A stretch of 64,000 nucleotides of DNA, from contig NZ_KE384398.1 of assembly GCF_000425585.1 (NCBI RefSeq), positions 62,001 to 126,000 of the forward strand, in the 5' to 3' direction. Of the stretch, positions 1 to 64,000 are shown in pieces. Under the pieces are notes generated by a model that had not been told where the DNA came from, did no database searches, and was given only the letters and a program-made list of their open reading frames with translations. The stretch comes from Terrimonas ferruginea DSM 30193 (GTDB lineage Bacteria > Bacteroidota > Bacteroidia > Chitinophagales > Chitinophagaceae). The number at the start of each line of letters is the position of its first letter. Position 1 is the stretch's first letter. A program made the translations under genes and the position numbers.

Positions 1-1
1 G

Positions 2-523
2 CAGCAGGTTGCACAACAATTCGGTAAGGTCGATATCCTGTTAGTCAATGCCGGCATTACCCGGTTTTCAACAATAGAAAAAACAGCAGAAAGTGTATTT
101 GATGAAATAATGAATGTCAACTTCAAGGGGGCTTATTTTACCCTGAGCCGGTTTATTCCGCTACTTGGTGAAGGTGCTTCCGTGATCATGCTATCTTCCA
201 CATCGGCAACCATCTCTCCGCAAAGCGCTTCTGTATATGCAGCCAGCAAATCAGCCATCAATGCGACTGTAAAAATCGCCGCACTGGAGCTGGCATCCAG
301 GAAAATACGTGTGAACGCGGTTAGCCCCGGCCCCGTTGCTACGGAAATCATGCATAAAATCGGCCTGGATGAGCACTTGGAAAACCAGTTAATACAAAGT
401 ATTCCTGCCGGAAGAATGGGCAAAGCAGACGAAGTGGCCGGTATGATTCATTATCTCGCAAGTGAGGAGGCATCTTTCGTAACAGGTGCTAACTTCCTGG
501 TAGACGGCGGGCAATCGATATAA
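2..523 (+). CDS. SDR-family oxidoreductase (5' end outside window)
   Basis: This is the C-terminal part of a short-chain dehydrogenase/reductase. The reading frame is open from base 2, so the start lies upstream of the window; the first in-window ATG at 110 is internal. The visible part holds the NAG motif of the fourth strand (VNAGITRF), the catalytic Tyr and Lys in YAASK, a preceding Ser in the SSTSAT stretch, the NAVSPGPV segment after the active site and the usual C-terminal FVTGANFLVDGG. These support an NAD(P)-dependent Rossmann oxidoreductase acting on an alcohol or ketone; the substrate cannot be read from sequence. The cofactor-binding N-terminus is missing only because of the window edge. 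It stops immediately before a broken gene. Confidence 0.9.
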   Translation, partial: QQVAQQFGKVDILLVNAGITRFSTIEKTAESVFDEIMNVNFKGAYFTLSRFIPLLGEGASVIMLSSTSATISPQSASVYAASKSAINATVKIAALELASRKIRVNAVSPGPVATEIMHKIGLDEHLENQLIQSIPAGRMGKADEVAGMIHYLASEEASFVTGANFLVDGGQSI

Positions 524-524
524 C

Positions 525-1203
525 TATACCGGTGACCCGAATGTAAATGCGGGTAATGAAAATACACTTGCTTTATATACACGAAACGACAACCCGGTCA
601 CCGCCTGGATAGATGGCTAGGCATCTTTAGCTATCAGCGCTAACAACCCTTACCGGGCAAGGCACCGAATACCACTTCATCTGTTTTGTTTTTCTTCCTT
701 TAGCAAAATGAAAATGCGCTGCTGCCAGGGCAAACAGCGGATGAAATCAACACATCGCACTTTGAAATAGAGCACAGCATCGATGGTGTTTTTTTTTAGA
801 AAAATCGGACTCATCCATGCGGCTGACAACAGCGGTACGCACTATTACAACTTTACCGACAATGCACCTGCGCAAGGCATAACCATTATCGCCTGAAACA
901 GGTGGACAGCGATGCACGGTGCACTTACAGTCCCATCGCTAAAATCGTAATTGAAAAAAGAAGCAGCAGTATTAACCGTTTTATCCCAATCCGTCAGGTA
1001 ACACCATCACCATAAAACATACCGGTAAACAGCAAAAAATAAAACTTGTCCTGTTTGATCTTGCGGGCAGGCAGGTGATGGCCAAAGAACTGAAAGATCA
1101 AAGCATCTGGCAGGCAAATGTGTCGGGATTAGCAACAGGGACGTATACGATACGGGTTAATGATGGGGCGAAGGAATGGTTTGGGAGGTTTGTGAAGTTG
1201 TGA
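525..1203 (+). pseudogene. Decayed T9SS-secreted protein with C-terminal sorting tail
   Basis: No intact reading frame exists here, but conceptual translation across frame changes gives a recognisable protein end. Pieces read YTGDPNVNAGNENTLALYTR, then HFEIEHSIDGVFF followed by a stop in a T-run, then KIGLIHAADNSGTHYYNFTD, then after another shift NHYRLKQVDSDARCTYSPI, then FYPNPSGNTITIKHTG and finally GTYTIRVNDGAKEW up to the stop at 1201. HFEIE-type beta-sandwich repeats followed by a YPNP-starting domain are the standard C-terminus of Bacteroidota proteins exported by type IX secretion (Por_Secre_tail). At least three frameshifts or stops show it is dead. The 5' part of the parent gene is absent: the remnant abuts the SDR stop. 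Confidence 0.75.
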
Positions 1204-1217
1204 GTAGGTGTCCATTA

Positions 1218-1263
1218 CCAATAACAAAGCCCTTCAACGGAAGTTGGAGGGCTTTGTTATTGG
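1218..1263 (+). terminator. Long perfect-type hairpin after the pseudogene
   Basis: Two 21-base arms (1218-1238 and 1243-1263) pair around a 4-base GGAA loop with a single G-U pair. The hairpin begins 15 bases after the pseudogene stop. It lacks a long T-run outside the stem, so it may be a terminator or just a stable intergenic stem-loop. Its AGCCCT/AGGGCT core resembles the terminators after the tRNA-Pro copies. Confidence 0.55.
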
Positions 1264-1350
1264 CACCTATTCGAGCTACTATATATGCTTTTGAATTGTT
1301 AACTTCAACCCTCTTAAATGACCTTTCACAAACGAACAATTCAAATAACT

Positions 1351-1770
1351 ATGATCATGAATTTTAGAGGATCATTTTGCGATCCATTTAAACGGGACAC
1401 AATAGAACTTCGAGATATACAAAAGGATAAAATCATTGAACAATTTGAAAATATCCCCTGGACCGATTTATTGGGGAAAATGGAATTGGCCAAAGAAAGT
1501 GAAATTTTTTATTCCCCATCCCTTGAAATAGAGAACAAAGACAACAAACATGGACTTTCAATTTCAGCAGTTGGCCACCCAAACAAATATGAATTCTACA
1601 TTTTCTACAAGCGACCCAAAAAAATAAAAACATTTTTCGGTCTAAAGGAAAAAATTAATGAAAACTATACGTCGGACAAAACCGGACAGACTAAACAAGA
1701 TGTAATTGACTGTTTAGATGCTTTACTACGTAATGACACGGAATATTTGGCCAACAAAATTGGACAATAA
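1351..1770 (+). CDS. Hypothetical protein, 139 aa
   Basis: I do not recognise this family. The open frame begins at 1318, but ATG codons at 1351 and 1357 are better starts because the upstream residues are poor and the ATG-rich stretch MIMNFRGSFC lies there. The product is soluble and polar with no signal peptide or membrane segment, an alternating sheet region (SISAVGHPNKYEFYIFYKR) and a C-terminal helix (QDVIDCLDALLRN). Codon and base use is visibly AT-rich compared with the dnaA-side genes, as for the other genes of this block, which suggests acquisition. Small cargo or immunity-like genes look like this, but nothing here proves such a role. Confidence 0.6.
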   Translation: MIMNFRGSFCDPFKRDTIELRDIQKDKIIEQFENIPWTDLLGKMELAKESEIFYSPSLEIENKDNKHGLSISAVGHPNKYEFYIFYKRPKKIKTFFGLKEKINENYTSDKTGQTKQDVIDCLDALLRNDTEYLANKIGQ

Positions 1771-1962
1771 ATATACGTAAACACGGCGTGTACCACTAGC
1801 GTTTACAAATCCAGGGTTTAGTTCGATCAAGCGAAATGCTATCATGGCGAAAAAAGCAATCCTCACCCTTAGAGTAGATAAATGGCTGGGACAATACCTT
1901 CTCAACTATAATATTACTTTTCATACTGCAAGACAATCAATTGACTTCAAAATTTCAAAAAA
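1771..1962. other. Gene-free spacer with imperfect inverted repeat
   Basis: No gene fits. The segment just after the previous stop contains GTAAAC and GTTTAC arms around a TACCACTAG centre. I found no integron-type attC consensus or clear promoter. Confidence 0.3.
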
Positions 1963-2334
1963 ATGATAAGGCAAATCCAGATAGTTGTTATTGCGATAAT
2001 TTTCATTCTTACATCTTGCGCAACTTCAATGACTCCTATGCAGGTAAATAATACGTTGCCAACATTGACAAAGTCAAAATATATTTCACAAGCACAAGCA
2101 GACGAGGGTGTGAAAAACGGCAATTGCAAATATTTAACAAAAAATAGAACCTATACTGCTCCGATGGGATTATCGACAAAAGAAGATTTAAGATATGGAG
2201 CAAAAGGAATTGATGAATGGGTCAAACTCGATGGAGGTAATGCCTATATATTAAAAAACTACAAGTGGGTTACAGTTGACCAGTATGGCAGCACTCAGCT
2301 CACAATTGACTTTGATACATTATTATGTGAGTGA
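1963..2334 (+). CDS. Small putative lipoprotein, 123 aa
   Basis: The N-terminus is a hydrophobic signal (residues 3-16) ending in a lipobox LTSC with the lipidated Cys at residue 19, so the product should be exported and membrane anchored. The mature part is short and polar, with one further Cys near residue 50 and a penultimate Cys at the C-terminus, which could form a disulfide. No domain is recognised. It sits alone among other AT-rich short genes, all on the plus strand but separated by 190-230 base gaps, so it is probably not in an operon. The function is unknown; the lipoprotein call rests on the signal sequence. Confidence 0.65.
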   Translation: MIRQIQIVVIAIIFILTSCATSMTPMQVNNTLPTLTKSKYISQAQADEGVKNGNCKYLTKNRTYTAPMGLSTKEDLRYGAKGIDEWVKLDGGNAYILKNYKWVTVDQYGSTQLTIDFDTLLCE

Positions 2335-2559
2335 TTTCAAATTAAAAAACAACAACTATGACATTAAATTATTAGGTATTATTCAATTGAGATCAAGTGT
2401 AGACAATATCGAATAACCTTTCCCATACTTGACAATCGTATCCGATAGCAACACTAGTGGCGCTTTACGCACTACCGATACATATTTCGCTCGTAACTGT
2501 AAATCCTCTTTTGGTCCATTAGCAACCTGGAATTTATAAAAGTCCTAAGTAATAATGAT

Positions 2560-3537
2560 ATGAATTTTTCTAAAATACTGTCAGTTCTAATTATTGGTTT
2601 CAGCCTGATTTCTTGTCTGGAAAAAAAAGAAAAGAAAAGCGAACCGAATGTCACCAGAGTTATTGACGTAGAAAATACCCAAAAAGAAATACCTGTTTGG
2701 AGCAACACAATTCCAGATTTTGAACTTGTAAAAGGAACAGAATCCTACAACGATGGGATGGTAAAAAATGTTTCAAAACCGACAATTACCGTTTATTCAC
2801 CCAAAGGGAAAAATACGGGTGTTGCAATTATAGTTTATCCAGGTGGTGGCTATAACAAACTTGCTATTAATCTCGAAGGTTCTGAAATCTGTAAGTGGTT
2901 AGCTTCTATTGGTGTTACCGGAATACTTTTGAAATATAGAGTTCCTGCATCCGGACCGCATGCGGACGACAGTTGTAAGTGCGAAAAAGACCCGATAAAA
3001 CCGTTAGCCTTACAAGATGCGCAAAGAAGTTTAGGACTTATTCGGGCCAGAGCAAAAGAATGGAATATTGATCCAAATAAAATCGGCGTCATGGGATTTT
3101 CTGCAGGCGGGCACTTAGTAGCTGATTTGAGTACAAACTATCGGAAAAGAGTTTATGAATTAACGGATGATTTTGACAAAGTGACTTGTAAACCAAATTT
3201 CGGAATTGTTTTTTATCCCGGGCATATGACCTTTCACACTACGAAACCCTATGAACTAAACCCAACAATTCCTGTAGATAAAGAAACGCCGCCCACATTC
3301 ATTTTACAAGCTGGAAACGACAATATTGATAATATTAAAAACTCTCTTGTTTATTATATAGCACTGCAAAAAGCAGGCGTTCATGCAGAATACCATGTGT
3401 ATGCTGAGGGAGGTCATGCTTTCGGATTAAATGAATCTGCACAAAAAATTCCAAACTGGGAAAAATTACCAATTGCAGATTGGGAGGCTTTAGTTGAAAG
3501 GTGGCTAAGAACGATAAAAATGACTTCTGATGAGTAA
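2560..3537 (+). CDS. Alpha/beta-hydrolase lipoprotein (BD-FAE/acetylxylan-esterase-like)
   Basis: A secreted esterase-like hydrolase of 325 residues. Residues 1-19 form a lipoprotein signal with lipobox LISC (Cys19). The body shows the HGG-equivalent oxyanion strand YPGGGYNKLA (about 93-102), the nucleophile elbow GFSAGG with Ser181, a candidate acid Asp254 in LQAGNDN and the catalytic His286 in EGGHAFGL. This layout fits the BD-FAE/xylanase-esterase branch of alpha/beta hydrolases, which deacetylate or de-feruloylate plant polysaccharides; the actual substrate is inferred, not seen. A Cys-rich insert HADDSCKCEK follows strand 4. The gene is AT-rich like its neighbours, stands alone, and has no glycan-uptake genes beside it. 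Confidence 0.85.
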   Translation: MNFSKILSVLIIGFSLISCLEKKEKKSEPNVTRVIDVENTQKEIPVWSNTIPDFELVKGTESYNDGMVKNVSKPTITVYSPKGKNTGVAIIVYPGGGYNKLAINLEGSEICKWLASIGVTGILLKYRVPASGPHADDSCKCEKDPIKPLALQDAQRSLGLIRARAKEWNIDPNKIGVMGFSAGGHLVADLSTNYRKRVYELTDDFDKVTCKPNFGIVFYPGHMTFHTTKPYELNPTIPVDKETPPTFILQAGNDNIDNIKNSLVYYIALQKAGVHAEYHVYAEGGHAFGLNESAQKIPNWEKLPIADWEALVERWLRTIKMTSDE

Positions 3538-4452
3538 GAATGTGGAAGGTAAGAGTTGATCTGACAACTGGGAGTAAATTTAAGTAACCACATTTATCCA
3601 ATAACTCTATCCAATGGCGGCAAGGAGCCGCTTTAGAAATCAGCCGTCGTAAAGCCATTCCTAAAAATCTTGTCACTCCTGAAATTGAGGAAGCTATTGT
3701 TAAGATGGCTTTCGGGTTCCCGGCTTATGGGCGTCCCGGGCTTGTAGTGAACTGCGTAAGAACGGTATCGACCAAAACATGCAGTCTTTCGCGTAGGCTG
3801 AAATGCTGGTTGGGTTATACAGGTTGAATCTCTTTCGCTATGTGAATTGCAACTTCAGTAAGCAACATCTCCCCTGCTATCAAATAACACGCAAACCTCG
3901 CCGGGGGGGATTTTTCCCCTTTTTATACCACGCCAGATGACAGTATATATAAATGGCCGAACATTGGTTTGGTTATATGAAACGACACTTGATCGTAATC
4001 ATGAAACCTGTGAAAATAGTTTCGAAAAAAGCGAGCTATTTGAATAAAATAAAACTTTTATTACTTTCATCGTTAACAAACCTTATCTGAATATGACATC
4101 TTCCACCAACATCTGCAAATATTTCGTACAGCGGCAATTCCATAATCCTGAGAATCATTCCTACTCTCCGGTCTGAGAACAAGCTTTTGCAAAGACCATC
4201 GCCTTATAGACTATTTCTGAAGAGTATGATTGAACATGTGAGTACCAATGGTTGGTATACGCCGTTATGGTAGTTGGAGAGTAACAGATAAAGGTTTTAA
4301 ACGGGTTTTACTGGGTTATTTCTTAATGTTCTACTCTCAGATATATAAATGTGCTTAAATAAAACACAGTTATAATTATTTGCATTGCGTGCATCTAAAA
4401 TTGCCGTAATGTTTGACGAACCCTTCGATTCAAAAACATGACAATATAGAAA
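3538..4452. other. Gene-poor 0.9 kb stretch
   Basis: Apart from the transposase remnant this stretch holds no supportable gene. Around 3903-3925 a run of G followed by TTTTT, CCCC and TTTTT could form a weak terminator-like hairpin. The remainder (3930-4440) is AT-rich with many stops in all frames. Confidence 0.4.
3630..3812 (+). pseudogene. Transposase fragment (IS481/rve-type N-terminal region)
   Basis: Conceptual translation gives ALEISRRKAIPKNLVTPEIE and then EAIVKMAFGFPAYGRPGL, followed after a frameshift by SELRKNGI, then a stop. A spacer, a PEIE/EEVE helix, an xAYGQxRASNELRKxGI segment in the same order is the start of IS481-like integrase-core transposases found in Bacteroidota. Only about 60 residues remain, with at least one frameshift and no DDE catalytic core, so it cannot be active. 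It marks an old insertion between the esterase gene and the ATPase operon. Confidence 0.55.
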
Positions 4453-5838
4453 ATGAAAATAAATTCATTCAAAGCAGGAAAAGTTCATGGATACTTGAAC
4501 TATGACATTGATTTCTTTCCAGATCTTACTTTCTTAATTGGGATTAATGGCTCTGGAAAAACTAGTGCCCTTAAATTGATATTAGGCTTAATTTCTCCTT
4601 CATATCATTACCTGAATCAAATTGATTATACTTTTGCAGAGCTAATTTGTTCCAGTAAAGACAATGAAAAAGACATTGTAATTAGAGCGGAACAAAGCAT
4701 CGATCAAGACGTATTTACTTTGCGTTTAAAATCGCATGCTGGTGATTTCGAACCGGTAGTGTTTCCAAGATTTGTTAGACCAGAAGATGAAAACTATGAT
4801 ATTGAAGAGATTTCCTTGCGAGAGCAGTCTCTTAAAGAACTGTTTGATTTAAGTGAGTTAACAAAAATAATTAGAGAGATCGCAACGCCAAAATTTCTAG
4901 GCCTAGATAGAAAAATCTACGAAGGGAAAGCTATTGACAGGCGATTTAAACATAGAAGAATGTATGGTTATCCTAAGAAAAGAAAGTATTACGAAGGGTC
5001 GCCTGGGGCGTCTGCTATTGATAGCAGTTTAGAAGATGTCCAGTTTCTCATTTTCGAATACTTCAGAATTATAGCTTATCAACAACCTAAAATAAGTGAG
5101 GAGTTTAAAAGAAAAATCTTCCAACTTTCTTTCAACTTTATTGATGATTACAATTTAGAACAAATTCCTGAAACCGATAGTGTGATAGCAGATAAAAAAG
5201 AGAAGGTTTTAAAGGCCATTAAAAATCTAGATATAGCATACCTCGACTACAATGTTAATAGTTTCTTTCAACAGATGCAAAGAATTGTTGAGCAAAACAA
5301 TGAGTATAAAGAAAAAAATGAAACGACTAAAGGTATTTCAGATGATCAATTTAAGGTGTTACGGAAATGGTTTAACAATAGCTCCCAATTAAGAAGAATT
5401 GATGAAATAATAAACTTTAGTCAAACTTATCAAGAAAAAATTGCAGAGTTACGAGCTCCAATTAAACGACTTGAAAACATAACTTCAAACTTTTTAAAAG
5501 AGGGAAAAAAACAAATTCAAATTGCTGAAGATGGTGAGATTAAAGTAAAACTAAGTAATGGAAAACTTGCTAGCGTGTTTGAACTTTCTTCCGGAGAAAA
5601 ACAAATAATCATAATGATCGCACATTTGATATTTGAGGAGGACCAAAAACCATCCGGAGTATTTATCATTGATGAACCTGAACTTTCGTTACATATTGCT
5701 TGGCAAGAAATTTTTGTAAACTCTATAACTGAAGCCAGCCCCAAAACACAGTTTATTTTGGCGACTCATTCTCCCTCCATTATTTCAAAAGTCAAGAGAG
5801 AACAATATTGTCAAGATCTCAATAAACTCAATTATTAA
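4453..5838 (+). CDS. ABC-type AAA ATPase, PARIS AriA-like defence sensor
   Basis: A 461-residue ATPase of the ABC/SMC-like AAA_15/AAA_21 group. The Walker A GINGSGKT is at 30-37, followed by a long charged, mostly helical insertion (about 45-370). The C-terminal lobe carries the ABC signature FELSSGEKQ (about 377-384), Walker B FIIDEPELSLH (404-414) and the H-loop ATHSP (437-441). This split head with a helical arm is typical of OLD, PARIS AriA and related anti-phage ATPases, not of transporters: there are no membrane partners. The next gene starts 6 bases after its stop and encodes a DUF4435/TOPRIM protein, exactly the AriA-AriB arrangement. In PARIS the ATPase forms the scaffold that holds the effector until a phage anti-restriction protein is sensed; that role here is inferred. 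Strongly AT-rich, unlike nearby dnaA. Confidence 0.85.
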   Translation: MKINSFKAGKVHGYLNYDIDFFPDLTFLIGINGSGKTSALKLILGLISPSYHYLNQIDYTFAELICSSKDNEKDIVIRAEQSIDQDVFTLRLKSHAGDFEPVVFPRFVRPEDENYDIEEISLREQSLKELFDLSELTKIIREIATPKFLGLDRKIYEGKAIDRRFKHRRMYGYPKKRKYYEGSPGASAIDSSLEDVQFLIFEYFRIIAYQQPKISEEFKRKIFQLSFNFIDDYNLEQIPETDSVIADKKEKVLKAIKNLDIAYLDYNVNSFFQQMQRIVEQNNEYKEKNETTKGISDDQFKVLRKWFNNSSQLRRIDEIINFSQTYQEKIAELRAPIKRLENITSNFLKEGKKQIQIAEDGEIKVKLSNGKLASVFELSSGEKQIIIMIAHLIFEEDQKPSGVFIIDEPELSLHIAWQEIFVNSITEASPKTQFILATHSPSIISKVKREQYCQDLNKLNY

Positions 5839-5844
5839 ACCACT

Positions 5845-6696
5845 ATGATAGAACTAAGTGAAGAAGCCAAAAGATTAACATCAACCTTTCTCGCTTACCG
5901 AAATGACATTGACATTTTTACAGAAGACGAGGAAAAGGATAAAGAATTTTATAAAGTCTTATTTAAACGATTAGTCAAAAACGATATCATTATAAACGAC
6001 ATAACCCCTTTAGGAAATAAAGATGCTGTTTTAAGGAGATGCCATAATGAGCCCGAAAATGGAAGAAAAAAAATTTTTATTGTAGACGGAGACGTTTCGA
6101 TAATTCATGGAAATGGCATCCCGGTTATGAAAAACTTATTTGTTTTAAATGCTTATTGCATTGAGAATTTCTTATTTGATAGAGATACAATGATTCATTT
6201 CATTTATCTAAACTGCGCGACAAAACCCAGAGAAGTAATAGAAAAAGAAGTTGATTTTGAAAACTGGCTTGAACAGTATTCAGAGTTCTTTATAGAGCTT
6301 TTTATTCATTTTTCGTTAGCAGATTACTTCGGGAAATATTACACACTGTACAATGCCAATAAATACCATATAGCAACAAAAGAAACATTTACTTTCTGTC
6401 CAGATTTGGTATCGCAGGATATTGAGAGTATTAAGTCTTCAATTTTGGAAACGACAAGTGAATCCGATTATCTGACAAAGTATACTGAACTTAAACAGAA
6501 ATGGGCTACAAGCCTAAACAGTTTATTTACCATTGTATCTGGAAAAGACTATTTAATCCCTATTCTTCTGATTAAAACACAGTGCTTTAAAAAATCTAAC
6601 GCTCTGCCCTCTTTGGAAGAATTAAAATTAAGTCTCATCCAGTTTAGCAATTTAGATAGATTGCAAGAACTCAAAAGTAGAATTGAGGCTTTGTAA
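5845..6696 (+). CDS. DUF4435/TOPRIM-like protein, PARIS AriB-like effector
   Basis: A 283-residue protein with a TOPRIM-type layout of the DUF4435 family. A first strand ends in an acidic cluster (DIFTEDEEKD, candidate catalytic Glu27), a second segment contains PLGNKDAVLRR (about 55-65), and the third strand IFIVDGDV gives a DxD pair at Asp81 and Asp83. These are the metal-binding positions of TOPRIM nucleases. The segment NAYCIENFLFD, about 120-130, is also typical of DUF4435. The C-terminal half is helical. It is translationally linked to the upstream ATPase (6-base gap). In PARIS the DUF4435 subunit is the toxic nuclease that cleaves host tRNA after release; assigning that activity here is inference from architecture. 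Other TOPRIM partners (OLD, Gabija) fit less well because those are single-chain or helicase-linked. Confidence 0.8.
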   Translation: MIELSEEAKRLTSTFLAYRNDIDIFTEDEEKDKEFYKVLFKRLVKNDIIINDITPLGNKDAVLRRCHNEPENGRKKIFIVDGDVSIIHGNGIPVMKNLFVLNAYCIENFLFDRDTMIHFIYLNCATKPREVIEKEVDFENWLEQYSEFFIELFIHFSLADYFGKYYTLYNANKYHIATKETFTFCPDLVSQDIESIKSSILETTSESDYLTKYTELKQKWATSLNSLFTIVSGKDYLIPILLIKTQCFKKSNALPSLEELKLSLIQFSNLDRLQELKSRIEAL

Positions 6697-6843
6697 ATTC
6701 GTTTATTAGCATGTAATATTGATATTATCAATAACGGAGTCGGCATCGATAGCGCTCAACATTTATACGCCTTCTGCACTTCGGTGACCTTTTTCCAAAA
6801 AACCGAATCTTTCAAAACTGGAAAATCGGATAACTATTCATAA

Positions 6844-6984
6844 CTACTTCCCCGCAACAAACCCAAAAAACAAAAAAGCCCTCCAACAATGTTGAAGGGC
6901 TCTCTCAAGTCGGGAAGACATCCCGACACTTCGGGATCGAACCTGCGACCCCCTGGGTCCCCGTCTCGGCGAGGCTACTTCCCG
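6844..6984 (-). pseudogene. Degenerate tRNA-Pro copy with its terminator (att-like remnant)
   Basis: Bases 6911-6984 begin and end with the same 7-base acceptor arms as the intact tRNA-Pro (CGGGAAG/CTTCCCG on the plus strand) and keep the CGAACCTGCGACCCCCTGG block, but the anticodon and D arms are lost. The T-arm is replaced by a perfect ATCCCGA-CACT-TCGGGAT hairpin (6920-6937). The duplicated tRNA terminator lies at 6872-6901. Immediately left, 6844-6854 repeats the tRNA 5' end (CTACTTCC). This is a non-functional duplicate lying on the 3' side of the real tRNA, as expected from integration at a tRNA. Confidence 0.65.
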
Positions 6985-7029
6985 GTAAACTTCTTTTAAC
7001 AGTTTTAGGCAACATCTCCCCAAAAAACC

Positions 7030-7059
7030 AAAAAAGCCCTCCAACAATGTTGAAGGGCT
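7030..7059 (-). terminator. Terminator downstream of tRNA-Pro
   Basis: On the minus strand this reads AGCCCTTCAACA-TT-GTTGGAGGGCT followed by six T, a strong Rho-independent terminator 8 bases after the tRNA. The same hairpin is repeated at 6872-6901 after the degenerate copy. Confidence 0.85.
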
Positions 7060-7067
7060 TTCCTAAG

Positions 7068-7141
7068 TCGGGAAGACAGGATTCGAACCTGCGACCCCCT
7101 GGTCCCAAACCAGGTGCGCTACCGGCCTGCGCTACTTCCCG
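7068..7141 (-). tRNA. tRNA-Pro(UGG)
   Basis: The minus-strand sequence folds into a standard cloverleaf: acceptor CGGGAAG/CTTCCCG with discriminator A, D-arm GCGCAGGCCGGTAGCGC, anticodon stem CCTGG/CCAGG with loop TTTGGGA (anticodon TGG), and a T-arm containing GGTTCGAATCC. No 3' CCA is encoded. The first acceptor pair C-G is the hallmark of bacterial tRNA-Pro. Its 3' end faces the accessory block with the PARIS-like operon. Confidence 0.95.
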
Positions 7142-7197
7142 ATTGCCTATGCAAGGCTAAAACAAAATTACCAAATCAGCAAAAGGTAATTAAGAGC

Positions 7198-7285
7198 GGT
7201 GAGGGCGGGATTCGAACCCGCGGTACAGTTTAACCCGTACGGCAGTTTAGCAAACTACTGATTTCAGCCACTCATCCACCTCACC
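7198..7285 (-). tRNA. tRNA-Ser(GCU)
   Basis: The minus-strand sequence is a class II tRNA: acceptor GGTGAGG/CCTCACC with discriminator G, anticodon stem GTAGT/ACTGC with loop TTGCTAA (anticodon GCT), a long variable arm (GTACGGGTTAAACTGTAC) and T-loop GGTTCGAATCC. The long variable arm and G discriminator fix it as serine. It lies 56 bases upstream of tRNA-Pro on the same strand and may be cotranscribed with it. Confidence 0.95.
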
Positions 7286-7340
7286 GGTTCTTCCCTCTTT
7301 CGAAGGGGTGGCAAAAATAAAGATTACCATTTACATAACC

Positions 7341-7397
7341 CAAAAAAAGAAGTCCCAAATGTCAAAAAACTACTGGTTTTCAGACATCCGGGACTTC
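7341..7397 (-). terminator. Terminator of dnaA
   Basis: Two 15-base arms, 7349-7363 and 7383-7397, pair with two mismatches. On the minus strand the stem is followed by seven T (complement of 7342-7348). It lies about 20 bases past the dnaA stop. Confidence 0.75.
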
Positions 7398-7417
7398 CCT
7401 GCCGGCTTACCATGCAT

Positions 7418-8851
7418 TTACATGGCCGCCAACTGTACTTTCTGCTGCAGTTCGAGCACGTTCTCGCGAAACACCGCATCCGTATCCATCAGGTCCTTCA
7501 CCGTCTGGCAGGAATGGATCACCGTCGTGTGGTCCCGGCCCCCAAAGTGCTCACCAATCGTCTTCAGTGAGTTCTTGGTAAAGGCCTTCGCCAGGTACAT
7601 CGTGATCTGCCGGGCTTGCACGATCTCGCGCTTACGCGTTTTCTGCAACAGCTTGTCGTAAGCCACATCAAAGTAATCACATACCATCTTCTGGATGGTA
7701 TCGATCGTGATTTCTTTACTGGTTGATTTGATAAAATTTCGTAACACTTTCTTCGCTAGATCTAAATCAATTTCCCTTCTGTTTAGCGAAGATTGTGCCA
7801 ACAGTGATATCAGCGCGCCTTCTAATTCGCGCACGTTGCTATTAATATTATATGCAATGTATTTGACTACCTCTTTCGGCATGTCCAGCCCATCCCCCTT
7901 CATTTTCCGCTCCAGGATCTCGATCCGCGTGTCATAGTCCGGAATCTGCAGGTCGGCACTCAGCCCCCAGCGGAACCGGCTCAGCAGTCTTTCCTGCACA
8001 CCTTCCATGTCTTTCGGCGGTTTGTCCGATGTCAGGATCAGTTGCTTGCCCGATTGATGCAAGTGGTTGAAGATCGCAAAGAACGCATCCTGCGATTTTT
8101 CCGCCTTGCTGAAGAATTGCACATCATCAATGATCAGTACATCGATCAGTTGATAGAAGTGAATGAAGTCATTGATCGCATTGTTGCGGCTGTGGTCCAT
8201 GAACTGGTTGATGAATTTCTCCGAGCTCACATACAGTACCACCTTGTTCGCATTGCTTTTCTTTACTTCATTACCGATGGCCTGCGCCAGGTGCGTTTTA
8301 CCCAAACCAACACCACCATATATTACAAGCGGGTTGAAAGAGTTGGCTCCCGGTTTCTCCGCAACAGTTTTACCTGCCCTGCGCGCCACACGGTTGCAAT
8401 CACCTTCAATGAATGTCTCAAATGTATAGATAGGGTTGAGCTGCGGGTCTATCTGCATTTTTTTCAGACCCGGAATAACAAAAGGATTCTTAACAGGATT
8501 ATTGATGACCAGGGGAAAATCCATTTCGTTATTGGAATAGGTTTTGTAACCATGCCCGGTCACATCCATCGTCAAAGGCTTGTTGGAACTGTTACCACTA
8601 TCAACCATGATGCGGTATTCCAGCCGGGCATCTTTTCCTAACTCACGCTTCAGCGTCTTCGCTAATAAATTTACGTAATGCTCTTCAAGATACTCAAAAA
8701 AGAATTGACTGGGAACCTGGATCACCAATACATTGTTCTTAACTGAGATTGCTTTGATCGGCTCGAACCAGGTTTTGTAATGCTGCCATTCAACAATATC
8801 CTTTATGATCTTCAAACAATTCGCCCAGATTTTTTCAGCATTTTTCTCCAT
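7418..8851 (-). CDS. dnaA: Chromosomal replication initiator protein DnaA
   Basis: A full-length 477-residue DnaA, the AAA+ protein that binds DnaA boxes and opens oriC. Domain I is at about 1-85 (IWANCLKIIKDIVEWQHYKT). After a linker the AAA+ domain has Walker A GGVGLGKT at 179-186, Walker B LIIDDVQFF at 239-247 and the sensor/arginine-finger block ERLLSRFRWGL. Domain IV ends with the DnaA signature GGRDHTTVIHSC at about 437-448, which contacts the box. The start at 8851 gives the canonical N-terminus MEKNAEKIW. It stands alone: dnaN is not next to it, as is usual in this phylum. The upstream 400 bases are gene-free and AT-rich. Confidence 0.98.
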   Translation of the reverse strand: MEKNAEKIWANCLKIIKDIVEWQHYKTWFEPIKAISVKNNVLVIQVPSQFFFEYLEEHYVNLLAKTLKRELGKDARLEYRIMVDSGNSSNKPLTMDVTGHGYKTYSNNEMDFPLVINNPVKNPFVIPGLKKMQIDPQLNPIYTFETFIEGDCNRVARRAGKTVAEKPGANSFNPLVIYGGVGLGKTHLAQAIGNEVKKSNANKVVLYVSSEKFINQFMDHSRNNAINDFIHFYQLIDVLIIDDVQFFSKAEKSQDAFFAIFNHLHQSGKQLILTSDKPPKDMEGVQERLLSRFRWGLSADLQIPDYDTRIEILERKMKGDGLDMPKEVVKYIAYNINSNVRELEGALISLLAQSSLNRREIDLDLAKKVLRNFIKSTSKEITIDTIQKMVCDYFDVAYDKLLQKTRKREIVQARQITMYLAKAFTKNSLKTIGEHFGGRDHTTVIHSCQTVKDLMDTDAVFRENVLELQQKVQLAAM

Positions 8852-9218
8852 CTGTTGATAGGCAGTTTATTCGAATGACGTAAGTAATGTTAATGAAAAG
8901 TCCAGAAAAGCTTGTTCACACAATGTCAATAAAAAAATTTGGACAGGGAGGCGAATATCCAACTTGTTTGGATAAAAAAAAATTTATTCTAGTTGTTTTT
9001 TTTTGCTTTCAGATAAGACACGTATTTGACAAGTTTTTCGGTCAAAAATTTGGAAATCTCGAAAACAAATTTATTTATCAACAGGTGTTTTTACTACCCG
9101 CAACAACACGCATTTTACCTCCCGTTTCGCCTGTATCCCGCTACACTCGCGGCTATGCTCTTTCCCGCTCCGGTAAACCGCCCGTTCTTATTATACACTT
9201 GGATTAACCAATAATCAT
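8852..9218. other. AT-rich dnaA upstream region, possible DnaA-box sites
   Basis: No gene is supportable here. The stretch 8969-9017 is almost pure A/T. Two near matches to TTATCCACA are seen: TTATCAACA at 9075-9083 (one mismatch) and TTGTTCACA at 8912-8920 (two mismatches). They could serve dnaA autoregulation or an origin, but the number of boxes is too small to claim oriC. Confidence 0.3.
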
Positions 9219-9226
9219 TACTTTTG
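9219..9226 (+). promoter_or_regulatory. Bacteroidota -7 element for the barrel gene
   Basis: TACTTTTG matches TAnnTTTG exactly, with TTGG at 9199-9202 about 17 bases upstream as the -33 part. Transcription should start near 9233, which makes the ATG at 9254 the start and excludes the in-frame ATG at 9224. Confidence 0.65.
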
Positions 9227-9253
9227 TTCATAACCAAAAATCTAAGACTGATT

Positions 9254-9886
9254 ATGAGAAAAGCTTCTGCCATTCTGGTAGCATTCCTCCTTAGCTGCTC
9301 TGCTTTATTTGCACAATACGAAAAAGGTAAACCCGCTGTCGGTGTTAAAACCGGTCTTAACGTAAGCACCTTCCGCACTCCTTTATCTTATTCCGACTTC
9401 AACCCTTCATGGGATAAAGCCGGTTTCGTTGCCGGTGCATTCGTGGAGCTTCCGCTGAACAAACGTTTTTCTATCCAACCCGAGTTCCTCTACTCTGCGA
9501 TGGGTTCAAACGTTGAAAACGACAAGGGAGATACACGCTACCGCTTCAATTATTTTTCCATGCCCCTCCTGGTTAAATTCAAATTCTGCAAAGCATGGAG
9601 AGTACTCGCCGGCGTTCAGGGTGATGTACTTTTCCGCGGACGCGAACGCATGGATTATGTCAACGAAACCGTTACCGTTACCGATCGTACCCGCGACTTC
9701 GACTTTGGTTATACCGGTGGTATCGAAGGTTTCATCAGCCCGCGCTTCTCCGTTATCGCCCGTTATATCCACGGCATACAGGATGTTAGCCCTACTTCCA
9801 ATGTAAATACCGCCATGAACCAGGCTGTACAGGCAACCGTTAATTTCTACCTGTGCAAACCCGGCGCTAAGAAAGCGAAAAAATAA
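9254..9886 (+). CDS. Outer-membrane beta-barrel protein (PorT-like fold)
   Basis: A 210-residue exported protein. The first 22 residues are a signal peptide ending in LFAQ, the commonest Bacteroidota cleavage context. The rest consists of alternating amphipathic strands with aromatic ends (VGVKTGLNVSTF, GFVAGAFVELPL, FSIQPEFLYS, RFNYFSMPLLVKF, GYTGGIEGF, SVIARYIHG) and a final strand AVQATVNFYLC, the outline of an eight-stranded outer-membrane barrel of the PorT/OMP_b-brl_2 family. Such proteins are common and mostly uncharacterised, so no ligand or transport role can be given. An exact promoter sits upstream and a strong terminator follows, so it forms a single-gene unit. Confidence 0.85.
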   Translation: MRKASAILVAFLLSCSALFAQYEKGKPAVGVKTGLNVSTFRTPLSYSDFNPSWDKAGFVAGAFVELPLNKRFSIQPEFLYSAMGSNVENDKGDTRYRFNYFSMPLLVKFKFCKAWRVLAGVQGDVLFRGRERMDYVNETVTVTDRTRDFDFGYTGGIEGFISPRFSVIARYIHGIQDVSPTSNVNTAMNQAVQATVNFYLCKPGAKKAKK

Positions 9887-9902
9887 GTTTATTCCCTACG
9901 GG

Positions 9903-9939
9903 AAAAATCCCCTCTGCCGGCTAGCAGCGGGGATTTTTT
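9903..9939 (+). terminator. Terminator of the barrel gene
   Basis: AAAAATCCCC and GGGGATTTTTT arms, 9903-9912 and 9929-9939, with a T-run on the plus strand; A-rich on the left so it may act both ways. It begins 16 bases after the stop. Confidence 0.8.
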
Positions 9940-9956
9940 ATGCGCATACCTTTAAT

Positions 9957-9964
9957 TACTTTTG
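9957..9964 (+). promoter_or_regulatory. Bacteroidota -7 element for the FAD oxidoreductase
   Basis: TACTTTTG, an exact TAnnTTTG, 28 bases before the ATG at 9993. It lies just after the previous terminator. Confidence 0.6.
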
Positions 9965-9992
9965 CAGCATCCGGGATAAAAACCCGGCAATT

Positions 9993-11585
9993 ATGCAGAA
10001 AGATATTTCCCTGAAACTTCGCCCGGCCGAAGCTGCCAGCGATGCCACTATCACTTCCATGATCGCCGCCGCCGAAGGCGTCAGCAGTAAAGCCATCAAC
10101 GGCTTTCTCATCCGCAAACATTCACTCGACGCACGCAGCCGCCAGCCATGGATCAACCTAACCGTTACCGCTTTTATCAACGAACCCGCACAACCACGCG
10201 AACAACCGCAGTTTCCTTTTAAAGATGTACGCAAGGCCAATAAACAGGTGATTATCGTGGGCGCAGGTCCTGCCGGTCTTTTTGCCGCACTCCGTTTATT
10301 GGAGTTGGGCATACGGCCCGTCATTCTCGAACGCGGTAAAGATGTGCGCGCCCGCCGCCGCGACCTGGCCGCTTTGAATAAAGAAGGCATCGTTAATCCC
10401 GAAAGCAATTATTGCTTTGGTGAAGGCGGCGCCGGCACCTACAGCGACGGCAAGTTGTATACCCGCAGCGGCAAACGCGGCGATATACAACGCATTCTTC
10501 AACTCTTCGTGCAGTTCGGCGCAGAGGAAAAAATACTTTACCAGGCACATCCCCATATCGGCACCAACAAATTGCCGCATATCATCACCGATATGCGCAA
10601 ACAGATCCTCGAGTGCGGCGGCGAATTTTTGTTTGAGCAAAAAGTAACCGACTTCATCCGGGATAAAGGTGAATTAAAAGGCGTTGTCACCGCCTCCGGC
10701 GACCGCTTCAACGGAGAGGCCGTGATTCTGGCAACCGGCCACTCGGCCCGCGATATTTTTATTTTATTACAGGAAAAAGGATTGGAGATACAGGCCAAAC
10801 CTTTTGCATTGGGCGTACGCGTAGAACACCCGCAGTCGCTCATCGATCAGGCACTTTATCATTGCGCCCTCCGCGATCCTTTGTTGCCACCGGCCGCTTA
10901 CAGCCTGGTGCAACAGGTAGAGGATAAAGGCGTGTTTTCTTTTTGTATGTGTCCCGGTGGCATCATCGCTCCTGCCGCTACGAGCCCGGGTGAACTGGTA
11001 GTAAACGGATGGTCGCCTTCCAAACGAAATAATCCCTATGCCAACAGCGGCATCGTAGTGCAAACAGAAATTGCCGAAGCCTTACAATGGCTGAAGAAGC
11101 AGGGCCTGCCGCATAAGGCAGAAGATCCCCTCCTGCTCATGCGTTTTCAACAGGAGATAGAAAAACGCGCTTTCCAGGCAGGCGGTGGTTTGTTTAAATC
11201 CCCGGCACAACGCATGACCGATTTTACCCGTAATAAAATATCGGAGACTTTACCGGATTGCTCTTATTTACCCGGACTCACATCAGCGCCATTGAATACC
11301 GTGCTGCCTCCTTTTATCCATCGGAGACTACAACAGGCGTTTGTGGCCTTCGGCCAAAAGATGAAAGGTTATTTTTCGGAAGAAGCGGTAGTGGTGGCCA
11401 CGGAATCACGCACGTCCTCACCGGTGCGTATTCCGCGCGATGCAGATACTTTACAGCACCCCCAGTTGCCCGGTCTTTATCCCTGCGCCGAAGGGGCAGG
11501 TTACGCCGGAGGTATTGTCAGCGCAGCCATGGATGGCGAGCGCGTAGCCATACAAGCCGCCATACGCTGCGGCGTAGGGGTTTAA
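9993..11585 (+). CDS. FAD-dependent oxidoreductase (COG2509-type dehydrogenase)
   Basis: A 530-residue flavoprotein. An N-terminal region of about 80 residues, containing RKHSLDARSRQPWINLTVTA, precedes the dinucleotide-binding motif VIIVGAGPAGLFAA (86-99). This is followed by the ERGKDVRARRRD segment, an NPESNYCFGEGGAGTYSDGK block and, near the C-terminus, a second FAD contact GLYPCAEGAGYAGG. That order is characteristic of the large uncharacterised NAD(P)/FAD-dependent oxidoreductases of COG2509. The substrate is unknown. The gene is transcribed from its own promoter and ends face to face with the next gene, overlapping its stop by 4 bases. Confidence 0.9.
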   Translation: MQKDISLKLRPAEAASDATITSMIAAAEGVSSKAINGFLIRKHSLDARSRQPWINLTVTAFINEPAQPREQPQFPFKDVRKANKQVIIVGAGPAGLFAALRLLELGIRPVILERGKDVRARRRDLAALNKEGIVNPESNYCFGEGGAGTYSDGKLYTRSGKRGDIQRILQLFVQFGAEEKILYQAHPHIGTNKLPHIITDMRKQILECGGEFLFEQKVTDFIRDKGELKGVVTASGDRFNGEAVILATGHSARDIFILLQEKGLEIQAKPFALGVRVEHPQSLIDQALYHCALRDPLLPPAAYSLVQQVEDKGVFSFCMCPGGIIAPAATSPGELVVNGWSPSKRNNPYANSGIVVQTEIAEALQWLKKQGLPHKAEDPLLLMRFQQEIEKRAFQAGGGLFKSPAQRMTDFTRNKISETLPDCSYLPGLTSAPLNTVLPPFIHRRLQQAFVAFGQKMKGYFSEEAVVVATESRTSSPVRIPRDADTLQHPQLPGLYPCAEGAGYAGGIVSAAMDGERVAIQAAIRCGVGV

Positions 11586-12565
11586 TCACCCGTTTGGGGC
11601 TTCGCTGATATCAGCCAGCCTTTTTCGCGCAGTTTATCTTTGCGGTAAGCTTTTACTTCTTTTTTCCGTATGCTTTTTGCCACCGGTTTGGTATTGATAT
11701 CGCTTAAATCGGGACGTCCGGCATCTACCCAGGCCGTATACCAGAAGTCGGCAACATATTGGGCTGATAGTAGCAACTGCTCATTGATGGAAGTTCCCAG
11801 TGCTTTTGAATAGGCTTTGGCAAATTCTGCCGTGTAGAAACGGCGGTTCTTTCCCCAACGCACCTGCCAGCGGTATTTTGTAGAATCGGTAAACCCGGCA
11901 GATACTTCTTTTTCTTTCGCCAGCATCTCGGGCAACAATGAATGCGTATGCCGTACGATATCCCATGCTGCCTGCGCAGGATCTTTGAGATAGGTTGCTT
12001 TGTGTTTACTTTTCAGCCGATAGTGTGCCAGTTCGATCTCCGGTACGGTTGTTTCCCACAGGTCATGTATACCACGCTGGTTGGTCTGTTGGCCGTCATA
12101 ATACAGAGATGTGTGCAAGGGCACATGCGCATCACCGATATAGTGACCTAAGTCCGCCGCATAAAACAGGATGCTGTCGCGGTTCTTGTTGCGGAAGGCT
12201 TCTGTAAGTCTTTGCTGGATAACCACGATCTGGTAAGGCAGGTGTCCGTATTTGATGAGCGTATCGGGCGCATATACTTTTATGGCATCTGCCCAGCGAA
12301 TGGGCATTTTCCAGGCGGCGGAGTCGCCATAGTATTCCAGGTCGATAAAATGTTTGGTGGCTTCGGTGCTGTCGCTGCTGCGGCGCTGATCCGGACGTGG
12401 CGCGTTGTACACCAGTTCGTCTTTATAACTGTAAAAGAATGATTGCAGGGACGATGGCAACTGGTAGATGGCCAGTTGATTGACAGTACGGTGTACCAGG
12501 TATCCCCAGCTTCCAAGCATGACAAGGGTCAGCAATCCAAGAGCAAGCAACGTAACACGGCGCAT
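11582..12565 (-). CDS. Secreted zinc-dependent phospholipase C/S1-P1 nuclease-fold protein
   Basis: A 327-residue protein with an N-terminal hydrophobic segment (about 5-20) that acts as signal or anchor. The mature protein starts with the WGYLVHR motif, whose Trp and His are zinc ligands in this fold, followed by HFIDLEYYG, YAADLGHYIGDAHVPLH and GIHDLWE, all spaced as in the S1/P1 nuclease and zinc phospholipase C superfamily, which binds three zinc ions. Whether it cleaves phospholipid or nucleic acid is not visible. The ATG at 12565 is preferred over the TTG at 12574, because a TAACTTTG promoter lies at 12582-12589 on the minus strand. Its 3' end overlaps the convergent oxidoreductase by 4 bases. 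Confidence 0.8.
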   Translation of the reverse strand: MRRVTLLALGLLTLVMLGSWGYLVHRTVNQLAIYQLPSSLQSFFYSYKDELVYNAPRPDQRRSSDSTEATKHFIDLEYYGDSAAWKMPIRWADAIKVYAPDTLIKYGHLPYQIVVIQQRLTEAFRNKNRDSILFYAADLGHYIGDAHVPLHTSLYYDGQQTNQRGIHDLWETTVPEIELAHYRLKSKHKATYLKDPAQAAWDIVRHTHSLLPEMLAKEKEVSAGFTDSTKYRWQVRWGKNRRFYTAEFAKAYSKALGTSINEQLLLSAQYVADFWYTAWVDAGRPDLSDINTKPVAKSIRKKEVKAYRKDKLREKGWLISAKPQTGD

Positions 12566-12581
12566 ATGGTTCAATTTGAGG

Positions 12582-12589
12582 CAAAGTTA
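12582..12589 (-). promoter_or_regulatory. Bacteroidota -7 element for the phospholipase-like gene
   Basis: The minus strand reads TAACTTTG, an exact TAnnTTTG, 16 bases before the ATG at 12565. Confidence 0.55.
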
Positions 12590-12599
12590 GAGAGAAGCA

Positions 12600-12730
12600 A
12601 TGTGGAAATGTGTCAGATACGCCGCCCGGTAAACCGGCCGGCGTATCTGGAGATGTGAAAATTAAATACAGCGACTTAAACATTTTCACATGGCCCCTGC
12701 GAAGCAGGGCACATTTACACATTTACGTAT
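12600..12730. repeat. Composite intergenic repeat: octamer runs and hairpins
   Basis: TGTGGAAATGTG and CACATTTACACATTTAC runs flank two hairpins. The first, 12614-12649, has 11-base arms CAGATACGCCG/CGGCGTATCTG; the second is CCCTGCGAAGCAGGG near 12696-12710. The same TGNAAATG/CATTTNCA words recur at 18068, 18242 and 25612. Confidence 0.6.
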
Positions 12731-12779
12731 TCAATTGTGCCTTTCATCCTTTTCTCCCCTTCCGTTAACCGCAGGTGAC

Positions 12780-12787
12780 TATATTTG
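12780..12787 (+). promoter_or_regulatory. Bacteroidota -7 element for the ABC ATPase
   Basis: TATATTTG, an exact TAnnTTTG, 22 bases before the ATG at 12810. It rules out the upstream in-frame ATG at 12690. Confidence 0.65.
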
Positions 12788-12809
12788 TTATCTAAAATTA
12801 CCTGCAGGT

Positions 12810-13745
12810 ATGGCACTACTTCAACTCAACAATCTCCAGAAAAATTTTGCCACCCAGCGAGCGGTCAACGATATCAGCCTTACCATCGAGCAAGGTCAGA
12901 TATTCGGTTTGCTGGGTCCCAATGGTGCGGGCAAAACCACGCTTATCCGCATGATTACCGGCATCTTCTACCCTGATCAGGGGGAGATCATTTTCGACGG
13001 ACGTCCCTTCGATCCTATCAACGATGTGGCTTATATCGGATATATGCCCGAAGAACGCGGACTTTATAAGAAAATGAAGATCGGTGAACAAACCCTTTAT
13101 CTGGCACAACTCAAAGGCCTCGGCAAAGCCGAAGCCACCCGCAAGATCAAAGAATGGTTTGTACGCTTCAACATGGAAAGCTGGTGGAACAAGAAAGTAG
13201 AAGACCTCTCAAAAGGTATGTCGCAGAAGCTGCAATTTGTGACCACCGTACTGCACGAACCCAAACTCATCATTCTCGATGAACCCTTCAGTGGTCTCGA
13301 TCCCGTGAACGCCGATCTGATCAAGGAAGAAATCCATAACCTGGCCCGCAAAGGCGCTACCGTTATTTTCAGTACACACCGGATGGAACAGGTAGAAGAA
13401 ATTTGCGACCACATTGCGCTGGTAAACAAAGGCGAGAAAATACTCGACGGTACCGTACAACAGGTAAAACAGGATTTTAAAGAAAATCTTTTCCGCGTTG
13501 CCTTTAATGGCCCCGTATTGCCGGAGCATTTGGCTATTCATCTTTTCGAAGTAAAAGAAAAGCGTGACAACAGCCTGATACTGCAGCGCAACGAAGGATT
13601 CAGCAACAATGATATCCTGCAATATTTCATCAACAAAGGATTGGGCATTGAATCATTCAACGAAATCCTTCCTTCGCTGCATGAAATATTTATCCGGTTG
13701 GTGCAAGACACGCCAACTGCCCGCCAATTCGAAAAGACAAACTAA
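12810..13745 (+). CDS. ABC transporter ATP-binding subunit (NatA-like)
   Basis: A 311-residue ABC ATPase. Walker A GPNGAGKT is at 36-43, the signature LSKGMSQKL is in the middle, Walker B is LIILDEPFSGLDP and the switch His lies in IFSTHRMEQ. A C-terminal extension of about 90 residues (KQDFKENLFRVAF onward) matches the DUF4162-type tail of NatA-like exporter ATPases. The start at 12810 gives the normal N-terminus MALLQLNNLQKNF; the longer frame reads through repeat DNA. It is followed 43 bases later by its permease. The pair probably exports ions or small molecules; the cargo is unknown. Confidence 0.92.
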   Translation: MALLQLNNLQKNFATQRAVNDISLTIEQGQIFGLLGPNGAGKTTLIRMITGIFYPDQGEIIFDGRPFDPINDVAYIGYMPEERGLYKKMKIGEQTLYLAQLKGLGKAEATRKIKEWFVRFNMESWWNKKVEDLSKGMSQKLQFVTTVLHEPKLIILDEPFSGLDPVNADLIKEEIHNLARKGATVIFSTHRMEQVEEICDHIALVNKGEKILDGTVQQVKQDFKENLFRVAFNGPVLPEHLAIHLFEVKEKRDNSLILQRNEGFSNNDILQYFINKGLGIESFNEILPSLHEIFIRLVQDTPTARQFEKTN

Positions 13746-13788
13746 TCATCCACCGCGTTGTGCGGCTACACACTAAACTAACACGGCA

Positions 13789-15060
13789 ATGAAAAAGATT
13801 AAACTCATCATACAAAGGGAATTTCTTACGCGGGTGCGCAAGAGAACCTTCATCATCAGCACACTGCTGTTTCCCCTGCTCTACCTGGCACTGATCTTCG
13901 GCACCAGTTATATCGGCGCCAAAAGCAAGGCCAACCTGAAAATAGCCGTACTCGACTCCTCGGGCTTATTTGACCGCGGACGTATCGAGCGGGCAAATGC
14001 AACGGATGCCTCCAGCCAACTGGTATTGGTAAAAGACAATGCCGACAGCCTGCAGAAAAACTTTAAGGCCATGGGTTACGATGGTTATATCATCGTGCCC
14101 GCCAACACCAGTGTGGAAACGATCCCGCATGAGTTGGTAATGAATACCAACCGTACCATCGGTTCCGCGTCGGAAGTGCAATCCAAGCTCAATACCATCT
14201 GGGACGAGCTCAAATATGAAAAACTCGGTATCGACGACGAGAAACAAAAAACACTCAGCGCAAGCCGCATACAGGTAAAACCTGAGAACGTGAACGACCG
14301 CAAATCGGATTCCCGGGTGGCCAGCACCATGGGTGTCGTGTCGGGTTTCCTGATCTACTTCATCCTGCTGGTATATGGTTCGCAGGTAATGATGGGGGTA
14401 ATGGAAGAAAAAACCAACCGCATTGCGGAAGTGATGGTATCCTCCGTAAAACCTTTCCAACTGATGCTGGGCAAGATCATCGGCATCGGACTGGTGGCTC
14501 TGACTCAATTTTTATTATGGATCGCGTTCATCTTTATCATTTATAATGTGACCAAAGCGTCAGGCGCGGGCAGCTCGATGGTCAGTGGTATGGTGGGTAA
14601 TGTGCAGAGCGTATTCCTGAGCGTAAATCTGCCGGTGGTACTGGGCTGTTTTGGCTTCTATTTCCTCGGCGGTTTCTTCTTCTACTCATCCCTGTATGCC
14701 GCTATCGGCAGCGCGGTGAATGAAGACATGCGCGAGGCGCAATCACTCAGCTTCCCTGTAACGCTGCTGATCATTTTCTCTATCTCCCTCATGACGATTG
14801 CCACCAGCGATCCTACCGGACCCGTGGCCGTATGGGGCAGCATCATACCGCTTACTTCTCCCATCGTAATGATGGCGCGTATTCCGTTTGGCATACCCGG
14901 AACCGTACAGGTGTGGGAACTGATCCTTTCGATGGGATTATTAATCGCTGGTTTCATCTTCACCACCTGGTTTGCCGGCAAGATCTACCGCACCGGCATC
15001 CTGATGTATGGCAAGAAACCAACCTGGAAGGAAATGTTTAAGTGGGCAATGAGGAAGTGA
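13789..15060 (+). CDS. ABC transporter permease (ABC-2/NatB-like)
   Basis: A 423-residue membrane protein. One N-terminal helix (about 20-42, FIISTLLFPLLYLALIFG) is followed by an extracytoplasmic domain of about 140 residues and then five or six helices between 180 and 410. The motif MMGVMEEKTNRIAEVMVSS precedes the core helices and is diagnostic of ABC-2/NatB permeases. This large external loop is the rule for NatB-type half permeases. It forms an operon with the upstream ATPase. The end of the unit is marked by a terminator at 15126-15160. Confidence 0.92.
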   Translation: MKKIKLIIQREFLTRVRKRTFIISTLLFPLLYLALIFGTSYIGAKSKANLKIAVLDSSGLFDRGRIERANATDASSQLVLVKDNADSLQKNFKAMGYDGYIIVPANTSVETIPHELVMNTNRTIGSASEVQSKLNTIWDELKYEKLGIDDEKQKTLSASRIQVKPENVNDRKSDSRVASTMGVVSGFLIYFILLVYGSQVMMGVMEEKTNRIAEVMVSSVKPFQLMLGKIIGIGLVALTQFLLWIAFIFIIYNVTKASGAGSSMVSGMVGNVQSVFLSVNLPVVLGCFGFYFLGGFFFYSSLYAAIGSAVNEDMREAQSLSFPVTLLIIFSISLMTIATSDPTGPVAVWGSIIPLTSPIVMMARIPFGIPGTVQVWELILSMGLLIAGFIFTTWFAGKIYRTGILMYGKKPTWKEMFKWAMRK

Positions 15061-15125
15061 GGATCCGCCTGCGGCGGAATTTGAAAATTTGAAAATGTAA
15101 ATACAAGCTCAACCCAAAGTGTTGA

Positions 15126-15160
15126 AAAGCCGTGGCTCCTGAAAGCAGCCGCGGCTTTTT
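15126..15160 (+). terminator. Terminator of the NatAB-like operon
   Basis: AAGCCGTGGCT pairs with AGCCGCGGCTT around a short loop and is followed by TTTTTT. It lies about 65 bases after the permease stop. Confidence 0.8.
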
Positions 15161-15174
15161 TGCGTCTTTGCTCC

Positions 15175-15258
15175 ATTGACGATTCACTATTGACCATTCA
15201 CTATTGACCATTCACTATTGACTATTGACCATTGACCATTGACCATTCACGATTCACG
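15175..15258. repeat. 12-copy array of the 7-bp repeat ATTSACN
   Basis: Twelve perfect-phase heptamers run without interruption (ATTGACG, ATTCACT, ATTGACC and so on; S is G or C). This is the longest array of the family in the window and lies just past a terminator. Confidence 0.9.
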
Positions 15259-15363
15259 TTTTGTTAAAATTTATGTTAACAGCCCAAAAGCTGTAACAAA
15301 TTACGAATTCAATCGTATATATTTACGAAACATTTCGTTTAACAGCCAAAAAACACAAATAGC

Positions 15364-16128
15364 ATGAAACCAATGCCAATCCGCAAACGCCCCCTGCTCC
15401 TCACTTTGTGCGCAGCCACCTTCCTGACAGCCCTCGTTTCCTGGGACTTTCAATCAGGCGCCAGGAACACCGCCCCACAAGCAGACACCACCCCCAAAAG
15501 CCGCAGCGAAGTCACCAATATTGATGATGCCATTGCCGCTCTTGATGAAGCTGAAGTAAAGGTCAATTTCGATGAAATCCGCACTACCGTGGAAGATGCG
15601 CTCAAACACGTGAAAAGCAAAGAATTCCAGGCCGAGATCGAAAAAGCAATGGCAGAAGCCAAAAAAGCTTTGCAGGAAGTAGACTGGCAAAAAATCCAGA
15701 CCGAAGTACAGGCTGCCATGAAAAGCGTAGACATGGAAAAGATTAAAGCCGACATCGAAAAAGTGAACGAAAAAGAAATGAAGAAGGTAGCCGAAGAAAT
15801 GAAAAAAGTGCAGGAAGAATTGAAGAAAGTGCAACCCGAAGTAGACAAGGCCATGGCCACCGCCAAAAAAGAACTCGAGAAGGCCAAGGTGGAAATCGAA
15901 GCAGCGCGCGTGAAAGTGAAAGATTACAAAGTAGTGGTTGACGGTTTGCACGAAGCCGGCCTGATCGACAAAAACAAAGATTATAAAATAGAAGCCAAAA
16001 ACGGTGAGCTGTTCATCAACGGAACAAAAGCCGATAGCAAAGTGGCTGATAAATACCGCTCGATCCTCAACAAGTACAAAAGCTTCCGCGTGAGCAAGAG
16101 CGAGGGTTCATTCACCATTAACGAATGA
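15364..16128 (+). CDS. Exported coiled-coil protein, 254 aa
   Basis: No known family is recognised. Residues 10-28 form a hydrophobic export signal (LLLTLCAATFLTALVSW). Residues 50-195 are an almost unbroken charged helix rich in Lys, Glu, Ala and Val with heptad-like spacing (DMEKIKADIEKVNEKEMKKV), a long predicted coiled coil. The C-terminal 60 residues are a compact unit (DYKVVVDGLHEAGLIDKNKD, then ELFINGTKADSKV) seen at the end of several Bacteroidota envelope proteins. Likely periplasmic or membrane-tethered with a structural or sensory role; this is inference. It stands alone between repeats and a bidirectional terminator. Confidence 0.75.
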   Translation: MKPMPIRKRPLLLTLCAATFLTALVSWDFQSGARNTAPQADTTPKSRSEVTNIDDAIAALDEAEVKVNFDEIRTTVEDALKHVKSKEFQAEIEKAMAEAKKALQEVDWQKIQTEVQAAMKSVDMEKIKADIEKVNEKEMKKVAEEMKKVQEELKKVQPEVDKAMATAKKELEKAKVEIEAARVKVKDYKVVVDGLHEAGLIDKNKDYKIEAKNGELFINGTKADSKVADKYRSILNKYKSFRVSKSEGSFTINE

Positions 16129-16180
16129 TTATTGGCAGTAAGCCAAAACCAACCATTTCATTTGCGTTTAGTTTATACCA

Positions 16181-16216
16181 CAACAAAGCCCGGCTATTCA
16201 TGGCCGGGCTTCTCAT
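16181..16216. terminator. Bidirectional terminator
   Basis: AAAGCCCGGC and GCCGGGCTT arms with A-rich left and T-rich right flanks, between two convergent genes (stops at 16128 and 16239). Confidence 0.8.
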
Positions 16217-16238
16217 TTATTTTTTTAAGGGGAAAATA

Positions 16239-16658
16239 TCAGCGCAGTTTATCGAGACTTTTCACCAGGCGTTGATCATTCCTGATACCGCGGATCGCCA
16301 TGATAAATCCGACCGCCGTACCGAAAGTGAACAAACACCACAATGCCATACTCCCGGAGTTAAATGCCTGTACGTATTTGAAGTACACGGCAATCAATCC
16401 AAGGCTCAGCAACAAACCAACTATTGCCAGTTTCAGTTGCAGCGAACGGTTCTTGTATTGAAAGATAGTGATCAGCGATAGTACGATGGTAGCCGCAGCA
16501 AGAATCAGGAGAAAGAAGTTATCGCCGCTGTCAAGTGAAGCAGCCTCGATCATTTTCGCATCATTAAGTCTCGTACCCTCATAGAAAGGAAACTTAAAAG
16601 TCAATGCAGCGAAAGCGGCAGAAAGGATCAACCAAAGTGTTTGCTGGCGTTGTATCAT
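16239..16658 (-). CDS. DUF4293 family membrane protein
   Basis: A 139-residue protein with four predicted transmembrane helices (about 6-22, 48-66, 74-93 and 105-122). The N-terminal MIQRQQTLWLILSA is the signature of the DUF4293 family, found almost only in Bacteroidota. The function is unknown; the family is generally linked to the inner membrane by hydrophobicity only. It is a single gene, convergent with the coiled-coil gene. Confidence 0.8.
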   Translation of the reverse strand: MIQRQQTLWLILSAAFAALTFKFPFYEGTRLNDAKMIEAASLDSGDNFFLLILAAATIVLSLITIFQYKNRSLQLKLAIVGLLLSLGLIAVYFKYVQAFNSGSMALWCLFTFGTAVGFIMAIRGIRNDQRLVKSLDKLR

Positions 16659-16690
16659 AAAGTTCGTTTTGTTGTAAAACTAAAGAAAAT

Positions 16691-16760
16691 CGTGAATCGT
16701 CAATCGTGAATAAACAGGCTGTATCACTTAATACTTACTACTTATTACTTAAAACTTATA
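16691..16760. repeat. Heptamer repeats: 3 x CGTSAAT then 5 x ACTTANN
   Basis: Three complement-orientation heptamers (16691-16711), an AAACAGGCTGT link, then ACTTAAT, ACTTACT, ACTTATT, ACTTAAA, ACTTATA (16726-16760) and the core CGGCTGTTTCA. Confidence 0.8.
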
Positions 16761-16769
16761 ACGGCTGTT

Positions 16770-18050
16770 TCATCCCAACTCCGGGTACAACGGAAACTGC
16801 TGCATAAAATTCTTCACTTCATCCTTCACCGCCGCAATTACTTTCTCATCATCTGCATTGGTCAGTACATTATCGATCAGGTCAACAATATTCGCCACAT
16901 CGGCCTCTTTCAGTCCGCGGGTGGTAACAGCCGGTACGCCTACACGGATACCTGAGGTGACGAACGGTGATTTATCATCGAAAGGAACGGCATTTTTGTT
17001 CAGGGTGATATGTGCTTTGTCGAGTGTTTCCTGTGCTTTTTTGCCGGTCAGGTTTTTATTGCGCAGATCGATCAGCATCAGGTGGTTGTCGGTGCCTTCA
17101 CTGATGAGGTTGTAACCTTTGCTCACAAATGCTTTGGCCATGGCCTGCGCATTGGCGATCACCTGTTTGCCATATACGGCAAACTCATCGCTGAGTATTT
17201 CGCCGAAAGCAACGGCTTTGGCGGCAATAACGTGCTCCAGCGGACCGCCCTGCGTTCCCGGAAACACAGCCAGATCGAGCAGTTGGCTCATGGTACGCGT
17301 ATTGCCTTTCGGGTCTTTGATGCCCCAGGGGTTTTCAAAGTCGTGACGCAGCATGATCACACCGCCGCGGGGACCGCGGAGGGTTTTGTGCGTAGTGGAC
17401 GTTACGATATGGCAATGATCAAACGGATCGTTCAGCAGCCCTTTGGCGATCAGTCCCGCAGGGTGCGCAATGTCAGCCAGTACGATGGCTCCGATCTTGT
17501 CTGCCACCTCGCGAATGCGTTTATAATCCCAGTCGCGGCTGTAAGCGGACGCACCGCAGATAATCATGCGGGGTTTTTCTTTCAGCGCTACGGCTTCCAG
17601 TTGTTCGTAATCGACCAGGCCGGTTTCTTTTTTTACTCCGTAAAAATGTGCTTCGTAGGTTTTACCGCTGAAGTTGGCCGGACTGCCGTGTGTAAGGTGT
17701 CCGCCCATGCTGAGGTCGAGACCCAAGACTTTATCACCGGGGCGCATCACTGCCAGGAACACCGCGCCGTTGGCTTGTGCGCCGCTGTGTGGCTGCACGT
17801 TGGCCCAGCTCAGGTTGAAAATCTGCTTCAAACGGTCGATAGCCAGTGTTTCAATCTCATCCACTACCTCGCAACCGCCATAATAACGCTTGCCGGGGTA
17901 GCCTTCCGCATATTTGTTGGTAGGTACGGAGCCCATTGCCTGCATTACCTGCAGGGAGGTAAAATTCTCTGAAGCGATCAGTTCAATACCATTGCGCTGG
18001 CGCTGCAGTTCTTTCTGGATGAGGTCGAAGACCAGGGTATCTTTTTGCAT
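16770..18050 (-). CDS. glyA: Serine hydroxymethyltransferase
   Basis: The 426-residue PLP enzyme that interconverts serine plus tetrahydrofolate with glycine plus methylene-THF, supplying one-carbon units. The N-terminal [17 protein letters not shown], the [16 protein letters not shown] substrate loop, the HSGAQAN segment, the DIAHPAGLI strand with the PLP Asp and His, and the Schiff-base lysine in [14 protein letters not shown] are all intact. The start MQKDTLVFD at 18050 is chosen because the longer frame (to 18188) runs through repeat DNA and because an exact TACCTTTG promoter lies only 4 bases before it, which would make the message leaderless. A single-gene unit. Confidence 0.97.
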
Positions 18051-18054
18051 GGCG

Positions 18055-18062
18055 CAAAGGTA
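18055..18062 (-). promoter_or_regulatory. glyA -7 element, apparently leaderless
   Basis: The minus strand reads TACCTTTG, then GCC-type spacer and ATG at 18050. With a usual 5-7 base distance the transcript would begin at or next to the start codon. Confidence 0.55.
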
Positions 18063-18067
18063 GTCGT

Positions 18068-18290
18068 CAAATGTGAAAATGTATCCCGCTTTTAGCGGGA
18101 ATGTGAAAATGTGCAAATGAAGCCGGCAATAGGTGAATAAGTGAATAGGTGAATGGTCAATAGTGAATGGGGAATCGTGAATGGACACCTATCCAGGCAT
18201 ATTACTTAAACTTACTACTTATCACTTACAACCGGCTGTTTCATTTGCACATTTACACATTTACACACTTTCACATTATAGTTTTTTATG
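18068..18290. repeat. Composite intergenic repeat upstream of glyA
   Basis: The parts in order are a TGTGAAAATGT octamer run with a CCCGC-TTTTA-GCGGG hairpin (18068-18118), seven NGTSAAT heptamers (18132-18182), four ACTTANN heptamers (18204-18230), the core CCGGCTGTTTCA, and four CATTTNCA octamers (18242-18273). It is the most complete example of the family, filling the gap between two divergent genes. Confidence 0.8.
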
Positions 18291-18357
18291 TCAAAAACAC
18301 ACTTTCAAATTTTTCCTTACTTTCACAGGCTGTTTTTAGCAAAACAACGTTAGGTTA

Positions 18358-19347
18358 ATGAAGGCAATCATTCCCGTAGCAGGGGCCGGCACCAAACTGC
18401 GTCCGCACAGTTACACCCAGCCCAAAGCACTTATCCCTCTGGCCGGTAAAACCGTTCTGAGCATCATTATTGAACAACTTCGCGAAGCTGGCATACAGGA
18501 GTTTATTTTCATCGTGGGTTATCTCGGTGATAAAATATTCGACTATGTGCAGGCCAAACATCCCGATATTCAAGCCCATTACGTTCATCAGCCCGACCGC
18601 CAGGGTGTAGGCCACGCCATCCGCCTGGCCCGCAACCTCGTCAACGGCGATGAAATTTTTGTGGTACTCGGCGATACCATCTGCGAATACGATGTACAGG
18701 CCGTGGTCAACCATCCACATTCCATGATCGGCGTACGCAAAGTAGACGACCCGCGCGATTTCGGCGTAGCCGAGATCAACGACGACGGAGCCATCGAGCA
18801 CGTGGTGGAGAAACCACATATTCCGAAGTCCAACATGGCCATGGTCGGTATCTACAAGATCCGCGAAAGCACACAGATGTTTGAATGCATCGAAAACAAC
18901 ATCCTCCAGGGGTTACGCAGCCACGGCGAGTTCAGTCTTACCGACGCGCTCGACTGCATGATCCGCACAGGTGTGCGTTTTGATTCCTTCAAAGTAGACA
19001 GTTGGTTCGATTGCGGACGTAAAGAAACCATGCTCGAATCCAATGCCATCCTGCTGAAGAAATTCAACGCAGACCAACACGAATACCAGTTTGAGAACAC
19101 GGTAATCATCAAACCCGTCAGTATCGGAGAAGGATGTGCCATCCGCAATTCGATTATCGGTCCCAATGTGACCATCGGAGAAAATACGAAGCTGGATTAT
19201 TCCATTGTCAAAAACTCAATCGTCGGTTCTTATTCCAATCTGTATGATATTGTACTGGAAGAATCCATCATCGGCAGCGATACAGCGCTGCGCGGAGAAT
19301 CCAGAACCCTGAATATCGGCGACAATACCAGCATCGACCTGGGCTGA
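18358..19347 (+). CDS. Sugar-phosphate nucleotidyltransferase (RmlA/GlmU-N-like)
   Basis: A 329-residue enzyme of the glucose-1-phosphate thymidylyl/uridylyltransferase type. The N-terminal PVAGAGTKLRPHSYTQPKAL is the nucleotide-binding G-x-G-T-x-L-R-P...K signature with a conserved catalytic Lys. The middle has GDTICEYD (metal-binding Asp) and VEKPHIPKS. From about residue 240 a left-handed beta helix of hexapeptides follows (IIKPVSIGEG, SIIGPNVTIG), which in this family gives oligomerisation or an acyltransferase-like tail. It makes an activated sugar for envelope polysaccharide; which NTP and sugar cannot be read. It is followed 13 bases later by the nitronate monooxygenase gene, so the two may be cotranscribed. 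Confidence 0.85.
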   Translation: MKAIIPVAGAGTKLRPHSYTQPKALIPLAGKTVLSIIIEQLREAGIQEFIFIVGYLGDKIFDYVQAKHPDIQAHYVHQPDRQGVGHAIRLARNLVNGDEIFVVLGDTICEYDVQAVVNHPHSMIGVRKVDDPRDFGVAEINDDGAIEHVVEKPHIPKSNMAMVGIYKIRESTQMFECIENNILQGLRSHGEFSLTDALDCMIRTGVRFDSFKVDSWFDCGRKETMLESNAILLKKFNADQHEYQFENTVIIKPVSIGEGCAIRNSIIGPNVTIGENTKLDYSIVKNSIVGSYSNLYDIVLEESIIGSDTALRGESRTLNIGDNTSIDLG

Positions 19348-19360
19348 TAAATTCTTGTAC

Positions 19361-20311
19361 ATGGCTTTTGAAAATCGCATTACCCGGCTTTTCGGCATTC
19401 GTTATCCCCTTGTACAGGCAGGTATGATCTGGGCAAGCGGCTGGCGGCTGGCCAGAGCAGTGAGTAATGCAGGCGGTCTCGGCCTGCTCGGTGCCGGCTC
19501 CATGTACCCCGATGTTTTACGCGAACATATCCGCCGTTGCAAAGAAGCCACCTCCCATCCTTTCGGTGTCAATGTGCCCCTGCTCTATCCCAATATTGAG
19601 GAGCACATGCAGATCATCCGCGAGGAAAAAGTCCCCATCGTTTTTACCTCTGCCGGCAATCCCAGGACATGGACTTCCATTCTCAAAGAAGAAGGCATTA
19701 CCGTAGTGCATGTGGTCAGCAGCAGCAAGTTTGCCCGCAAAGCCGAAGAGGCGGGTTGCGACGCCGTGGTGGCCGAAGGTTTTGAAGCCGGCGGGCACAA
19801 CGGACGCGAAGAGACCACGACCCTGGTCCTGATCCCCGCCGTTGCGGCTGCTGTGAATATACCCGTCATTGCTGCAGGAGGTATCGCCACAGGCCGTCAG
19901 GCCTTTGCCGCCATGGTACTCGGGGCAGAGGGCGCCCAGCTCGGCACACGCTTCGTAGCCAGCGAGGAAGCGTCCTCCCACCTGCATTTTAAAGAAGCCG
20001 TACTGAAAGCTACGGAAGGCGATACACAGCTCTCCCTGAAACAGTTAACACCGGTTCGCCTGCTGAAGAACCGCTTTTTCCAGGATGTGCAGGCCGCCGA
20101 GCTCCGCGGCGCCCCGCCGGAAGAATTAATAAAACTGCTGGGACGCGCCCGTGCCAAAAAAGGCATGTTTGAGGGCGATATGGACGAGGGCGAACTCGAG
20201 ATCGGACAGGTGGCTGCACTCGTCAGAAATATTCTCCCTGCCGGTCAAATCGTGGAAGAGGTCTGGAAAGAGTGGGAAGCCGCTTTGGAAAATCCACTGA
20301 AAATGCTTTAA
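19361..20311 (+). CDS. Nitronate monooxygenase (2-nitropropane dioxygenase family)
   Basis: A 316-residue FMN enzyme with a TIM barrel. Visible signatures are the N-terminal ITRLFGIRYPLVQAGM, AVSNAGGLGLLGAGS, the FTSAGNP strand, GFEAGGHNGR with the catalytic-site His, IPVIAAGGIATGRQ and LGAEGAQLGTRF, the phosphate-binding end of the barrel. The family oxidises alkyl nitronates such as propionate 3-nitronate; some members act instead as enoyl-ACP reductases (FabK), which share this fold, so the exact reaction is uncertain. ATG 19361 is preferred to the TTG at 19355. It probably rides on the upstream nucleotidyltransferase transcript. Confidence 0.88.
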   Translation: MAFENRITRLFGIRYPLVQAGMIWASGWRLARAVSNAGGLGLLGAGSMYPDVLREHIRRCKEATSHPFGVNVPLLYPNIEEHMQIIREEKVPIVFTSAGNPRTWTSILKEEGITVVHVVSSSKFARKAEEAGCDAVVAEGFEAGGHNGREETTTLVLIPAVAAAVNIPVIAAGGIATGRQAFAAMVLGAEGAQLGTRFVASEEASSHLHFKEAVLKATEGDTQLSLKQLTPVRLLKNRFFQDVQAAELRGAPPEELIKLLGRARAKKGMFEGDMDEGELEIGQVAALVRNILPAGQIVEEVWKEWEAALENPLKML

Positions 20312-20355
20312 TTTTATACTAACCGATTTCTCCCAAAACCGAATAAACTTATTTT

Positions 20356-20781
20356 ATGAAAGCAAAGCTGCTTTTACTCGTGCCTGCAGTGATCGCTGTG
20401 CAGGCAGCCAATGCGGGTAATATCGACCCGAAAGAGCCTTGTGAAAAATCCGGCACCTGCAATCTTAAAAAGAAAAATGACGTCAACGGTAAAGTGACGC
20501 AGTCCGATAGCAAACGGCCATTGAAAAATGTGAGCGTTACCGCTTACCCCGTCGACCGCAAGGAAGCCACCGTTATTCAAACCAACGATAACGGCCACTA
20601 TGTATTCGACGAACTCAAACCAGGCGTTTACAAATTTGTTTTTGAAAAATCAGGCTATAAAAAAATCGTCCGCGATAAAATAACCATCCGTACAGATGAA
20701 GGCTTTCAGCTTGACATCGAAATGACAGAACAAAAGGTGATCGAAGTAGCACCTTCTCCGCTGCATTTTTCCGACTTCTGA
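20356..20781 (+). CDS. Exported carboxypeptidase-regulatory-like domain protein
   Basis: A 141-residue secreted protein: signal peptide at 1-20 (LLLLVPAVIAVQAANA), a short Lys-rich linker with two Cys (EKSGTC), then one CarboxypepD_reg-like beta-sandwich at about 45-125 (NGKVTQSDSKRPLKNVSVTA ... GHYVFDELKPGVYKFVFEKS ... KITIRTDEG). This domain is best known as the N-terminal plug-side module of TonB-dependent receptors, but here it is free-standing. Possibly a periplasmic or surface scaffold; the function is not known. A bidirectional terminator follows at 20804-20839. Confidence 0.8.
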   Translation: MKAKLLLLVPAVIAVQAANAGNIDPKEPCEKSGTCNLKKKNDVNGKVTQSDSKRPLKNVSVTAYPVDRKEATVIQTNDNGHYVFDELKPGVYKFVFEKSGYKKIVRDKITIRTDEGFQLDIEMTEQKVIEVAPSPLHFSDF

Positions 20782-20803
20782 CGATTGACAACTTATAAAT
20801 AGG

Positions 20804-20839
20804 AAAAGGTGGTATCAACATAACTGACGCCACCTTTTT
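20804..20839. terminator. Bidirectional terminator
   Basis: AAAAGGTGG and CCACCTTTTTT arms between two convergent genes. Confidence 0.75.
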
Positions 20840-20875
20840 TATTATATCCAGACAAACTTAGCTGATCCGGTCAAC

Positions 20876-21463
20876 TTAATACGCCGGGTCTATGAAATCA
20901 TACCCCTTGTCTATCAACAACTGCAAGTAACTCTCAAAATCAACTGCTATCACCTTAAAACTGTCCGGGTCGTGTAGGAAACGGACCACCTGTCCTGACC
21001 GTCCTTCTTTTGTCGGGTTGAAATCAATATAGAGAGAAGATGTACCGCCATTGTTCATGCAATCCGCGAAGCAAAGCCATTTGTTCATGTTTACATCAGG
21101 ATCAATTCCCTTGCCTAAAAGTCCCGGTTCTTTATCCAGATAATCTTCATAACGAGTACGGATGCTTTCCCTATATTTATCCGCTTCTATAATTTGTTCT
21201 ACTGATTTTAGATAATATGGATATTCGGTCACATCTGACCCTAATATTAAAACAGCAATCTCTTTGTCTTCATAAGCTTGCCAATACGTACCATTGATCT
21301 GTCCTAGTAATTGTAACAAAGCAGCAGGGCATTCGGGGAATTGCTCTTTCAGTTTGGCAAGTTGACATTCCGTAGCACCTTTCGCACTAGCCAGGTCAGT
21401 TTTGTCTTCCTCAGATAGATGTTCATATAGTCCTTTGAGATACTTATCTACAATTGTGTCCAT
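20876..21463 (-). CDS. SMI1/KNR4 family protein (immunity-like)
   Basis: A 195-residue soluble protein. The N-terminal half has the pattern of the SMI1/KNR4 superfamily (ATECQLAKLKEQFPECPAAL, then LLGQINGTYW), followed by a conserved loading strand (KWLCFADCMNNGGTSSLYID) and a final hydrophobic segment (SFESYLQLL-like FESYLQLLIDKGYD). In bacteria this fold is mainly used by immunity proteins that neutralise contact-dependent or polymorphic toxins. No toxin gene is adjacent; its downstream neighbour is unrelated and uvrA lies upstream on the same strand with only a 29-base gap. It may therefore be an orphan immunity gene; AT content is higher than in uvrA. Confidence 0.75.
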   Translation of the reverse strand: MDTIVDKYLKGLYEHLSEEDKTDLASAKGATECQLAKLKEQFPECPAALLQLLGQINGTYWQAYEDKEIAVLILGSDVTEYPYYLKSVEQIIEADKYRESIRTRYEDYLDKEPGLLGKGIDPDVNMNKWLCFADCMNNGGTSSLYIDFNPTKEGRSGQVVRFLHDPDSFKVIAVDFESYLQLLIDKGYDFIDPAY

Positions 21464-21492
21464 AGTAACAATGCACTTTTACATTCATTTCA

Positions 21493-24372
21493 TTATAAAA
21501 ACTTCCCGGTATGACTGGCCTTCACTTTGCGGATGCCTTCGGGTTTACCGGCATACACCAGTTCACCACCGCCATCACCCGCTTCAGGTCCCAATTCTAT
21601 CAGCCAGTCTGCACAACGGATCACATCGGTATTGTGCTCGATCACCAGGATGGAATGCCCCTGCTCGATCAATGCCTGGAAAGAAGCCAGCAGCTTGCGT
21701 ATATCATGAAAATGCAAACCGGTTGTCGGTTCGTCGAAGATGAACAGGATCTTGTTGCCTGCCCGTCCTTTGCCAAGGAAGGATGCCAGCTTCACCCGCT
21801 GCGCTTCACCGCCTGACAAAGTATCGGATGATTGGCCGAGTTTGATATAACCCAATCCCACATCACTCAAAGGTTGGATCGCCCTTGCAATCGCGGCAGA
21901 CTCTTTATCCAGGTTAAAAAAATCAATTGCTTCGTCCACACTCATCTGCAACACATCATAGATATTCTTTTCGCGGAAACTGACTTCCAGCACTTCTTCC
22001 TTGAATCTTTTGCCGCCGCAGGACTCACATACCAGGTGCACGTCTGCAAGGAATTGCATCTCTACCACCTGTTCGCCTTCACCCTTGCAGGTATCGCAAC
22101 GGCCTCCATCTACGTTGAAGGAGAAATGTTTTGGCTGAAAGCCACGCATCTTGCTCAAAGGCTGGCGGGCAAACAGATCGCGGATCTCATCGTAGGCTTT
22201 GATATAGGTAACCGGGTTACTGCGGGAAGATTTTCCGATCGGATTCTGGTCCACCATCTCCACCTGCTGAATGCTGTCGATATCGCCGGTCACTGCTTTA
22301 TGAAAACCAACTTTATCGCCGGTAAACTCACCTTTGATCTTCTGCAAAGCGGGATAAAGAATTTGTTTGACCAGGGTCGTTTTACCACTTCCGCTCACTC
22401 CACTCACCACGCAAAGCACATTAAGCGGAAACTCCACGTCGATGTCTCTTAAATTATGTTGACGGGCACCTTCCACTTTGATCGAGCGTGTCCACTTGCG
22501 CGGACTGGCAGGTGGTTCGATCTTCAGTTTGCCGCTGAGGTATTGCCCGGTCAGGCTTTTGGGATTTTTGATCAATGTATCGTAATCGCCTTCGGCCACT
22601 ACCTCGCCACCGAGATGTGAAGCCAGCGGTCCCATGTCGATGATATGATCGGCTTCGCGCATCATCATTTCATCGTGCTCCACCACTACAACCGTATTGT
22701 TGAGATCGCGTAATTCTTTCAATACACGGATCAGGTTGGCTGTATCGCGTGAATGCAGACCGATTGACGGCTCATCCAAAATGTATAAGGAATTGGTGAG
22801 GTTGTTACCAAGACTGCGCGTCAGTTGTATACGCTGGCTTTCACCACCGGAAAGCGTGTTGGCCAGGCGGCCGAGCGTAAGATAGCCTAACCCTACATCC
22901 AGCAGCGTGTTAAGCCGGTGATTGATCTCAAGCAGGATGCGCTTCGCTATCTGTTGCTGGTGTTCGCTCAACGTTGGTTCCAGTTCTTTGAACCATGTCT
23001 GCAGATCGCGTGCAGGCATTTCGGTCAACTCACCGATATGCTTGTCATTTATTTTTACATACAAGGCTTCCTTGCGCAAACGGTAACCGTGACAATCAGG
23101 ACAGATCGTACGCCCACGATAACGGCTCAGTAAAACGCGGTATTGAACCTTGTAAAGATTCTGTTCAACTTCTTTGAAAAAATCGTTGATGCCGTTCACA
23201 TACTGATTGCCTTCATACAACGCTTTTAACTGCGCGGCAGTAAGGTCGGCTATCGGTTTGTGAATGGGAAAATCAAACTTTTTGGCACCGCGGATAAACT
23301 GTTCTTTCCACAAACCCAGTTTCTCCCCTTTCCAGGGAGCCACGGCACCTTCGTAAACGCTGAGGCGCTTATCGGGGATCACCAATTCCATATCGATACC
23401 CAGCACCTGGCTGAAACCTTCGCAGGTAGGGCAGGCACCGAATGGATTATTATAAGAAAAAAGATTGGGTTGCGGTTCCTCAAACTGCAAGCCGTCCAAC
23501 TCGAACCGGTTGTTGAAATGCAGCAATTTCACCGAAGCCTTAGGTGCAGATGTCTGCACTTCGAGATACATATCGCCTTCGCCTTCATAAAAAGCGGTGC
23601 CTGCCGAGTCGGCGATGCGATGCAGGTCATCTTCATCGAACTCGCGGACTACGATACGGTCTACCAGCAGGTAAACTATTTTCTTTCCGCTCTCAGGGAT
23701 GCGCGTCTTCAATTCTTTGTCGGGCATTTCCATCAACTCTTCAATGCGGAATACCTGCGCTTCTTCTTTTCCCTGTGCGGGGATATACATGCGTGAAAAA
23801 CCTTTTTGTGCAAGGATGTTCAGCTCTTCGCGTGTGCTGCGGTTGCGGTGCTGGCGAAAGGCAACGAGTATGAAAATGCGGTCGCCTTCTTTTCCTTTAC
23901 GAATAGCCTCTACAACATCGGTCACATCGTCCTTCTTTACTTCGCGGCCGGATACGGGAGAATAAGTAATACCGACACGTGCGTACAGCAAACGCAGGTA
24001 GTCTTGTATCTCGGTCATACTGCCGACGGTACTGCGCGGCGTGCGGTTGATTACTTTCTGTTCGATAGCGATCGCGGGGCACAGGCCTTTGATGTAGTCC
24101 ATATCCGGTTTATTCATCCGGTTGAGGAACTGACGGGCATAGGCACTGAGGCTTTCCGCATAGCGGCGCTGCCCTTCGGCATACAGGGTGTCGATGGTCA
24201 GGGAAGATTTCCCGGAACCGGATACGCCTGTCACCACCACCAGTTTGTTTCGTGGAATTTCCACTGAAACGTCTTTGAGGTTGTGTACGCGGGCACCTTT
24301 GATGAAGATATTATCTGCAGAATTTACGGTACGTGACGTACCGGGTTTTTTCTCTTTTATTCGCTTTTCCAT
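21493..24372 (-). CDS. uvrA: Excinuclease ABC subunit A
   Basis: A 959-residue UvrA, the damage-recognition ATPase of nucleotide excision repair. It has two ABC modules, each with its own Walker A (GVSGSGKS at 49-56; GVSGSGKT in the second half), signature LSGGESQR and LSGGEAQR, and Walker B ([16 protein letters not shown]). Zinc-finger pairs are CPTC, CPDC and the [10 protein letters not shown]...CESCGGKRF module. The ATG at 24372 is chosen over 24396 because an exact TAACTTTG promoter (minus strand, 24385-24392) lies between them. It could continue into the SMI1/KNR4 gene 29 bases downstream. Confidence 0.97.
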
Positions 24373-24384
24373 TCGTAGTGACGG

Positions 24385-24392
24385 CAAAGTTA
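24385..24392 (-). promoter_or_regulatory. uvrA -7 element
   Basis: The minus strand reads TAACTTTG, an exact TAnnTTTG, 12 bases before the ATG at 24372. No SOS-type operator was recognised. Confidence 0.55.
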
Positions 24393-24792
24393 GCACCTGG
24401 CGGCGGTAAATAGCGGAGGGTTTGTGCGCAATTCTGAAATTGTTAAAAATCGTTATATATCAAGGAAAAGCCGGATGTTTTGCATTAAAACCGGCAAATG
24501 TCCTTTCTTCCTTAACAAGCTCCGGTCATCGAAATCCTCCCAGCATTAACAATAATTTTACAACAATTAAGGGACGATCGGTTGGTGGCTATTTGGCAGT
24601 ATCACAAAAAGGATTATTTTTAGTGTCCAATGTCCTTAAAAAGTAAAAAAATCAAATTGTGAAAAACCACAAAACAACCCGCCTATTGCAATAAACTTCT
24701 ACACGTTTTTTTAACCGATTTTTTACAGACCAATATCCATTTTTCCGTGCATACTTGTGCCCGGTCGACAACCTAAACCTGTAGGAGTTTAT
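24393..24792. other. AT-rich gap between uvrA and the sigma factor
   Basis: No gene is supportable. The stretch 24630-24740 is rich in A and T runs. TACTTGTG near 24750 is a one-mismatch TAnnTTTG and may drive the sigma factor. Confidence 0.4.
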
Positions 24793-25374
24793 ATGAAAGC
24801 TTTTAGCAAGAAAACAGACAACGAGCTGATTCACCTTTTTACCGAAGGTCATCTCGAAGCCCTGGAGGCCTTGATTGTCCGTCATAAGGACAAGCTCTAC
24901 ACCTCTATCCTGTTCCTGGTTAAAGACAAGTATCTTGCCGAAGATATCTTCCAGGACGTTTTTATCCGCATTATTGATACAATGCGTAGCGGCCGCTATA
25001 CGGAAGAAGGAAAATTCCTTCCCTGGGCCATGCGTATTGCGCACAATTTATGTGTGGATCATTTCCGCAAGGTAAAACGTACGCCTACCATCCGTACCGG
25101 TGATGACAAAGACATCTTTGAAGTGTTGCACTTCACGGATGACACGGCTGAAACCGCTATGGTAAAACGTCAGAGCTACGATCGTGTGCGGAATATGCTG
25201 GATCATCTTCCCGAAGACCAGCGCGAAGTGATCATTCTCCGTCATTATGCAGACATGAGTTTTAAAGAAATTGCCGCAGCCACCAACTGCAGCATCAACA
25301 CAGCGCTTGGACGTATGCGCTACGGACTCATAAATTTGCGCAAAATGATGGTACAAAAACAGATCGCTTTATAA
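24793..25374 (+). CDS. ECF-type RNA polymerase sigma factor
   Basis: A 193-residue sigma-70 family factor. Region 2 includes KTDNELIHLFTEGHLEALEA, DKYLAEDIFQDVFIRI (the DIFQDVFI helix of region 2.2) and LPWAMRIAHNLCVDHFRKVKR. Region 4 has LPEDQREVIILRHYADMSFK followed by the helix-turn-helix EIAAATNCSINTALGRMRYG. The ATG at 24793, preceded by GTAGGAGTTTAT, is preferred to an earlier in-frame codon at 24757. No anti-sigma gene flanks it, which is common for growth-associated Bacteroidota ECF factors of this length. The candidate small RNA starts 10 bases after its stop. Confidence 0.93.
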   Translation: MKAFSKKTDNELIHLFTEGHLEALEALIVRHKDKLYTSILFLVKDKYLAEDIFQDVFIRIIDTMRSGRYTEEGKFLPWAMRIAHNLCVDHFRKVKRTPTIRTGDDKDIFEVLHFTDDTAETAMVKRQSYDRVRNMLDHLPEDQREVIILRHYADMSFKEIAAATNCSINTALGRMRYGLINLRKMMVQKQIAL

Positions 25375-25383
25375 GCTTTTCCC

Positions 25384-25391
25384 TATATTTG
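25384..25391 (+). promoter_or_regulatory. Bacteroidota -7 element before a structured non-coding segment
   Basis: TATATTTG, an exact TAnnTTTG, 10 bases after the sigma factor stop. The only thing downstream on this strand before a terminator is non-coding. Confidence 0.55.
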
Positions 25392-25397
25392 CACACA

Positions 25398-25562
25398 CGA
25401 ACGATCATTAGTTTTTGTTTTATAAAAGCTTGTCATCCTGTATCTCCCGCTGGAGAGAAGAAATTCGATATCGAGCAGTTTATCGGTTTGCTTGCCGTGC
25501 CGGCAGGCTGGTATTAGGATGACACCAAATTGAACCGGGCCTTTAGGGGCCCGGTTTTTTAT
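25398..25562 (+). ncRNA. Candidate small structured RNA (6S-like in outline)
   Basis: The segment lies between an exact promoter and a strong terminator (25533-25560: AACCGGGCC/GGCCCGGTT, then TTTTTT) and holds no open frame. An 8-base closing stem GTCATCCT (25432-25439) / AGGATGAC (25516-25523) encloses about 76 bases with smaller helices (CTCC-CGCT-GGAG; TGCCG-TGC-CGGCA; CGATA/TATCG). Length and a long stem with an internal open region resemble 6S RNA, but I cannot confirm the family. It could instead be a copy of a dispersed GTCATCCT-type intergenic repeat. Confidence 0.45.
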
Positions 25563-25611
25563 GCGCCTCAGGGCGTATAAAAAACCGAATGTGCCCAACT
25601 GCGTTGGGGCC

Positions 25612-25740
25612 ATGTGTAAATGTGGAAATGAAATTTTGATCAGTTGCCGTGAACGCTAACGCTTACTGCCCCTGGCATTCATTTACACATTTTCACATCT
25701 GCCGCTTTCGCGGCGGCACATTTCCACATTTTTTTCCCGC
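25612..25740. repeat. Composite intergenic repeat: octamers and hairpin
   Basis: TGTGTAAATGTGGAAATG, later CATTTACACATTTTCACAT, a GCCGC-TTTC-GCGGC hairpin, then CACATTTCCACATTT. The same words occur at 12600, 18068 and 18242. Confidence 0.6.
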
Positions 25741-25747
25741 CGGGCAT

Positions 25748-25779
25748 AAAAAAAGCGCAGCCGAAGCCGCGCTTTTTTT
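25748..25779. terminator. Bidirectional terminator
   Basis: AAAAAAAGCGC pairs with GCGCTTTTTTT. It lies 16 bases past the stop of the convergent DsbD-N-like gene. Confidence 0.85.
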
Positions 25780-25794
25780 ATGCAGTTCACGCTC

Positions 25795-26244
25795 TTAAAG
25801 CGCTACTGTAAAATTCACTTTCTTGGGAGGAAGACATTTTTTATCATCACAGGTCTGGAACTCCACAACGCCCGCCAGGCTGGTCTTCACATTAGATTTT
25901 AATTTAACCACCTGCACAAAATCCACCGTATTGGAATATTGATTGGCAGAGGCACCAAGCTGTTTGTCATGAAATTTTTCCATTTTCCCTTTTTCTTTCA
26001 CTTTTCCATCCAGCGTCAGCAAAGGATTGGCGGTAAAGGCGAAACTCGTCGGCTGGGCAATGGCATCGTCCGGCTGCGTCTGCGAGTAGAGGTGCCATCC
26101 CGTTTGCATTTTAGCAGTGAGGTGCACTTCGTATGTTTTGTCGCCGATCTTTTTGGCGGAGAATGTCCAGCTTACAGGATTGAGCTGCGCCTGGGCAGTG
26201 ATACCCGCTGCCAACAGCATCAATACAAAGTATATTTTTTTCAT
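25795..26244 (-). CDS. Stand-alone DsbD N-terminal-domain protein
   Basis: A 149-residue periplasmic protein. Signal peptide 1-20 ends in AQAQ. The mature chain is one immunoglobulin-like domain of the DsbD alpha type: LNPVSWTFSAKKIG at the front, a GWHLYSQTQPDDAIAQPTSF strand pair, and the C-terminal TCDDKKCLPPK with the two Cys that shuttle electrons in DsbD. In E. coli this domain is fused to a membrane domain and a thioredoxin domain; neither is here or next to it. It may pass electrons to other periplasmic partners or only bind. An exact TAAATTTG promoter (minus strand, 26263-26270) fixes the start at 26244. Confidence 0.82.
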   Translation of the reverse strand: MKKIYFVLMLLAAGITAQAQLNPVSWTFSAKKIGDKTYEVHLTAKMQTGWHLYSQTQPDDAIAQPTSFAFTANPLLTLDGKVKEKGKMEKFHDKQLGASANQYSNTVDFVQVVKLKSNVKTSLAGVVEFQTCDDKKCLPPKKVNFTVAL

Positions 26245-26334
26245 ACCTATTTTGTTAGACTGCAAATTTAAACCGTTTGCGCGGTGTGTTGACCGTTGCG
26301 TTAGCTAAAAATTGACTAAAATCAGACGCAGTAG

Positions 26335-27048
26335 TTACCCCACCAGTTGCTTCGCCATCAGCAGCGACTCGATGATCGCGCGGCCGTCCGTATTCCCCAG
26401 CAGGGATGAGCAGGCCCGCTCAGGGTGAGGCATCATACCAAATACGTTACGCGCCTCGTTGGAGATTCCGGCTATATTGCGCGCCGCCCCGTTGGGGTTG
26501 GCAGCCGCAGTGATCTGGCCGGCATCGTCGCAGTAACGGAAGATCACCTGGTCATTGGCTTCCAGTTGGTTCAGGGTTTGTTCGTCTGCATGAAAACGGC
26601 CTTCCCCGTGTGCGATGGGAATTTTATAAGCGATCGGGCCATTGGCATCTTCGGACGGCAACAGGTCGCGTACAAAACCGTCGGGACGCAGGTACACGTT
26701 GCGGCAGATGAATTGCTGGTTGTTGTTGCGCAGCAGCGCACCTGGCAGCAGGTGCGATTCGCAGAGGATCTGGAAACCATTGCACACGCCGAGCACTTTA
26801 CCACCGGCGTTGGCAAAATCGATCACACTCTGCATCATCGGGCTGAAACGCGCAATGGCACCGCAGCGGAGGTAATCACCATAAGAAAATCCGCCGGGCA
26901 ATACGATACAGTCCTCTGTTGTGAAGGCACTGAGGTCGCGGTCTTTGTGCCAGAGCATCGTTACTTCCTGTCCGAGATCGTTTGCCAATGCATCCTGCAT
27001 ATCCCGGTCACAGTTTGAACCCGGAAATACAACTACGCCAAATTTCAT
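26335..27048 (-). CDS. purQ: Phosphoribosylformylglycinamidine synthase subunit PurQ
   Basis: A 237-residue class I glutamine amidotransferase that supplies ammonia to PurL in the fourth step of purine synthesis. N-terminal FGVVVFPGSNCDRD, the oxyanion region LPGGFSYGDYLRCGAIA, the nucleophile Cys89 in GVCNGFQ and the C-terminal MMPHPERA with the catalytic His and Glu are all present. A stand-alone PurQ implies a small PurL, with PurS, elsewhere in the genome, since neither is in this window. ATG 27048 is chosen over 27078 because of a TATCTTTG promoter (minus strand, 27076-27083). Confidence 0.96.
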   Translation of the reverse strand: MKFGVVVFPGSNCDRDMQDALANDLGQEVTMLWHKDRDLSAFTTEDCIVLPGGFSYGDYLRCGAIARFSPMMQSVIDFANAGGKVLGVCNGFQILCESHLLPGALLRNNNQQFICRNVYLRPDGFVRDLLPSEDANGPIAYKIPIAHGEGRFHADEQTLNQLEANDQVIFRYCDDAGQITAAANPNGAARNIAGISNEARNVFGMMPHPERACSSLLGNTDGRAIIESLLMAKQLVG

Positions 27049-27132
27049 ACTTGATTGATTGAAGGTTGAGGTGGGCAAAGATAGGTCAATTTTCAGGGGC
27101 CTCCTGCGATTTTTCCCACAATTAACGGCTGC

Positions 27133-28125
27133 TTATATCCATCCCGGTCCCGCGTATTGATAGCAGAGTATAAACGCAACGGACAACCAGAATACAATCA
27201 CCGGCAACGCTTTCCATTTTGCATAGAAATAGGCGAAGCCATGAAAGGCGGCCATCGGCATCAGCGCCATGATCCAGTTTTCCAGCGTATTACTTGTATT
27301 CACAAAAGGAATGAGCATGCCTACCAGCAGATACAGCAACAAGAGGCTCCAGGCTTTGCGCACATGAATCAGCATTCTCCGCAGGTGTTCCTGTATATAA
27401 TAACCTCCGGCCATAAACGGCACCATTACCAGGAATATGCTTCCCGCCAGCCAGGCCGATTGCTTCAGCGACGGCAGGGCCACCGATATATGCGGACATA
27501 AAGTATTCCAGTCCCAGCGGTCATTAAGGAAGATGTATACGGCATAGAAATAAAACGGGGTGGTGATACCCAGCAGGCAGAGCAACCATTCGTCTATGCG
27601 GAAAGGCCGCAGGATGGCCAGCGCCAGCAATATCCATAATCCGAATACCAGCGAGGGCACAAAAAGAAACGAAGCAATGCCCAATGCCAGCCCTATATTA
27701 AATATCGTTCCCCGCGCCTGCGGACGGTTATACGTATTGAATAAGGCCGTCAGCACATACAACAATACACTGTTCACCAGCAAAGGCGCCGAAAAGTAAT
27801 TCCATTCCGGCAACAGGGAGGTGAGCACCATGTACGAAAGCCCCGGCAGGTAATTGGGCCGCGCCATCATCCGGTGATTATTCACAAACCTTGTAAGCGT
27901 TACGGCTTGTACAAACAGCAGGGCAAAGGCCAGCAGGGGAAATAGTGCGCCGAATGAGGCGGACGCCGGCTGCAGGATTTCCAGTAAACGGTGGTACAGC
28001 ACGCCATCTCCTTCGCGCAGCAAAGGCGGATGGGGATTGAAAAATGCAGGCAACTTGATCAGGATCCCTACTATAAGCAGGGACATCAGATTGGCAGGAG
28101 TTTTCTGTTTGAACAGACCGATCAC
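27133..28125 (-). CDS. DUF6427-type polytopic membrane protein
   Basis: A 330-residue inner-membrane protein with about ten hydrophobic helices. The start MIGLFKQKTPANLMSLLIVG and the LREGDGVLYHRLLE loop match the Bacteroidota-specific DUF6427 family; such proteins are sometimes mislabelled as carotene monooxygenases. No catalytic motif is visible. The function is unknown; a role in envelope biogenesis is only a guess. It is a single gene with a near-consensus TGTAATTTG upstream. Confidence 0.78.
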   Translation of the reverse strand: MIGLFKQKTPANLMSLLIVGILIKLPAFFNPHPPLLREGDGVLYHRLLEILQPASASFGALFPLLAFALLFVQAVTLTRFVNNHRMMARPNYLPGLSYMVLTSLLPEWNYFSAPLLVNSVLLYVLTALFNTYNRPQARGTIFNIGLALGIASFLFVPSLVFGLWILLALAILRPFRIDEWLLCLLGITTPFYFYAVYIFLNDRWDWNTLCPHISVALPSLKQSAWLAGSIFLVMVPFMAGGYYIQEHLRRMLIHVRKAWSLLLLYLLVGMLIPFVNTSNTLENWIMALMPMAAFHGFAYFYAKWKALPVIVFWLSVAFILCYQYAGPGWI

Positions 28126-28180
28126 GGAAAGTGTATTGCTTTACCGGCATACAACCGGTGCCGCCAAATTACAACCTGGC

Positions 28181-29695
28181 CTAGTTAAAATCAATTTTTG
28201 CAAAAGAAATATAATTCCGGTACTGGCAGGGCACGATCATCTGGCGGGCACTGACCTGTTTGGCGTACTTGGGCATGAAGTCGTGGCCGCGGTCCAGGTT
28301 CTTGAGTGTAGGACTCTTTTTAATCTCCCCGTCGGGCGACACGGCAAAGTCGTTCAGTATCTGCCGGCGCGATTCGATCACGTTGAACAGGAAATGCAAC
28401 TGACCACCGGTCACGAACAGTTGGTAAGACAACAGGTCATCAGACTGGTCATCGTATTGTTCTTTGGCGATCACGTTGTTCCATTCAGGCGCACCTGTGC
28501 TGTCGAAAGAGAACACCACGATATTGTCGGCCTGGTAACGTACGCTTCCACGGTCATTCCAGCGGTTACCCCAATAGTTGTTGTAATAAGGAGAGTAGTA
28601 ATAATAGTCGTACGGACGCATATAGGGCGAACCGAAATAATTCCAACGGTTCCAGGCGTTGCCGCGCGAGGTGGTGTAATAGGATTCTGCGCCGATGATA
28701 AATCCTCCATCGCGGCGGGTAATGATGTTGCGGATAAAATAATCGTTGAACGCTGCTTTGGTGCTGGCATTGCCACGCGCTTCCTTGCGCAGTTCATCTG
28801 AAAACTCGAGCATTCGCTCTATTACCACACGGTCATTTACTTTATCCCAGATATAGAAATAAAACCCGTCGATGTTGCCGCGGCGTTGTTTGTTATAAAA
28901 GGAGGTAAGAAAATATCGCTTGTTGAAATTATCAGGTTTGATCTTGATTTCGTCGAGGTACATTTTCTCCGTAGTCAGCGGGTGTACATGGAAGGAATCC
29001 TCCATGGCTTTTTTAATTACGAATGCGGCATTGCCGATATTCTCGCTGTTTACCCGGTCGAAGCGCGTAAAGATCAGGTCGCCGTCGTTGTCGAGGTTGA
29101 ACTCACCGAGGTAATCGTCTTTGTCTTCCATCGGAAGAGTGAGCCGGCTTTCCTTGATAAGATCGAGGCGGTCGCTGAGCAGGCGGCTGCTGATCTGGTA
29201 CATTCTTTTATTCTTGCTGTTGATCTTGAAGACAATGATCTTGCTTTTGTCTTCGCTGGCCAGTACGGTATATATTTTATTATTGGCCGTGTAACCGATA
29301 CGGGTGGTATCGAGCAACATCACTTCGCCTACCTTTTTACCCTCGCCGTTGACGCGGGCAGCTTCGCAATAAACGATACCCTTGCGCTGGTACTGATAAA
29401 TGAGATAACAAAACTCCGGATAGGAGAAGATATCCATATTGATCAAACGTTCGTTATCGGGAATAAAATCAAGGTTCTGTTTGCCGATTTCGACCATATC
29501 ATTATCCAGTACGGATATCCAATTGTTGGAACGTACATTTTTATAGATAAGAAAGTTGTTGCCGATCTTGCCGGCTATTTCAAAATTCATCCGGCGGGTA
29601 TCATCGCGGGAAGGTTCGGAATAAACGATACGTTGGGAAAAGGCAAGCATTCCGGACAATAGGAAAACAAGAAGCAAAAGACCTTTGCTGTTCAT
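28181..29695 (-). CDS. Hypothetical exported protein, 504 aa
   Basis: Family not recognised. A signal peptide at 1-20 (LLLLVFLLSGMLAFSQ) is followed by a beta-rich chain of repeated strand-turn motifs such as ILDNDM-like VLDNDMVEIG, LDTTRIGYTANN, LNPDGDLIF-like NLDNDGDLIF and VKKAMEDSFHVHPL, which would fit a beta-propeller-like extracellular or periplasmic fold. A striking Tyr/Asn/Arg-rich segment (YMRPYDYYYYSPYYNNYW) lies near residue 365. The start MNSKGLLLL at 29695 is preferred over 29698 for the signal sequence. It has no close neighbours on its strand. Confidence 0.65.
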   Translation of the reverse strand: MNSKGLLLLVFLLSGMLAFSQRIVYSEPSRDDTRRMNFEIAGKIGNNFLIYKNVRSNNWISVLDNDMVEIGKQNLDFIPDNERLINMDIFSYPEFCYLIYQYQRKGIVYCEAARVNGEGKKVGEVMLLDTTRIGYTANNKIYTVLASEDKSKIIVFKINSKNKRMYQISSRLLSDRLDLIKESRLTLPMEDKDDYLGEFNLDNDGDLIFTRFDRVNSENIGNAAFVIKKAMEDSFHVHPLTTEKMYLDEIKIKPDNFNKRYFLTSFYNKQRRGNIDGFYFYIWDKVNDRVVIERMLEFSDELRKEARGNASTKAAFNDYFIRNIITRRDGGFIIGAESYYTTSRGNAWNRWNYFGSPYMRPYDYYYYSPYYNNYWGNRWNDRGSVRYQADNIVVFSFDSTGAPEWNNVIAKEQYDDQSDDLLSYQLFVTGGQLHFLFNVIESRRQILNDFAVSPDGEIKKSPTLKNLDRGHDFMPKYAKQVSARQMIVPCQYRNYISFAKIDFN

Positions 29696-29945
29696 CATAA
29701 TGATCTGATTTTTCGCTTATTAAAAATACAAAGTTGCTGCCCAATCGGGCTAACTTTTTTTGAGATGCAGCAGGTCGGGGGATTACATTCCGATAAACGG
29801 TGTATGGCTGCGGAAAGTTGCAGGTGATATGTTAGCAAAAGCGTAAAAATTTTAATGGCTAAAGGCCCGCCATTGGTTTTTTTGCCTATACCTTTGTTCC
29901 TGCCCCGGATTTTTTGAAAAACGCATGGCATACAAATAATAGCAC

Positions 29946-31922
29946 GTGAAAATACCGACTAATAGGGTCACCGCCGCGGGACTCGTGATTGCACTGGGAA
30001 TTATCTTCGGCGATATTGGTACATCTCCCCTGTATGTATTCAACGCCATTATCGGCGGACGGGAAGTTTCTGAAACACTTATCATCGGTACACTCTCCTG
30101 TATTATCTGGACACTTACCCTTCAGACCACGATCAAATACGTGATCCTGATCCTCCGGGCCGACAACAGAGGGGAAGGCGGCACATTTGCCCTGTATGCC
30201 CTGGTAAGGCGACGGCGAAAGTGGCTGGTGATACCCGCCATGATCGGCGGAGCTGCCCTGCTCGCCGACGGCATCATCACCCCGCCCATGACCGTTACCT
30301 CCGCGATAGAAGGTTTGGAAGAACTCCCCGCCCTCCGCGGACTGACCACCGATACCGTCGTAATGATTGTACTGATCATTCTCACCCTCTTCTTTTTCCT
30401 CCAGCAATTCGGTACGGCTTCCATCGGCAAGATCTTCGGGCCAATCATGTTTATCTGGTTCACCATGCTGGCCGTGTTCGGTCTGATCCACGTTTTCGAC
30501 GACCTGTCTATTTTCAAAGCACTAAGTCCTTATTACGCCATAGAATTCCTGCGTACCTATCCTTCCGGTTTCTGGTTGCTGGGTGCGGTGTTTCTATGTA
30601 CCACGGGCGCCGAAGCACTTTATAGCGACCTTGGACACTGCGGACGCGACAATATCCGCTACTCCTGGATTTATGTAAAAGCCTGTCTGCTGCTCAACTA
30701 TTTCGGACAAGGTGCTTACCTGCTGGCACATCATTCCGGCCTCACCATCACCGAAACCGTAAAAAAAGAACAGGGCATCAATGCTTTTTACGACCTGATG
30801 CCGCAATGGTTCATCATTCCCGGTGTGGCCATTGCCACCACCGCTGCCATCATCGCCAGCCAGGCCATGGTATCCGGCGCCTTCACACTCATCAGTGAAG
30901 CCATGCGCCTCAACCTCTGGCCCAAGATGAAGATTCGCTATCCTTCCGAAGAAAAAGGACAGCTCTTCATTCCCGGCATCAACCTGCTGATGTTCCTGGG
31001 TTGCGTGGGTGTGGTCCTCTATTTCCAGAAATCTTCCAACATGGAAGCGGCCTACGGTCTGGCAATCGTGGTGACCATGATCACTACTACTATTCTTTTT
31101 GCCAACTACCTCGTATTGCATCGGGTCAAATCTTTCTGGATCTGGATATTCCTGGTGGGTTACTTCGTGGTGGAAACCGGTTACCTGGTGGCCCTGATGG
31201 ATAAATTCGTTCACGGTGGTTACGTAACCCTGCTGGTCGGCGGCATCATGTTCCTGGTAATGTATGTGTGGTTCCGCGCACGTAAGATCAAAAACCGCTA
31301 CGTGGAATTTGTACGGCTGGAACATTACATTCCCAAACTACAGGAGCTGAGCAATGACCGTTCAGTAGCCAAATACGCTACCCACCTGGTATACCTCACC
31401 AGCGCCAACAACCCGAAAGAGATCGAGCACAAAATCATTTACTCTATTCTGAACAAAAAGCCGAAACGCGCAGATATTTATTGGTTTGTACACGTTGATA
31501 CGATGGACGACCCTTATACCTGCGAATACAAAGTAGAACATATCATCCCCAACGATATCATTCGCATCGACTTCCGGCTTGGTTTCCGTATGGAGCCGCG
31601 CATCAACCTGATGTTCCGCAAAGTGGTGGAAGACCTGGTGGCCAACAAGGAAGTAAATATTATCAGCCGCTATGAAAGTCTTGCCAGCAGCAACATGGTG
31701 GGCGACTTCCAATTTATGGTAATGGAAAAATACCTGAGCCAGGATAATGAACTGCCGTTTATCGAACGTGTGATCATGAAATTCCACTTCTGGCTGAAAG
31801 AACACAGCCTCAGCGAAGAAAGAGGTTTCGGTCTCGACGTGGCCAACGTAACGGTGGAGAAATTCCCGCTCATTGTTGCGCCCGTTACCAACCTGCGCCT
31901 GAAGCGGATCGAAGAAGAGTAA
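29946..31922 (+). CDS. kup: KUP-family potassium uptake protein
   Basis: A 658-residue secondary K+ transporter. The N-terminal signature ALGIIFGDIGTSPLYVFNAI and the next block DNRGEGGTFALYAL are diagnostic of KUP/HAK/KT transporters. About twelve transmembrane helices fill residues 10-430; a cytosolic C-terminal domain of about 210 residues follows. This imports potassium with protons. The start is a GTG (29946); no better ATG exists upstream. The gene overlaps nothing and is followed directly by an alpha/beta hydrolase gene 2 bases after the stop, which suggests cotranscription. Confidence 0.93.
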   Translation: MKIPTNRVTAAGLVIALGIIFGDIGTSPLYVFNAIIGGREVSETLIIGTLSCIIWTLTLQTTIKYVILILRADNRGEGGTFALYALVRRRRKWLVIPAMIGGAALLADGIITPPMTVTSAIEGLEELPALRGLTTDTVVMIVLIILTLFFFLQQFGTASIGKIFGPIMFIWFTMLAVFGLIHVFDDLSIFKALSPYYAIEFLRTYPSGFWLLGAVFLCTTGAEALYSDLGHCGRDNIRYSWIYVKACLLLNYFGQGAYLLAHHSGLTITETVKKEQGINAFYDLMPQWFIIPGVAIATTAAIIASQAMVSGAFTLISEAMRLNLWPKMKIRYPSEEKGQLFIPGINLLMFLGCVGVVLYFQKSSNMEAAYGLAIVVTMITTTILFANYLVLHRVKSFWIWIFLVGYFVVETGYLVALMDKFVHGGYVTLLVGGIMFLVMYVWFRARKIKNRYVEFVRLEHYIPKLQELSNDRSVAKYATHLVYLTSANNPKEIEHKIIYSILNKKPKRADIYWFVHVDTMDDPYTCEYKVEHIIPNDIIRIDFRLGFRMEPRINLMFRKVVEDLVANKEVNIISRYESLASSNMVGDFQFMVMEKYLSQDNELPFIERVIMKFHFWLKEHSLSEERGFGLDVANVTVEKFPLIVAPVTNLRLKRIEEE

Positions 31923-31924
31923 TT

Positions 31925-32764
31925 TTGCGCAGCCGGTGCCGAAGCTTATCTTCAATCCACCAACTGCCAAACTTGCCCCCTGTAATCTGGTATATCATCG
32001 GCGGTATTGCCGTCCTGTCTGTTGCAGCTTATTTCCTGCAGGAACGTTTTATATTCAAACCCGAACGGCTGCAGCAGGATTTCCGTTTCGTGTATGATAT
32101 TCCTTTCCGCGAATATTTTTTTGATGTGGAACCCGGTGTGCGCATAAACGGTCTTCACTTTTTCCGCGAAGCGCCGCATGGTCTTATTCTTTATTTCCAT
32201 GGCAACACCCGCAGTATAAAAGGCTGGGCCAAATATGCGCGTGATTTTTACCGGTACAATTATGATGTGGTGCTGGTGGACTATCGCGGATTCGGAAAAA
32301 GCACCGGCAAGCGTAGTGAAAAAGATATGCTCAGCGACATGCAGTTCGTTTATGATTCATTGAAAAAACAATATCCCGAAGACCACATGATCATGTACGG
32401 CCGCAGCATCGGCAGCGGTTTTGCCACCAAACTCGCCAGTGATAACAAACCGCGTTACCTGATCCTCGACGCACCTTATTACAGTTTCCGCAAAGTAGTG
32501 GAACGGTTTCTTCCGATGCTGCCGTTGCGCTGGGTATTGCGGTATCATCTGCGCACCGATCTGTGGATACGTAAAGTGCGTTGCCATACCTATATCCTGC
32601 ACGGTACGCGTGACTGGCTGATACCACTACGGCACAGTGAAAACCTGCAAAAGCTGAACCCTGCCGGCATCACGCTTATCCGTATAGAAGGAGGAGGACA
32701 TAACAACCTGCCGAAATTTGACAGCTATCACAATTTCATCCGCGACATTTTAAAATATGTTTGA
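31925..32764 (+). CDS. Membrane-anchored alpha/beta hydrolase
   Basis: A hydrolase of the BEM46/ABHD13-17 type. A hydrophobic N-terminal helix (VIWYIIGGIAVLSVAAYFLQ) is followed by RFIFKPERL, the HGN oxyanion motif (YFHGNTRS), DYRGFGKSTGKRSE, the nucleophile elbow GRSIGSG, an acid in LHGTRDWLIP and the final His in GGGHNNLP. The substrate is unknown; such anchored hydrolases act on lipids or acyl groups. There is no good ATG: a TTG at 31925 or, more likely, at 31973 starts it. Another family member lies at 34147 on the opposite strand, with one lipoprotein gene between. Confidence 0.82.
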   Translation: MRSRCRSLSSIHQLPNLPPVIWYIIGGIAVLSVAAYFLQERFIFKPERLQQDFRFVYDIPFREYFFDVEPGVRINGLHFFREAPHGLILYFHGNTRSIKGWAKYARDFYRYNYDVVLVDYRGFGKSTGKRSEKDMLSDMQFVYDSLKKQYPEDHMIMYGRSIGSGFATKLASDNKPRYLILDAPYYSFRKVVERFLPMLPLRWVLRYHLRTDLWIRKVRCHTYILHGTRDWLIPLRHSENLQKLNPAGITLIRIEGGGHNNLPKFDSYHNFIRDILKYV

Positions 32765-32806
32765 AGCGAAATTGTCAACACCATGTTAATTGCCAACGCC
32801 GGTTGT

Positions 32807-32814
32807 TACCTTCG
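32807..32814 (+). promoter_or_regulatory. Bacteroidota -7 element for the TPR-like lipoprotein
   Basis: TACCTTCG, a TAnnTTYG variant, with TTG at 32790-32792 as the -33 part, 33 bases before the ATG. Confidence 0.5.
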
Positions 32815-32847
32815 CGGCCTTGATTCGTCCTACTAATAAAACCGCCC

Positions 32848-33993
32848 ATGATACCAAAACTTTACACATTTTTATTACTCGTACTTTTCAGCCTTGCGGC
32901 CTGCCAGTCGGCAGAGAAACTTTATTCCCGCGGCCAATACGATCAGGCAGTAGAAGCTGCCTCCAAAAAACTTTCCAAGAAACCCAATGACGCCAAGTTG
33001 CGTGAGCTGGTACAGAATGCCTACCGCTATGCCGTGGAAGATCACGAAGGCCGTGTGCGCCAGTTGACCGGCAGTACCTCAACCCTTCGCTGGGAGCAGA
33101 TCTACGGCGAATACCAGGACTTGCAGAAACTATACAATGCCATCCGCCGTAATCCGGCCATTTTTGAACTGGTACAACCAACGGATTATTCCTCTTATAT
33201 CACTACATACAAAGAGCAGGCAAGCAATGCCCGTGAAGACCGTGGCGATCAGTTGATGGGGCAACAAACGAAGAAGTCTGCACGCGATGCCTATTATGAA
33301 TTCCAGCAGGCACTGGCCCTGAAACCCGGCGACCTCACCTTGCGTCAGAAAATGGACGAAGCCCTTGCCATGGCCATGACCAATGTGGTGGTGAATCCGG
33401 TAAGCCGTTCCGGTTATGCATACGGTACGCCGGCCTTCGGTTTCCAGAATTTCGAATACGATATTCAGCGTTACCTTAACAGTAACAACCGCGGCAACTT
33501 TGTTGACTTTTATACGTACACCGATGCACGCGCCCGCAACGTACGTCCCGATCTTTCAGTGGAATTGTGGTCGGGCACTCCGGACATCGGACGCTACCGC
33601 GATCAGCGCAGCACCCGCGAAGTAAGCAAACAGATCGTATCCAAAGAGATCGTGCACAAACCCGACTCGATAACCAAAGAATACATTACGGTGAAAGCCC
33701 GCATTACGGTTACAACGCGTACACTCCGCGCCGATGGCCTGTTACAGGCAGTGGTAAGAGATATCGATAACCGTACGTTATGGAGTGATACGTATCGCGG
33801 TGAATACAATTGGATCGTGCGTTTTGCAAGTTTCACCGGTGATGAGCGGGCATTAAGCGATGAAGACAGAAAGCTCGTTGCCCAACGCGAAGAATGGCCT
33901 CCCGCCAACAGCGCCATCGCCAATATTATTACGAATGAGATTTTGAGTAAAGCACAGTGTGGGATAAGTGATTATTTTCATCGGATTTTCTGA
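32848..33993 (+). CDS. Lipoprotein with TPR-like repeats, 381 aa
   Basis: Signal with lipobox LAAC, lipidated Cys19. The next segment (EKLYSRGQYDQAVEAASKKL) is one TPR-like helix pair and a second (RDAYYEFQQALALKPGDL) lies near residue 145. The C-terminal half is a beta-rich domain with an aromatic ISRSGYAY-like turn (VSRSGYAYGTPAFGF) and later DNRTLWSDTYRGEYNW. I do not recognise a named family beyond TPR-like. It probably sits on the inner face of the outer membrane as an assembly or adaptor lipoprotein; this is inference. A strong terminator at 34031-34060 ends the unit. Confidence 0.75.
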   Translation: MIPKLYTFLLLVLFSLAACQSAEKLYSRGQYDQAVEAASKKLSKKPNDAKLRELVQNAYRYAVEDHEGRVRQLTGSTSTLRWEQIYGEYQDLQKLYNAIRRNPAIFELVQPTDYSSYITTYKEQASNAREDRGDQLMGQQTKKSARDAYYEFQQALALKPGDLTLRQKMDEALAMAMTNVVVNPVSRSGYAYGTPAFGFQNFEYDIQRYLNSNNRGNFVDFYTYTDARARNVRPDLSVELWSGTPDIGRYRDQRSTREVSKQIVSKEIVHKPDSITKEYITVKARITVTTRTLRADGLLQAVVRDIDNRTLWSDTYRGEYNWIVRFASFTGDERALSDEDRKLVAQREEWPPANSAIANIITNEILSKAQCGISDYFHRIF

Positions 33994-34143
33994 CGTCAAT
34001 CGTGAATCGTCAATCGTCAATCGTGAATGGAACAGCCGGAACTAACACTCCGGCTGTTTTTATTTTCATGAATGCTTAAGAATCTACTATCCTAGAGCAT
34101 TATTCACGATTCACGATTGACGATTGACGATTCACGATTCACT
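33994..34143. repeat. Inverted heptamer arrays around a terminator
   Basis: Five NGTSAAT units (33994-34028) sit left of the hairpin AACAGCCGGA/TCCGGCTGTT (34031-34060, T-run), and six ATTSACN units (34102-34143) sit right of it. The two arrays are reverse complements, so the whole 150 bp can fold back. Convergent genes lie on both sides. Confidence 0.85.
34031..34060. terminator. Terminator in the convergent gap
   Basis: AACAGCCGGA pairs with TCCGGCTGTT and is followed by TTT. It is placed 37 bases after the plus-strand stop. Confidence 0.8.
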
Positions 34144-34146
34144 CCC

Positions 34147-34953
34147 TCACTTCAACAAGCTCCTTACCTCCGTACGAAACTTCTCAAACTCCGCCAGATT
34201 ATTATGCCCTCCGTCTTCGATCGTGATCAGGCGGGCTTTGGGCGATAATGCCGCCAAACGGCGGGCCTGGCTATACGGGATCACATCATCATCGGTGCCA
34301 TGAAAGATTGTCACCGGCGGGATCATCTTCGCCATGTATTTATTATTGGGAAACTCATACTTGCTCAGCCAACTGGCAGGATAAATTTTGGTATAATAAT
34401 TCATCAGGCTGTACATGCTGTAGTAAGGCGTCTCCAATACCAGTTGCTGACAACTGTGACGTGAAGCGAGATAGGTGGCAAGCCCGGAGCCCATCGAACG
34501 GCCATACAGAATAATTTTTTCGGGAGGGAAACGCAATCGCGCCATATCGTAGAGTACTTCGGCATCTTCCAGCATGGCCTCTTCTGAACGTTTGCCGGTT
34601 GTTTTACCAAAACCCGGATAATCCATCATCCATATCTCATAGTTGTTTTGGGTAAACAATGACGCAACAGGTGCATAGCGGTTGATGTTGGTCATATTTC
34701 CATGAAAATATAATACCACGCCTTTGCGCACCGAATCGGGCACCGTGAATTGCACGATGCTCAGATTCTTTTTGTCCGTTACCGGCACGTCCAGTTGCCT
34801 GAACGGCTGATCAAATTTATAAGTATACCCTTCTTCGAGCGGTTCGGGATGAAACAACAGTTTGTCTTGCAGAAAATAAAGCGCTACCCCTACAACCACA
34901 TAGATAGCGATCAGTAATTTAACCCAGAACAAAATTCGTTTACGTGAAAACAT
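34147..34953 (-). CDS. Membrane-anchored alpha/beta hydrolase, paralogue
   Basis: A 268-residue paralogue of the hydrolase at 31925. The N-terminal helix (about 9-26, VKLLIAIYVVVGVALYF) is followed by KLLFHPEPLE, YFHGNMTN (82-89), DYPGFGKTTGKRSE (111-124), the nucleophile Ser153 in GRSMGSG, the acid in FHGTDDDVIP and the His in DGGHNNLAE. All triad residues are present. Similar segments line up nearly throughout with the paralogue, so one duplicated from the other, or both were kept from an old duplication. The substrate is unknown. An exact TAATTTCG element 3 bases before the ATG suggests a leaderless message. Confidence 0.85.
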   Translation of the reverse strand: MFSRKRILFWVKLLIAIYVVVGVALYFLQDKLLFHPEPLEEGYTYKFDQPFRQLDVPVTDKKNLSIVQFTVPDSVRKGVVLYFHGNMTNINRYAPVASLFTQNNYEIWMMDYPGFGKTTGKRSEEAMLEDAEVLYDMARLRFPPEKIILYGRSMGSGLATYLASRHSCQQLVLETPYYSMYSLMNYYTKIYPASWLSKYEFPNNKYMAKMIPPVTIFHGTDDDVIPYSQARRLAALSPKARLITIEDGGHNNLAEFEKFRTEVRSLLK

Positions 34954-34956
34954 GGC

Positions 34957-34964
34957 CGAAATTA
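34957..34964 (-). promoter_or_regulatory. -7 element directly at the hydrolase start codon
   Basis: The minus strand reads TAATTTCG then GC-type spacer and ATG at 34953; with normal spacing the transcript begins about at the ATG. Confidence 0.45.
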
Positions 34965-34984
34965 GGAAGAAAAAAGCAGTTCAT

Positions 34985-35926
34985 TTAGTCGACTACCGGA
35001 ACAACATTGACGGTCTTGTTGTTGCGGATCTTTTCGGGGATCGTCAGCAGTATCTCCTGCTTCAAGGCATCGATGAGTTTTTTCTTGACAAAATTGCGGT
35101 GTACGGTAAGGCTTACTTCGCGCATGGGCGCGGGTTTGCGGAATGGCCGCAGCAATTGTGTCTGCCGCGCAGGCATATCGAGTGTGGCCAGTTCGGGTAT
35201 GATGGTGATGCCGTCGTTCACTTCCACCATACGGCGGAGGGTTTCAATACTGCCCGCTTCATAATCAAAGCGGCTGGTTTCGCGGCTGATCTTTTTCAAT
35301 TCGCAAAGGTTAACGATCTGCGAACGGAAACAATGTCCTTCTTCGAGCAACCATAATTTATCAGGATCGATGTCCTGTGGCAGCACGTATGTTTTTTCAT
35401 ACACGGCATTCTTCCGCGACACATAAGCCATCAGTTCTTCATAAAACAAAACGAACTCCTGCAAACCTGTTTCCTGTAATGGAGTTACCAATATACCGGC
35501 ATCGATCTTGCCTTCGCGCAGCCGCTGCACGATCAGTTCGGTCATCATCTCATGCACCACCAGCCGGACCGAAGGATATTTTTTGGTAAAGGACTGTACG
35601 AACAGCGGCAGCAGGTAAGGTGCCAGTGTGGGAATAATACCAATGCGCAGCTCCCCCATCAGTATCCCTTTTTTATGTTGTACCGTTTCGAGCAGGCGGG
35701 TGCGTTCGGTCAGGATCTTACGTGCCTGCTCGATGATTTCTATACCGGCTTCGGTGGGTACCACTGGTTGCTTGCTGCGGTCAAATATTTTGAGGTCGAG
35801 TTCTTCTTCCAGCTTTTGTATCTGCATGCTTAAGGTAGGCTGGGTTACATAGCAGTTTTCGGCTGCGGTGGCGAAGTGCCGCCAGTTGTCAACGGCTACC
35901 ACATATTCAAGTTGCGTGAAGGTCAT
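34985..35926 (-). CDS. oxyR: OxyR-type LysR transcription factor
   Basis: A 313-residue LysR-family regulator. The DNA-binding winged helix-turn-helix is at 1-60 (TQLEYVVAVDNWRHFATAAE, then TQPTLSMQIQKLE). The effector domain carries GHCFRSQIVNLCELKK with Cys199 and Cys208, the same numbers and spacing as the peroxide-sensing disulfide of E. coli OxyR, together with the preceding LLEEGHC block that is highly conserved in true OxyR. It therefore should switch on peroxide-defence genes by disulfide formation. None (catalase, ahpC, dps) is adjacent in this window. A possible small transcript runs divergently upstream at 36053-36160. Confidence 0.93.
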   Translation of the reverse strand: MTFTQLEYVVAVDNWRHFATAAENCYVTQPTLSMQIQKLEEELDLKIFDRSKQPVVPTEAGIEIIEQARKILTERTRLLETVQHKKGILMGELRIGIIPTLAPYLLPLFVQSFTKKYPSVRLVVHEMMTELIVQRLREGKIDAGILVTPLQETGLQEFVLFYEELMAYVSRKNAVYEKTYVLPQDIDPDKLWLLEEGHCFRSQIVNLCELKKISRETSRFDYEAGSIETLRRMVEVNDGITIIPELATLDMPARQTQLLRPFRKPAPMREVSLTVHRNFVKKKLIDALKQEILLTIPEKIRNNKTVNVVPVVD

Positions 35927-36052
35927 TGCAATAGATTATTTCTATTAAAAACGCAAAATTAATCAATTTCAGCGATCTCCGGGAACGTTCCCATAACACT
36001 GATAATGACCTCAACAAGGGCCGCTCCTGTTTTTATAAATTGATTTGAAACA

Positions 36053-36100
36053 ATGACAGCAGAAGAAACTATGGGAAAAATAGAAAAAGTTGTAATTTAG
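36053..36100 (+). CDS. Possible 15-aa peptide upstream of oxyR
   Basis: A tiny frame (MTAEETMGKIEKVVI) starts after an in-frame stop, with GATTTGAAACA before the ATG. It is the only open frame of note in the transcript that ends at the terminator at 36125-36160. It may be chance; no family is known for it. Confidence 0.2.
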   Translation: MTAEETMGKIEKVVI

Positions 36101-36124
36101 ACGCAGGTTTAATGGTTAATGGTT

Positions 36125-36160
36125 GCCGTCCTGCTTTTTTAAGCGGGATGGCTTTTTTTT
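36125..36160 (+). terminator. Strong terminator not assigned to a known gene
   Basis: Arms 36125-36136 and 36141-36152 pair over 12 bases with two G-U pairs and are followed by eight T. Nothing annotated on the plus strand precedes it (oxyR is divergent), so it should end a small transcript starting at 35940-36060. Confidence 0.75.
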
Positions 36161-36216
36161 GGCAGAAGGTGTAAGATTTAAGGCATAAGGTTCCCGCTGT
36201 TGATTCGTTACTCACC

Positions 36217-36265
36217 ATTCACCATTCACCAATCACTATTCACTATTCACTATTGACCATTCACC
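36217..36265. repeat. 7-copy array of ATTSACN
   Basis: Seven heptamers in phase (ATTCACC twice, AATCACT, ATTCACT twice, ATTGACC, ATTCACC) directly before the stop of the LD-carboxypeptidase gene. Confidence 0.85.
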
Positions 36266-36271
36266 ATTGCC

Positions 36272-37183
36272 TCACTCCTCCAGCATCACTTTCGACTTTG
36301 TCACCTTCAACTTATACCCCACGCCGACCTTCAACGCATAATTGCGCTCGGTATGGCTTACCGGAAAATCATAACACACCGGGTAATCGTATTCTTTTAC
36401 AATATTGTCGATGATCGTATAAACATCTGCTCCAAACGGACGCTCGGTATCTTTCATGTCACTGAACCCGCCAATGATCAGTCCCGCCAGGTTCTTGAGT
36501 TTGCCGGCGCGTTTCAACTGGTACATCATGCGGTCTATATTGTATAAATATTCGCCGATGTCTTCGATGAAGAGGATACGGCCGCGCGTTTTTAATTCGG
36601 AGTCGGTGCCTATGCCGTGTGCCAGCAACGCGAGGTTGCCGCCTACCAGTTCCGCCACGGCTTCACCGGGGCGATTCAGTTCATGCGCTTCGGCATGGTA
36701 GCGCGCCCATTTCCCTTCCAGCGCCTGGCGCAACGATTGCACGTAACGGTTGACATAGCCCGCCTCGTTGAAGGCGCCCGCCATCGGTGCATGTAAGGAA
36801 GAAATGTAATAGTTGCTGTAAAGATGTGTATGCAATAAGGTGATATCGCTGTAACCAACGATCCACTTGGGTTGCTTGCGGAATTTCTTAAAGTTCAGTT
36901 GATCGACCAGGTGTGTCATACCATAACCACCGCGTCCGCAGAGGATCGCCTTTACTTCCGGATCGTCCATCATTTCCTGCAGATCGGCCAGCCGCTCTTC
37001 CGCTGTGCCGGAAAAATAAGTTTCCGATGCACCGCCTAGGGTTTTACCAATCCGCACACGATAACCCCACTCCTCTTCCAGCACACGGATGCATTCAGCC
37101 GCTTTCTCTTTCGCCATATATCCCGCAGGACAAACTATACCGATCAGGTCGCCGGGCTGCAGGTAAGGAGGAGTCGTTATCAT
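36272..37183 (-). CDS. Muramoyltetrapeptide (LD-)carboxypeptidase, peptidase S66
   Basis: A 303-residue cytosolic S66 peptidase that trims the D-Ala from recycled L,D-linked murein tetrapeptides. Visible blocks are the N-terminal YLQPGDLIGIVCPAG, the ILCGRGGYG loop (80-88), the nucleophile Ser112 in GYSDIT, a Glu in IEDIGEYLYNIDRM and the catalytic His in PVSHTERNYAL. All three triad positions are conserved. It has no signal peptide. Its start overlaps the stop of the next gene by 4 bases (37180-37183), so it is translated second in a two-gene operon with a paralogue. Confidence 0.92.
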   Translation of the reverse strand: MITTPPYLQPGDLIGIVCPAGYMAKEKAAECIRVLEEEWGYRVRIGKTLGGASETYFSGTAEERLADLQEMMDDPEVKAILCGRGGYGMTHLVDQLNFKKFRKQPKWIVGYSDITLLHTHLYSNYYISSLHAPMAGAFNEAGYVNRYVQSLRQALEGKWARYHAEAHELNRPGEAVAELVGGNLALLAHGIGTDSELKTRGRILFIEDIGEYLYNIDRMMYQLKRAGKLKNLAGLIIGGFSDMKDTERPFGADVYTIIDNIVKEYDYPVCYDFPVSHTERNYALKVGVGYKLKVTKSKVMLEE

Positions 37184-38211
37184 CTTATTTCAGTTAAGGA
37201 GCAAAGCCCGTCTTTTACTTCGAGGCGGTGACGGACACCACATTTTAATGCAAAATTATTCTTTTGATGCCCTACGGGAAAATCAAAGCAGACCGGGAAT
37301 TTATATTTCGCTGTTTTCTCGAGTACGATTTGCTGAATCGTTCTTCCGAATTCCTCTTCCGGGTCAGAGGGAGGCTTAATACGGAACCCACCCACTACCA
37401 GGCCCTTCAGTTTCGCCAGCTTCCCGCTTCGGTCGAGGTTCCAGAACATCCGGTCGATGCTGTACAGGTATTCGCCTACATCTTCCACGAACAATATTTT
37501 TCCTTCGGTATGAATATCGGATGCCGATCCGGTAAGCGTTTCGAGCGTACGCAGGTTACCGCCGACCAATATTCCTTCTGCCACACCGGATTTATTGCCT
37601 TCCGCTGCCGCAAATTCATATTTCATTTGTTCCCCTTCTATCGCTTTTTTCAGGGAAAGAATGGTATCGACCTGTATTTGTTCCGCCTTGCTCCAATCTT
37701 CCGGAAATCCACTGCACATTTTGGAATGAATGGATGCCACATCGATCACACGGTTCAAGTGTGAATGAAATACCGTGATATCGCTGAAGCCGATGATCCA
37801 TTTGGGGTGCTTGCGGAACGCTTTCCAGTCGAGCCGGTCGATGATGCGTACGGCTCCATATCCACCCCGGGCGCAAAGAATGGCTTTGACGGATGGATCG
37901 TCCAGCATCCGCTGAAAGTCGGCCAGCCGCTCTTCGTCAGTGCCGCCGAAGGAATAGTCCCGCCGGCCGATCGTATCACCGACACGCGTTTCATATCCCC
38001 ATTCTTTCAGTCCTGCCAGGGCCGATTGAATGTCTTCTACCTTGAGATAACCCGCAGGTGAGGTAATGCCGATCAGGTCTCCCTTCTTCAAATACGGTGG
38101 AATGCGGACAGGTTTGTGATTGTCGCCTGTGTTGAAAGCCTTACCAGTAGCGGGAAATCCTGTTGCAGCCGCAAGAACAGCCGCTGATTGTAAAAAATTT
38201 TTCCGGTTCAT
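37180..38211 (-). CDS. LD-carboxypeptidase paralogue with export signal
   Basis: A 343-residue S66 peptidase. Its N-terminus MNRKNFLQSAAVLAAATGF looks like a Tat- or Sec-type signal with hydrophobic core, followed by IPPYLKKGDLIGITSPAG. The catalytic blocks ILCARGGYGAVR, the nucleophile GFSDIT, the Glu in VEDVGEYLYSIDRM and the His in PVGHQKNNFAL match the downstream paralogue. If exported, it would act in the periplasm on mature cross-linked or turnover peptides, complementing the cytosolic copy. The start at 38211 is preferred over 38229 for the signal sequence. The 4-base overlap with the downstream copy indicates translational coupling. Confidence 0.9.
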   Translation of the reverse strand: MNRKNFLQSAAVLAAATGFPATGKAFNTGDNHKPVRIPPYLKKGDLIGITSPAGYLKVEDIQSALAGLKEWGYETRVGDTIGRRDYSFGGTDEERLADFQRMLDDPSVKAILCARGGYGAVRIIDRLDWKAFRKHPKWIIGFSDITVFHSHLNRVIDVASIHSKMCSGFPEDWSKAEQIQVDTILSLKKAIEGEQMKYEFAAAEGNKSGVAEGILVGGNLRTLETLTGSASDIHTEGKILFVEDVGEYLYSIDRMFWNLDRSGKLAKLKGLVVGGFRIKPPSDPEEEFGRTIQQIVLEKTAKYKFPVCFDFPVGHQKNNFALKCGVRHRLEVKDGLCSLTEIR

Positions 38212-38312
38212 TTTTATCAAACTGATCACCCGGAAGGTAAGCCGATTTCAGGAAAAAAGGGCTGTTATTCCCTTGCCCGTCAACCTTCTGGAAGAATATG
38301 TGCGCTTTGAGT

Positions 38313-38320
38313 TATTTTTG
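38313..38320 (+). promoter_or_regulatory. metG -7 element
   Basis: TATTTTTG, an exact TAnnTTTG, 25 bases before the ATG at 38346. Confidence 0.55.
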
Positions 38321-38345
38321 CCACGCCGAAAAGGCTCAATTTGCT

Positions 38346-40463
38346 ATGAACGATTTTAAACGATACCTGGTAACAAGCGCTCTCCCTTATGCGAACGGAT
38401 TGAAACACATCGGTCACCTGGCCGGCGCTTATATCCCGGCCGATATATATGTGAGATACCTGCGCGCGCAAAAAAGAGATGTGGTGTTTGTCTGCGGGAG
38501 CGATGAACACGGTACGGCTATTCCCATTCAGGCCACCAAAGAACACACCACTCCCCGTGCCATCATCGATAAGTACCACGAAGCGATGAAGCAGGATTTT
38601 GCCGACCTCAATATCTCATTTGATATTTATCACCGCACCAGCGATCCGCTGCACCATGAAACCGCGCAGGAATTTTTCACTTATCTCCACGAACGCAATG
38701 AACTGGAGACAAAAGAAACCGAGCAGTTTTATGACGAAGCCACCAAAACATTCCTGGCCGACCGTTATATCAAAGGCACCTGCCCCAATTGCGGCAGCGA
38801 CCGGGCCTTCGGCGATCAGTGCGAAAACTGTGGCCGTTCACTCAGTCCCGATGAACTCATCAATCCCGTAAGCACACTCAGCGGCCAGCCGCCGGTTAAA
38901 CGCAAGACCACACACTGGTACCTGCCACTCGACCGTCATGAAGAATTTTTACGTCAATGGATCCTCGAACAACACAAAGACGACTGGCGCCCCACAGTGG
39001 TGGGCCAGTGTAAAAGCTGGATCGAAGGCGGACTGCAGCCACGCGCCGTGACGCGCGACCTCGACTGGGGCATCAAAGTTCCCCTGAAAGATGCCGAAGG
39101 CAAAGTGCTGTACGTTTGGTTCGATGCGCCGATCGGTTATATCAGCGCCACCAGGCAATGGGCCATGGACAACAAGCGCGACTGGAAACCTTATTGGTAT
39201 GAAAAAGATACCAAGCTGGTGCATTTCATCGGTAAAGACAATATCGTGTTCCATTGCATCATCTTCCCGGTGATGCTGAAACTGCACGGAAATATTCTGC
39301 CGGAAAACGTACCGGCCAACGAATTCCTGAATCTCGAAGGCGACAAGATGAGCACCAGCCGCAACTGGAAACTCGAAATGCGCGACTATATCAATGATTT
39401 TGTAAAACAGGAAAACGGCGGCGGGCAATGCGTGGACATGCTCCGTTATTACCTCACGCAGATAGCCCCCGAAACAAAGGACAGTGAATTCACCTGGAAA
39501 GGTTTCCAGGACGCCGTAAACAGCGAGCTCGTGTCCATCTTCGGCAATTTTGTCAACCGCACATTCGTGCTCATGCACAAGCTCTGCGGTGGCAAAGTAC
39601 CTCCCTTTCACAACGACATCATCGACGATACCGACAAACAACTGATCACGGATATTGCGAGTGCAAAAGAAAAAATCGAATCGCTGATCGAGCAATACAA
39701 ATTCCGTGAAGCACTGTACGAAGTGATCGACCTTTCGCGCAAAGGCAATCAGTACATGCAGAAAAAAGAACCGTGGATATTGGCGAAAAAACTGGCAGAA
39801 AATCCTGCCGTTCAGCAACAGATCGACAACAGCCTGCACCTCTGCCTGCAACTGACGGCCAACCTTGCCATTTTCATTCACCCATTCCTGCCTTCAACGG
39901 CACACACCATGCTGCACATGATGAAGGTGGTGGAGAAAATGCTGGATTGGGATAATGCAGGAAAAATGAAACTGCTGAGCGTCGGTTATTCACTGCGCGA
40001 ACCGCGTTTGCTGTTCCGCAAAATTGAAGACACAGAAATAGCAGCCCAGGTAGAAAAATTAAAAGCAGGCCTTGTGAAAGCAACGACAGAAAACACCCCC
40101 ACTGAAGCAACAGATAACGCACCCGCACCTGTAAAAGAAACCATCCAGTTTGATGATTTTGCGAAGATCGATCTGCGTGTGGCCACCATTACTGCGGCGG
40201 GCAAAGTGCCGAAAGCCGATAAACTGCTGCAACTGGAAGTGGATCTTGGTTTTGAAAAAAGAACCATCGTTTCCGGCATCGCGCTGCATTTTGCACCGGA
40301 AGACATCATTGGTCAGCAGGTAGTGATCGTAGCCAATCTTGCGCCCCGCAAAATGCGCGGCATCGAAAGCAATGGCATGATCCTGATGGCGGAAGACAAG
40401 GATGGCAAACTGCGCTTTGTAAGCCCGGCAGAAGCGGTGGCGAGCGGCTCGGGAGTTAGCTGA
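38346..40463 (+). CDS. metG: Methionine-tRNA ligase
   Basis: A 705-residue class I aminoacyl-tRNA synthetase that charges tRNA(Met). The HIGH motif is at 21-24, KMSTS (the KMSKS loop variant) at 334-338, and a zinc knuckle with Cys146, Cys149, Cys159 and Cys162 (CPNC...CENC) sits in the connecting domain. The anticodon-binding helices occupy about 390-570. A C-terminal EMAP/Arc1p-type tRNA-binding domain begins near 600 (DLRVATITAAGKVPKADKLL) and is the reason for the long length. ATG 38346 is chosen over 38298 because of a promoter between them. It is a single-gene unit, followed by heptamer repeats. Confidence 0.97.
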   Translation: MNDFKRYLVTSALPYANGLKHIGHLAGAYIPADIYVRYLRAQKRDVVFVCGSDEHGTAIPIQATKEHTTPRAIIDKYHEAMKQDFADLNISFDIYHRTSDPLHHETAQEFFTYLHERNELETKETEQFYDEATKTFLADRYIKGTCPNCGSDRAFGDQCENCGRSLSPDELINPVSTLSGQPPVKRKTTHWYLPLDRHEEFLRQWILEQHKDDWRPTVVGQCKSWIEGGLQPRAVTRDLDWGIKVPLKDAEGKVLYVWFDAPIGYISATRQWAMDNKRDWKPYWYEKDTKLVHFIGKDNIVFHCIIFPVMLKLHGNILPENVPANEFLNLEGDKMSTSRNWKLEMRDYINDFVKQENGGGQCVDMLRYYLTQIAPETKDSEFTWKGFQDAVNSELVSIFGNFVNRTFVLMHKLCGGKVPPFHNDIIDDTDKQLITDIASAKEKIESLIEQYKFREALYEVIDLSRKGNQYMQKKEPWILAKKLAENPAVQQQIDNSLHLCLQLTANLAIFIHPFLPSTAHTMLHMMKVVEKMLDWDNAGKMKLLSVGYSLREPRLLFRKIEDTEIAAQVEKLKAGLVKATTENTPTEATDNAPAPVKETIQFDDFAKIDLRVATITAAGKVPKADKLLQLEVDLGFEKRTIVSGIALHFAPEDIIGQQVVIVANLAPRKMRGIESNGMILMAEDKDGKLRFVSPAEAVASGSGVS

Positions 40464-40465
40464 TG

Positions 40466-40500
40466 CGTGAATCGTCAATCGTCAATAGTGAATGGTGAAT
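40466..40500. repeat. 5-copy array of the heptamer NGTSAAT
   Basis: Five in-phase units directly after the metG stop, followed by an AACATCCCGCA/TGCGGGAATGTT hairpin (40502-40526). Confidence 0.85.
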
Positions 40501-40534
40501 AAACATCCCGCAGTTGCGGGAATGTTCCTGTATA

Positions 40535-40890
40535 CACCGCAACTGTTCGGAGAATTTTACACCCTGTCAATCTGGCATCACGCCGCCGTTGGTCTCCAGA
40601 CCAACGGACCTGCTCATTCCTGAATCATGTACGAAGTTGACCTTAACCTGGCAAAAAAACCTGACGCTTGCTTGTTGACCAACAAGGGCGCTAACTGGGA
40701 GACCAACAAGGGCGCTAACTGGGAGACCAACAAGGGCGCTAACCGGGAGACCAACAAGGGCGCTAACCGGGAGACCAACAAGGGCACTAACTGGGAGACC
40801 AACAAGGGCGCTAACTTATACCTCGCGCCGCCATTGCGTTTAAAAATGAAAAGCGACTCTTGCCCATAAACGTTCCGAACAGTTGTGGTG
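40535..40890. mobile_element. MITE-like element with inverted ends and a 24-bp minisatellite
   Basis: The ends CACCGCAACTGTTCGGA (40535-40551) and its complement (40874-40890) match at 16 of 17 bases. Inside are a perfect 10-base stem-loop (40586-40607) and about six tandem copies of a 24-bp unit (GACCAACAAGGGCGCTAACTGG type, 40677-40820). No transposase is encoded. A target duplication was not established. Confidence 0.5.
40677..40820. repeat. 24-bp tandem repeat, about six copies
   Basis: Units begin at 40677, 40701, 40725, 40749, 40773 and 40797, with only one- or two-base differences (for example CTAACTGGGA versus CTAACCGGGA). Both strands read as open repeats of eight residues because 24 is a multiple of 3; I do not treat these as proteins. 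Confidence 0.9.
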
Positions 40891-40911
40891 AGTACACCAA
40901 CCATGAAAAAG

Positions 40912-40939
40912 ACTTATAACTTACTACTTAAAACTTACA
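40912..40939. repeat. 4-copy array of ACTTANN
   Basis: ACTTATA, ACTTACT, ACTTAAA, ACTTACA in phase, then the core CCGCTGTTTCACC. It sits just outside the right end of the MITE-like element. Confidence 0.8.
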
Positions 40940-41045
40940 ACCGCTGTTTCACCTCTTCGTTGCACATCTTTCATCCCGATTAATCGCGATCAAACTCCCT
41001 CATTATCAGTATTTTTCGGTAACTTCCAGCTAAATTCTCCGCACC

Positions 41046-44000
41046 TTGAACGCGAAAGCCCGAAGCAGGAAAATATTGAAAGTCTTGGCCTGGATCATCG
41101 GCACGCTGGTGGCCCTGGCCGTAAGCTTTCATTTCTGGTTCGTCAACCACGCGGAAGAAATTATTGAAAACCTCGTAAGCTCCCAATCCAACGGCAAACT
41201 CCACCTCAAAGTCAGGAAATTCAAGTTTAATTGGTTCAGCAAAAAGATGGAACTGGAAAATGCTGTTTTCTATTCCACCGATACAGCCACTTCGTCCGCC
41301 GCTTACCAATTTGATGTGGAAAGATTACAAGTCGAAGTAAAAGCTGTATTTCCAATCTTGTTTGAGAAAAAGATTCTCATCGATTCTTTACGATTAGTCA
41401 ACCCGCATGTGACAGTCACCAAACTCCGCAACGTTCAGCGTGATACCACTTCCGGCAACGACATTTCCATTCCCAAAGAAATGGGACGCGTTTATAATTC
41501 CATCCAGGATGCGCTGAGTGTGCTGAAAGTAAAACGTTTCCAGATCGAGAATGGCAGGTTCTCACTTTACAACCGTATGCGGCCGGAGCAGCAACCGGTA
41601 GAGATCAGCAAGATTTTTTTCAACCTCGATAACCTGCAGGTAGCAGATACCAACACCACCAACGCAGCGCAAAAAATTTTCTTCAGCGACAATATCTCTT
41701 TGTCCACGCACAACCAGGACATAGCGTTACCCGACGGCATCCACCGGCTGGCTTTTAAAAACTTCCGGATAAATGTGCTGCGCAAACTCGTGGAGCTCGA
41801 CAGTTGTACCGTCTCCGCCTCGCGGCAGGACAGCAGCGGCAATTCATTCCGCGTCTTTTTCGAAAAACTTAAACTCACCAATATCGATTTTGATACGTTG
41901 TATCATAGCGAAGTGATCAAAGCCGATTCGGTGTATTGCTTCCGCCCGCGCTTCCGGCTGGATGTGCAATTGCCCGACCGTAAAAAAGGCGGCACCACCA
42001 AACCTCCCCCATCGTTAAACGAGATCGTACAACAACTGACCGGCGACATGCAACTGGCCTTTGTAATAGTGGAAGACGGTTCCTTCGACATCAATACCAT
42101 GCGTGCGGGCAGGCCAAGCTCCTTTACGTCCGAACACAACAACTTCGAGATCACCGGCCTGAGAGTACAACAGCGCGCCAAACGGCCGCTTTCTGTCGAC
42201 GGTTTTAAAATGGGCATCCGCAATTTTGAAAACTTCCTGCGCGACAGCACCTACTCTATCCAGTTCGACAGTATCCTTTTCAATAACAACCGGATCAGCC
42301 TGAGTAATTTTTCTTACAGGGAATTAACCAATAACCGCACCATCAACACCCTCACAGTTCCGCAACTCGAACTGCAGGGTTTGTCGTGGGATAATCTTGT
42401 ATTGGAACAGCAACTGATGGCAGAAAGGGTAACCTTGTACAAGCCATCCATACGTTACCATGTGCGCAACAATCCGGGAAAATCACAAAACATTTTCGAC
42501 GTACTCAGTGGTCTCGGAGAGATGATGCAACTGAGCAACCTGCATCTTATAGAGGGACAGGTCAGTCTCGTATTTCCCAACAAAAGCGAATTGGAATTGG
42601 AGAGAGCCACGCTGCACATCGCCGGTCGTGATCTTGTCAATTCAAAACAATTGAAAGGCATCCAGCAATCTGTCACGCGGCTGGACTTTGCCAAAGGACG
42701 TTTGCATGTCGGTCCCGTCACCGCGTTGTTGCAAGGCGTACAATTTACAGGGGAAACCAATCACCTCCGTGCCGATGTACTCGAGGTTACCGATATCAGC
42801 AAGGCAAAGATCAAAGCAAGCGGTGTGAATATCCGCACACTGGTGATCGACGACAAACTGCAACAAACACGCATCGAAGGTATCAGTTGGGACAGTGCTG
42901 TACTCAATCTTCCGCTGGGACGAAGAAGCACACCACAGGAAAAAGGTGAAGGCTTTATACTGCGCGACGTGGATGGACGGCGAACACGCGTATTTGCCTC
43001 CGACGACACGCGGCAACTGGAAGTTTATTTCAAACACATCGGCGCAGCATCTTTTTCTTCCGGAAAGCGACGCCACTTCCGCATTAAAGCACTCGATGCA
43101 GCGGGTGGCAATCTGCGTTACCGTCACGGTGCAGCATCGCTGGAGATGGACCGTTTCGATCTGCGCGATGGAGAACCCAGTCACTTCCAGTCGATCCGTT
43201 ATCAACGTTCGCGTACTTATGATACCATAATCGCCAGCATTCCGATGGTGCAACTGGTGCCGGATATTGACGCCTTCTTCCGCGGCGACATCGGCGCATC
43301 CGCTATCACACTCGATCGTCCAACGTTCTTCTGGCATGCGAGTGACCACGATACACTAACCAGCACGCAGGAAACCGGCTGGCCGCTTCCCGACACACGC
43401 ATTAATTCATTGAAAATAATACAACCCACCCTCAGCCTGCAATACGAACAGGCCGGCAAAAACTTTCAGCTTGAATGGGAAGGGAAAGATCCACGCAATT
43501 ATCTTCAATTGGAAGACATTGTTTCCGATGAAACGAATACGTCCTTCAGTGCACGCACGATACAATTCCTGGTCAATGGTTTCACCGTAGCGGGACCATC
43601 GGGCAGGCGCTACCATGCAGGCTCCGGAGAGATCGATGCAAAACTGAGCAACCTCCATTACCGGGAACTGGAAGGCAATGATATAGAATGGGAAGGCCAA
43701 CTCGATCAATTGAATGCACGGAACTTCACCATCGACAGCATCGGCAAAAAAAATGCAACCCTGCAAATCAAAACAGCCAGCCTTTCAGGCCTGCGGGTAG
43801 ATGCTGCGTCTATACTAAAACTGACGGAGCTTATACAAAAAAACAAAGAATTCCGTCTCAGCAATTTCACCGGCACCTACCAGGACTCTGGTGTTAACTG
43901 GAACTGGTACAATACGGCTTACGACAAACGCAGCCGTTTATTATCGCTGGATTCATTCCGCTATCAGCCGGCTCCGGAGAAAGAAGCTTTCATGGAAAAA

Positions 44001-44912
44001 CAAAAACACCAGATCGACTATATCACGGCCAATGCCGGAAAGCTGGAAATTGGTCCTTTGGATATCGACCGTTTTGTCAAAGACACGATACTGGACCTGG
44101 GCACAATCCGGTTATCGGATGCATTCCTGTATAATTTCCGGGACAAACGATTGCCGATGCGCATGGATATCGTAAGACCATTGCCGGTTGATCAATTGAC
44201 ACAGATCGGTACAAAATTCCGCGCAGACTCGCTGGTGATTGCCAACAGCCGTGTATTGTATGAAGAATTAAACGAGAAAACAGGTAAAAGCGGCCTTATC
44301 CGCGTTGGAGACCTCAATGCCACACTGACGCATCTACGCAACTTTGATCTTGGTGAACAAGACAGCCTTGTAATACATGCCAATGGCCGGCTCGAAGACA
44401 GCATTGCCATTCACTTACAATTAAAAGAATCCTATACCGATACGCTTTCCGGGTTCCGCATGCAATTGCAGATGGGACCTGCGGATTTGACTATCCTCAA
44501 TCCCGTGCTGGCACCGCTGGCATCCGCAGAATTAAAATCGGGTCACCTCGATTCCCTGACCATGCAGGTTAACGGGCGTGAATATTTAGCTTACGGAGAA
44601 ATGTACATGCATTACCGCAACCTGCGCATTCGGATACTGAAAAAAGGAAACCCGGATAAGAAATCATTCCTTTCCAGCGTAATGAGCGGACTTGCCAACG
44701 CATTTGTGGTGAAAAAAAATAATGACTCCCGCAAAGGCGTGGTATTCTTCAGCCGCCACCGCGAACGCTCTGCCATCAACTACCTGGTGAAGATTACACT
44801 CAGCGGCGTAACCAGCAGTGTGGGCGCCCGCAGCAATAAAAAACAAACGAAACGCTACCAGCAGACACTGAAGGAAAAACAACTGGCTCCCGTAGAAGAC
44901 GCAACAAAATAG
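41046..44912 (+). CDS. AsmA-like large envelope protein, 1288 aa
   Basis: A single N-terminal membrane helix (about 10-32, VLAWIIGTLVALAVSFHFWF) anchors a very long beta-rich periplasmic chain made of repeating strand patterns such as FKFNWFSKKMELENAVFYST, RLVNPHVTVTKLR and FRINVLRKLVELDSCTV. That layout is typical of AsmA/TamB-like or DUF748-like bridge proteins, which move phospholipids or help barrel assembly. Assignment to the group is by architecture only, not by a motif. A basic tail ends the protein (TLKEKQLAPVEDATK). The frame starts at TTG 41046; no upstream ATG fits. It is a single gene between a repeat region and the beta-oxidation gene. Confidence 0.72.
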   Translation: MNAKARSRKILKVLAWIIGTLVALAVSFHFWFVNHAEEIIENLVSSQSNGKLHLKVRKFKFNWFSKKMELENAVFYSTDTATSSAAYQFDVERLQVEVKAVFPILFEKKILIDSLRLVNPHVTVTKLRNVQRDTTSGNDISIPKEMGRVYNSIQDALSVLKVKRFQIENGRFSLYNRMRPEQQPVEISKIFFNLDNLQVADTNTTNAAQKIFFSDNISLSTHNQDIALPDGIHRLAFKNFRINVLRKLVELDSCTVSASRQDSSGNSFRVFFEKLKLTNIDFDTLYHSEVIKADSVYCFRPRFRLDVQLPDRKKGGTTKPPPSLNEIVQQLTGDMQLAFVIVEDGSFDINTMRAGRPSSFTSEHNNFEITGLRVQQRAKRPLSVDGFKMGIRNFENFLRDSTYSIQFDSILFNNNRISLSNFSYRELTNNRTINTLTVPQLELQGLSWDNLVLEQQLMAERVTLYKPSIRYHVRNNPGKSQNIFDVLSGLGEMMQLSNLHLIEGQVSLVFPNKSELELERATLHIAGRDLVNSKQLKGIQQSVTRLDFAKGRLHVGPVTALLQGVQFTGETNHLRADVLEVTDISKAKIKASGVNIRTLVIDDKLQQTRIEGISWDSAVLNLPLGRRSTPQEKGEGFILRDVDGRRTRVFASDDTRQLEVYFKHIGAASFSSGKRRHFRIKALDAAGGNLRYRHGAASLEMDRFDLRDGEPSHFQSIRYQRSRTYDTIIASIPMVQLVPDIDAFFRGDIGASAITLDRPTFFWHASDHDTLTSTQETGWPLPDTRINSLKIIQPTLSLQYEQAGKNFQLEWEGKDPRNYLQLEDIVSDETNTSFSARTIQFLVNGFTVAGPSGRRYHAGSGEIDAKLSNLHYRELEGNDIEWEGQLDQLNARNFTIDSIGKKNATLQIKTASLSGLRVDAASILKLTELIQKNKEFRLSNFTGTYQDSGVNWNWYNTAYDKRSRLLSLDSFRYQPAPEKEAFMEKQKHQIDYITANAGKLEIGPLDIDRFVKDTILDLGTIRLSDAFLYNFRDKRLPMRMDIVRPLPVDQLTQIGTKFRADSLVIANSRVLYEELNEKTGKSGLIRVGDLNATLTHLRNFDLGEQDSLVIHANGRLEDSIAIHLQLKESYTDTLSGFRMQLQMGPADLTILNPVLAPLASAELKSGHLDSLTMQVNGREYLAYGEMYMHYRNLRIRILKKGNPDKKSFLSSVMSGLANAFVVKKNNDSRKGVVFFSRHRERSAINYLVKITLSGVTSSVGARSNKKQTKRYQQTLKEKQLAPVEDATK

Positions 44913-45010
44913 TAAAGATAAAAATTGACCTGCCGCTGTCTTTTCAACACTTTTTTATTTTACCTTCACAGTAAATAGTTGTTTAACTAACTAATTTTAA
45001 GCATAGCTGT

Positions 45011-47383
45011 ATGAAAAGAAATATCAAAAAAGTAGCTGTGTTAGGCAGTGGTGTAATGGGTTCACGTATTGCGTGTCATTTCGCCGGCGTGGGGCTTCAG
45101 GTATTGTTGCTCGACATTGCACCGCAGGGCGCGCAGACAACCGCTGAAAAAAACAAACTCGTCAATGATGCACTGACGGCTGCCATCAAAAGCAATCCCT
45201 CTCCCGTATATACAAAGGACGTGGTGAAAAAAATCACCACCGGCAACTTTGAAGACAACATGAAAGATATTGCAGGTTGCGACTGGATCATCGAAGTGGT
45301 GGTGGAGCGCCTGGATATCAAACAACAGATATATGACCAGGTAGAGAAATACCGGAAGCCCGGCACACTGATCACTTCCAATACATCAGGTATTCCCATT
45401 CACCTGATGGCTGAAGGACGCAGCGAAGATTTCCGCCGTCATTTCTGCGGCACACACTTTTTCAATCCGCCGCGTTACCTGCGTTTGCTTGAAATCATTC
45501 CTACCCCTTCCACCGATCCCGAAGTTGTATCATTCCTGATGGAGTACGGTGATATTATTTTAGGTAAAACAACGGTTCTTTGCAAAGACACACCAGCCTT
45601 TATCGCCAACCGCATTGGCGTATACAGCATCATGGCCATCTTCGGACTCGTTGATAAATTAGGTTTGACGATCGATGAAGTAGATGCACTTACCGGTCCG
45701 GCAATCGGCCGCCCAAAATCTGCCACTTTCCGCACGGCTGATGTGGTAGGCATCGATACGCTGGTAAAAGTAGCCAAAGGTGTACAGGACAATTGCCCGG
45801 ACGACGAAGCACGCGACACCTTTACCATTCCCGCATGGCTGGACAAAGTAGTAGAAAATAAATGGCTGGGCGATAAGACCAAACAGGGCTTCTTCAAAAA
45901 AATGCCTCCCGGTGCCGACGGCAAAAAAGATATTCATGTACTCAATCTTTCCACGCTTGAGTACGAACCCCGGCAAAAACCAAAATTCGCAACGGTAGAA
46001 GCAGGCAAGCCCATCGAAGACCTGGCACAACGCCTGAAAGTATTGGTAGCCGGTACGGATAAAGCCGGTGAGTTCTACCGACAGTTCCACTACTCTCTTT
46101 TCTCTTACATTTCTTTCCGCATTCCCGAAATCAGCGATGAATTGTATCGCGTGGATGATGCGATGATGGCGGGCTTTGGCTGGGAGATCGGCGCGTTTGA
46201 AAGCTGGGATGTATTAGGTGTAAAGAAAACGGTGGAAGCCATGAAAGCCGCGGGTTATGCCGTAGCACCCTGGGTCGGGGAAATGCTCGATGCAGGCCAT
46301 CAACGTTTTTATAAAGTAGAGAACGGCAAGAAACTCGCTTACGACCCTGCCAGTAAATCATACAAGGCATTGCCCGGTGGTGAATCCTTCCTCGTGTTAA
46401 GCAACTTCCAGGATAAAATTGTCTGGAAAAATAATAGCTGCAAATTGTACGATATCGGTGACGGTGTGCTCGGTATTCAATGGAATACAAAAATGGGCAG
46501 CATCGGCGGTGACGTACTGAGTGGCATACAGGCCGGCATCGAAAAAGCAGAGAAAGAATTTAAAGGACTGGTGATCGGCAACGAAGGTCCCAACTTCTCC
46601 GCCGGTGCCAATGTGGGCATGATCTTCATGCTGGCCATCGAACAGGAATACGATGAGCTGGATATGGCCATCCGGCTTTTCCAGAACACCATGATGCGCG
46701 CACGTTATTCTTCCGTGCCCGTAGTGGTGGCCCCGCACGGACTGGCATTGGGTGGTGCATGCGAACTGAGCCTGCATGCCGACAAAGTATGTGCAGCCGC
46801 CGAAACCTATACCGGTCTGGTGGAATTGGGCGTAGGACTTATTCCCGGCGGTGGCGGTACAAAAGAATTTGTGTTGCGTGCGGCGGATGAAATGCACGAA
46901 GACGAACCAGACACCATCACATTGAAAAACCGTTTCCTGACCATCGCTACGGCCAAAGTGGCTACTTCGGCAGCGGAAGGGTTTAATATCGGCGTATACA
47001 GAAAAGGACTCGACGAAGTGGTGATGAACCAGGGACGCCGTATTGCAGAAGCAAAAAAATCGGTCATCGAAATATATGACAGCGGATACGTGACACCTGT
47101 TCAGCGCAAAGACGTAAAAGTGCTGGGCCGTTCGGCGCTCGGAGCTTTGCTCGCGGGTATCAATGGTATGTGGCGCGCCAATTACGCTACCGACCACGAT
47201 GCATTTGTAGCACGCAAACTCGCCTACGTTATGTGCGGCGGCGACCTCAGCGAACCCAGCTTTGTAAGCGAACAATACCTGCTCGATCTCGAACGCGAAG
47301 CATTCCTTTCCCTCTGCGGCGAAAAGAAAACGCTGGAAAGAATCCAGAGCGTGTTGAAGAGCGGCAAACCGGTGAGGAACTGA
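45011..47383 (+). CDS. Bifunctional 3-hydroxyacyl-CoA dehydrogenase/enoyl-CoA hydratase (FadN-type)
   Basis: A 790-residue beta-oxidation enzyme. Residues 1-200 are the NAD Rossmann domain (GSGVMG at 12-17; ITSNTSGIPI; FCGTHFFNPPRYL) of 3-hydroxyacyl-CoA dehydrogenase, 200-400 its C-terminal dimerisation part. From about 490 an enoyl-CoA hydratase domain follows with the oxyanion holes at GPNFSAGANVG and GLALGGACELSLHAD and the catalytic-Glu region GLIPGGGGTKE. Dehydrogenase before hydratase is the FadN/YusL order, opposite to FadB/FadJ. Its partner thiolase and acyl-CoA dehydrogenase are not in the window. Its stop overlaps the first unit of a heptamer array. Confidence 0.93.
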   Translation: MKRNIKKVAVLGSGVMGSRIACHFAGVGLQVLLLDIAPQGAQTTAEKNKLVNDALTAAIKSNPSPVYTKDVVKKITTGNFEDNMKDIAGCDWIIEVVVERLDIKQQIYDQVEKYRKPGTLITSNTSGIPIHLMAEGRSEDFRRHFCGTHFFNPPRYLRLLEIIPTPSTDPEVVSFLMEYGDIILGKTTVLCKDTPAFIANRIGVYSIMAIFGLVDKLGLTIDEVDALTGPAIGRPKSATFRTADVVGIDTLVKVAKGVQDNCPDDEARDTFTIPAWLDKVVENKWLGDKTKQGFFKKMPPGADGKKDIHVLNLSTLEYEPRQKPKFATVEAGKPIEDLAQRLKVLVAGTDKAGEFYRQFHYSLFSYISFRIPEISDELYRVDDAMMAGFGWEIGAFESWDVLGVKKTVEAMKAAGYAVAPWVGEMLDAGHQRFYKVENGKKLAYDPASKSYKALPGGESFLVLSNFQDKIVWKNNSCKLYDIGDGVLGIQWNTKMGSIGGDVLSGIQAGIEKAEKEFKGLVIGNEGPNFSAGANVGMIFMLAIEQEYDELDMAIRLFQNTMMRARYSSVPVVVAPHGLALGGACELSLHADKVCAAAETYTGLVELGVGLIPGGGGTKEFVLRAADEMHEDEPDTITLKNRFLTIATAKVATSAAEGFNIGVYRKGLDEVVMNQGRRIAEAKKSVIEIYDSGYVTPVQRKDVKVLGRSALGALLAGINGMWRANYATDHDAFVARKLAYVMCGGDLSEPSFVSEQYLLDLEREAFLSLCGEKKTLERIQSVLKSGKPVRN

Positions 47384-47514
47384 GTGAATGGTGAATGGTC
47401 AATCGTGAATCGTCAATCGTGAATCGTCAATAGTTTCTTCAATCCGTTGCTGGTATTAACACCAACAACAGAACTTAATACTTATTACTTAATACTTATT
47501 ACTTAACGCTTACA
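47383..47514. repeat. 7 x NGTSAAT and 6 x ACTTANN arrays
   Basis: Seven heptamers (47383-47431) begin inside the stop codon of the preceding gene; six ACTTANN units follow (47473-47514), then AAGGCTGTTCACC and the CCTTACGCCTTAGG words with a CCGAAGCTTCGG palindrome. Confidence 0.8.
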
Positions 47515-47573
47515 AAGGCTGTTCACCTTACGCCTTAGGCCGAAGCTTCGGCCTTATACCTTCAACCTTCATT

Positions 47574-47939
47574 ATGAACTGTACTGTCACCGACTTCAGC
47601 ACCGACTCACGCAGCTACCGCATCAGCGGGATCACCGAAACGGAATTTAATAACAGTCTCGAACTGTTCCTGGCGGCGCGGGATCTGAAATATAAAAGTG
47701 ATAAGGCCGGCATGAAATTGTATGCCCGGGGAAACCTGGTGCTGCGTATACTGGTGGGCGTATTTGTAAAATACTTCCGCGTAGGGGTGACGGGAAAGCG
47801 AATAGACGAGCAGACTTTTGAAGTAACGCTGAAGCGCCCCATGAACTTTTTTGTTTCCGGCGGTTTGATTGGGATAAAATCGTCGCGGAAAGAATTTGAC
47901 ACCCTGGCCGAAGATTTCAAAAATCATTTCACGCGGTAA
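47574..47939 (+). CDS. Hypothetical protein, 121 aa
   Basis: Family not recognised. The small basic protein has no signal peptide. Its middle contains two hydrophobic beta strands (NLVLRILVGVFVKYF) and later a strand-turn VTLKRPMNFFVSGGLIG, ending with an amphipathic helix (KEFDTLAEDFKNHF). It could be a cytosolic alpha/beta domain of about 13 kDa. It starts 14 bases before the next gene ends its leader (stop 47939, next ATG 47954), so the two are probably one transcript. Confidence 0.65.
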   Translation: MNCTVTDFSTDSRSYRISGITETEFNNSLELFLAARDLKYKSDKAGMKLYARGNLVLRILVGVFVKYFRVGVTGKRIDEQTFEVTLKRPMNFFVSGGLIGIKSSRKEFDTLAEDFKNHFTR

Positions 47940-47953
47940 ATTAACCAGTCTCT

Positions 47954-48607
47954 ATGGGCATTGTGGAACTCACAGATACAACACTGTTGATATCGTCCCA
48001 TATCATCCTCTACGGGAGCGCGGCTAATGAAGAGCTGGCCGAACGGATCAGGCGCGAGATCCATAACATGTGGAACGAACCACAGGCCCGCATCCACCGC
48101 AAAGGCCAATTACTCGCTGTACATTTTCAGATCACCGCACAATACCGCGCCGATATCCGGCCCGAAGAAGTGCTGGGTAACGATGATCCGCGTAATAATT
48201 ATTTCCGTGTGGAACCGGAAGCCGCCGGTAATATTTCTTTTGTGGATGGCCTCGGATGTAATACCGGTTACTTTTTACTGGAAAATTTATACGAAGGCTC
48301 CACCACCGCGGCGCATGAATATGGCCACACGCTGGGACTACCGCATCCGCATAATGTGGATTATCGCGGCAAAGGCGTGCCGGGCATCATGTACCCGCGC
48401 GGCACCTGGGTAGACCCGGCCTTTCAATACGATCCGCAACAATCTCCCGGTAAAAAAGGCGGCACGCTTTATCCCATTCACCGGCGCGTGCGGCAGGAAG
48501 ATATCGACGATCTCAAACTACACCGTTTGCCGTTCCAGGACGGCCAGGCCGTCCTCGGCGAATTCTCCAGCATCTGGCATCCTTCACCGTTCACAGGAGA
48601 AGAATAA
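47954..48607 (+). CDS. Metzincin-like zinc protease, 217 aa
   Basis: The zinc site HEYGHTLGLPH has the full HExxHxxGxxH pattern (His121, Glu122, His125, His131) and is followed by a Met-turn GIMYPRG with Met146, so this is a metzincin close to the M10/M12 group. A signal peptide is not apparent: the N-terminus is MGIVELTDTTLLISS, so the enzyme is either cytosolic or secreted by another route. A C-terminal helix and a Lys/Gly-rich turn end it. It is the second gene of a pair with the 121-residue protein. The substrate is unknown. Confidence 0.82.
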   Translation: MGIVELTDTTLLISSHIILYGSAANEELAERIRREIHNMWNEPQARIHRKGQLLAVHFQITAQYRADIRPEEVLGNDDPRNNYFRVEPEAAGNISFVDGLGCNTGYFLLENLYEGSTTAAHEYGHTLGLPHPHNVDYRGKGVPGIMYPRGTWVDPAFQYDPQQSPGKKGGTLYPIHRRVRQEDIDDLKLHRLPFQDGQAVLGEFSSIWHPSPFTGEE

Positions 48608-48692
48608 CCGTTTACCTATAATATTGCTTTTTTCTATTGCGTCTGGCCGCTTTTCTCTATTTTTCGGTTCCATACGCTAAACTTCTTTTTTC

Positions 48693-49604
48693 ATGTCTGT
48701 ATTAAGTGTTCAGCAAATCAGCAAGAACTATGGTGCCGTCAAAGCGCTCAACAATGTGAGCTTTGAAGTGCCCCAGGGTTCTGTTTACGGCATTCTTGGT
48801 CCCAATGGAAGTGGTAAGACCACGCTGTTGGGTATTGTGATGGATGTATTGAAAGCCTCGGGTGGACAATTCCGCTGGAATGGCCAGCCCGGTGATGCCG
48901 ATCAACGTAAAAGGATCGGCACCTTACTCGAAACGCCGAATTTCTATAGCTATCTCAGCGCCGAAAAAAACCTCGAAATTGCCGCCCGCATCAAAGAACG
49001 TGGGCTCGATGATATCGACCGGGTATTGCAGATGGTGAACCTGCATCAACGCAGAACTTCCAAGTTCAATACTTATTCATTAGGGATGAAACAGCGCCTC
49101 GCGATCGCTTCGGCATTGCTGGGCGATCCGGATATCCTGGTATTCGATGAGCCTACCAACGGCCTCGATCCTGCGGGGATCGCGGAGATCCGCGAGCTGA
49201 TCATCGAGCTGAACCGCCAGGGCAAGACCATCATCATGGCCAGCCACATTCTTGATGAAGTGGAGCGCGTGTGTACACACGTAACCATCATTCAGAAAGG
49301 CGTGCTGAAAACCAGCGGCACGGTGCAGGAAGTACTGTCAGCATCCGGTGAAACGGATGTGCTGGTTGAAATCGCCGCAGACGATGCAACGGCTCTCGAA
49401 ACAATCATCAGACAGTTCCCGGGTGTGAAAGATGTAAAAGTGATCGGACAGGTATTGAGCGTATTGTGCACCGAGAACGTCAACTCCGGACAGCTCAATA
49501 AATATTGTTTTGAAAAAGGCGTAGTGCTGACACAGCTCAACATGAAAAAGAAAAATCTCGAAACCCGTTTCCTCGAGATCACCGGCAAACAAAGCGACCG
49601 TTAA
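48693..49604 (+). CDS. ABC transporter ATP-binding subunit
   Basis: A 303-residue ABC ATPase of the multidrug/CcmA-like exporter type. Walker A GPNGSGKT is at 36-43, the signature reads YSLGMKQRLAIA, Walker B is LVFDEPTNGLDP and the switch His sits in IMASHILDE. A C-terminal extension of about 90 residues (EIAADDATALETII onward) is similar to that in NatA-like proteins. The permease gene begins 26 bases after its stop, and a lipoprotein gene follows that. The cargo is unknown. Confidence 0.92.
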   Translation: MSVLSVQQISKNYGAVKALNNVSFEVPQGSVYGILGPNGSGKTTLLGIVMDVLKASGGQFRWNGQPGDADQRKRIGTLLETPNFYSYLSAEKNLEIAARIKERGLDDIDRVLQMVNLHQRRTSKFNTYSLGMKQRLAIASALLGDPDILVFDEPTNGLDPAGIAEIRELIIELNRQGKTIIMASHILDEVERVCTHVTIIQKGVLKTSGTVQEVLSASGETDVLVEIAADDATALETIIRQFPGVKDVKVIGQVLSVLCTENVNSGQLNKYCFEKGVVLTQLNMKKKNLETRFLEITGKQSDR

Positions 49605-49630
49605 TTTTTATCCTTCCAAAGCTCAAGGCT

Positions 49631-50446
49631 ATGTTGAAACTCTTTAAGATCGAATGGCTCAAAATAAATACTTACCGGACATTCTGGGTATTGTTCGGCA
49701 CGTTCGTCGTATTCTTTCCGCTGACGGTATTCTTCTCCGCCAGTAAATACATGGAACAAACGTCTGGAGCGCGGGGAAGCGGCCCCAATCCCGAGGATCT
49801 GGCGAAAGCCCTGATCGGCGCACCTTTCGTATTTCCAAAGATCTGGCAAACCTCCGCCTGGTTTGGTGGTCATTTCTTTGTGATCATCGGGATGCTGTTT
49901 GTGATGCTCATCACCAATGAAGTGCAGTACCGTACGCATCGGCAGAATATCATCGACGGCTGGAGCCGTCTGGACTTTCTGCGCGCCAAAGCATCGGTGA
50001 TGTTCTTCTTTGTCATTGCGGCAACCCTGCTCGTATTTATTACAGGTATTATTACGGGGCTGGCTTTCTCCGCTCCGGGAGCCGACCTGTTCGAAGACGT
50101 ACACTACGTAGCTTATTTTGCATTAATGGCCTTCCACTATCTTTTAATTGGATTTTTTATCGCTATCTTGGTAAAGCGTACAGGACTGGCCGTGATCGTT
50201 TATTTCATCTCTGTATATGTGATCGATGGATTGTTGTGGTTGCTGCTGACCATACGGGGAAACCAGATGGGATACTTCCTTCCCTTCGAAACGGTGGATG
50301 CATTGATCCCTAGTCCGTTTACGCCTGAAATGATGAAGCTTCGTACCGTTGCTGATTACACCTTACTGATCTCTACAGCCGTGTACGTTTCTCTTTTCAC
50401 TTATCTCATTGTTAACCGCTTTAAAAACGCCGACCTGAAGACCTGA
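49631..50446 (+). CDS. ABC-2-type permease
   Basis: A 271-residue membrane protein with six predicted helices. The first (FWVLFGTFVVFFPLTVFF) is followed by a small external loop and a helix with WFGGHFFVIIGMLFVMLI, then a motif QYRTHRQNIIDGWSRLDF typical of ABC-2 permeases; four further helices fill residues 125-255. It pairs with the ATPase 26 bases upstream. The export substrate cannot be inferred. Confidence 0.88.
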   Translation: MLKLFKIEWLKINTYRTFWVLFGTFVVFFPLTVFFSASKYMEQTSGARGSGPNPEDLAKALIGAPFVFPKIWQTSAWFGGHFFVIIGMLFVMLITNEVQYRTHRQNIIDGWSRLDFLRAKASVMFFFVIAATLLVFITGIITGLAFSAPGADLFEDVHYVAYFALMAFHYLLIGFFIAILVKRTGLAVIVYFISVYVIDGLLWLLLTIRGNQMGYFLPFETVDALIPSPFTPEMMKLRTVADYTLLISTAVYVSLFTYLIVNRFKNADLKT

Positions 50447-50476
50447 GTATGTTATTGTTCACCTAAACGTCATAAC

Positions 50477-51037
50477 ATGAAAGTGTCATTCTCTAACGGT
50501 TTGCCTCTGCTATTATTATTACTGGCCTGTAATAGCCAGGAAGCAGGCAGCAACAAAGACAAAAGCGGCGACAGCACGGCCACCATCGCTCCGGCTCCAC
50601 CACCAGCCAACAAGATCACGTTCCACGACGATACCGCGCAGGTAGAAACAACCGCCTGGAACATCAATCTTTTTGGTAAAAACAATGAAAACGGTATTGC
50701 CCTCAACATCACCAGTGAACAGGACAATGGCCGTGCTTCCGTCAATCTCAATGTAAATGGTATTGCACCCGGCACTTATCCCTTCACCGCGGGACAAGGT
50801 GCACTGCAGGCCATGGGTAAAGCTTACGGTGAATACATGACACCACCCGTGAACGGAAAGCAGGAGCATTATTTTTTCCAGACAGGTGCGGTTACCATTC
50901 AATCCATCGATACGGCCTCCGGTATTCTGCAGGCAAAATTTGAAGGAGAAGCAAAAAGCGACAAGGGCAAAACGATCCGCATCACCAATGGGGTGGTGAA
51001 AGAAGGTATCGTTAAACACGGAGTGACACGATTCTAG
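50477..51037 (+). CDS. Small lipoprotein, 186 aa
   Basis: A lipoprotein signal ends in LLAC with lipidated Cys18. A Ser/Lys/Asp- and Pro-rich linker (about 19-45) leads to a single beta-sandwich-like domain (TAWNINLFGKNNENGIALNI, then ASVNLNVNGIAPGTYPF and YFFQTGAVTIQS). No named family is recognised. It is separated by 30 bases from the permease stop and may be the third gene of the ABC operon as a periplasmic partner. Its stop overlaps the convergent epimerase gene by 4 bases. Confidence 0.7.
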   Translation: MKVSFSNGLPLLLLLLACNSQEAGSNKDKSGDSTATIAPAPPPANKITFHDDTAQVETTAWNINLFGKNNENGIALNITSEQDNGRASVNLNVNGIAPGTYPFTAGQGALQAMGKAYGEYMTPPVNGKQEHYFFQTGAVTIQSIDTASGILQAKFEGEAKSDKGKTIRITNGVVKEGIVKHGVTRF

Positions 51038-51966
51038 GATTTTCCCTTGTACAGATCGGCCAGGGCTTCGGACAGTGACGGATGGTGAAACAAAAAGCCG
51101 TCCAGTTGCAGACGGGCACTGCTGACCGTTGTGCTTTTCAATACCTCTACACTCATTTCTCCCAATACGATCTTAAGCAGAAAGGCTGGTACATGCAATA
51201 GGGTAAAATACCGGCCTTTCCTGATTTTACCGATCTCATTGATCAACGTACGGTTATTGACAGGATTGGGCGCTACGGCATTGTAAGCACCGGAATAATT
51301 ACCGTTTTCCATCGCGGCCAGGTACATGTTTACCAGGTCGTCGATATGTACCCAACTGACGATTTGTTTACCATTACCCATCACGGCGCCCACACCAAAG
51401 CCGAGTGATTTTTCAAATTGCGGCAACGCACCACCTTTCGTGCTGAGTACAATACCGGTGCGGAGTTTGACCAGTCGTTTTCCCAGCGACTCCACCGGAT
51501 CGATAGAAGCTTCCCAGTCTCTGCAGGTATTACCCAGGAAATCGGGATACGGTGGAGCTTCTTCCGAAAAACCACCGGGATTAGGAATGGTGGGATCCGG
51601 TCCGTACCAACCGATGGCCGAAGCGCTGATGACCACTTCTACTTTATTGGGGGTTTCGCGGAGTGCTTTCACCAACAGTGCACTGCTGTTGACGCGGCTG
51701 TCGCGGATTTCGCGTTTGCGCTTTTCCGTCCACCGTTTGTCCGCCACGCCGGCACCGGCCAGGTGTATGATCACGTCGGCAGCGGCGACTGCTTCGCGGT
51801 CGATCTCATTTTTTTCAATATCCCATTTCGCGTAGCGGATACCATTGGCATCATCCTTATCCGCAGCGCGCGACAAGATGATCACGGTGTGTTGCCGATC
51901 GAGCAGGGCCTTTGTCAGCGCTTTGCCAACCAGACCTGTGCCGCCGGTGATGAGTACAGTGGCCAT
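51034..51966 (-). CDS. TIGR01777/SulA-like NAD-dependent epimerase
   Basis: A 310-residue extended-SDR protein. The nucleotide-binding ITGGTGLVGKAL is at the N-terminus, DVIIHLAGAGVADKRWTEKR matches the conserved second block, and the catalytic-type Tyr sits in SAIGWYGPD. The C-terminal DUF1731 part begins at RKGRYFTLLHVPAFLLK. In E. coli the homologue YfcH is of unknown function; others have linked relatives to cell division, but that is not visible here. Its 3' end overlaps the lipoprotein stop by 4 bases. Confidence 0.88.
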   Translation of the reverse strand: MATVLITGGTGLVGKALTKALLDRQHTVIILSRAADKDDANGIRYAKWDIEKNEIDREAVAAADVIIHLAGAGVADKRWTEKRKREIRDSRVNSSALLVKALRETPNKVEVVISASAIGWYGPDPTIPNPGGFSEEAPPYPDFLGNTCRDWEASIDPVESLGKRLVKLRTGIVLSTKGGALPQFEKSLGFGVGAVMGNGKQIVSWVHIDDLVNMYLAAMENGNYSGAYNAVAPNPVNNRTLINEIGKIRKGRYFTLLHVPAFLLKIVLGEMSVEVLKSTTVSSARLQLDGFLFHHPSLSEALADLYKGKS

Positions 51967-52187
51967 AGAGGGTTCAATTTAAGAGTATTACTTATATAAC
52001 GTGCTGATCGGTGGCATGGTTTTTTCTTATCTTAAAAAAAACTCATGGAATAATTGCGCCCTTTTCTAAAGCGATTATTTCCCTTCGCCGACCGGTTCCG
52101 CCTGAGAAGTGAATCAAAAAAGAAACCAAAACCGGTCTTGCGTACGAACACTGTTCCGGATATTCAAACAAAAGCAAGAACAATATC
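51967..52187. other. Short gap without gene
   Basis: No gene, repeat array or clear promoter is visible between the epimerase and the next gene. Confidence 0.3.
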
Positions 52188-52613
52188 ATGCTCCTGGTCT
52201 TTCTTTGCATAGCTATATTGGCCGGACTGCTCATCTACGGTCTTCTTACCTACAACGATCATAAGAACGTGCGTCAACGGTATTTCGCTGAGTTGAAAAT
52301 GGCGGAGAACCGTCTGGCTGCCGCACGCAAAGACTTTGAGTTGCTCGACAAACCTTTGCAGGGATTAATCAGCAAACAATTCGGCAACCGCATGGCGGAA
52401 AATGTGAAGACCGAAACGATCAGTACAGGTATGCCATCGGAATTGTTACTGGTATCATGGGGCGAGCCGGCGCAGGTATCGTACGCAACGGACGAAATGA
52501 ATAAGGAAGTATGGTATTACGATCCGTTTACCACACCTGAAAAAGAAACAGCCTATCGTACAGAGATCACCATAGAACAAAACCGTGTCAGCACCTGGAA
52601 AGATCGTAACTGA
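52188..52613 (+). CDS. Small membrane-anchored hypothetical protein, 141 aa
   Basis: One N-terminal transmembrane helix (about 2-22, [19 protein letters not shown]) is followed by a charged helix ([20 protein letters not shown]) and a small globular C-terminal domain containing [17 protein letters not shown] and [11 protein letters not shown], which resembles the SmpA/OmlA-like fold used in outer-membrane lipoprotein helpers, though the match is weak. It is not recognised as a named family. Only 17 bases separate it from the J-domain gene downstream, so both are likely in one operon. Confidence 0.68.
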
Positions 52614-52630
52614 CCACGCAATTCCGAACC

Positions 52631-53227
52631 ATGAGCAACAGCAACTACTACGAAATATTAGGATTACCCAAGCATACAACGGATGCCGAGATCAAAAAGG
52701 CATACCGTAAGCTCTCGCTCAAATTTCACCCCGATAAAAATCCCGGCGATACGTACTTCGAAGACTGGTCGAAGAAGATCAATGAAGCCTTTGCCATCCT
52801 GGGAAATCCTGCGAGCCGTGCGGCTTATGACCAGCAGTTTGAAACACATTCGTTCAAGGATCAATTCTATCCGCGTCCCGGACAATATGCCTCTGCCGCT
52901 ACCGCAACGGAAACAGCCGAGGAAAAAGCACCTCCTCCCAAACCGCAGCCTTCGGCTGCCGAGCAGTTGGTTCTGCGACAGGTGAAAGATATGGTGCCTG
53001 ATTATCTGCGCCTGAAAGGAGAATACCTGCTGGCAAAAAAAGAATTTGAATTGGTGAAGAAGAAACAGGCACCGGCCATCTTCACCAAACAGCAATTGCT
53101 CATCGGAAGTGGTATTGCTTTGCTGGCTGTTGCCGGACTTATTTATGCGTCGATTGCCGCTACTACCCGCGCGCCTAAAGTGATCATGGAGCCATTGCCC
53201 ACGCCGGAGTGGAAGAAGAAAGCGTGA
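52631..53227 (+). CDS. Membrane-anchored J-domain protein
   Basis: A 198-residue DnaJ-type cochaperone. The J domain occupies residues 5-70 ([20 protein letters not shown]), with HPD at 33-35 stimulating DnaK ATPase. No zinc-finger or G/F-rich regions follow; instead a Pro/Lys linker ([14 protein letters not shown]), a helical segment, and a C-terminal hydrophobic helix at about 160-180 ([20 protein letters not shown]) tail-anchor it to the membrane. Such type III J proteins recruit DnaK to a local site; the client is unknown. The stop overlaps the first unit of a heptamer array. Confidence 0.87.
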
Positions 53228-53450
53228 ATGGTGAATGGTGAATGGTCAATGGTGAATGGTGAATCGTGAGTCGTCAATCGTGAATAAATAGCCTTATAAC
53301 TTATTACTTAATACTTATTACTTACGCCCGAAGTATCGGGCGGCCGTTTCACCTTACACCTTAGGCCGAAGCTTCGGCCCGAAGTATCGGCGGCTTTTTC
53401 ACCTTACGCCTTATACCTCACTTATTACTTAATACTTATTACTTACTACT
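53223..53450. repeat. Heptamer arrays and palindromes after the J-protein gene
   Basis: Nine NGTSAAT units (53223-53285) start within the stop codon of the preceding gene; five ACTTANN/CCTTANN units follow (53292-53326), then cores GGCCGTTTCACC and GGCTTTTTCACC, CCGAAGTATCGG and CCGAAGCTTCGG palindromes, and a second ACTTANN run (53402-53447). Confidence 0.8.
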
Positions 53451-53460
53451 CAAAAAAAAT

Positions 53461-53490
53461 ACCCCCCGATGAAAACACCGGGGGGAACAA
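53461..53490 (-). terminator. GC hairpin after ftsZ
   Basis: CCCCCCG (53462-53468) pairs with CGGGGGG (53479-53485). On the minus strand it is followed by TATTTTTTTT, as expected for a terminator of ftsZ. Confidence 0.65.
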
Positions 53491-53529
53491 CTAAAAACAC
53501 GTTTCCAAGAATAGTTCATTGGAACAGAA

Positions 53530-53560
53530 ACAGCCCGGCAGTCATGCCAGGCTGTTCTTT
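53530..53560. terminator. Hairpin at the ftsZ 3' end
   Basis: AACAGCCCGGCA pairs with TGCCAGGCTGTT just past the ftsZ stop (53563). T-rich on the plus side only, so its direction is uncertain; it may be the first of two stops for the dcw transcript. Confidence 0.6.
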
Positions 53561-53562
53561 TA

Positions 53563-55503
53563 TTAGTCGGGTTTTTTACCGTCTAAGAAAGTATTGATTG
53601 TGCTGATATTGCCCTGATTCTTTCCGTCAGAGGACACTTCGTAATTGCTATAGAAATTTTCGATATGAGAATTACTGTTGTATAATTCCATGTTGCGGCG
53701 GATGTATGCCGGCACAGTTTCAAACTCATTATTCGGGTCGTTTGCGTTTACGTTGAACGACAGATTACGCAATTTCTGTAACCGTTCAAATGCCCTACGT
53801 TTTTGATCCTCCGCTTCGTCCTGCATCGCAGGTTCCTCAACAGAAGACGGCAAAGGTTGCTGAGTCTGGTCGGCCAACGGCTCATCCGCCGCCGGAATGT
53901 CATCCCGCACGACCAGGTGCATGTGGAGATCAGGTAAAATTTCCTCTCTCGGGGTAGTAGCACTGGCTTGCGGAACCGGTTCTTCGGCAGAAGGTATTGA
54001 GGTTGATACCTCTGGTTTTGTTTCCGCGTAAATATTGGACGGTCTGGCCAGGTAGCCCCCGGAAGCTGCAGGCGACGGGGCACTACTATCTTTAATACTG
54101 TTTTGTTGAGTCTCTTCGTTTCGAGAGGTAACGGATTCAGTTTTCGTGGACGAATTTATACCAATATCATTTCCTGTGTAAAACATCTTATCAACAGTAG
54201 AATTACCAACTATCTGATTCGTAATTTTACCTGGTGTTTCTTCTATTTTTTCTTTGATTTCATGCCCGGAAAACAGATCAAAATGCATAACCGGTTCTTC
54301 TTCACGAACATATTCTTCCGTACTGAAATCCTGCACTGATGGCATCGGCACCTCAGGTGCTTCATCCACCAGTTGAGGGGCCAGCGGATCAGCCTGCGTT
54401 ACCGGTTCGGTTTTTACTTCTGCCTTCTTCGGAGTTTCCCCGAGTACCATTACGATCTTTTCTTCCTTCGGTTCTTCCTTGCGTAGCACCGGTTTTACAA
54501 ACGGATCTTTGTGCTGAAAGCCTGTTGCGATCAAGGTAATACCTACCTGGTCGCCCAGGGTATTGTCATAACCAAGACCAAGGATCACATCCGTATTCTC
54601 GCCAGCCTGGCTCAGCAGATGGCTTTGAATGATCTCTACTTCGTCCATCGTAAATTCATGTTCACCTTCGGCAGAGTTGATGTTGATGAGAATCCATTTC
54701 GCTCCGCGGATATCATTATCATTCAGCAATGGCGAGTTCAATGCTTCTTCAATCGCATTCTGTGCACGGTTTTCTCCGGATGCCTGTGCATTACCCAGAA
54801 TCGCCACACCACCATTCCGCATTACAGTGCATACGTCCGCAAAGTCGACGTTGATCTGACCGGTGCTGTTGATTACATCGGTGATACATTTTGCCGCAGT
54901 CGCCAGTACATTGTCGGCCTTATCAAAGGCTTCACGCATTTTGAGGTTGCCGAATTGATGACGCAGTTTATCATTGCTGATCACGAGCAGCGTGTCCACA
55001 TAGGATTTCAGCATCTTGATACCTTCCTCCGCCTGCAATTGACGCTTGCGTCCTTCATAGGCAAAAGGAGTAGTAACAATACCTACGGTCAGGATGCCCA
55101 GGTCTTTGCAGATCTTCGCAATGATGGGTGCGCCACCCGTTCCCGTACCACCACCCATACCGGCAGTGATGAAAGCCATCTTGGTATTTACTTCCAGTAT
55201 ACGTTTTATTTCTTCGAGCGACTCTTCCGTTGCCTGACGGCCAATCTCGGGATTAGCGCCGGCACCAAGTCCTTGTGTCAGATGTGGTCCGAGTTGTACA
55301 CGATTAGGGATTTCGCTATTGGCAAGCGCCTGCGCATCGGTGTTGCAAACAATAAAGTTTACACCCTCGATCTGCTGGCTGAACATATGATTAACTGCAT
55401 TGCTTCCTCCACCGCCTACACCAATCACTTTGAGTATGGATGATTTTTCTTTAGGCAAATCAAAATGTATCATAACGTTTGAATTTAAAACTTCATTATC
55501 CAT
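53563..55503 (-). CDS. ftsZ: Cell-division GTPase FtsZ (long form)
   Basis: A 646-residue tubulin homologue that forms the Z ring. The start of the GTPase is at [15 protein letters not shown] (26-40), the tubulin signature GGGTGTG is at 117-123 and NTDAQAL is in the nucleotide pocket. The globular part ends near 330. An unusually long acidic/Pro-rich linker (about 340-590) follows, then the FtsA-binding C-terminal peptide with [10 protein letters not shown], and 30 more residues ([14 protein letters not shown]) to the end. E. coli FtsZ is 383 residues; long linkers are usual in Bacteroidota. It is the last gene of the dcw operon. Confidence 0.97.
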
Positions 55504-55549
55504 AGATCCTGAAGTAGTTTTATTGATAGGTTAGTAAGTTTCTTTACTG

Positions 55550-56926
55550 TTACAGGTGCTGATCTTCTTCTTCTTTGAACAGGTCGATGATCCGGTCTTT
55601 GAACTTACCCCAGAAACCTGTCAGGTTTTTGCGTTTCTTCATTTCCCCCTCGCCGATTTGTTCTTCGAATTCTTCTTCCATCGGCATCATCTCTGTTTGC
55701 TGACGCAATGTTTCCGGTACATCTACTTTACGGAAATCTTTTTCAAATTCTTTCCGGTTGTGCTCGTAGTCATCATACCCTTTCAGGATAAGACCGATAC
55801 AGGTGGAGTAAGTAGGCTTCGCCAGTTCTTCGATATGTCCGGCTGCCAGGTGTTCATTGGGAAATCCAATGCGCGCAGGCAAACCTGTGGTGTATTCTGT
55901 CAGCTGGATCAGGTGACGCAATTGCGAACCACCACCGGTGAGTACGATACCGCCGTTCAACTGACGGTTGTCCATGCCCACTTGTTTCAGATGATAGGTA
56001 ACGAAATCGAGGATCTCACTCATACGTGCCTGGATGATGTTCGCCAGGTTCTTCACGCTGATTTCTTTGGCCGGCATACCACGCAATCCGGGGATCGTGA
56101 TGTAGGCATTCGCTTTGGCTTCATTAGCAAGCGCACTGCCAAACTGTGTTTTCATTTGCTCGGCCTGCGTTTTTAACACTCCCAAACCTGTTTTGATATC
56201 GTTGGTGATGTTTTCACCAGCGAAAGGAATAACAGCCGTGTGACGCAATACGCCTTCGGCAAACACGGCGAGGTCGGTTGTACCGCCACCGATGTCCACG
56301 ATAGCCACACCCGCTTCCAGGTCTTCCTGCGCCATTACAGCAGAGGAAGAAGCGAGCGGTTGCAACACCAGGTCTTTGGTATGCAGTCCGGATTTCTCCA
56401 CGCTGCGGTTGATGTTGCGGATTGCATTTTTATCACCGGTGATGATATGGAAGTTCGCGCCCAGCTTTACACCGCCATAACCAATCGGCTTCACGATGTT
56501 CTGGAAATTATCCACGGTGTATTCCTGCGGGATCACATCGATGATCTGATCACCGGCAGGGATATATGTTTTGTACTGATCGGAGATCAGCTGATCAATT
56601 TCTTTTTGCGTGATTTCTTCATCGTTCGACTGGCGAACGAGGTCGCCGCGGGTCTGAAGGCTTTTGATATGATGACCTGCAATACCAACATATACCTCGT
56701 TGATCTCGAGATTGGGGTTGGAAGCAAAGCAGTTGTCCAGCGCAGCGCGGATGGCTTTGATGGTCTCATCGATATTCAATACCTGACCGTGCTTCACACC
56801 ATTGGAATTGGATTTGCCAAATCCAAGGATGTCGAGCTTGCCGTACTCATTCTTCCGGCCGGCTATGACTGCGATCTTGGTGGTGCCAATATCGAGTCCG
56901 ACAATAATGGGTTGTTCAGTACTCAT
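55550..56926 (-). CDS. ftsA: Cell-division protein FtsA
   Basis: A 458-residue actin-like ATPase that ties FtsZ to the membrane. The phosphate-1 loop VGLDIGTTKIAVIAG is at the N-terminus, VDIGGGTTDLAVF is phosphate 2 and the adenosine motif LTGGGSQLRHL is near 355. An SHS2/1C domain sits in between. The C-terminal tail has KNLTGFWGKFKDRIIDLFKE, an amphipathic helix for membrane binding. It lies between ftsQ and ftsZ (gap 46 bases to ftsZ), the standard dcw order. Confidence 0.96.
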   Translation of the reverse strand: MSTEQPIIVGLDIGTTKIAVIAGRKNEYGKLDILGFGKSNSNGVKHGQVLNIDETIKAIRAALDNCFASNPNLEINEVYVGIAGHHIKSLQTRGDLVRQSNDEEITQKEIDQLISDQYKTYIPAGDQIIDVIPQEYTVDNFQNIVKPIGYGGVKLGANFHIITGDKNAIRNINRSVEKSGLHTKDLVLQPLASSSAVMAQEDLEAGVAIVDIGGGTTDLAVFAEGVLRHTAVIPFAGENITNDIKTGLGVLKTQAEQMKTQFGSALANEAKANAYITIPGLRGMPAKEISVKNLANIIQARMSEILDFVTYHLKQVGMDNRQLNGGIVLTGGGSQLRHLIQLTEYTTGLPARIGFPNEHLAAGHIEELAKPTYSTCIGLILKGYDDYEHNRKEFEKDFRKVDVPETLRQQTEMMPMEEEFEEQIGEGEMKKRKNLTGFWGKFKDRIIDLFKEEEDQHL

Positions 56927-56941
56927 GTTCTTATGTTGTTT

Positions 56942-58081
56942 TTAGTTGTTTGCTCTTCTTGGCGGCATTACTGCACGCGGTGTCCGCCTGTCTGCGGGAT
57001 TGTTATTGTTGTTTGTTGTCCGTTGCGCGGGTCTGGCAGCCTGCCTTGGCGCTGCCGGTGCGGCATTGCTCCTGCTGTTGTCCGTCCGTGGCGTCGCAGC
57101 TGCGGGTGTTGCCGGTGTTCTTGCTACCGTATCCGCCACAGGCCGTTCTTCCGTTTCCCCCAATTCTGCCGAAGGCACCAATGGCCTTGTTGCCTGAACC
57201 GCCGGCATCACTTCCATCATGTCGTTCATCTGGCGCGACTGGCGAAGCAGGTCTTCCACATTTCTCCGCAATTGGATTGAATCCACTTTCGATGGTGTAC
57301 CTTTTACTCCCACCACCTGACCGGCAAATCCAACGTCCACGACAGGATAACGGTCCATTCCTGTTTTGCTTAGTACCTGCTGATAAAACACATAAAGCCG
57401 GCGAAATTTTTTCTCTATGTCTTTTCCATCTCCCAACCGCACAATATGATTACCTACCACCGGCGTCATTTCGTAGGTCCAGCATCCCTCACCACATGTT
57501 ACCAGGTCGATCTGCGATACCTGTGCACTCCAGAACGGATCGCTGTCAACGAATGATGCAATGCCGACCATTTCTTTGAGCACGGTACTGTCAGCTTTGG
57601 TGTACTTATTCTTCACCGGAAATCCGCTGAACACGGGCACGCGCGCCGTAATTTTATCGGACAAAGGCAATTGCTGACCTGCCGTATCGATATAAAAAGA
57701 TCTTCCACCGGTATTGAAAATGCGCGCTACCGGCACCCGCTCTGTTACATTTACATGCAATACATTTTTGCTGTCGAAATACAATTCCGCGTTGCGTACC
57801 CAGTTATTGTCTTCCAGCAGTTGTTCCATCTTATGCAGATTGAACGACCCCATTTGTTGTCCCGTGATGGGACCGCGGGCTGCGGCTGTCAGCAGTTTCA
57901 AGATTTCCTGTTTATCAAGAAATAATTCCTGCTTGCTGCCTTCGACATTTATTTCATATCCCTTGCAGGCTTCTTTGTTCTGACGGCCCATTGCTGCGAC
58001 GAGCAACGTGAGCATACCTCCTCCGATCACCAGCCACATGATGAGTAACAAAACTTTCCGTATGGATATTTTTCTGCTCAT
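56942..58081 (-). CDS. ftsQ: Cell-division protein FtsQ/DivIB with basic tail
   Basis: A 379-residue bitopic protein with a short cytosolic N-terminus, one transmembrane helix (about 9-30) and a periplasmic POTRA-like domain that starts with VEGSKQELFLDKQEILKL. The body contains WVRNAELYFDSKNVLHVNVT and the conserved ERVPVARIF strand. From about residue 315 the protein ends in a low-complexity Pro/Ala/Arg/Asn tail (PAAPRQAARPAQRTT and NNNNNPADRR) rich in positive charge, not part of the E. coli protein. The start overlaps the murC stop by 4 bases, so translation is coupled. Confidence 0.92.
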   Translation of the reverse strand: MSRKISIRKVLLLIMWLVIGGGMLTLLVAAMGRQNKEACKGYEINVEGSKQELFLDKQEILKLLTAAARGPITGQQMGSFNLHKMEQLLEDNNWVRNAELYFDSKNVLHVNVTERVPVARIFNTGGRSFYIDTAGQQLPLSDKITARVPVFSGFPVKNKYTKADSTVLKEMVGIASFVDSDPFWSAQVSQIDLVTCGEGCWTYEMTPVVGNHIVRLGDGKDIEKKFRRLYVFYQQVLSKTGMDRYPVVDVGFAGQVVGVKGTPSKVDSIQLRRNVEDLLRQSRQMNDMMEVMPAVQATRPLVPSAELGETEERPVADTVARTPATPAAATPRTDNSRSNAAPAAPRQAARPAQRTTNNNNNPADRRTPRAVMPPRRANN

Positions 58082-59517
58082 GCCAATGCTTCCCTGAACG
58101 GTTTCACGAGTGTATCGATATCGCCGGCGCCGGCCGTGATCAACAACTCTCCGAACTCACCGTTCATCGAAGGTTTATAGGTATCCTGCAACCAGGACAT
58201 TATTTTATCTTTTTCAATGATCGAAACTTTTGCGTGCTGCATCTTTTCTGCAATGATCTCACTTATTACCCCTTCCAACGGCAACTCTCTCGCAGGATAG
58301 ATCGGTAATAATATTACCTGGTCGGCCAGGTCCAGCACTTCGGCAAATCCCTCCACAAAGTCGCGCGTGCGGGTAAAGAGATGCGGCTGAAAGATGACGG
58401 TGCATCGGCGTCCCGGAAACAAGGCACGCGCGCCGTTTATCAGCGGACGCAATTCTTCCGGATGATGCGCATAGTCATCTATGTAAACCAGCTTATCATT
58501 CTTCACCTGGTACTCAAACCGGCGGCGTACTCCCCTGAATGAGGCCACCGCTTTGCGGATCAGTTCTGCATCGATTCCCAATGAATCGGCTACCGCGATG
58601 GCGGCTACCATGTTCTCCACGTTATGCATACCGCCCATGTTGAGGCGAACACTTTCAATTCGTTTATCCGTCAGCACTACATCGAAATCATAACTGCCCT
58701 GGTCCATGCGGATGTTGGCAGCGTATGCATCGGCCTGATCGTTCTGCAAACTGTATGCTAACAATCTGTCGGCCTTCAACTCGCGGCCTCTGTGCAGGCC
58801 ATGTTGCTTCACGAGCAGACCGCCGGGTTTGATGCAACCGGCGAAATCGATGAACGCCTGTTCCACTGCATCACCGCTGCCGTAGATATCGAGATGATCC
58901 GCATCCATGGCAGTAACTACGGCTATATCGGGACTTAATTTCAAAAAACTTCTGTCGTATTCATCTGCTTCGATCACACATACATTACGCGGATCGCTCC
59001 AGAAATTGGTGCCGTAATTAGCGGCGATGCCACCAAGAAAAGCATTGCAACCATAACCGGTATCGCGCAGCAGGTGAGCTACCATGGTGGTGATGGTTGT
59101 TTTGCCATGCGTACCTGCGATACAGATATTAAAAGAACCCGCGGAAATGATCTGCAATACGTCACTTCTTTTTACCACCATCATTCCGTGCTCGCGGCAA
59201 TAGGCCAATTCTTTATTGCCTGCGGGAATGGCCGGCGTATACACCACCAGGTCCGGTGAAGAAGGAACGGTTGTTACTTCTTCCGTATAATGTACCGGAA
59301 TTCCCTCTGCCTCGAGTGCCTGGGTCAATACCGTCGATGTGCGATCATAACCACTCACGATTACACCACGCGCATGAAAATAGCGTGCTACTGCACTCAT
59401 GCCGATTCCTCCAATGCCAATGAAATACACTTCGCGGATCGAGTCCAGCGACAGCGTGCCTCCATGACCACCGGCCACGGGTTGAGGAAATCGTTGTATG
59501 GTGATATTGCTTTTCAC
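58078..59517 (-). CDS. murC: UDP-N-acetylmuramate-L-alanine ligase
   Basis: A 479-residue Mur ligase that adds L-Ala to UDP-MurNAc, the first peptide step of murein synthesis. It begins with an unusual 25-residue lead (FPQPVAGGHGG) before the UDP-binding motif FIGIGGIGMS (32-41). The ATP-binding loop GTHGKTT is at 135-141; VIEADEYDRSFL contains the metal-binding Glu; and the C-terminal domain has YIDDYAHHPEELR, which fixes the family as MurC. It lies between murG and ftsQ, with a 4-base overlap at its 3' end. Confidence 0.96.
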   Translation of the reverse strand: MKSNITIQRFPQPVAGGHGGTLSLDSIREVYFIGIGGIGMSAVARYFHARGVIVSGYDRTSTVLTQALEAEGIPVHYTEEVTTVPSSPDLVVYTPAIPAGNKELAYCREHGMMVVKRSDVLQIISAGSFNICIAGTHGKTTITTMVAHLLRDTGYGCNAFLGGIAANYGTNFWSDPRNVCVIEADEYDRSFLKLSPDIAVVTAMDADHLDIYGSGDAVEQAFIDFAGCIKPGGLLVKQHGLHRGRELKADRLLAYSLQNDQADAYAANIRMDQGSYDFDVVLTDKRIESVRLNMGGMHNVENMVAAIAVADSLGIDAELIRKAVASFRGVRRRFEYQVKNDKLVYIDDYAHHPEELRPLINGARALFPGRRCTVIFQPHLFTRTRDFVEGFAEVLDLADQVILLPIYPARELPLEGVISEIIAEKMQHAKVSIIEKDKIMSWLQDTYKPSMNGEFGELLITAGAGDIDTLVKPFREALA

Positions 59518-59518
59518 T

Positions 59519-60616
59519 TTATTTATTGCTTATCCGTTGCAGTATTTCCAAAGCAATTACCTCATCGGCATTGTGCACTGCCAGCGAACGGATATGGTCG
59601 CTCATTTCCTTTTGTTTTTCTTCATCGATTGCCAGGGCCGTTACCACAGGCAGCAACTGTTCTTTTACTTCACTGTCCGGGATCATGATGGCAGCCTTTT
59701 GATTGACCAGTTGCCGGGCATTCACGGTCTGGTGATCTTCAGCTGCGTATGGATACGGGACAAATACCACCGGTTTTCCTGCCACACATACTTCTGCTAC
59801 GGTCATCGCTCCCGCTCGGGCAACAATGATATCGGCAGCGGCATAAGCATATTCCATTTTAGTAATGAAATCGGATGCCCATACCCCTGTTTTATTTTTT
59901 ACGCGCTCAATGGCTGTAGCGGCATAAGGTTTTCCCGTTTGCCAGATCACCTGCAATCCTGCAGCGATCAATTCATCCAGATCTGCATTTACGGCTTCAT
60001 TTAGCGAACGCGCACCGAGACTTCCACCAACCACGAGCAATGTTTTTTGTCCGGGCTTCAGCGAAAAAAAATTCAATCCTTCTTCCTGTGTTACCTCTGA
60101 GGCGGCGATCGTTGCACGTACCGGATTACCGGTTACCTGCGTACGATCGGCCGGGAAAAATTTTCCCATGCCCGGCGTACCGGTGAATATGCGGGTAGCT
60201 TTTTTCCCCAGCATAATATTCGACTTACCAGCAAATGAATTCGATTCATGAATGAAAGTGAGGATGCCTTTGGATTGCGCATAGCGCAATACCGGAAAGC
60301 TGGAATAACCTCCCACACCTATCACCGCATCCGGTTTGAAGCCACCAATGATTTTTCTGACCTGGAAAAAACTTTTGATCAGCTTGAATGGCAAACCAAG
60401 ATTTTTTAACAAAGAACTTCTGTTGTACCCCGCGATATCCAATCCTTCGATCCGGTAACCCGCCTGGGGTACTTTTTCCATTTCCATTTTTCCCTTTGCA
60501 CCGATGAACAGGAATTCGGTTGCCGGCTCTATTTTCTTAATGGCATTGGCAATGGCGACAGCGGGAAAAATATGTCCGCCCGTTCCTCCTCCTGCTATGA
60601 TGATGCGTTTGCTCAA
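59519..60616 (-). CDS. murG: UDP-N-acetylglucosamine transferase MurG
   Basis: A 365-residue GT28 glycosyltransferase that makes lipid II by adding GlcNAc to lipid I. The N-terminal glycine-rich GGGTGGHIFPAVAIA and later GVGGYSSFPV are donor/acceptor loops; VVGGSLGARSLNEAV opens the second Rossmann domain; GAMTVAEVCVAGKPVVFVPY contains the UDP-GlcNAc-contacting GAxT...E block. It acts at the cytosolic membrane face. The ATG at 60616 follows ftsW by 11 bases. Confidence 0.97.
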   Translation of the reverse strand: MSKRIIIAGGGTGGHIFPAVAIANAIKKIEPATEFLFIGAKGKMEMEKVPQAGYRIEGLDIAGYNRSSLLKNLGLPFKLIKSFFQVRKIIGGFKPDAVIGVGGYSSFPVLRYAQSKGILTFIHESNSFAGKSNIMLGKKATRIFTGTPGMGKFFPADRTQVTGNPVRATIAASEVTQEEGLNFFSLKPGQKTLLVVGGSLGARSLNEAVNADLDELIAAGLQVIWQTGKPYAATAIERVKNKTGVWASDFITKMEYAYAAADIIVARAGAMTVAEVCVAGKPVVFVPYPYAAEDHQTVNARQLVNQKAAIMIPDSEVKEQLLPVVTALAIDEEKQKEMSDHIRSLAVHNADEVIALEILQRISNK

Positions 60617-60627
60617 TTGTTTTGTTT

Positions 60628-61905
60628 TTATGCTTCCGCCGTTTCTGCCAATGGTTTATTTCCTTCCGACTGCTCCACGTTTCTCGATACGCTCAGGATG
60701 ATGCCGATCGACAAACAGGTAAACAGGAAACTCGATCCACCCATACTCACCAGCGGCAACGTCACACCCGTTACCGGAAAAAGATTGACCGTTACAGCCA
60801 TGTTGGCAATCGCCTGTATGGCCAGCGTAAAGCTCAGCCCCAATGCCAGGAACGCGCCGAAAGCGAAGGGGCATTTTTTAAAAATGCGTATACACCTGAA
60901 CAGAAATACCAGGTATACGAATATGATAAAGGCTCCTCCGATCAAGCCGTACTCTTCAATAATGATGGCAAAGATGAAATCGTTGTAGGCCTGCGGCAGG
61001 TAGTCACGTGTTGTGCTGTTGCCCGGACCTACGCCCATCAGACCGCCTTTTGCGATAGCGATCTTGGCCTGGTTCACCTGGTACATTTCATCGTTGTCGG
61101 CATCTTTACCCCCGTACATAAAATTCTCTACGCGGCCGACCCATGTGTTCACCCTTGCGAGCAAACTGCCGGAGGTCTTTCCGCTCACCACCGGTTCATC
61201 ACCACCCGAGCTATGCCTGATCATGGCCGCCGAGATCAATAAGACCAGCGGGATGCAGGCAATTCCGATGACCAGCAGGATGTGTTTGCCATTGGCTCTT
61301 CCGATAAACAGCAGCATCAGGCAACTTGCGCCCAGCAACAAAGCGGTAGACAGGTTGGCCGGTGCGATGAGCATACAAGTAATGGCCACGGGGATCATTA
61401 CCGGAATAAATCCTTTCTTAAAATCTTTGATCACCTGTTGTTTCCGGCTGAGCAAACGCGCGAGATACATAAACAAGGCGAGTTTGGCCAGGTCGGAGGT
61501 CTGCATGGTCATGTTGATGATCGGCAGACGGATCCAACGGCTTCCTTCGTTCATCCGCACACCGAAGAACAAGGTGTAGAAGAGCAAAGGAATGGTCAGC
61601 AGGAAAAGTATTTTGGCCACTTTTGAATAGATCGTATAGTTGACGCGGTGAGCGAAATAGATCACCATGATCCCGATCATGATAAAAGCTACCTGTTTGA
61701 ACAGGTATACTTCCGTGTTGCCCTTGTAATTTTTATAAGCAAGCGAACCGGTGGCACTGTACACGGCTAATAATGACACGAGGGTCAGCAGGACCACGAG
61801 CGCCCAGATGACCTTGTCACCACGTGTGTGTTTTTGCAGGCCCGATCCCCACTTGCGTGGTTCGGGTGCCGGTGTTTGTGCTATTTCAGCGGTTACGTCC
61901 ATCAA
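60628..61905 (-). CDS. ftsW: SEDS glycosyltransferase FtsW
   Basis: A 425-residue SEDS-family membrane protein with about ten helices that polymerises lipid II at the septum. Diagnostic segments are GSRWIRLPIINMTMQTSDLA (the SRW turn and conserved Asp of helix 5-6), the YNDFIFAIIIEEYGLIGG block and the final PLVSMGGSSFLFTCLSIG. A position inside the dcw operon between murD and murG favours FtsW rather than RodA. The ATG at 61905 follows murD by 10 bases; a short acidic N-terminal tail precedes helix 1. Confidence 0.95.
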   Translation of the reverse strand: MMDVTAEIAQTPAPEPRKWGSGLQKHTRGDKVIWALVVLLTLVSLLAVYSATGSLAYKNYKGNTEVYLFKQVAFIMIGIMVIYFAHRVNYTIYSKVAKILFLLTIPLLFYTLFFGVRMNEGSRWIRLPIINMTMQTSDLAKLALFMYLARLLSRKQQVIKDFKKGFIPVMIPVAITCMLIAPANLSTALLLGASCLMLLFIGRANGKHILLVIGIACIPLVLLISAAMIRHSSGGDEPVVSGKTSGSLLARVNTWVGRVENFMYGGKDADNDEMYQVNQAKIAIAKGGLMGVGPGNSTTRDYLPQAYNDFIFAIIIEEYGLIGGAFIIFVYLVFLFRCIRIFKKCPFAFGAFLALGLSFTLAIQAIANMAVTVNLFPVTGVTLPLVSMGGSSFLFTCLSIGIILSVSRNVEQSEGNKPLAETAEA

Positions 61906-61915
61906 TTGTTTTATC

Positions 61916-63253
61916 TCAGAGGTCTTTTACAGCCTGCTTGAACTGGTTGCCTCTGTCTTCGTAGTTTTTAAAAAGGTCGAAGCTGGCACAAGCGGGGCTC
62001 AGCAGGACCGTGTTTCCTTTTTCTGCAAAATGAAAAGCGGCCTGTACTGCATCGGCTGCGGTAGCGGCATCCGCCATCGGTATGTTCAATGAAGCAAATG
62101 CCTCATGAATTTTCAGGTTGTCGGTACCGAGGCAAACGATCGCTTTCACTTTTTCCTGTACCAGTTCGGCGATGAGTGAATAATCATTGCCTTTATCTAC
62201 GCCACCCAGGATGAGCACGGTGGGTTTTGTCATGCTTTCCAAAGCATACCAGGTTGAGTTCACATTGGTAGCCTTGCTATCATTGATAAACTCCACTCCG
62301 CGGATCGTGGCCACGAACTCCATGCGGTGTTCGAGGTTCTGGAAGGTTTGCACCGCCTCCCTGATCTTTTCTTTCCGGATGTCCATCGTGGCTCCGGCCA
62401 CACATGCTGCCATGGTATTGTATTGGTTGTGTTTCCCTTTCAGGGTAAAATCATAAACACTCATTGCGGTAAAATCCTCGCCTGTCCGTACATACATGTC
62501 TCCGTCTTTGATAAATGCGCCGTTAGTTTCTTTTCTCATACTGATGAGTATATGGTTAGAGTGAATATTGACCTTGTTTATATATTGCATCGTTACTTCG
62601 TCATCGGCATTGTAAATGAATGCGTCTCCTGGTTGCTGATTCATGGCAATGCGAAACTTGCTTCGGATATAATTTTCAAATTTGTAATCGTAACGGTCGA
62701 GATGGTCTTCTGTGATGTTGGTGAGGATGGCTACATCGGGCCGGAAGCTTTCGATGTCATCCAATTGAAAGCTGCTCACTTCCACCACATAAACCGGTTT
62801 GGGATCGACGGCCACCTGGCGGGCAAAGGAGAAACCGATATTGCCTACGAGTGCCGCATCTATTCCTCCTGTGGTCAGGATAAAATGGGTGAGCGCTGTG
62901 GTAGTGGTCTTTCCGTTACTGCCCGTGATGGCTACGATGCGGCTGTCACCTTTGTAGCGGTAGGCCAGTTCGATTTCGCTGATCACCGGGATGTTGCTGC
63001 TGCGGATCTTTTTGATCAGCGGCGCTTTGTCCGGTATACCGGGGCTTTTCACCACGAGGTCGGCATTGAGAACCGTTTCTTCGGTGTGCCCGCCTTCCTC
63101 CCAACCGATACCGGCCGCTGCCAGTTCGTTACGATAAATTTCCTTCAAAGAGCCTCCATCCGACACCCACACGTCATACCCTTGCTTGCTGCCGAGCAGG
63201 GCCGCGCCCACGCCACTTTCGCTGCCACCGAGTATGACTAATCTTTTCTTCAT
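61916..63253 (-). CDS. murD: UDP-N-acetylmuramoyl-L-alanine:D-glutamate ligase
   Basis: A 445-residue Mur ligase that adds D-Glu, the second residue of the murein peptide. The N-terminal LVILGGSESGVGAAL is a variant of the UDP-binding strand, VVKSPGIP is the conserved block of domain 1, GSNGKTTT at 111-118 binds ATP, and FINDSKATNVNSTWYAL is the MurD-specific stretch in domain 3. The C-terminus LLSPACASFDLFKNYEDRG is equally diagnostic. The gene follows mraY after a 183-base spacer with no gene. Confidence 0.96.
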   Translation of the reverse strand: MKKRLVILGGSESGVGAALLGSKQGYDVWVSDGGSLKEIYRNELAAAGIGWEEGGHTEETVLNADLVVKSPGIPDKAPLIKKIRSSNIPVISEIELAYRYKGDSRIVAITGSNGKTTTTALTHFILTTGGIDAALVGNIGFSFARQVAVDPKPVYVVEVSSFQLDDIESFRPDVAILTNITEDHLDRYDYKFENYIRSKFRIAMNQQPGDAFIYNADDEVTMQYINKVNIHSNHILISMRKETNGAFIKDGDMYVRTGEDFTAMSVYDFTLKGKHNQYNTMAACVAGATMDIRKEKIREAVQTFQNLEHRMEFVATIRGVEFINDSKATNVNSTWYALESMTKPTVLILGGVDKGNDYSLIAELVQEKVKAIVCLGTDNLKIHEAFASLNIPMADAATAADAVQAAFHFAEKGNTVLLSPACASFDLFKNYEDRGNQFKQAVKDL

Positions 63254-63436
63254 GGTGTTCCGTTGTACGGAAGGAGTTTTTCAAAAGCATTGGATCTCAC
63301 AAAAACTTTCAATCAGACGGGTCGTTCAAGAGGTATCGGATAAGCAGTGGCTGGTTTTTCAAGAGTCCTTGCCCCTGGGTTTGGACGGGTTTTCATTTTC
63401 CTTCGGAACTTTTTTCTTCGTTCCTTCCCTTCAGGC
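63254..63436. other. Gap between murD and mraY
   Basis: A 183-base spacer inside the otherwise tight dcw operon. It holds no supportable gene, and I see no hairpin, so read-through is likely. Confidence 0.4.
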
Positions 63437-64000
63437 TTAACGCAGCTTGAGGGTAGCGATACTCACCAATACACAGAGGATGGTCACCAGCCAGAAACGC
63501 GTTACGATCTTGGCTTCGTGGTATCCTTTCTTCTGATAGTGGTGGTGCAGCGGACTCATCAGGAAGATCCTGCGACCTTCACCATATTTCCGCTTGGTGT
63601 ATTTGAAATAACCTACCTGCAGCATCACACTTAAACTTTCCACCAGGAACACGCCGCAGAAAATAGGTATCAGCAATTCTTTGTGTACGATGATGGCAAT
63701 CGCTGCTATCAATCCGCCCAATGTGAGGCTGCCCGTATCTCCCATAAATACCTGCGCCGGATAAGAGTTGTACCAGAGAAATCCGACACATGCTCCGATC
63801 ATGGCTGCGATGAATATCGATAGCTCGCCAAGGTTCGGGATATACATGATATTGAGGTAGTCGGCAAAGAACAAACTACCACTCGCATAGGCGAAGATGC
63901 CGAGACAGACACCGATCACCGCCGAGGTGCCCGTTGCCAGCCCGTCCAATCCGTCTGTTATATTCGACCCGTTCGACACCGCGGTAATAATGAAGATCAC
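63437..64000 (-). CDS. mraY: Phospho-MurNAc-pentapeptide transferase MraY (5' end outside window)
   Basis: The last 187 residues of MraY, which transfers phospho-MurNAc-pentapeptide to undecaprenyl phosphate to give lipid I. The first visible segment carries [13 protein letters not shown] with the two catalytic Asp; [13 protein letters not shown] is the uridine-side loop; and [14 protein letters not shown] is the HHH motif in the last cytosolic loop. Helices between fit the ten-helix enzyme. The N-terminal half lies beyond the window. It is the most upstream dcw gene seen here. Confidence 0.95.

Follow-up and report, generated by a model that had tools for sequence, protein, structure and literature searches.

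Type I 3′-UTR sRNAs, e.g., DapZ and MicL, are transcribed from a promoter of their own that lies in the 3′ end of another gene. FopS of Bacteroides comprises 14 paralogs in one genome (PMC7366714, PMC11697453). In the window, i.e., the whole 64-kb stretch of DNA that was analysed, the element downstream of an ECF sigma factor gene is best explained as a new RNA family that lacks a match in Rfam and belongs to the known kind of 3′-end sRNAs. We regard it as likely, if far from certain, that this sRNA family is expressed from a separate promoter where the sigma gene ends, or in some species as the 3′ UTR of that gene, and that it probably acts by base pairing. Promoter signals, structure and linkage to the sigma gene are evident at the level of the sequence. 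The features of the locus are as follows.

24793..25374, + strand: gene for an ECF sigma factor of 193 aa (stop codon included in the coordinates), with Pfam domains Sigma70_r2 and r4
25384..25391, + strand: TATATTTG, Bacteroidota-type −7 promoter box, exact match, enriched 5′ of the stem in orthologs
25396..25561, + strand: predicted small RNA of ∼165 nt, its extent taken from promoter box to terminator
25431..25440, + strand: 5′ arm of closing stem P1 (GTCATCCT), from the fold and P1 covariation
25444..25447, + strand: CUCC, last two C invariant (55/55 rows), modelled to pair with the GG of AGGCUG
25490..25496, + strand: GCUUGCC motif inside the P1-closed part, here predicted by the fold to pair with GGCAGGC
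25505..25510, + strand: conserved AGGCUG 5′ of the P1 3′ arm, [AC]GG[CT] pattern in 52/53 elements, also seen in the alignment rows
25515..25524, + strand: 3′ arm of P1 (AGGATGAC), from the fold and P1 covariation
25525..25534, + strand: conserved linker CCAAAUUGAA leading from P1 to the terminator, tail pattern in 43/53
25532..25560, + strand: intrinsic terminator, hairpin 25532-25557 plus U run, −20.1 kcal/mol

The box starts 9 bases beyond the sigma stop codon, and from its position the 5′ start of the RNA is predicted near 25396. A preliminary description had reported the exact box after an ECF sigma gene and a strong terminator, and both were recovered, the former by sequence match. The closing stem that it noted is likewise present; its length of 8 bp has to be revised to 10 bp including one G-U pair. 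Conservation, covariation, and the promoter and terminator signals lend good support to its proposal of a candidate small RNA. Model R2 matches positions 25430-25534 with 79.5 bits, a score to be read with the window sequence being one of the 56 in that model, and this is the sole model match within the 64-kb window. The sigma protein had no NCBIfam equivalog above cut-off among the 25 matches listed. Its gene has as neighbours a gene for a DsbD_N-domain protein (Pfam) and one that we take to encode UvrA. Further downstream, a near-perfect hairpin, GCATAAAAAAAGCG...CGCTTTTTTTATGC (25744-25783), lies between convergent genes and is probably a two-way terminator.

No Rfam family matched the element at gathering score. 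Permissive searches of the window element gave scattered matches far below gathering (best E 0.17). Among the permissive matches obtained here and at orthologous loci, those to MicF, DLEU2_6 and amino-acid operon leaders, all below gathering, were judged to be look-alikes of the stem or the terminator. Among the papers listed by a search of the open-licence literature, none described a small RNA from Chitinophagaceae or Chitinophaga that adjoins a sigma gene. Away from the element, a same-genus genome carries a near-threshold match to Flavo-1 RNA (RF01705) at L003:1308-1407 (+), with 38.4 bits against a gathering score of 42 (E 7e-5).

BLAST searches of 195 family genomes returned 14 places at E ≤ 0.001. 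The orthologous sigma gene is found at twelve of these (L002-L013); at the remaining two, L014 and L015, just 35 and 29 query bases are matched. Covariance model R1, built from 14 sequences, found matches in at least 30 of 396 genomes of the order, a lower bound because 10 candidates were scored per genome. At all 30 R1 loci, the window locus included, the sigma gene lies upstream on the same strand (protein identity 61-100%). The models score the opposite strand too, more weakly, because the stem is palindromic; the strand of the element is fixed by its terminator and promoter box.

The sigma gene itself is much more widespread. In the class, 208 of 247 genomes have an ortholog at E ≤ 1e-50, with one match per genome among the rows listed except for two in G004, and in the family, 172 of the 195 genomes have one at E ≤ 1e-60. 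From the latter, 145 sigma loci were examined, one per genome, so that 27 genomes were left out and further sigma copies in G098, G171, G125 and G192 stand outside the count. The element is present at 70 of these 145 loci. R1 accounts for 56 of them (E ≤ 2e-7), 14 of whose genomes are the source of R1's own sequences, and R2 for 14 of the remaining 89, matched on the sigma strand at E < 0.001 (L280, L282, L287, L294, L295, L300, L304, L309, L317, L322, L323, L324, L329, and L331). No element was detected at the thresholds used in 75 of the 145 loci, among them two interrupted by contig ends (L260, L272) and three with weak scores of E 0.03-0.1 (L288, L291, L308); the element is therefore dispensable for the sigma gene.

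None of 56 loci of more distant orthologs gave a match at E ≤ 1; 26 of these (L183-L208) are outside the family by kinship and L149-L178 were placed by name, of which L157 may be family member G052. On the sigma strand, 16 of the 50 named loci (L099-L148) reach a score of E ≤ 0.01, with Terrimonas (L103), Flavihumibacter (L106), Paracnuella (L107), Pinibacter (L110), Flavisolibacter (L132) and Niabella (L143) represented. The records of Ferruginibacter (L117, L128), Segetibacter (L115) and Chitinophaga (L124, L125) gave no score. By eye, GCTTGCC and a hairpin, without the closing stem, directly follow the sigma stop codon in L272, L273, L281, L283, L286, L124 and L125, a possible reduced form of the element.

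The whole unit folds with −61.2 kcal/mol (z −4.73), which none of 200 shuffles equalled, and the signal is weaker for the stem part by itself (z −2.11, with 6 of 200 shuffles as good); a large share of the whole-unit signal is due to the terminator. Across relatives, P1 extends over 10-14 bp. In 55 distinct aligned sequences, 93.8% of the cells of a 19-pair structure are paired and 13 of the 19 pairs show changes on both sides, values that lean towards the structure because the alignment was fitted to the model, with a margin that is nonetheless large. Not one of 500 shuffles matched the real alignment on any of five measures. When the pairing partner was displaced by 1-3 columns, the paired share fell to 19-58%.

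The conserved core consists of P1, an inner loop with CUCC facing AGG[C/U]UG, a short variable helix, an inner part mostly carrying GCUUGCC, and the linker CC[A/U]AAUUGAA, which leads to the terminator. GCTTG occurs in 36 of 53 elements and TTGC[CT] in 45 of 53. In the 36 motif-bearing sequences, GCUUGC[C/U] has a mean unpaired probability of 0.65, compared to 0.46 for the whole inner part. In the window copy the motif is predicted to be paired within a hairpin stem, and individual element folds vary from sequence to sequence.

Promoter, terminator and length counts refer to 53 of the 56 element loci, since L225, L246 and L341 could not be parsed by pattern and were dropped. Of the 53 loci, 22, representing 13 genera, have TAnnTTTG 16-60 nt 5′ of P1, compared to a mean of 1.2 and a maximum of 5 in 500 rounds of mononucleotide shuffling, and to 4 of 53 on the opposite strand (last 60 nt); these shuffle controls are generous because relatives were not thinned. 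The exact box is absent from −60..−16 in the other 31 loci. Eight of the 22 box loci, from four genera, show the arrangement TTG-N19-21-TAnnTTTG, in which the final codons of the sigma gene supply the TTG; this fits the Bacteroidota housekeeping promoter described in PMC7366714. The window species has no TTG at −33 upstream of TATATTTG. Downstream of the element, a terminator was detected in 52 of 53 loci (the exception being L242), but in only 5 of 51 control windows.

A further arrangement was seen between the sigma stop codon and the element in L237, L244, L250, L251, L252, L253, L255, L262, L263 and L352, where GGGAACGG (GCGAATGG in L250) is followed ∼9-11 nt on by TAnnTTT[G/A]. GGGAACGG 5′ of the box recalls ECF −35 boxes. 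This promoter-like arrangement might be read by the ECF sigma factor itself, which is only a lead.

The preliminary description had noted ∼165 non-coding bases, which was confirmed. The lengths of the elements spread over all three modulo-3 classes (17/16/20) and therefore mark the element as non-coding. A small protein was rejected, as lengths are no multiples of three and all + frames of the window copy contain stops. According to a crude test, the longest downstream frame lies on the opposite strand in 30 of the 53 loci, on the same strand in 9, and is undecided in 14; the element is thus hardly a leader of the next gene, and an attenuator at this position is unlikely.

We propose that the RNA would be transcribed from its own housekeeping-type promoter, or, where P1 begins 5-11 bases after the stop codon, would be a piece of the sigma mRNA. 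P1 and the terminator would stabilise the RNA, and a short C/U-rich motif (GCUUGCC or CUCC) could base pair with target mRNAs, so that base pairing might tie the output of the sigma factor to post-transcriptional control. Several observations count against this explanation: an RNA that acted in trans alone would not usually be bound so strictly to a single gene, 31 of 53 loci lack the exact box, the window species lacks the −33 TTG, 75 of 145 loci show no element, and GCUUGCC is predicted to be paired in the window species.

The sigma mRNA itself was considered as a partner. Pairing of the inner part with the sigma 5′ leader gave a mean of −17.9 kcal/mol for own combinations and −18.7 kcal/mol for cross combinations. 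Pairing with the own leader was rejected, since it is slightly worse than with swapped ones and 97% of permutations were lower, as calculated for the part inside P1 only. Pairing of CUCC with the sigma ribosome site was also rejected, as CUCC by eye does not track the two forms of this site, GGAG or GAAG. The leader has a structure of its own in the window species, a 13-bp stem (24691-24703 with 24780-24792) that covers the bases up to the start codon. Of 39 orthologous leaders, 21 fit [A]CT[TC]CTAC...GTAG[AG]AG, and AATATCC is retained in the loop of many. The consensus fold of the 39 leaders gave no structure. We regard the leader stem as a candidate translational switch.

The main rival explanation is that the element acts in cis as a 3′ UTR structure of the sigma mRNA, serving stability, termination, or as a protein-binding site that controls sigma expression, with no separate RNA being made. 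The invariable sigma linkage (30/30) is what one would expect in this case, and the sigma gene of the window species has the 5′ leader stem as well. Moreover, only 5-11 bases separate the stop codon from the start of P1 in L211, L212, L236 and L247, where −60..−16 contains no TAnnTTTG; P1 must therefore be part of the sigma mRNA there. Against this stand the enrichment of the promoter box just 5′ of the stem, the TTG at the right spacing in the eight loci of four genera, and a terminator detected between sigma and the element in L237, L242 and L244. Taken together, we consider a purely cis-acting structure unlikely, if still a serious competitor.

We also considered a reading in which the RNA binds protein and is dedicated to the ECF sigma factor or its holoenzyme, whose sigma activity it would tune in place of an anti-sigma protein. 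No anti-sigma protein was seen adjoining the sigma gene among its neighbours in the window. We rate this reading as improbable.

Still less probable is that the element is a diverged 6S RNA, relocated beside a sigma gene, which would sequester RNA polymerase; the preliminary description had raised a likeness to 6S RNA. The element is closed by a stem and has roughly the right size. Under stricter filters, RF00013 matched none of the 149 genomes searched in the order, whose 6S RNA is thus unlisted. For RF01685, seven out of 198 genomes in the class gave a match at E ≤ 0.001, and one of these matches exceeded the cut-off. Six of its matches (L032-L037), in other families, adjoin a gene that we take to be rny, with what is presumably zapA on the other side. 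In a survey of 30 loci upstream of rny, two of which (L058, L067) were uninformative because of coding sequence, no 6S-Flavo-like element was seen by eye 5′ of rny in the readable relatives, an observation in favour of this reading. Against it, the window genome has no match to RF00013, nor to RF01685 in a search whose controls were silent too, and permissive scans of the window sequence and 22 orthologous loci gave no match to either model. A genome of the same order but another family (G333) has a weak RF01685 match elsewhere (L038; 38 bits, below cut-off), and 75 of 145 family loci do without the element. Regarding anatomy, the core consists of P1 and a short variable inner helix in place of two long helices flanking a large central bubble. 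The shortest whole model match is just 67 nt (L241), with an inner part that is very short by eye and therefore has no second long helix around a central bubble. Thus, the 6S RNA of the order is unlisted or nearly so in Rfam, the element lacks a 6S build, and 6S was rejected on model scores and anatomy.

The preliminary description also pointed to dispersed intergenic repeats; the GTCAT..ATGAC ends resemble palindromic repeats of this kind. BLAST of the whole genome gave one match at E ≤ 0.001 and three further weak ones at E ≤ 1. The ends pattern GTCATYCT...AGRATGAC, counted on both strands because it is palindromic, occurs at one place in this genome and, among 19 genomes, at one place each in 3, always at the sigma-linked element, and nowhere in 16. 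A repeat located here by chance is hardly credible and was rejected, since despite its repeat-like ends and two adjacent model matches in L331 the element is single copy, by which this alternative fails its own test, and adjoins the sigma gene at all 30 matches in 396 genomes.

The favoured explanation, a small RNA with its own promoter, thus concerns a strongly covarying RNA family without a match in Rfam that is found at about half of the family sigma loci examined. The ECF sigma factor to which it is linked is conserved throughout the class, and carriers include the named isolates Pinibacter aurantiacus, Paracnuella aquatica and Niabella defluvii, so that it is directly testable.

GibS and FopS of Bacteroides (PMC7366714, PMC11697453) are, like the element, sRNAs of Bacteroidota; unlike FopS, the element occurs as a single copy and keeps to one sigma gene. 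With 6S RNA (RF00013) and 6S-Flavo (RF01685), the latter from the same class, it shares the build of a small RNA closed by a long stem, but it differs from both in the lack of a model score, in its neighbourhood, and in having no two helices around a central bubble. In contrast to type I 3′-UTR sRNAs, the element comes from a different phylum, carries a covarying closing stem of 10-14 bp, and has no known target or chaperone. Like them, it has an intrinsic terminator of its own (52/53 loci) and a conserved linkage to its host gene, and a predicted promoter box lies where the coding region ends or directly behind it.
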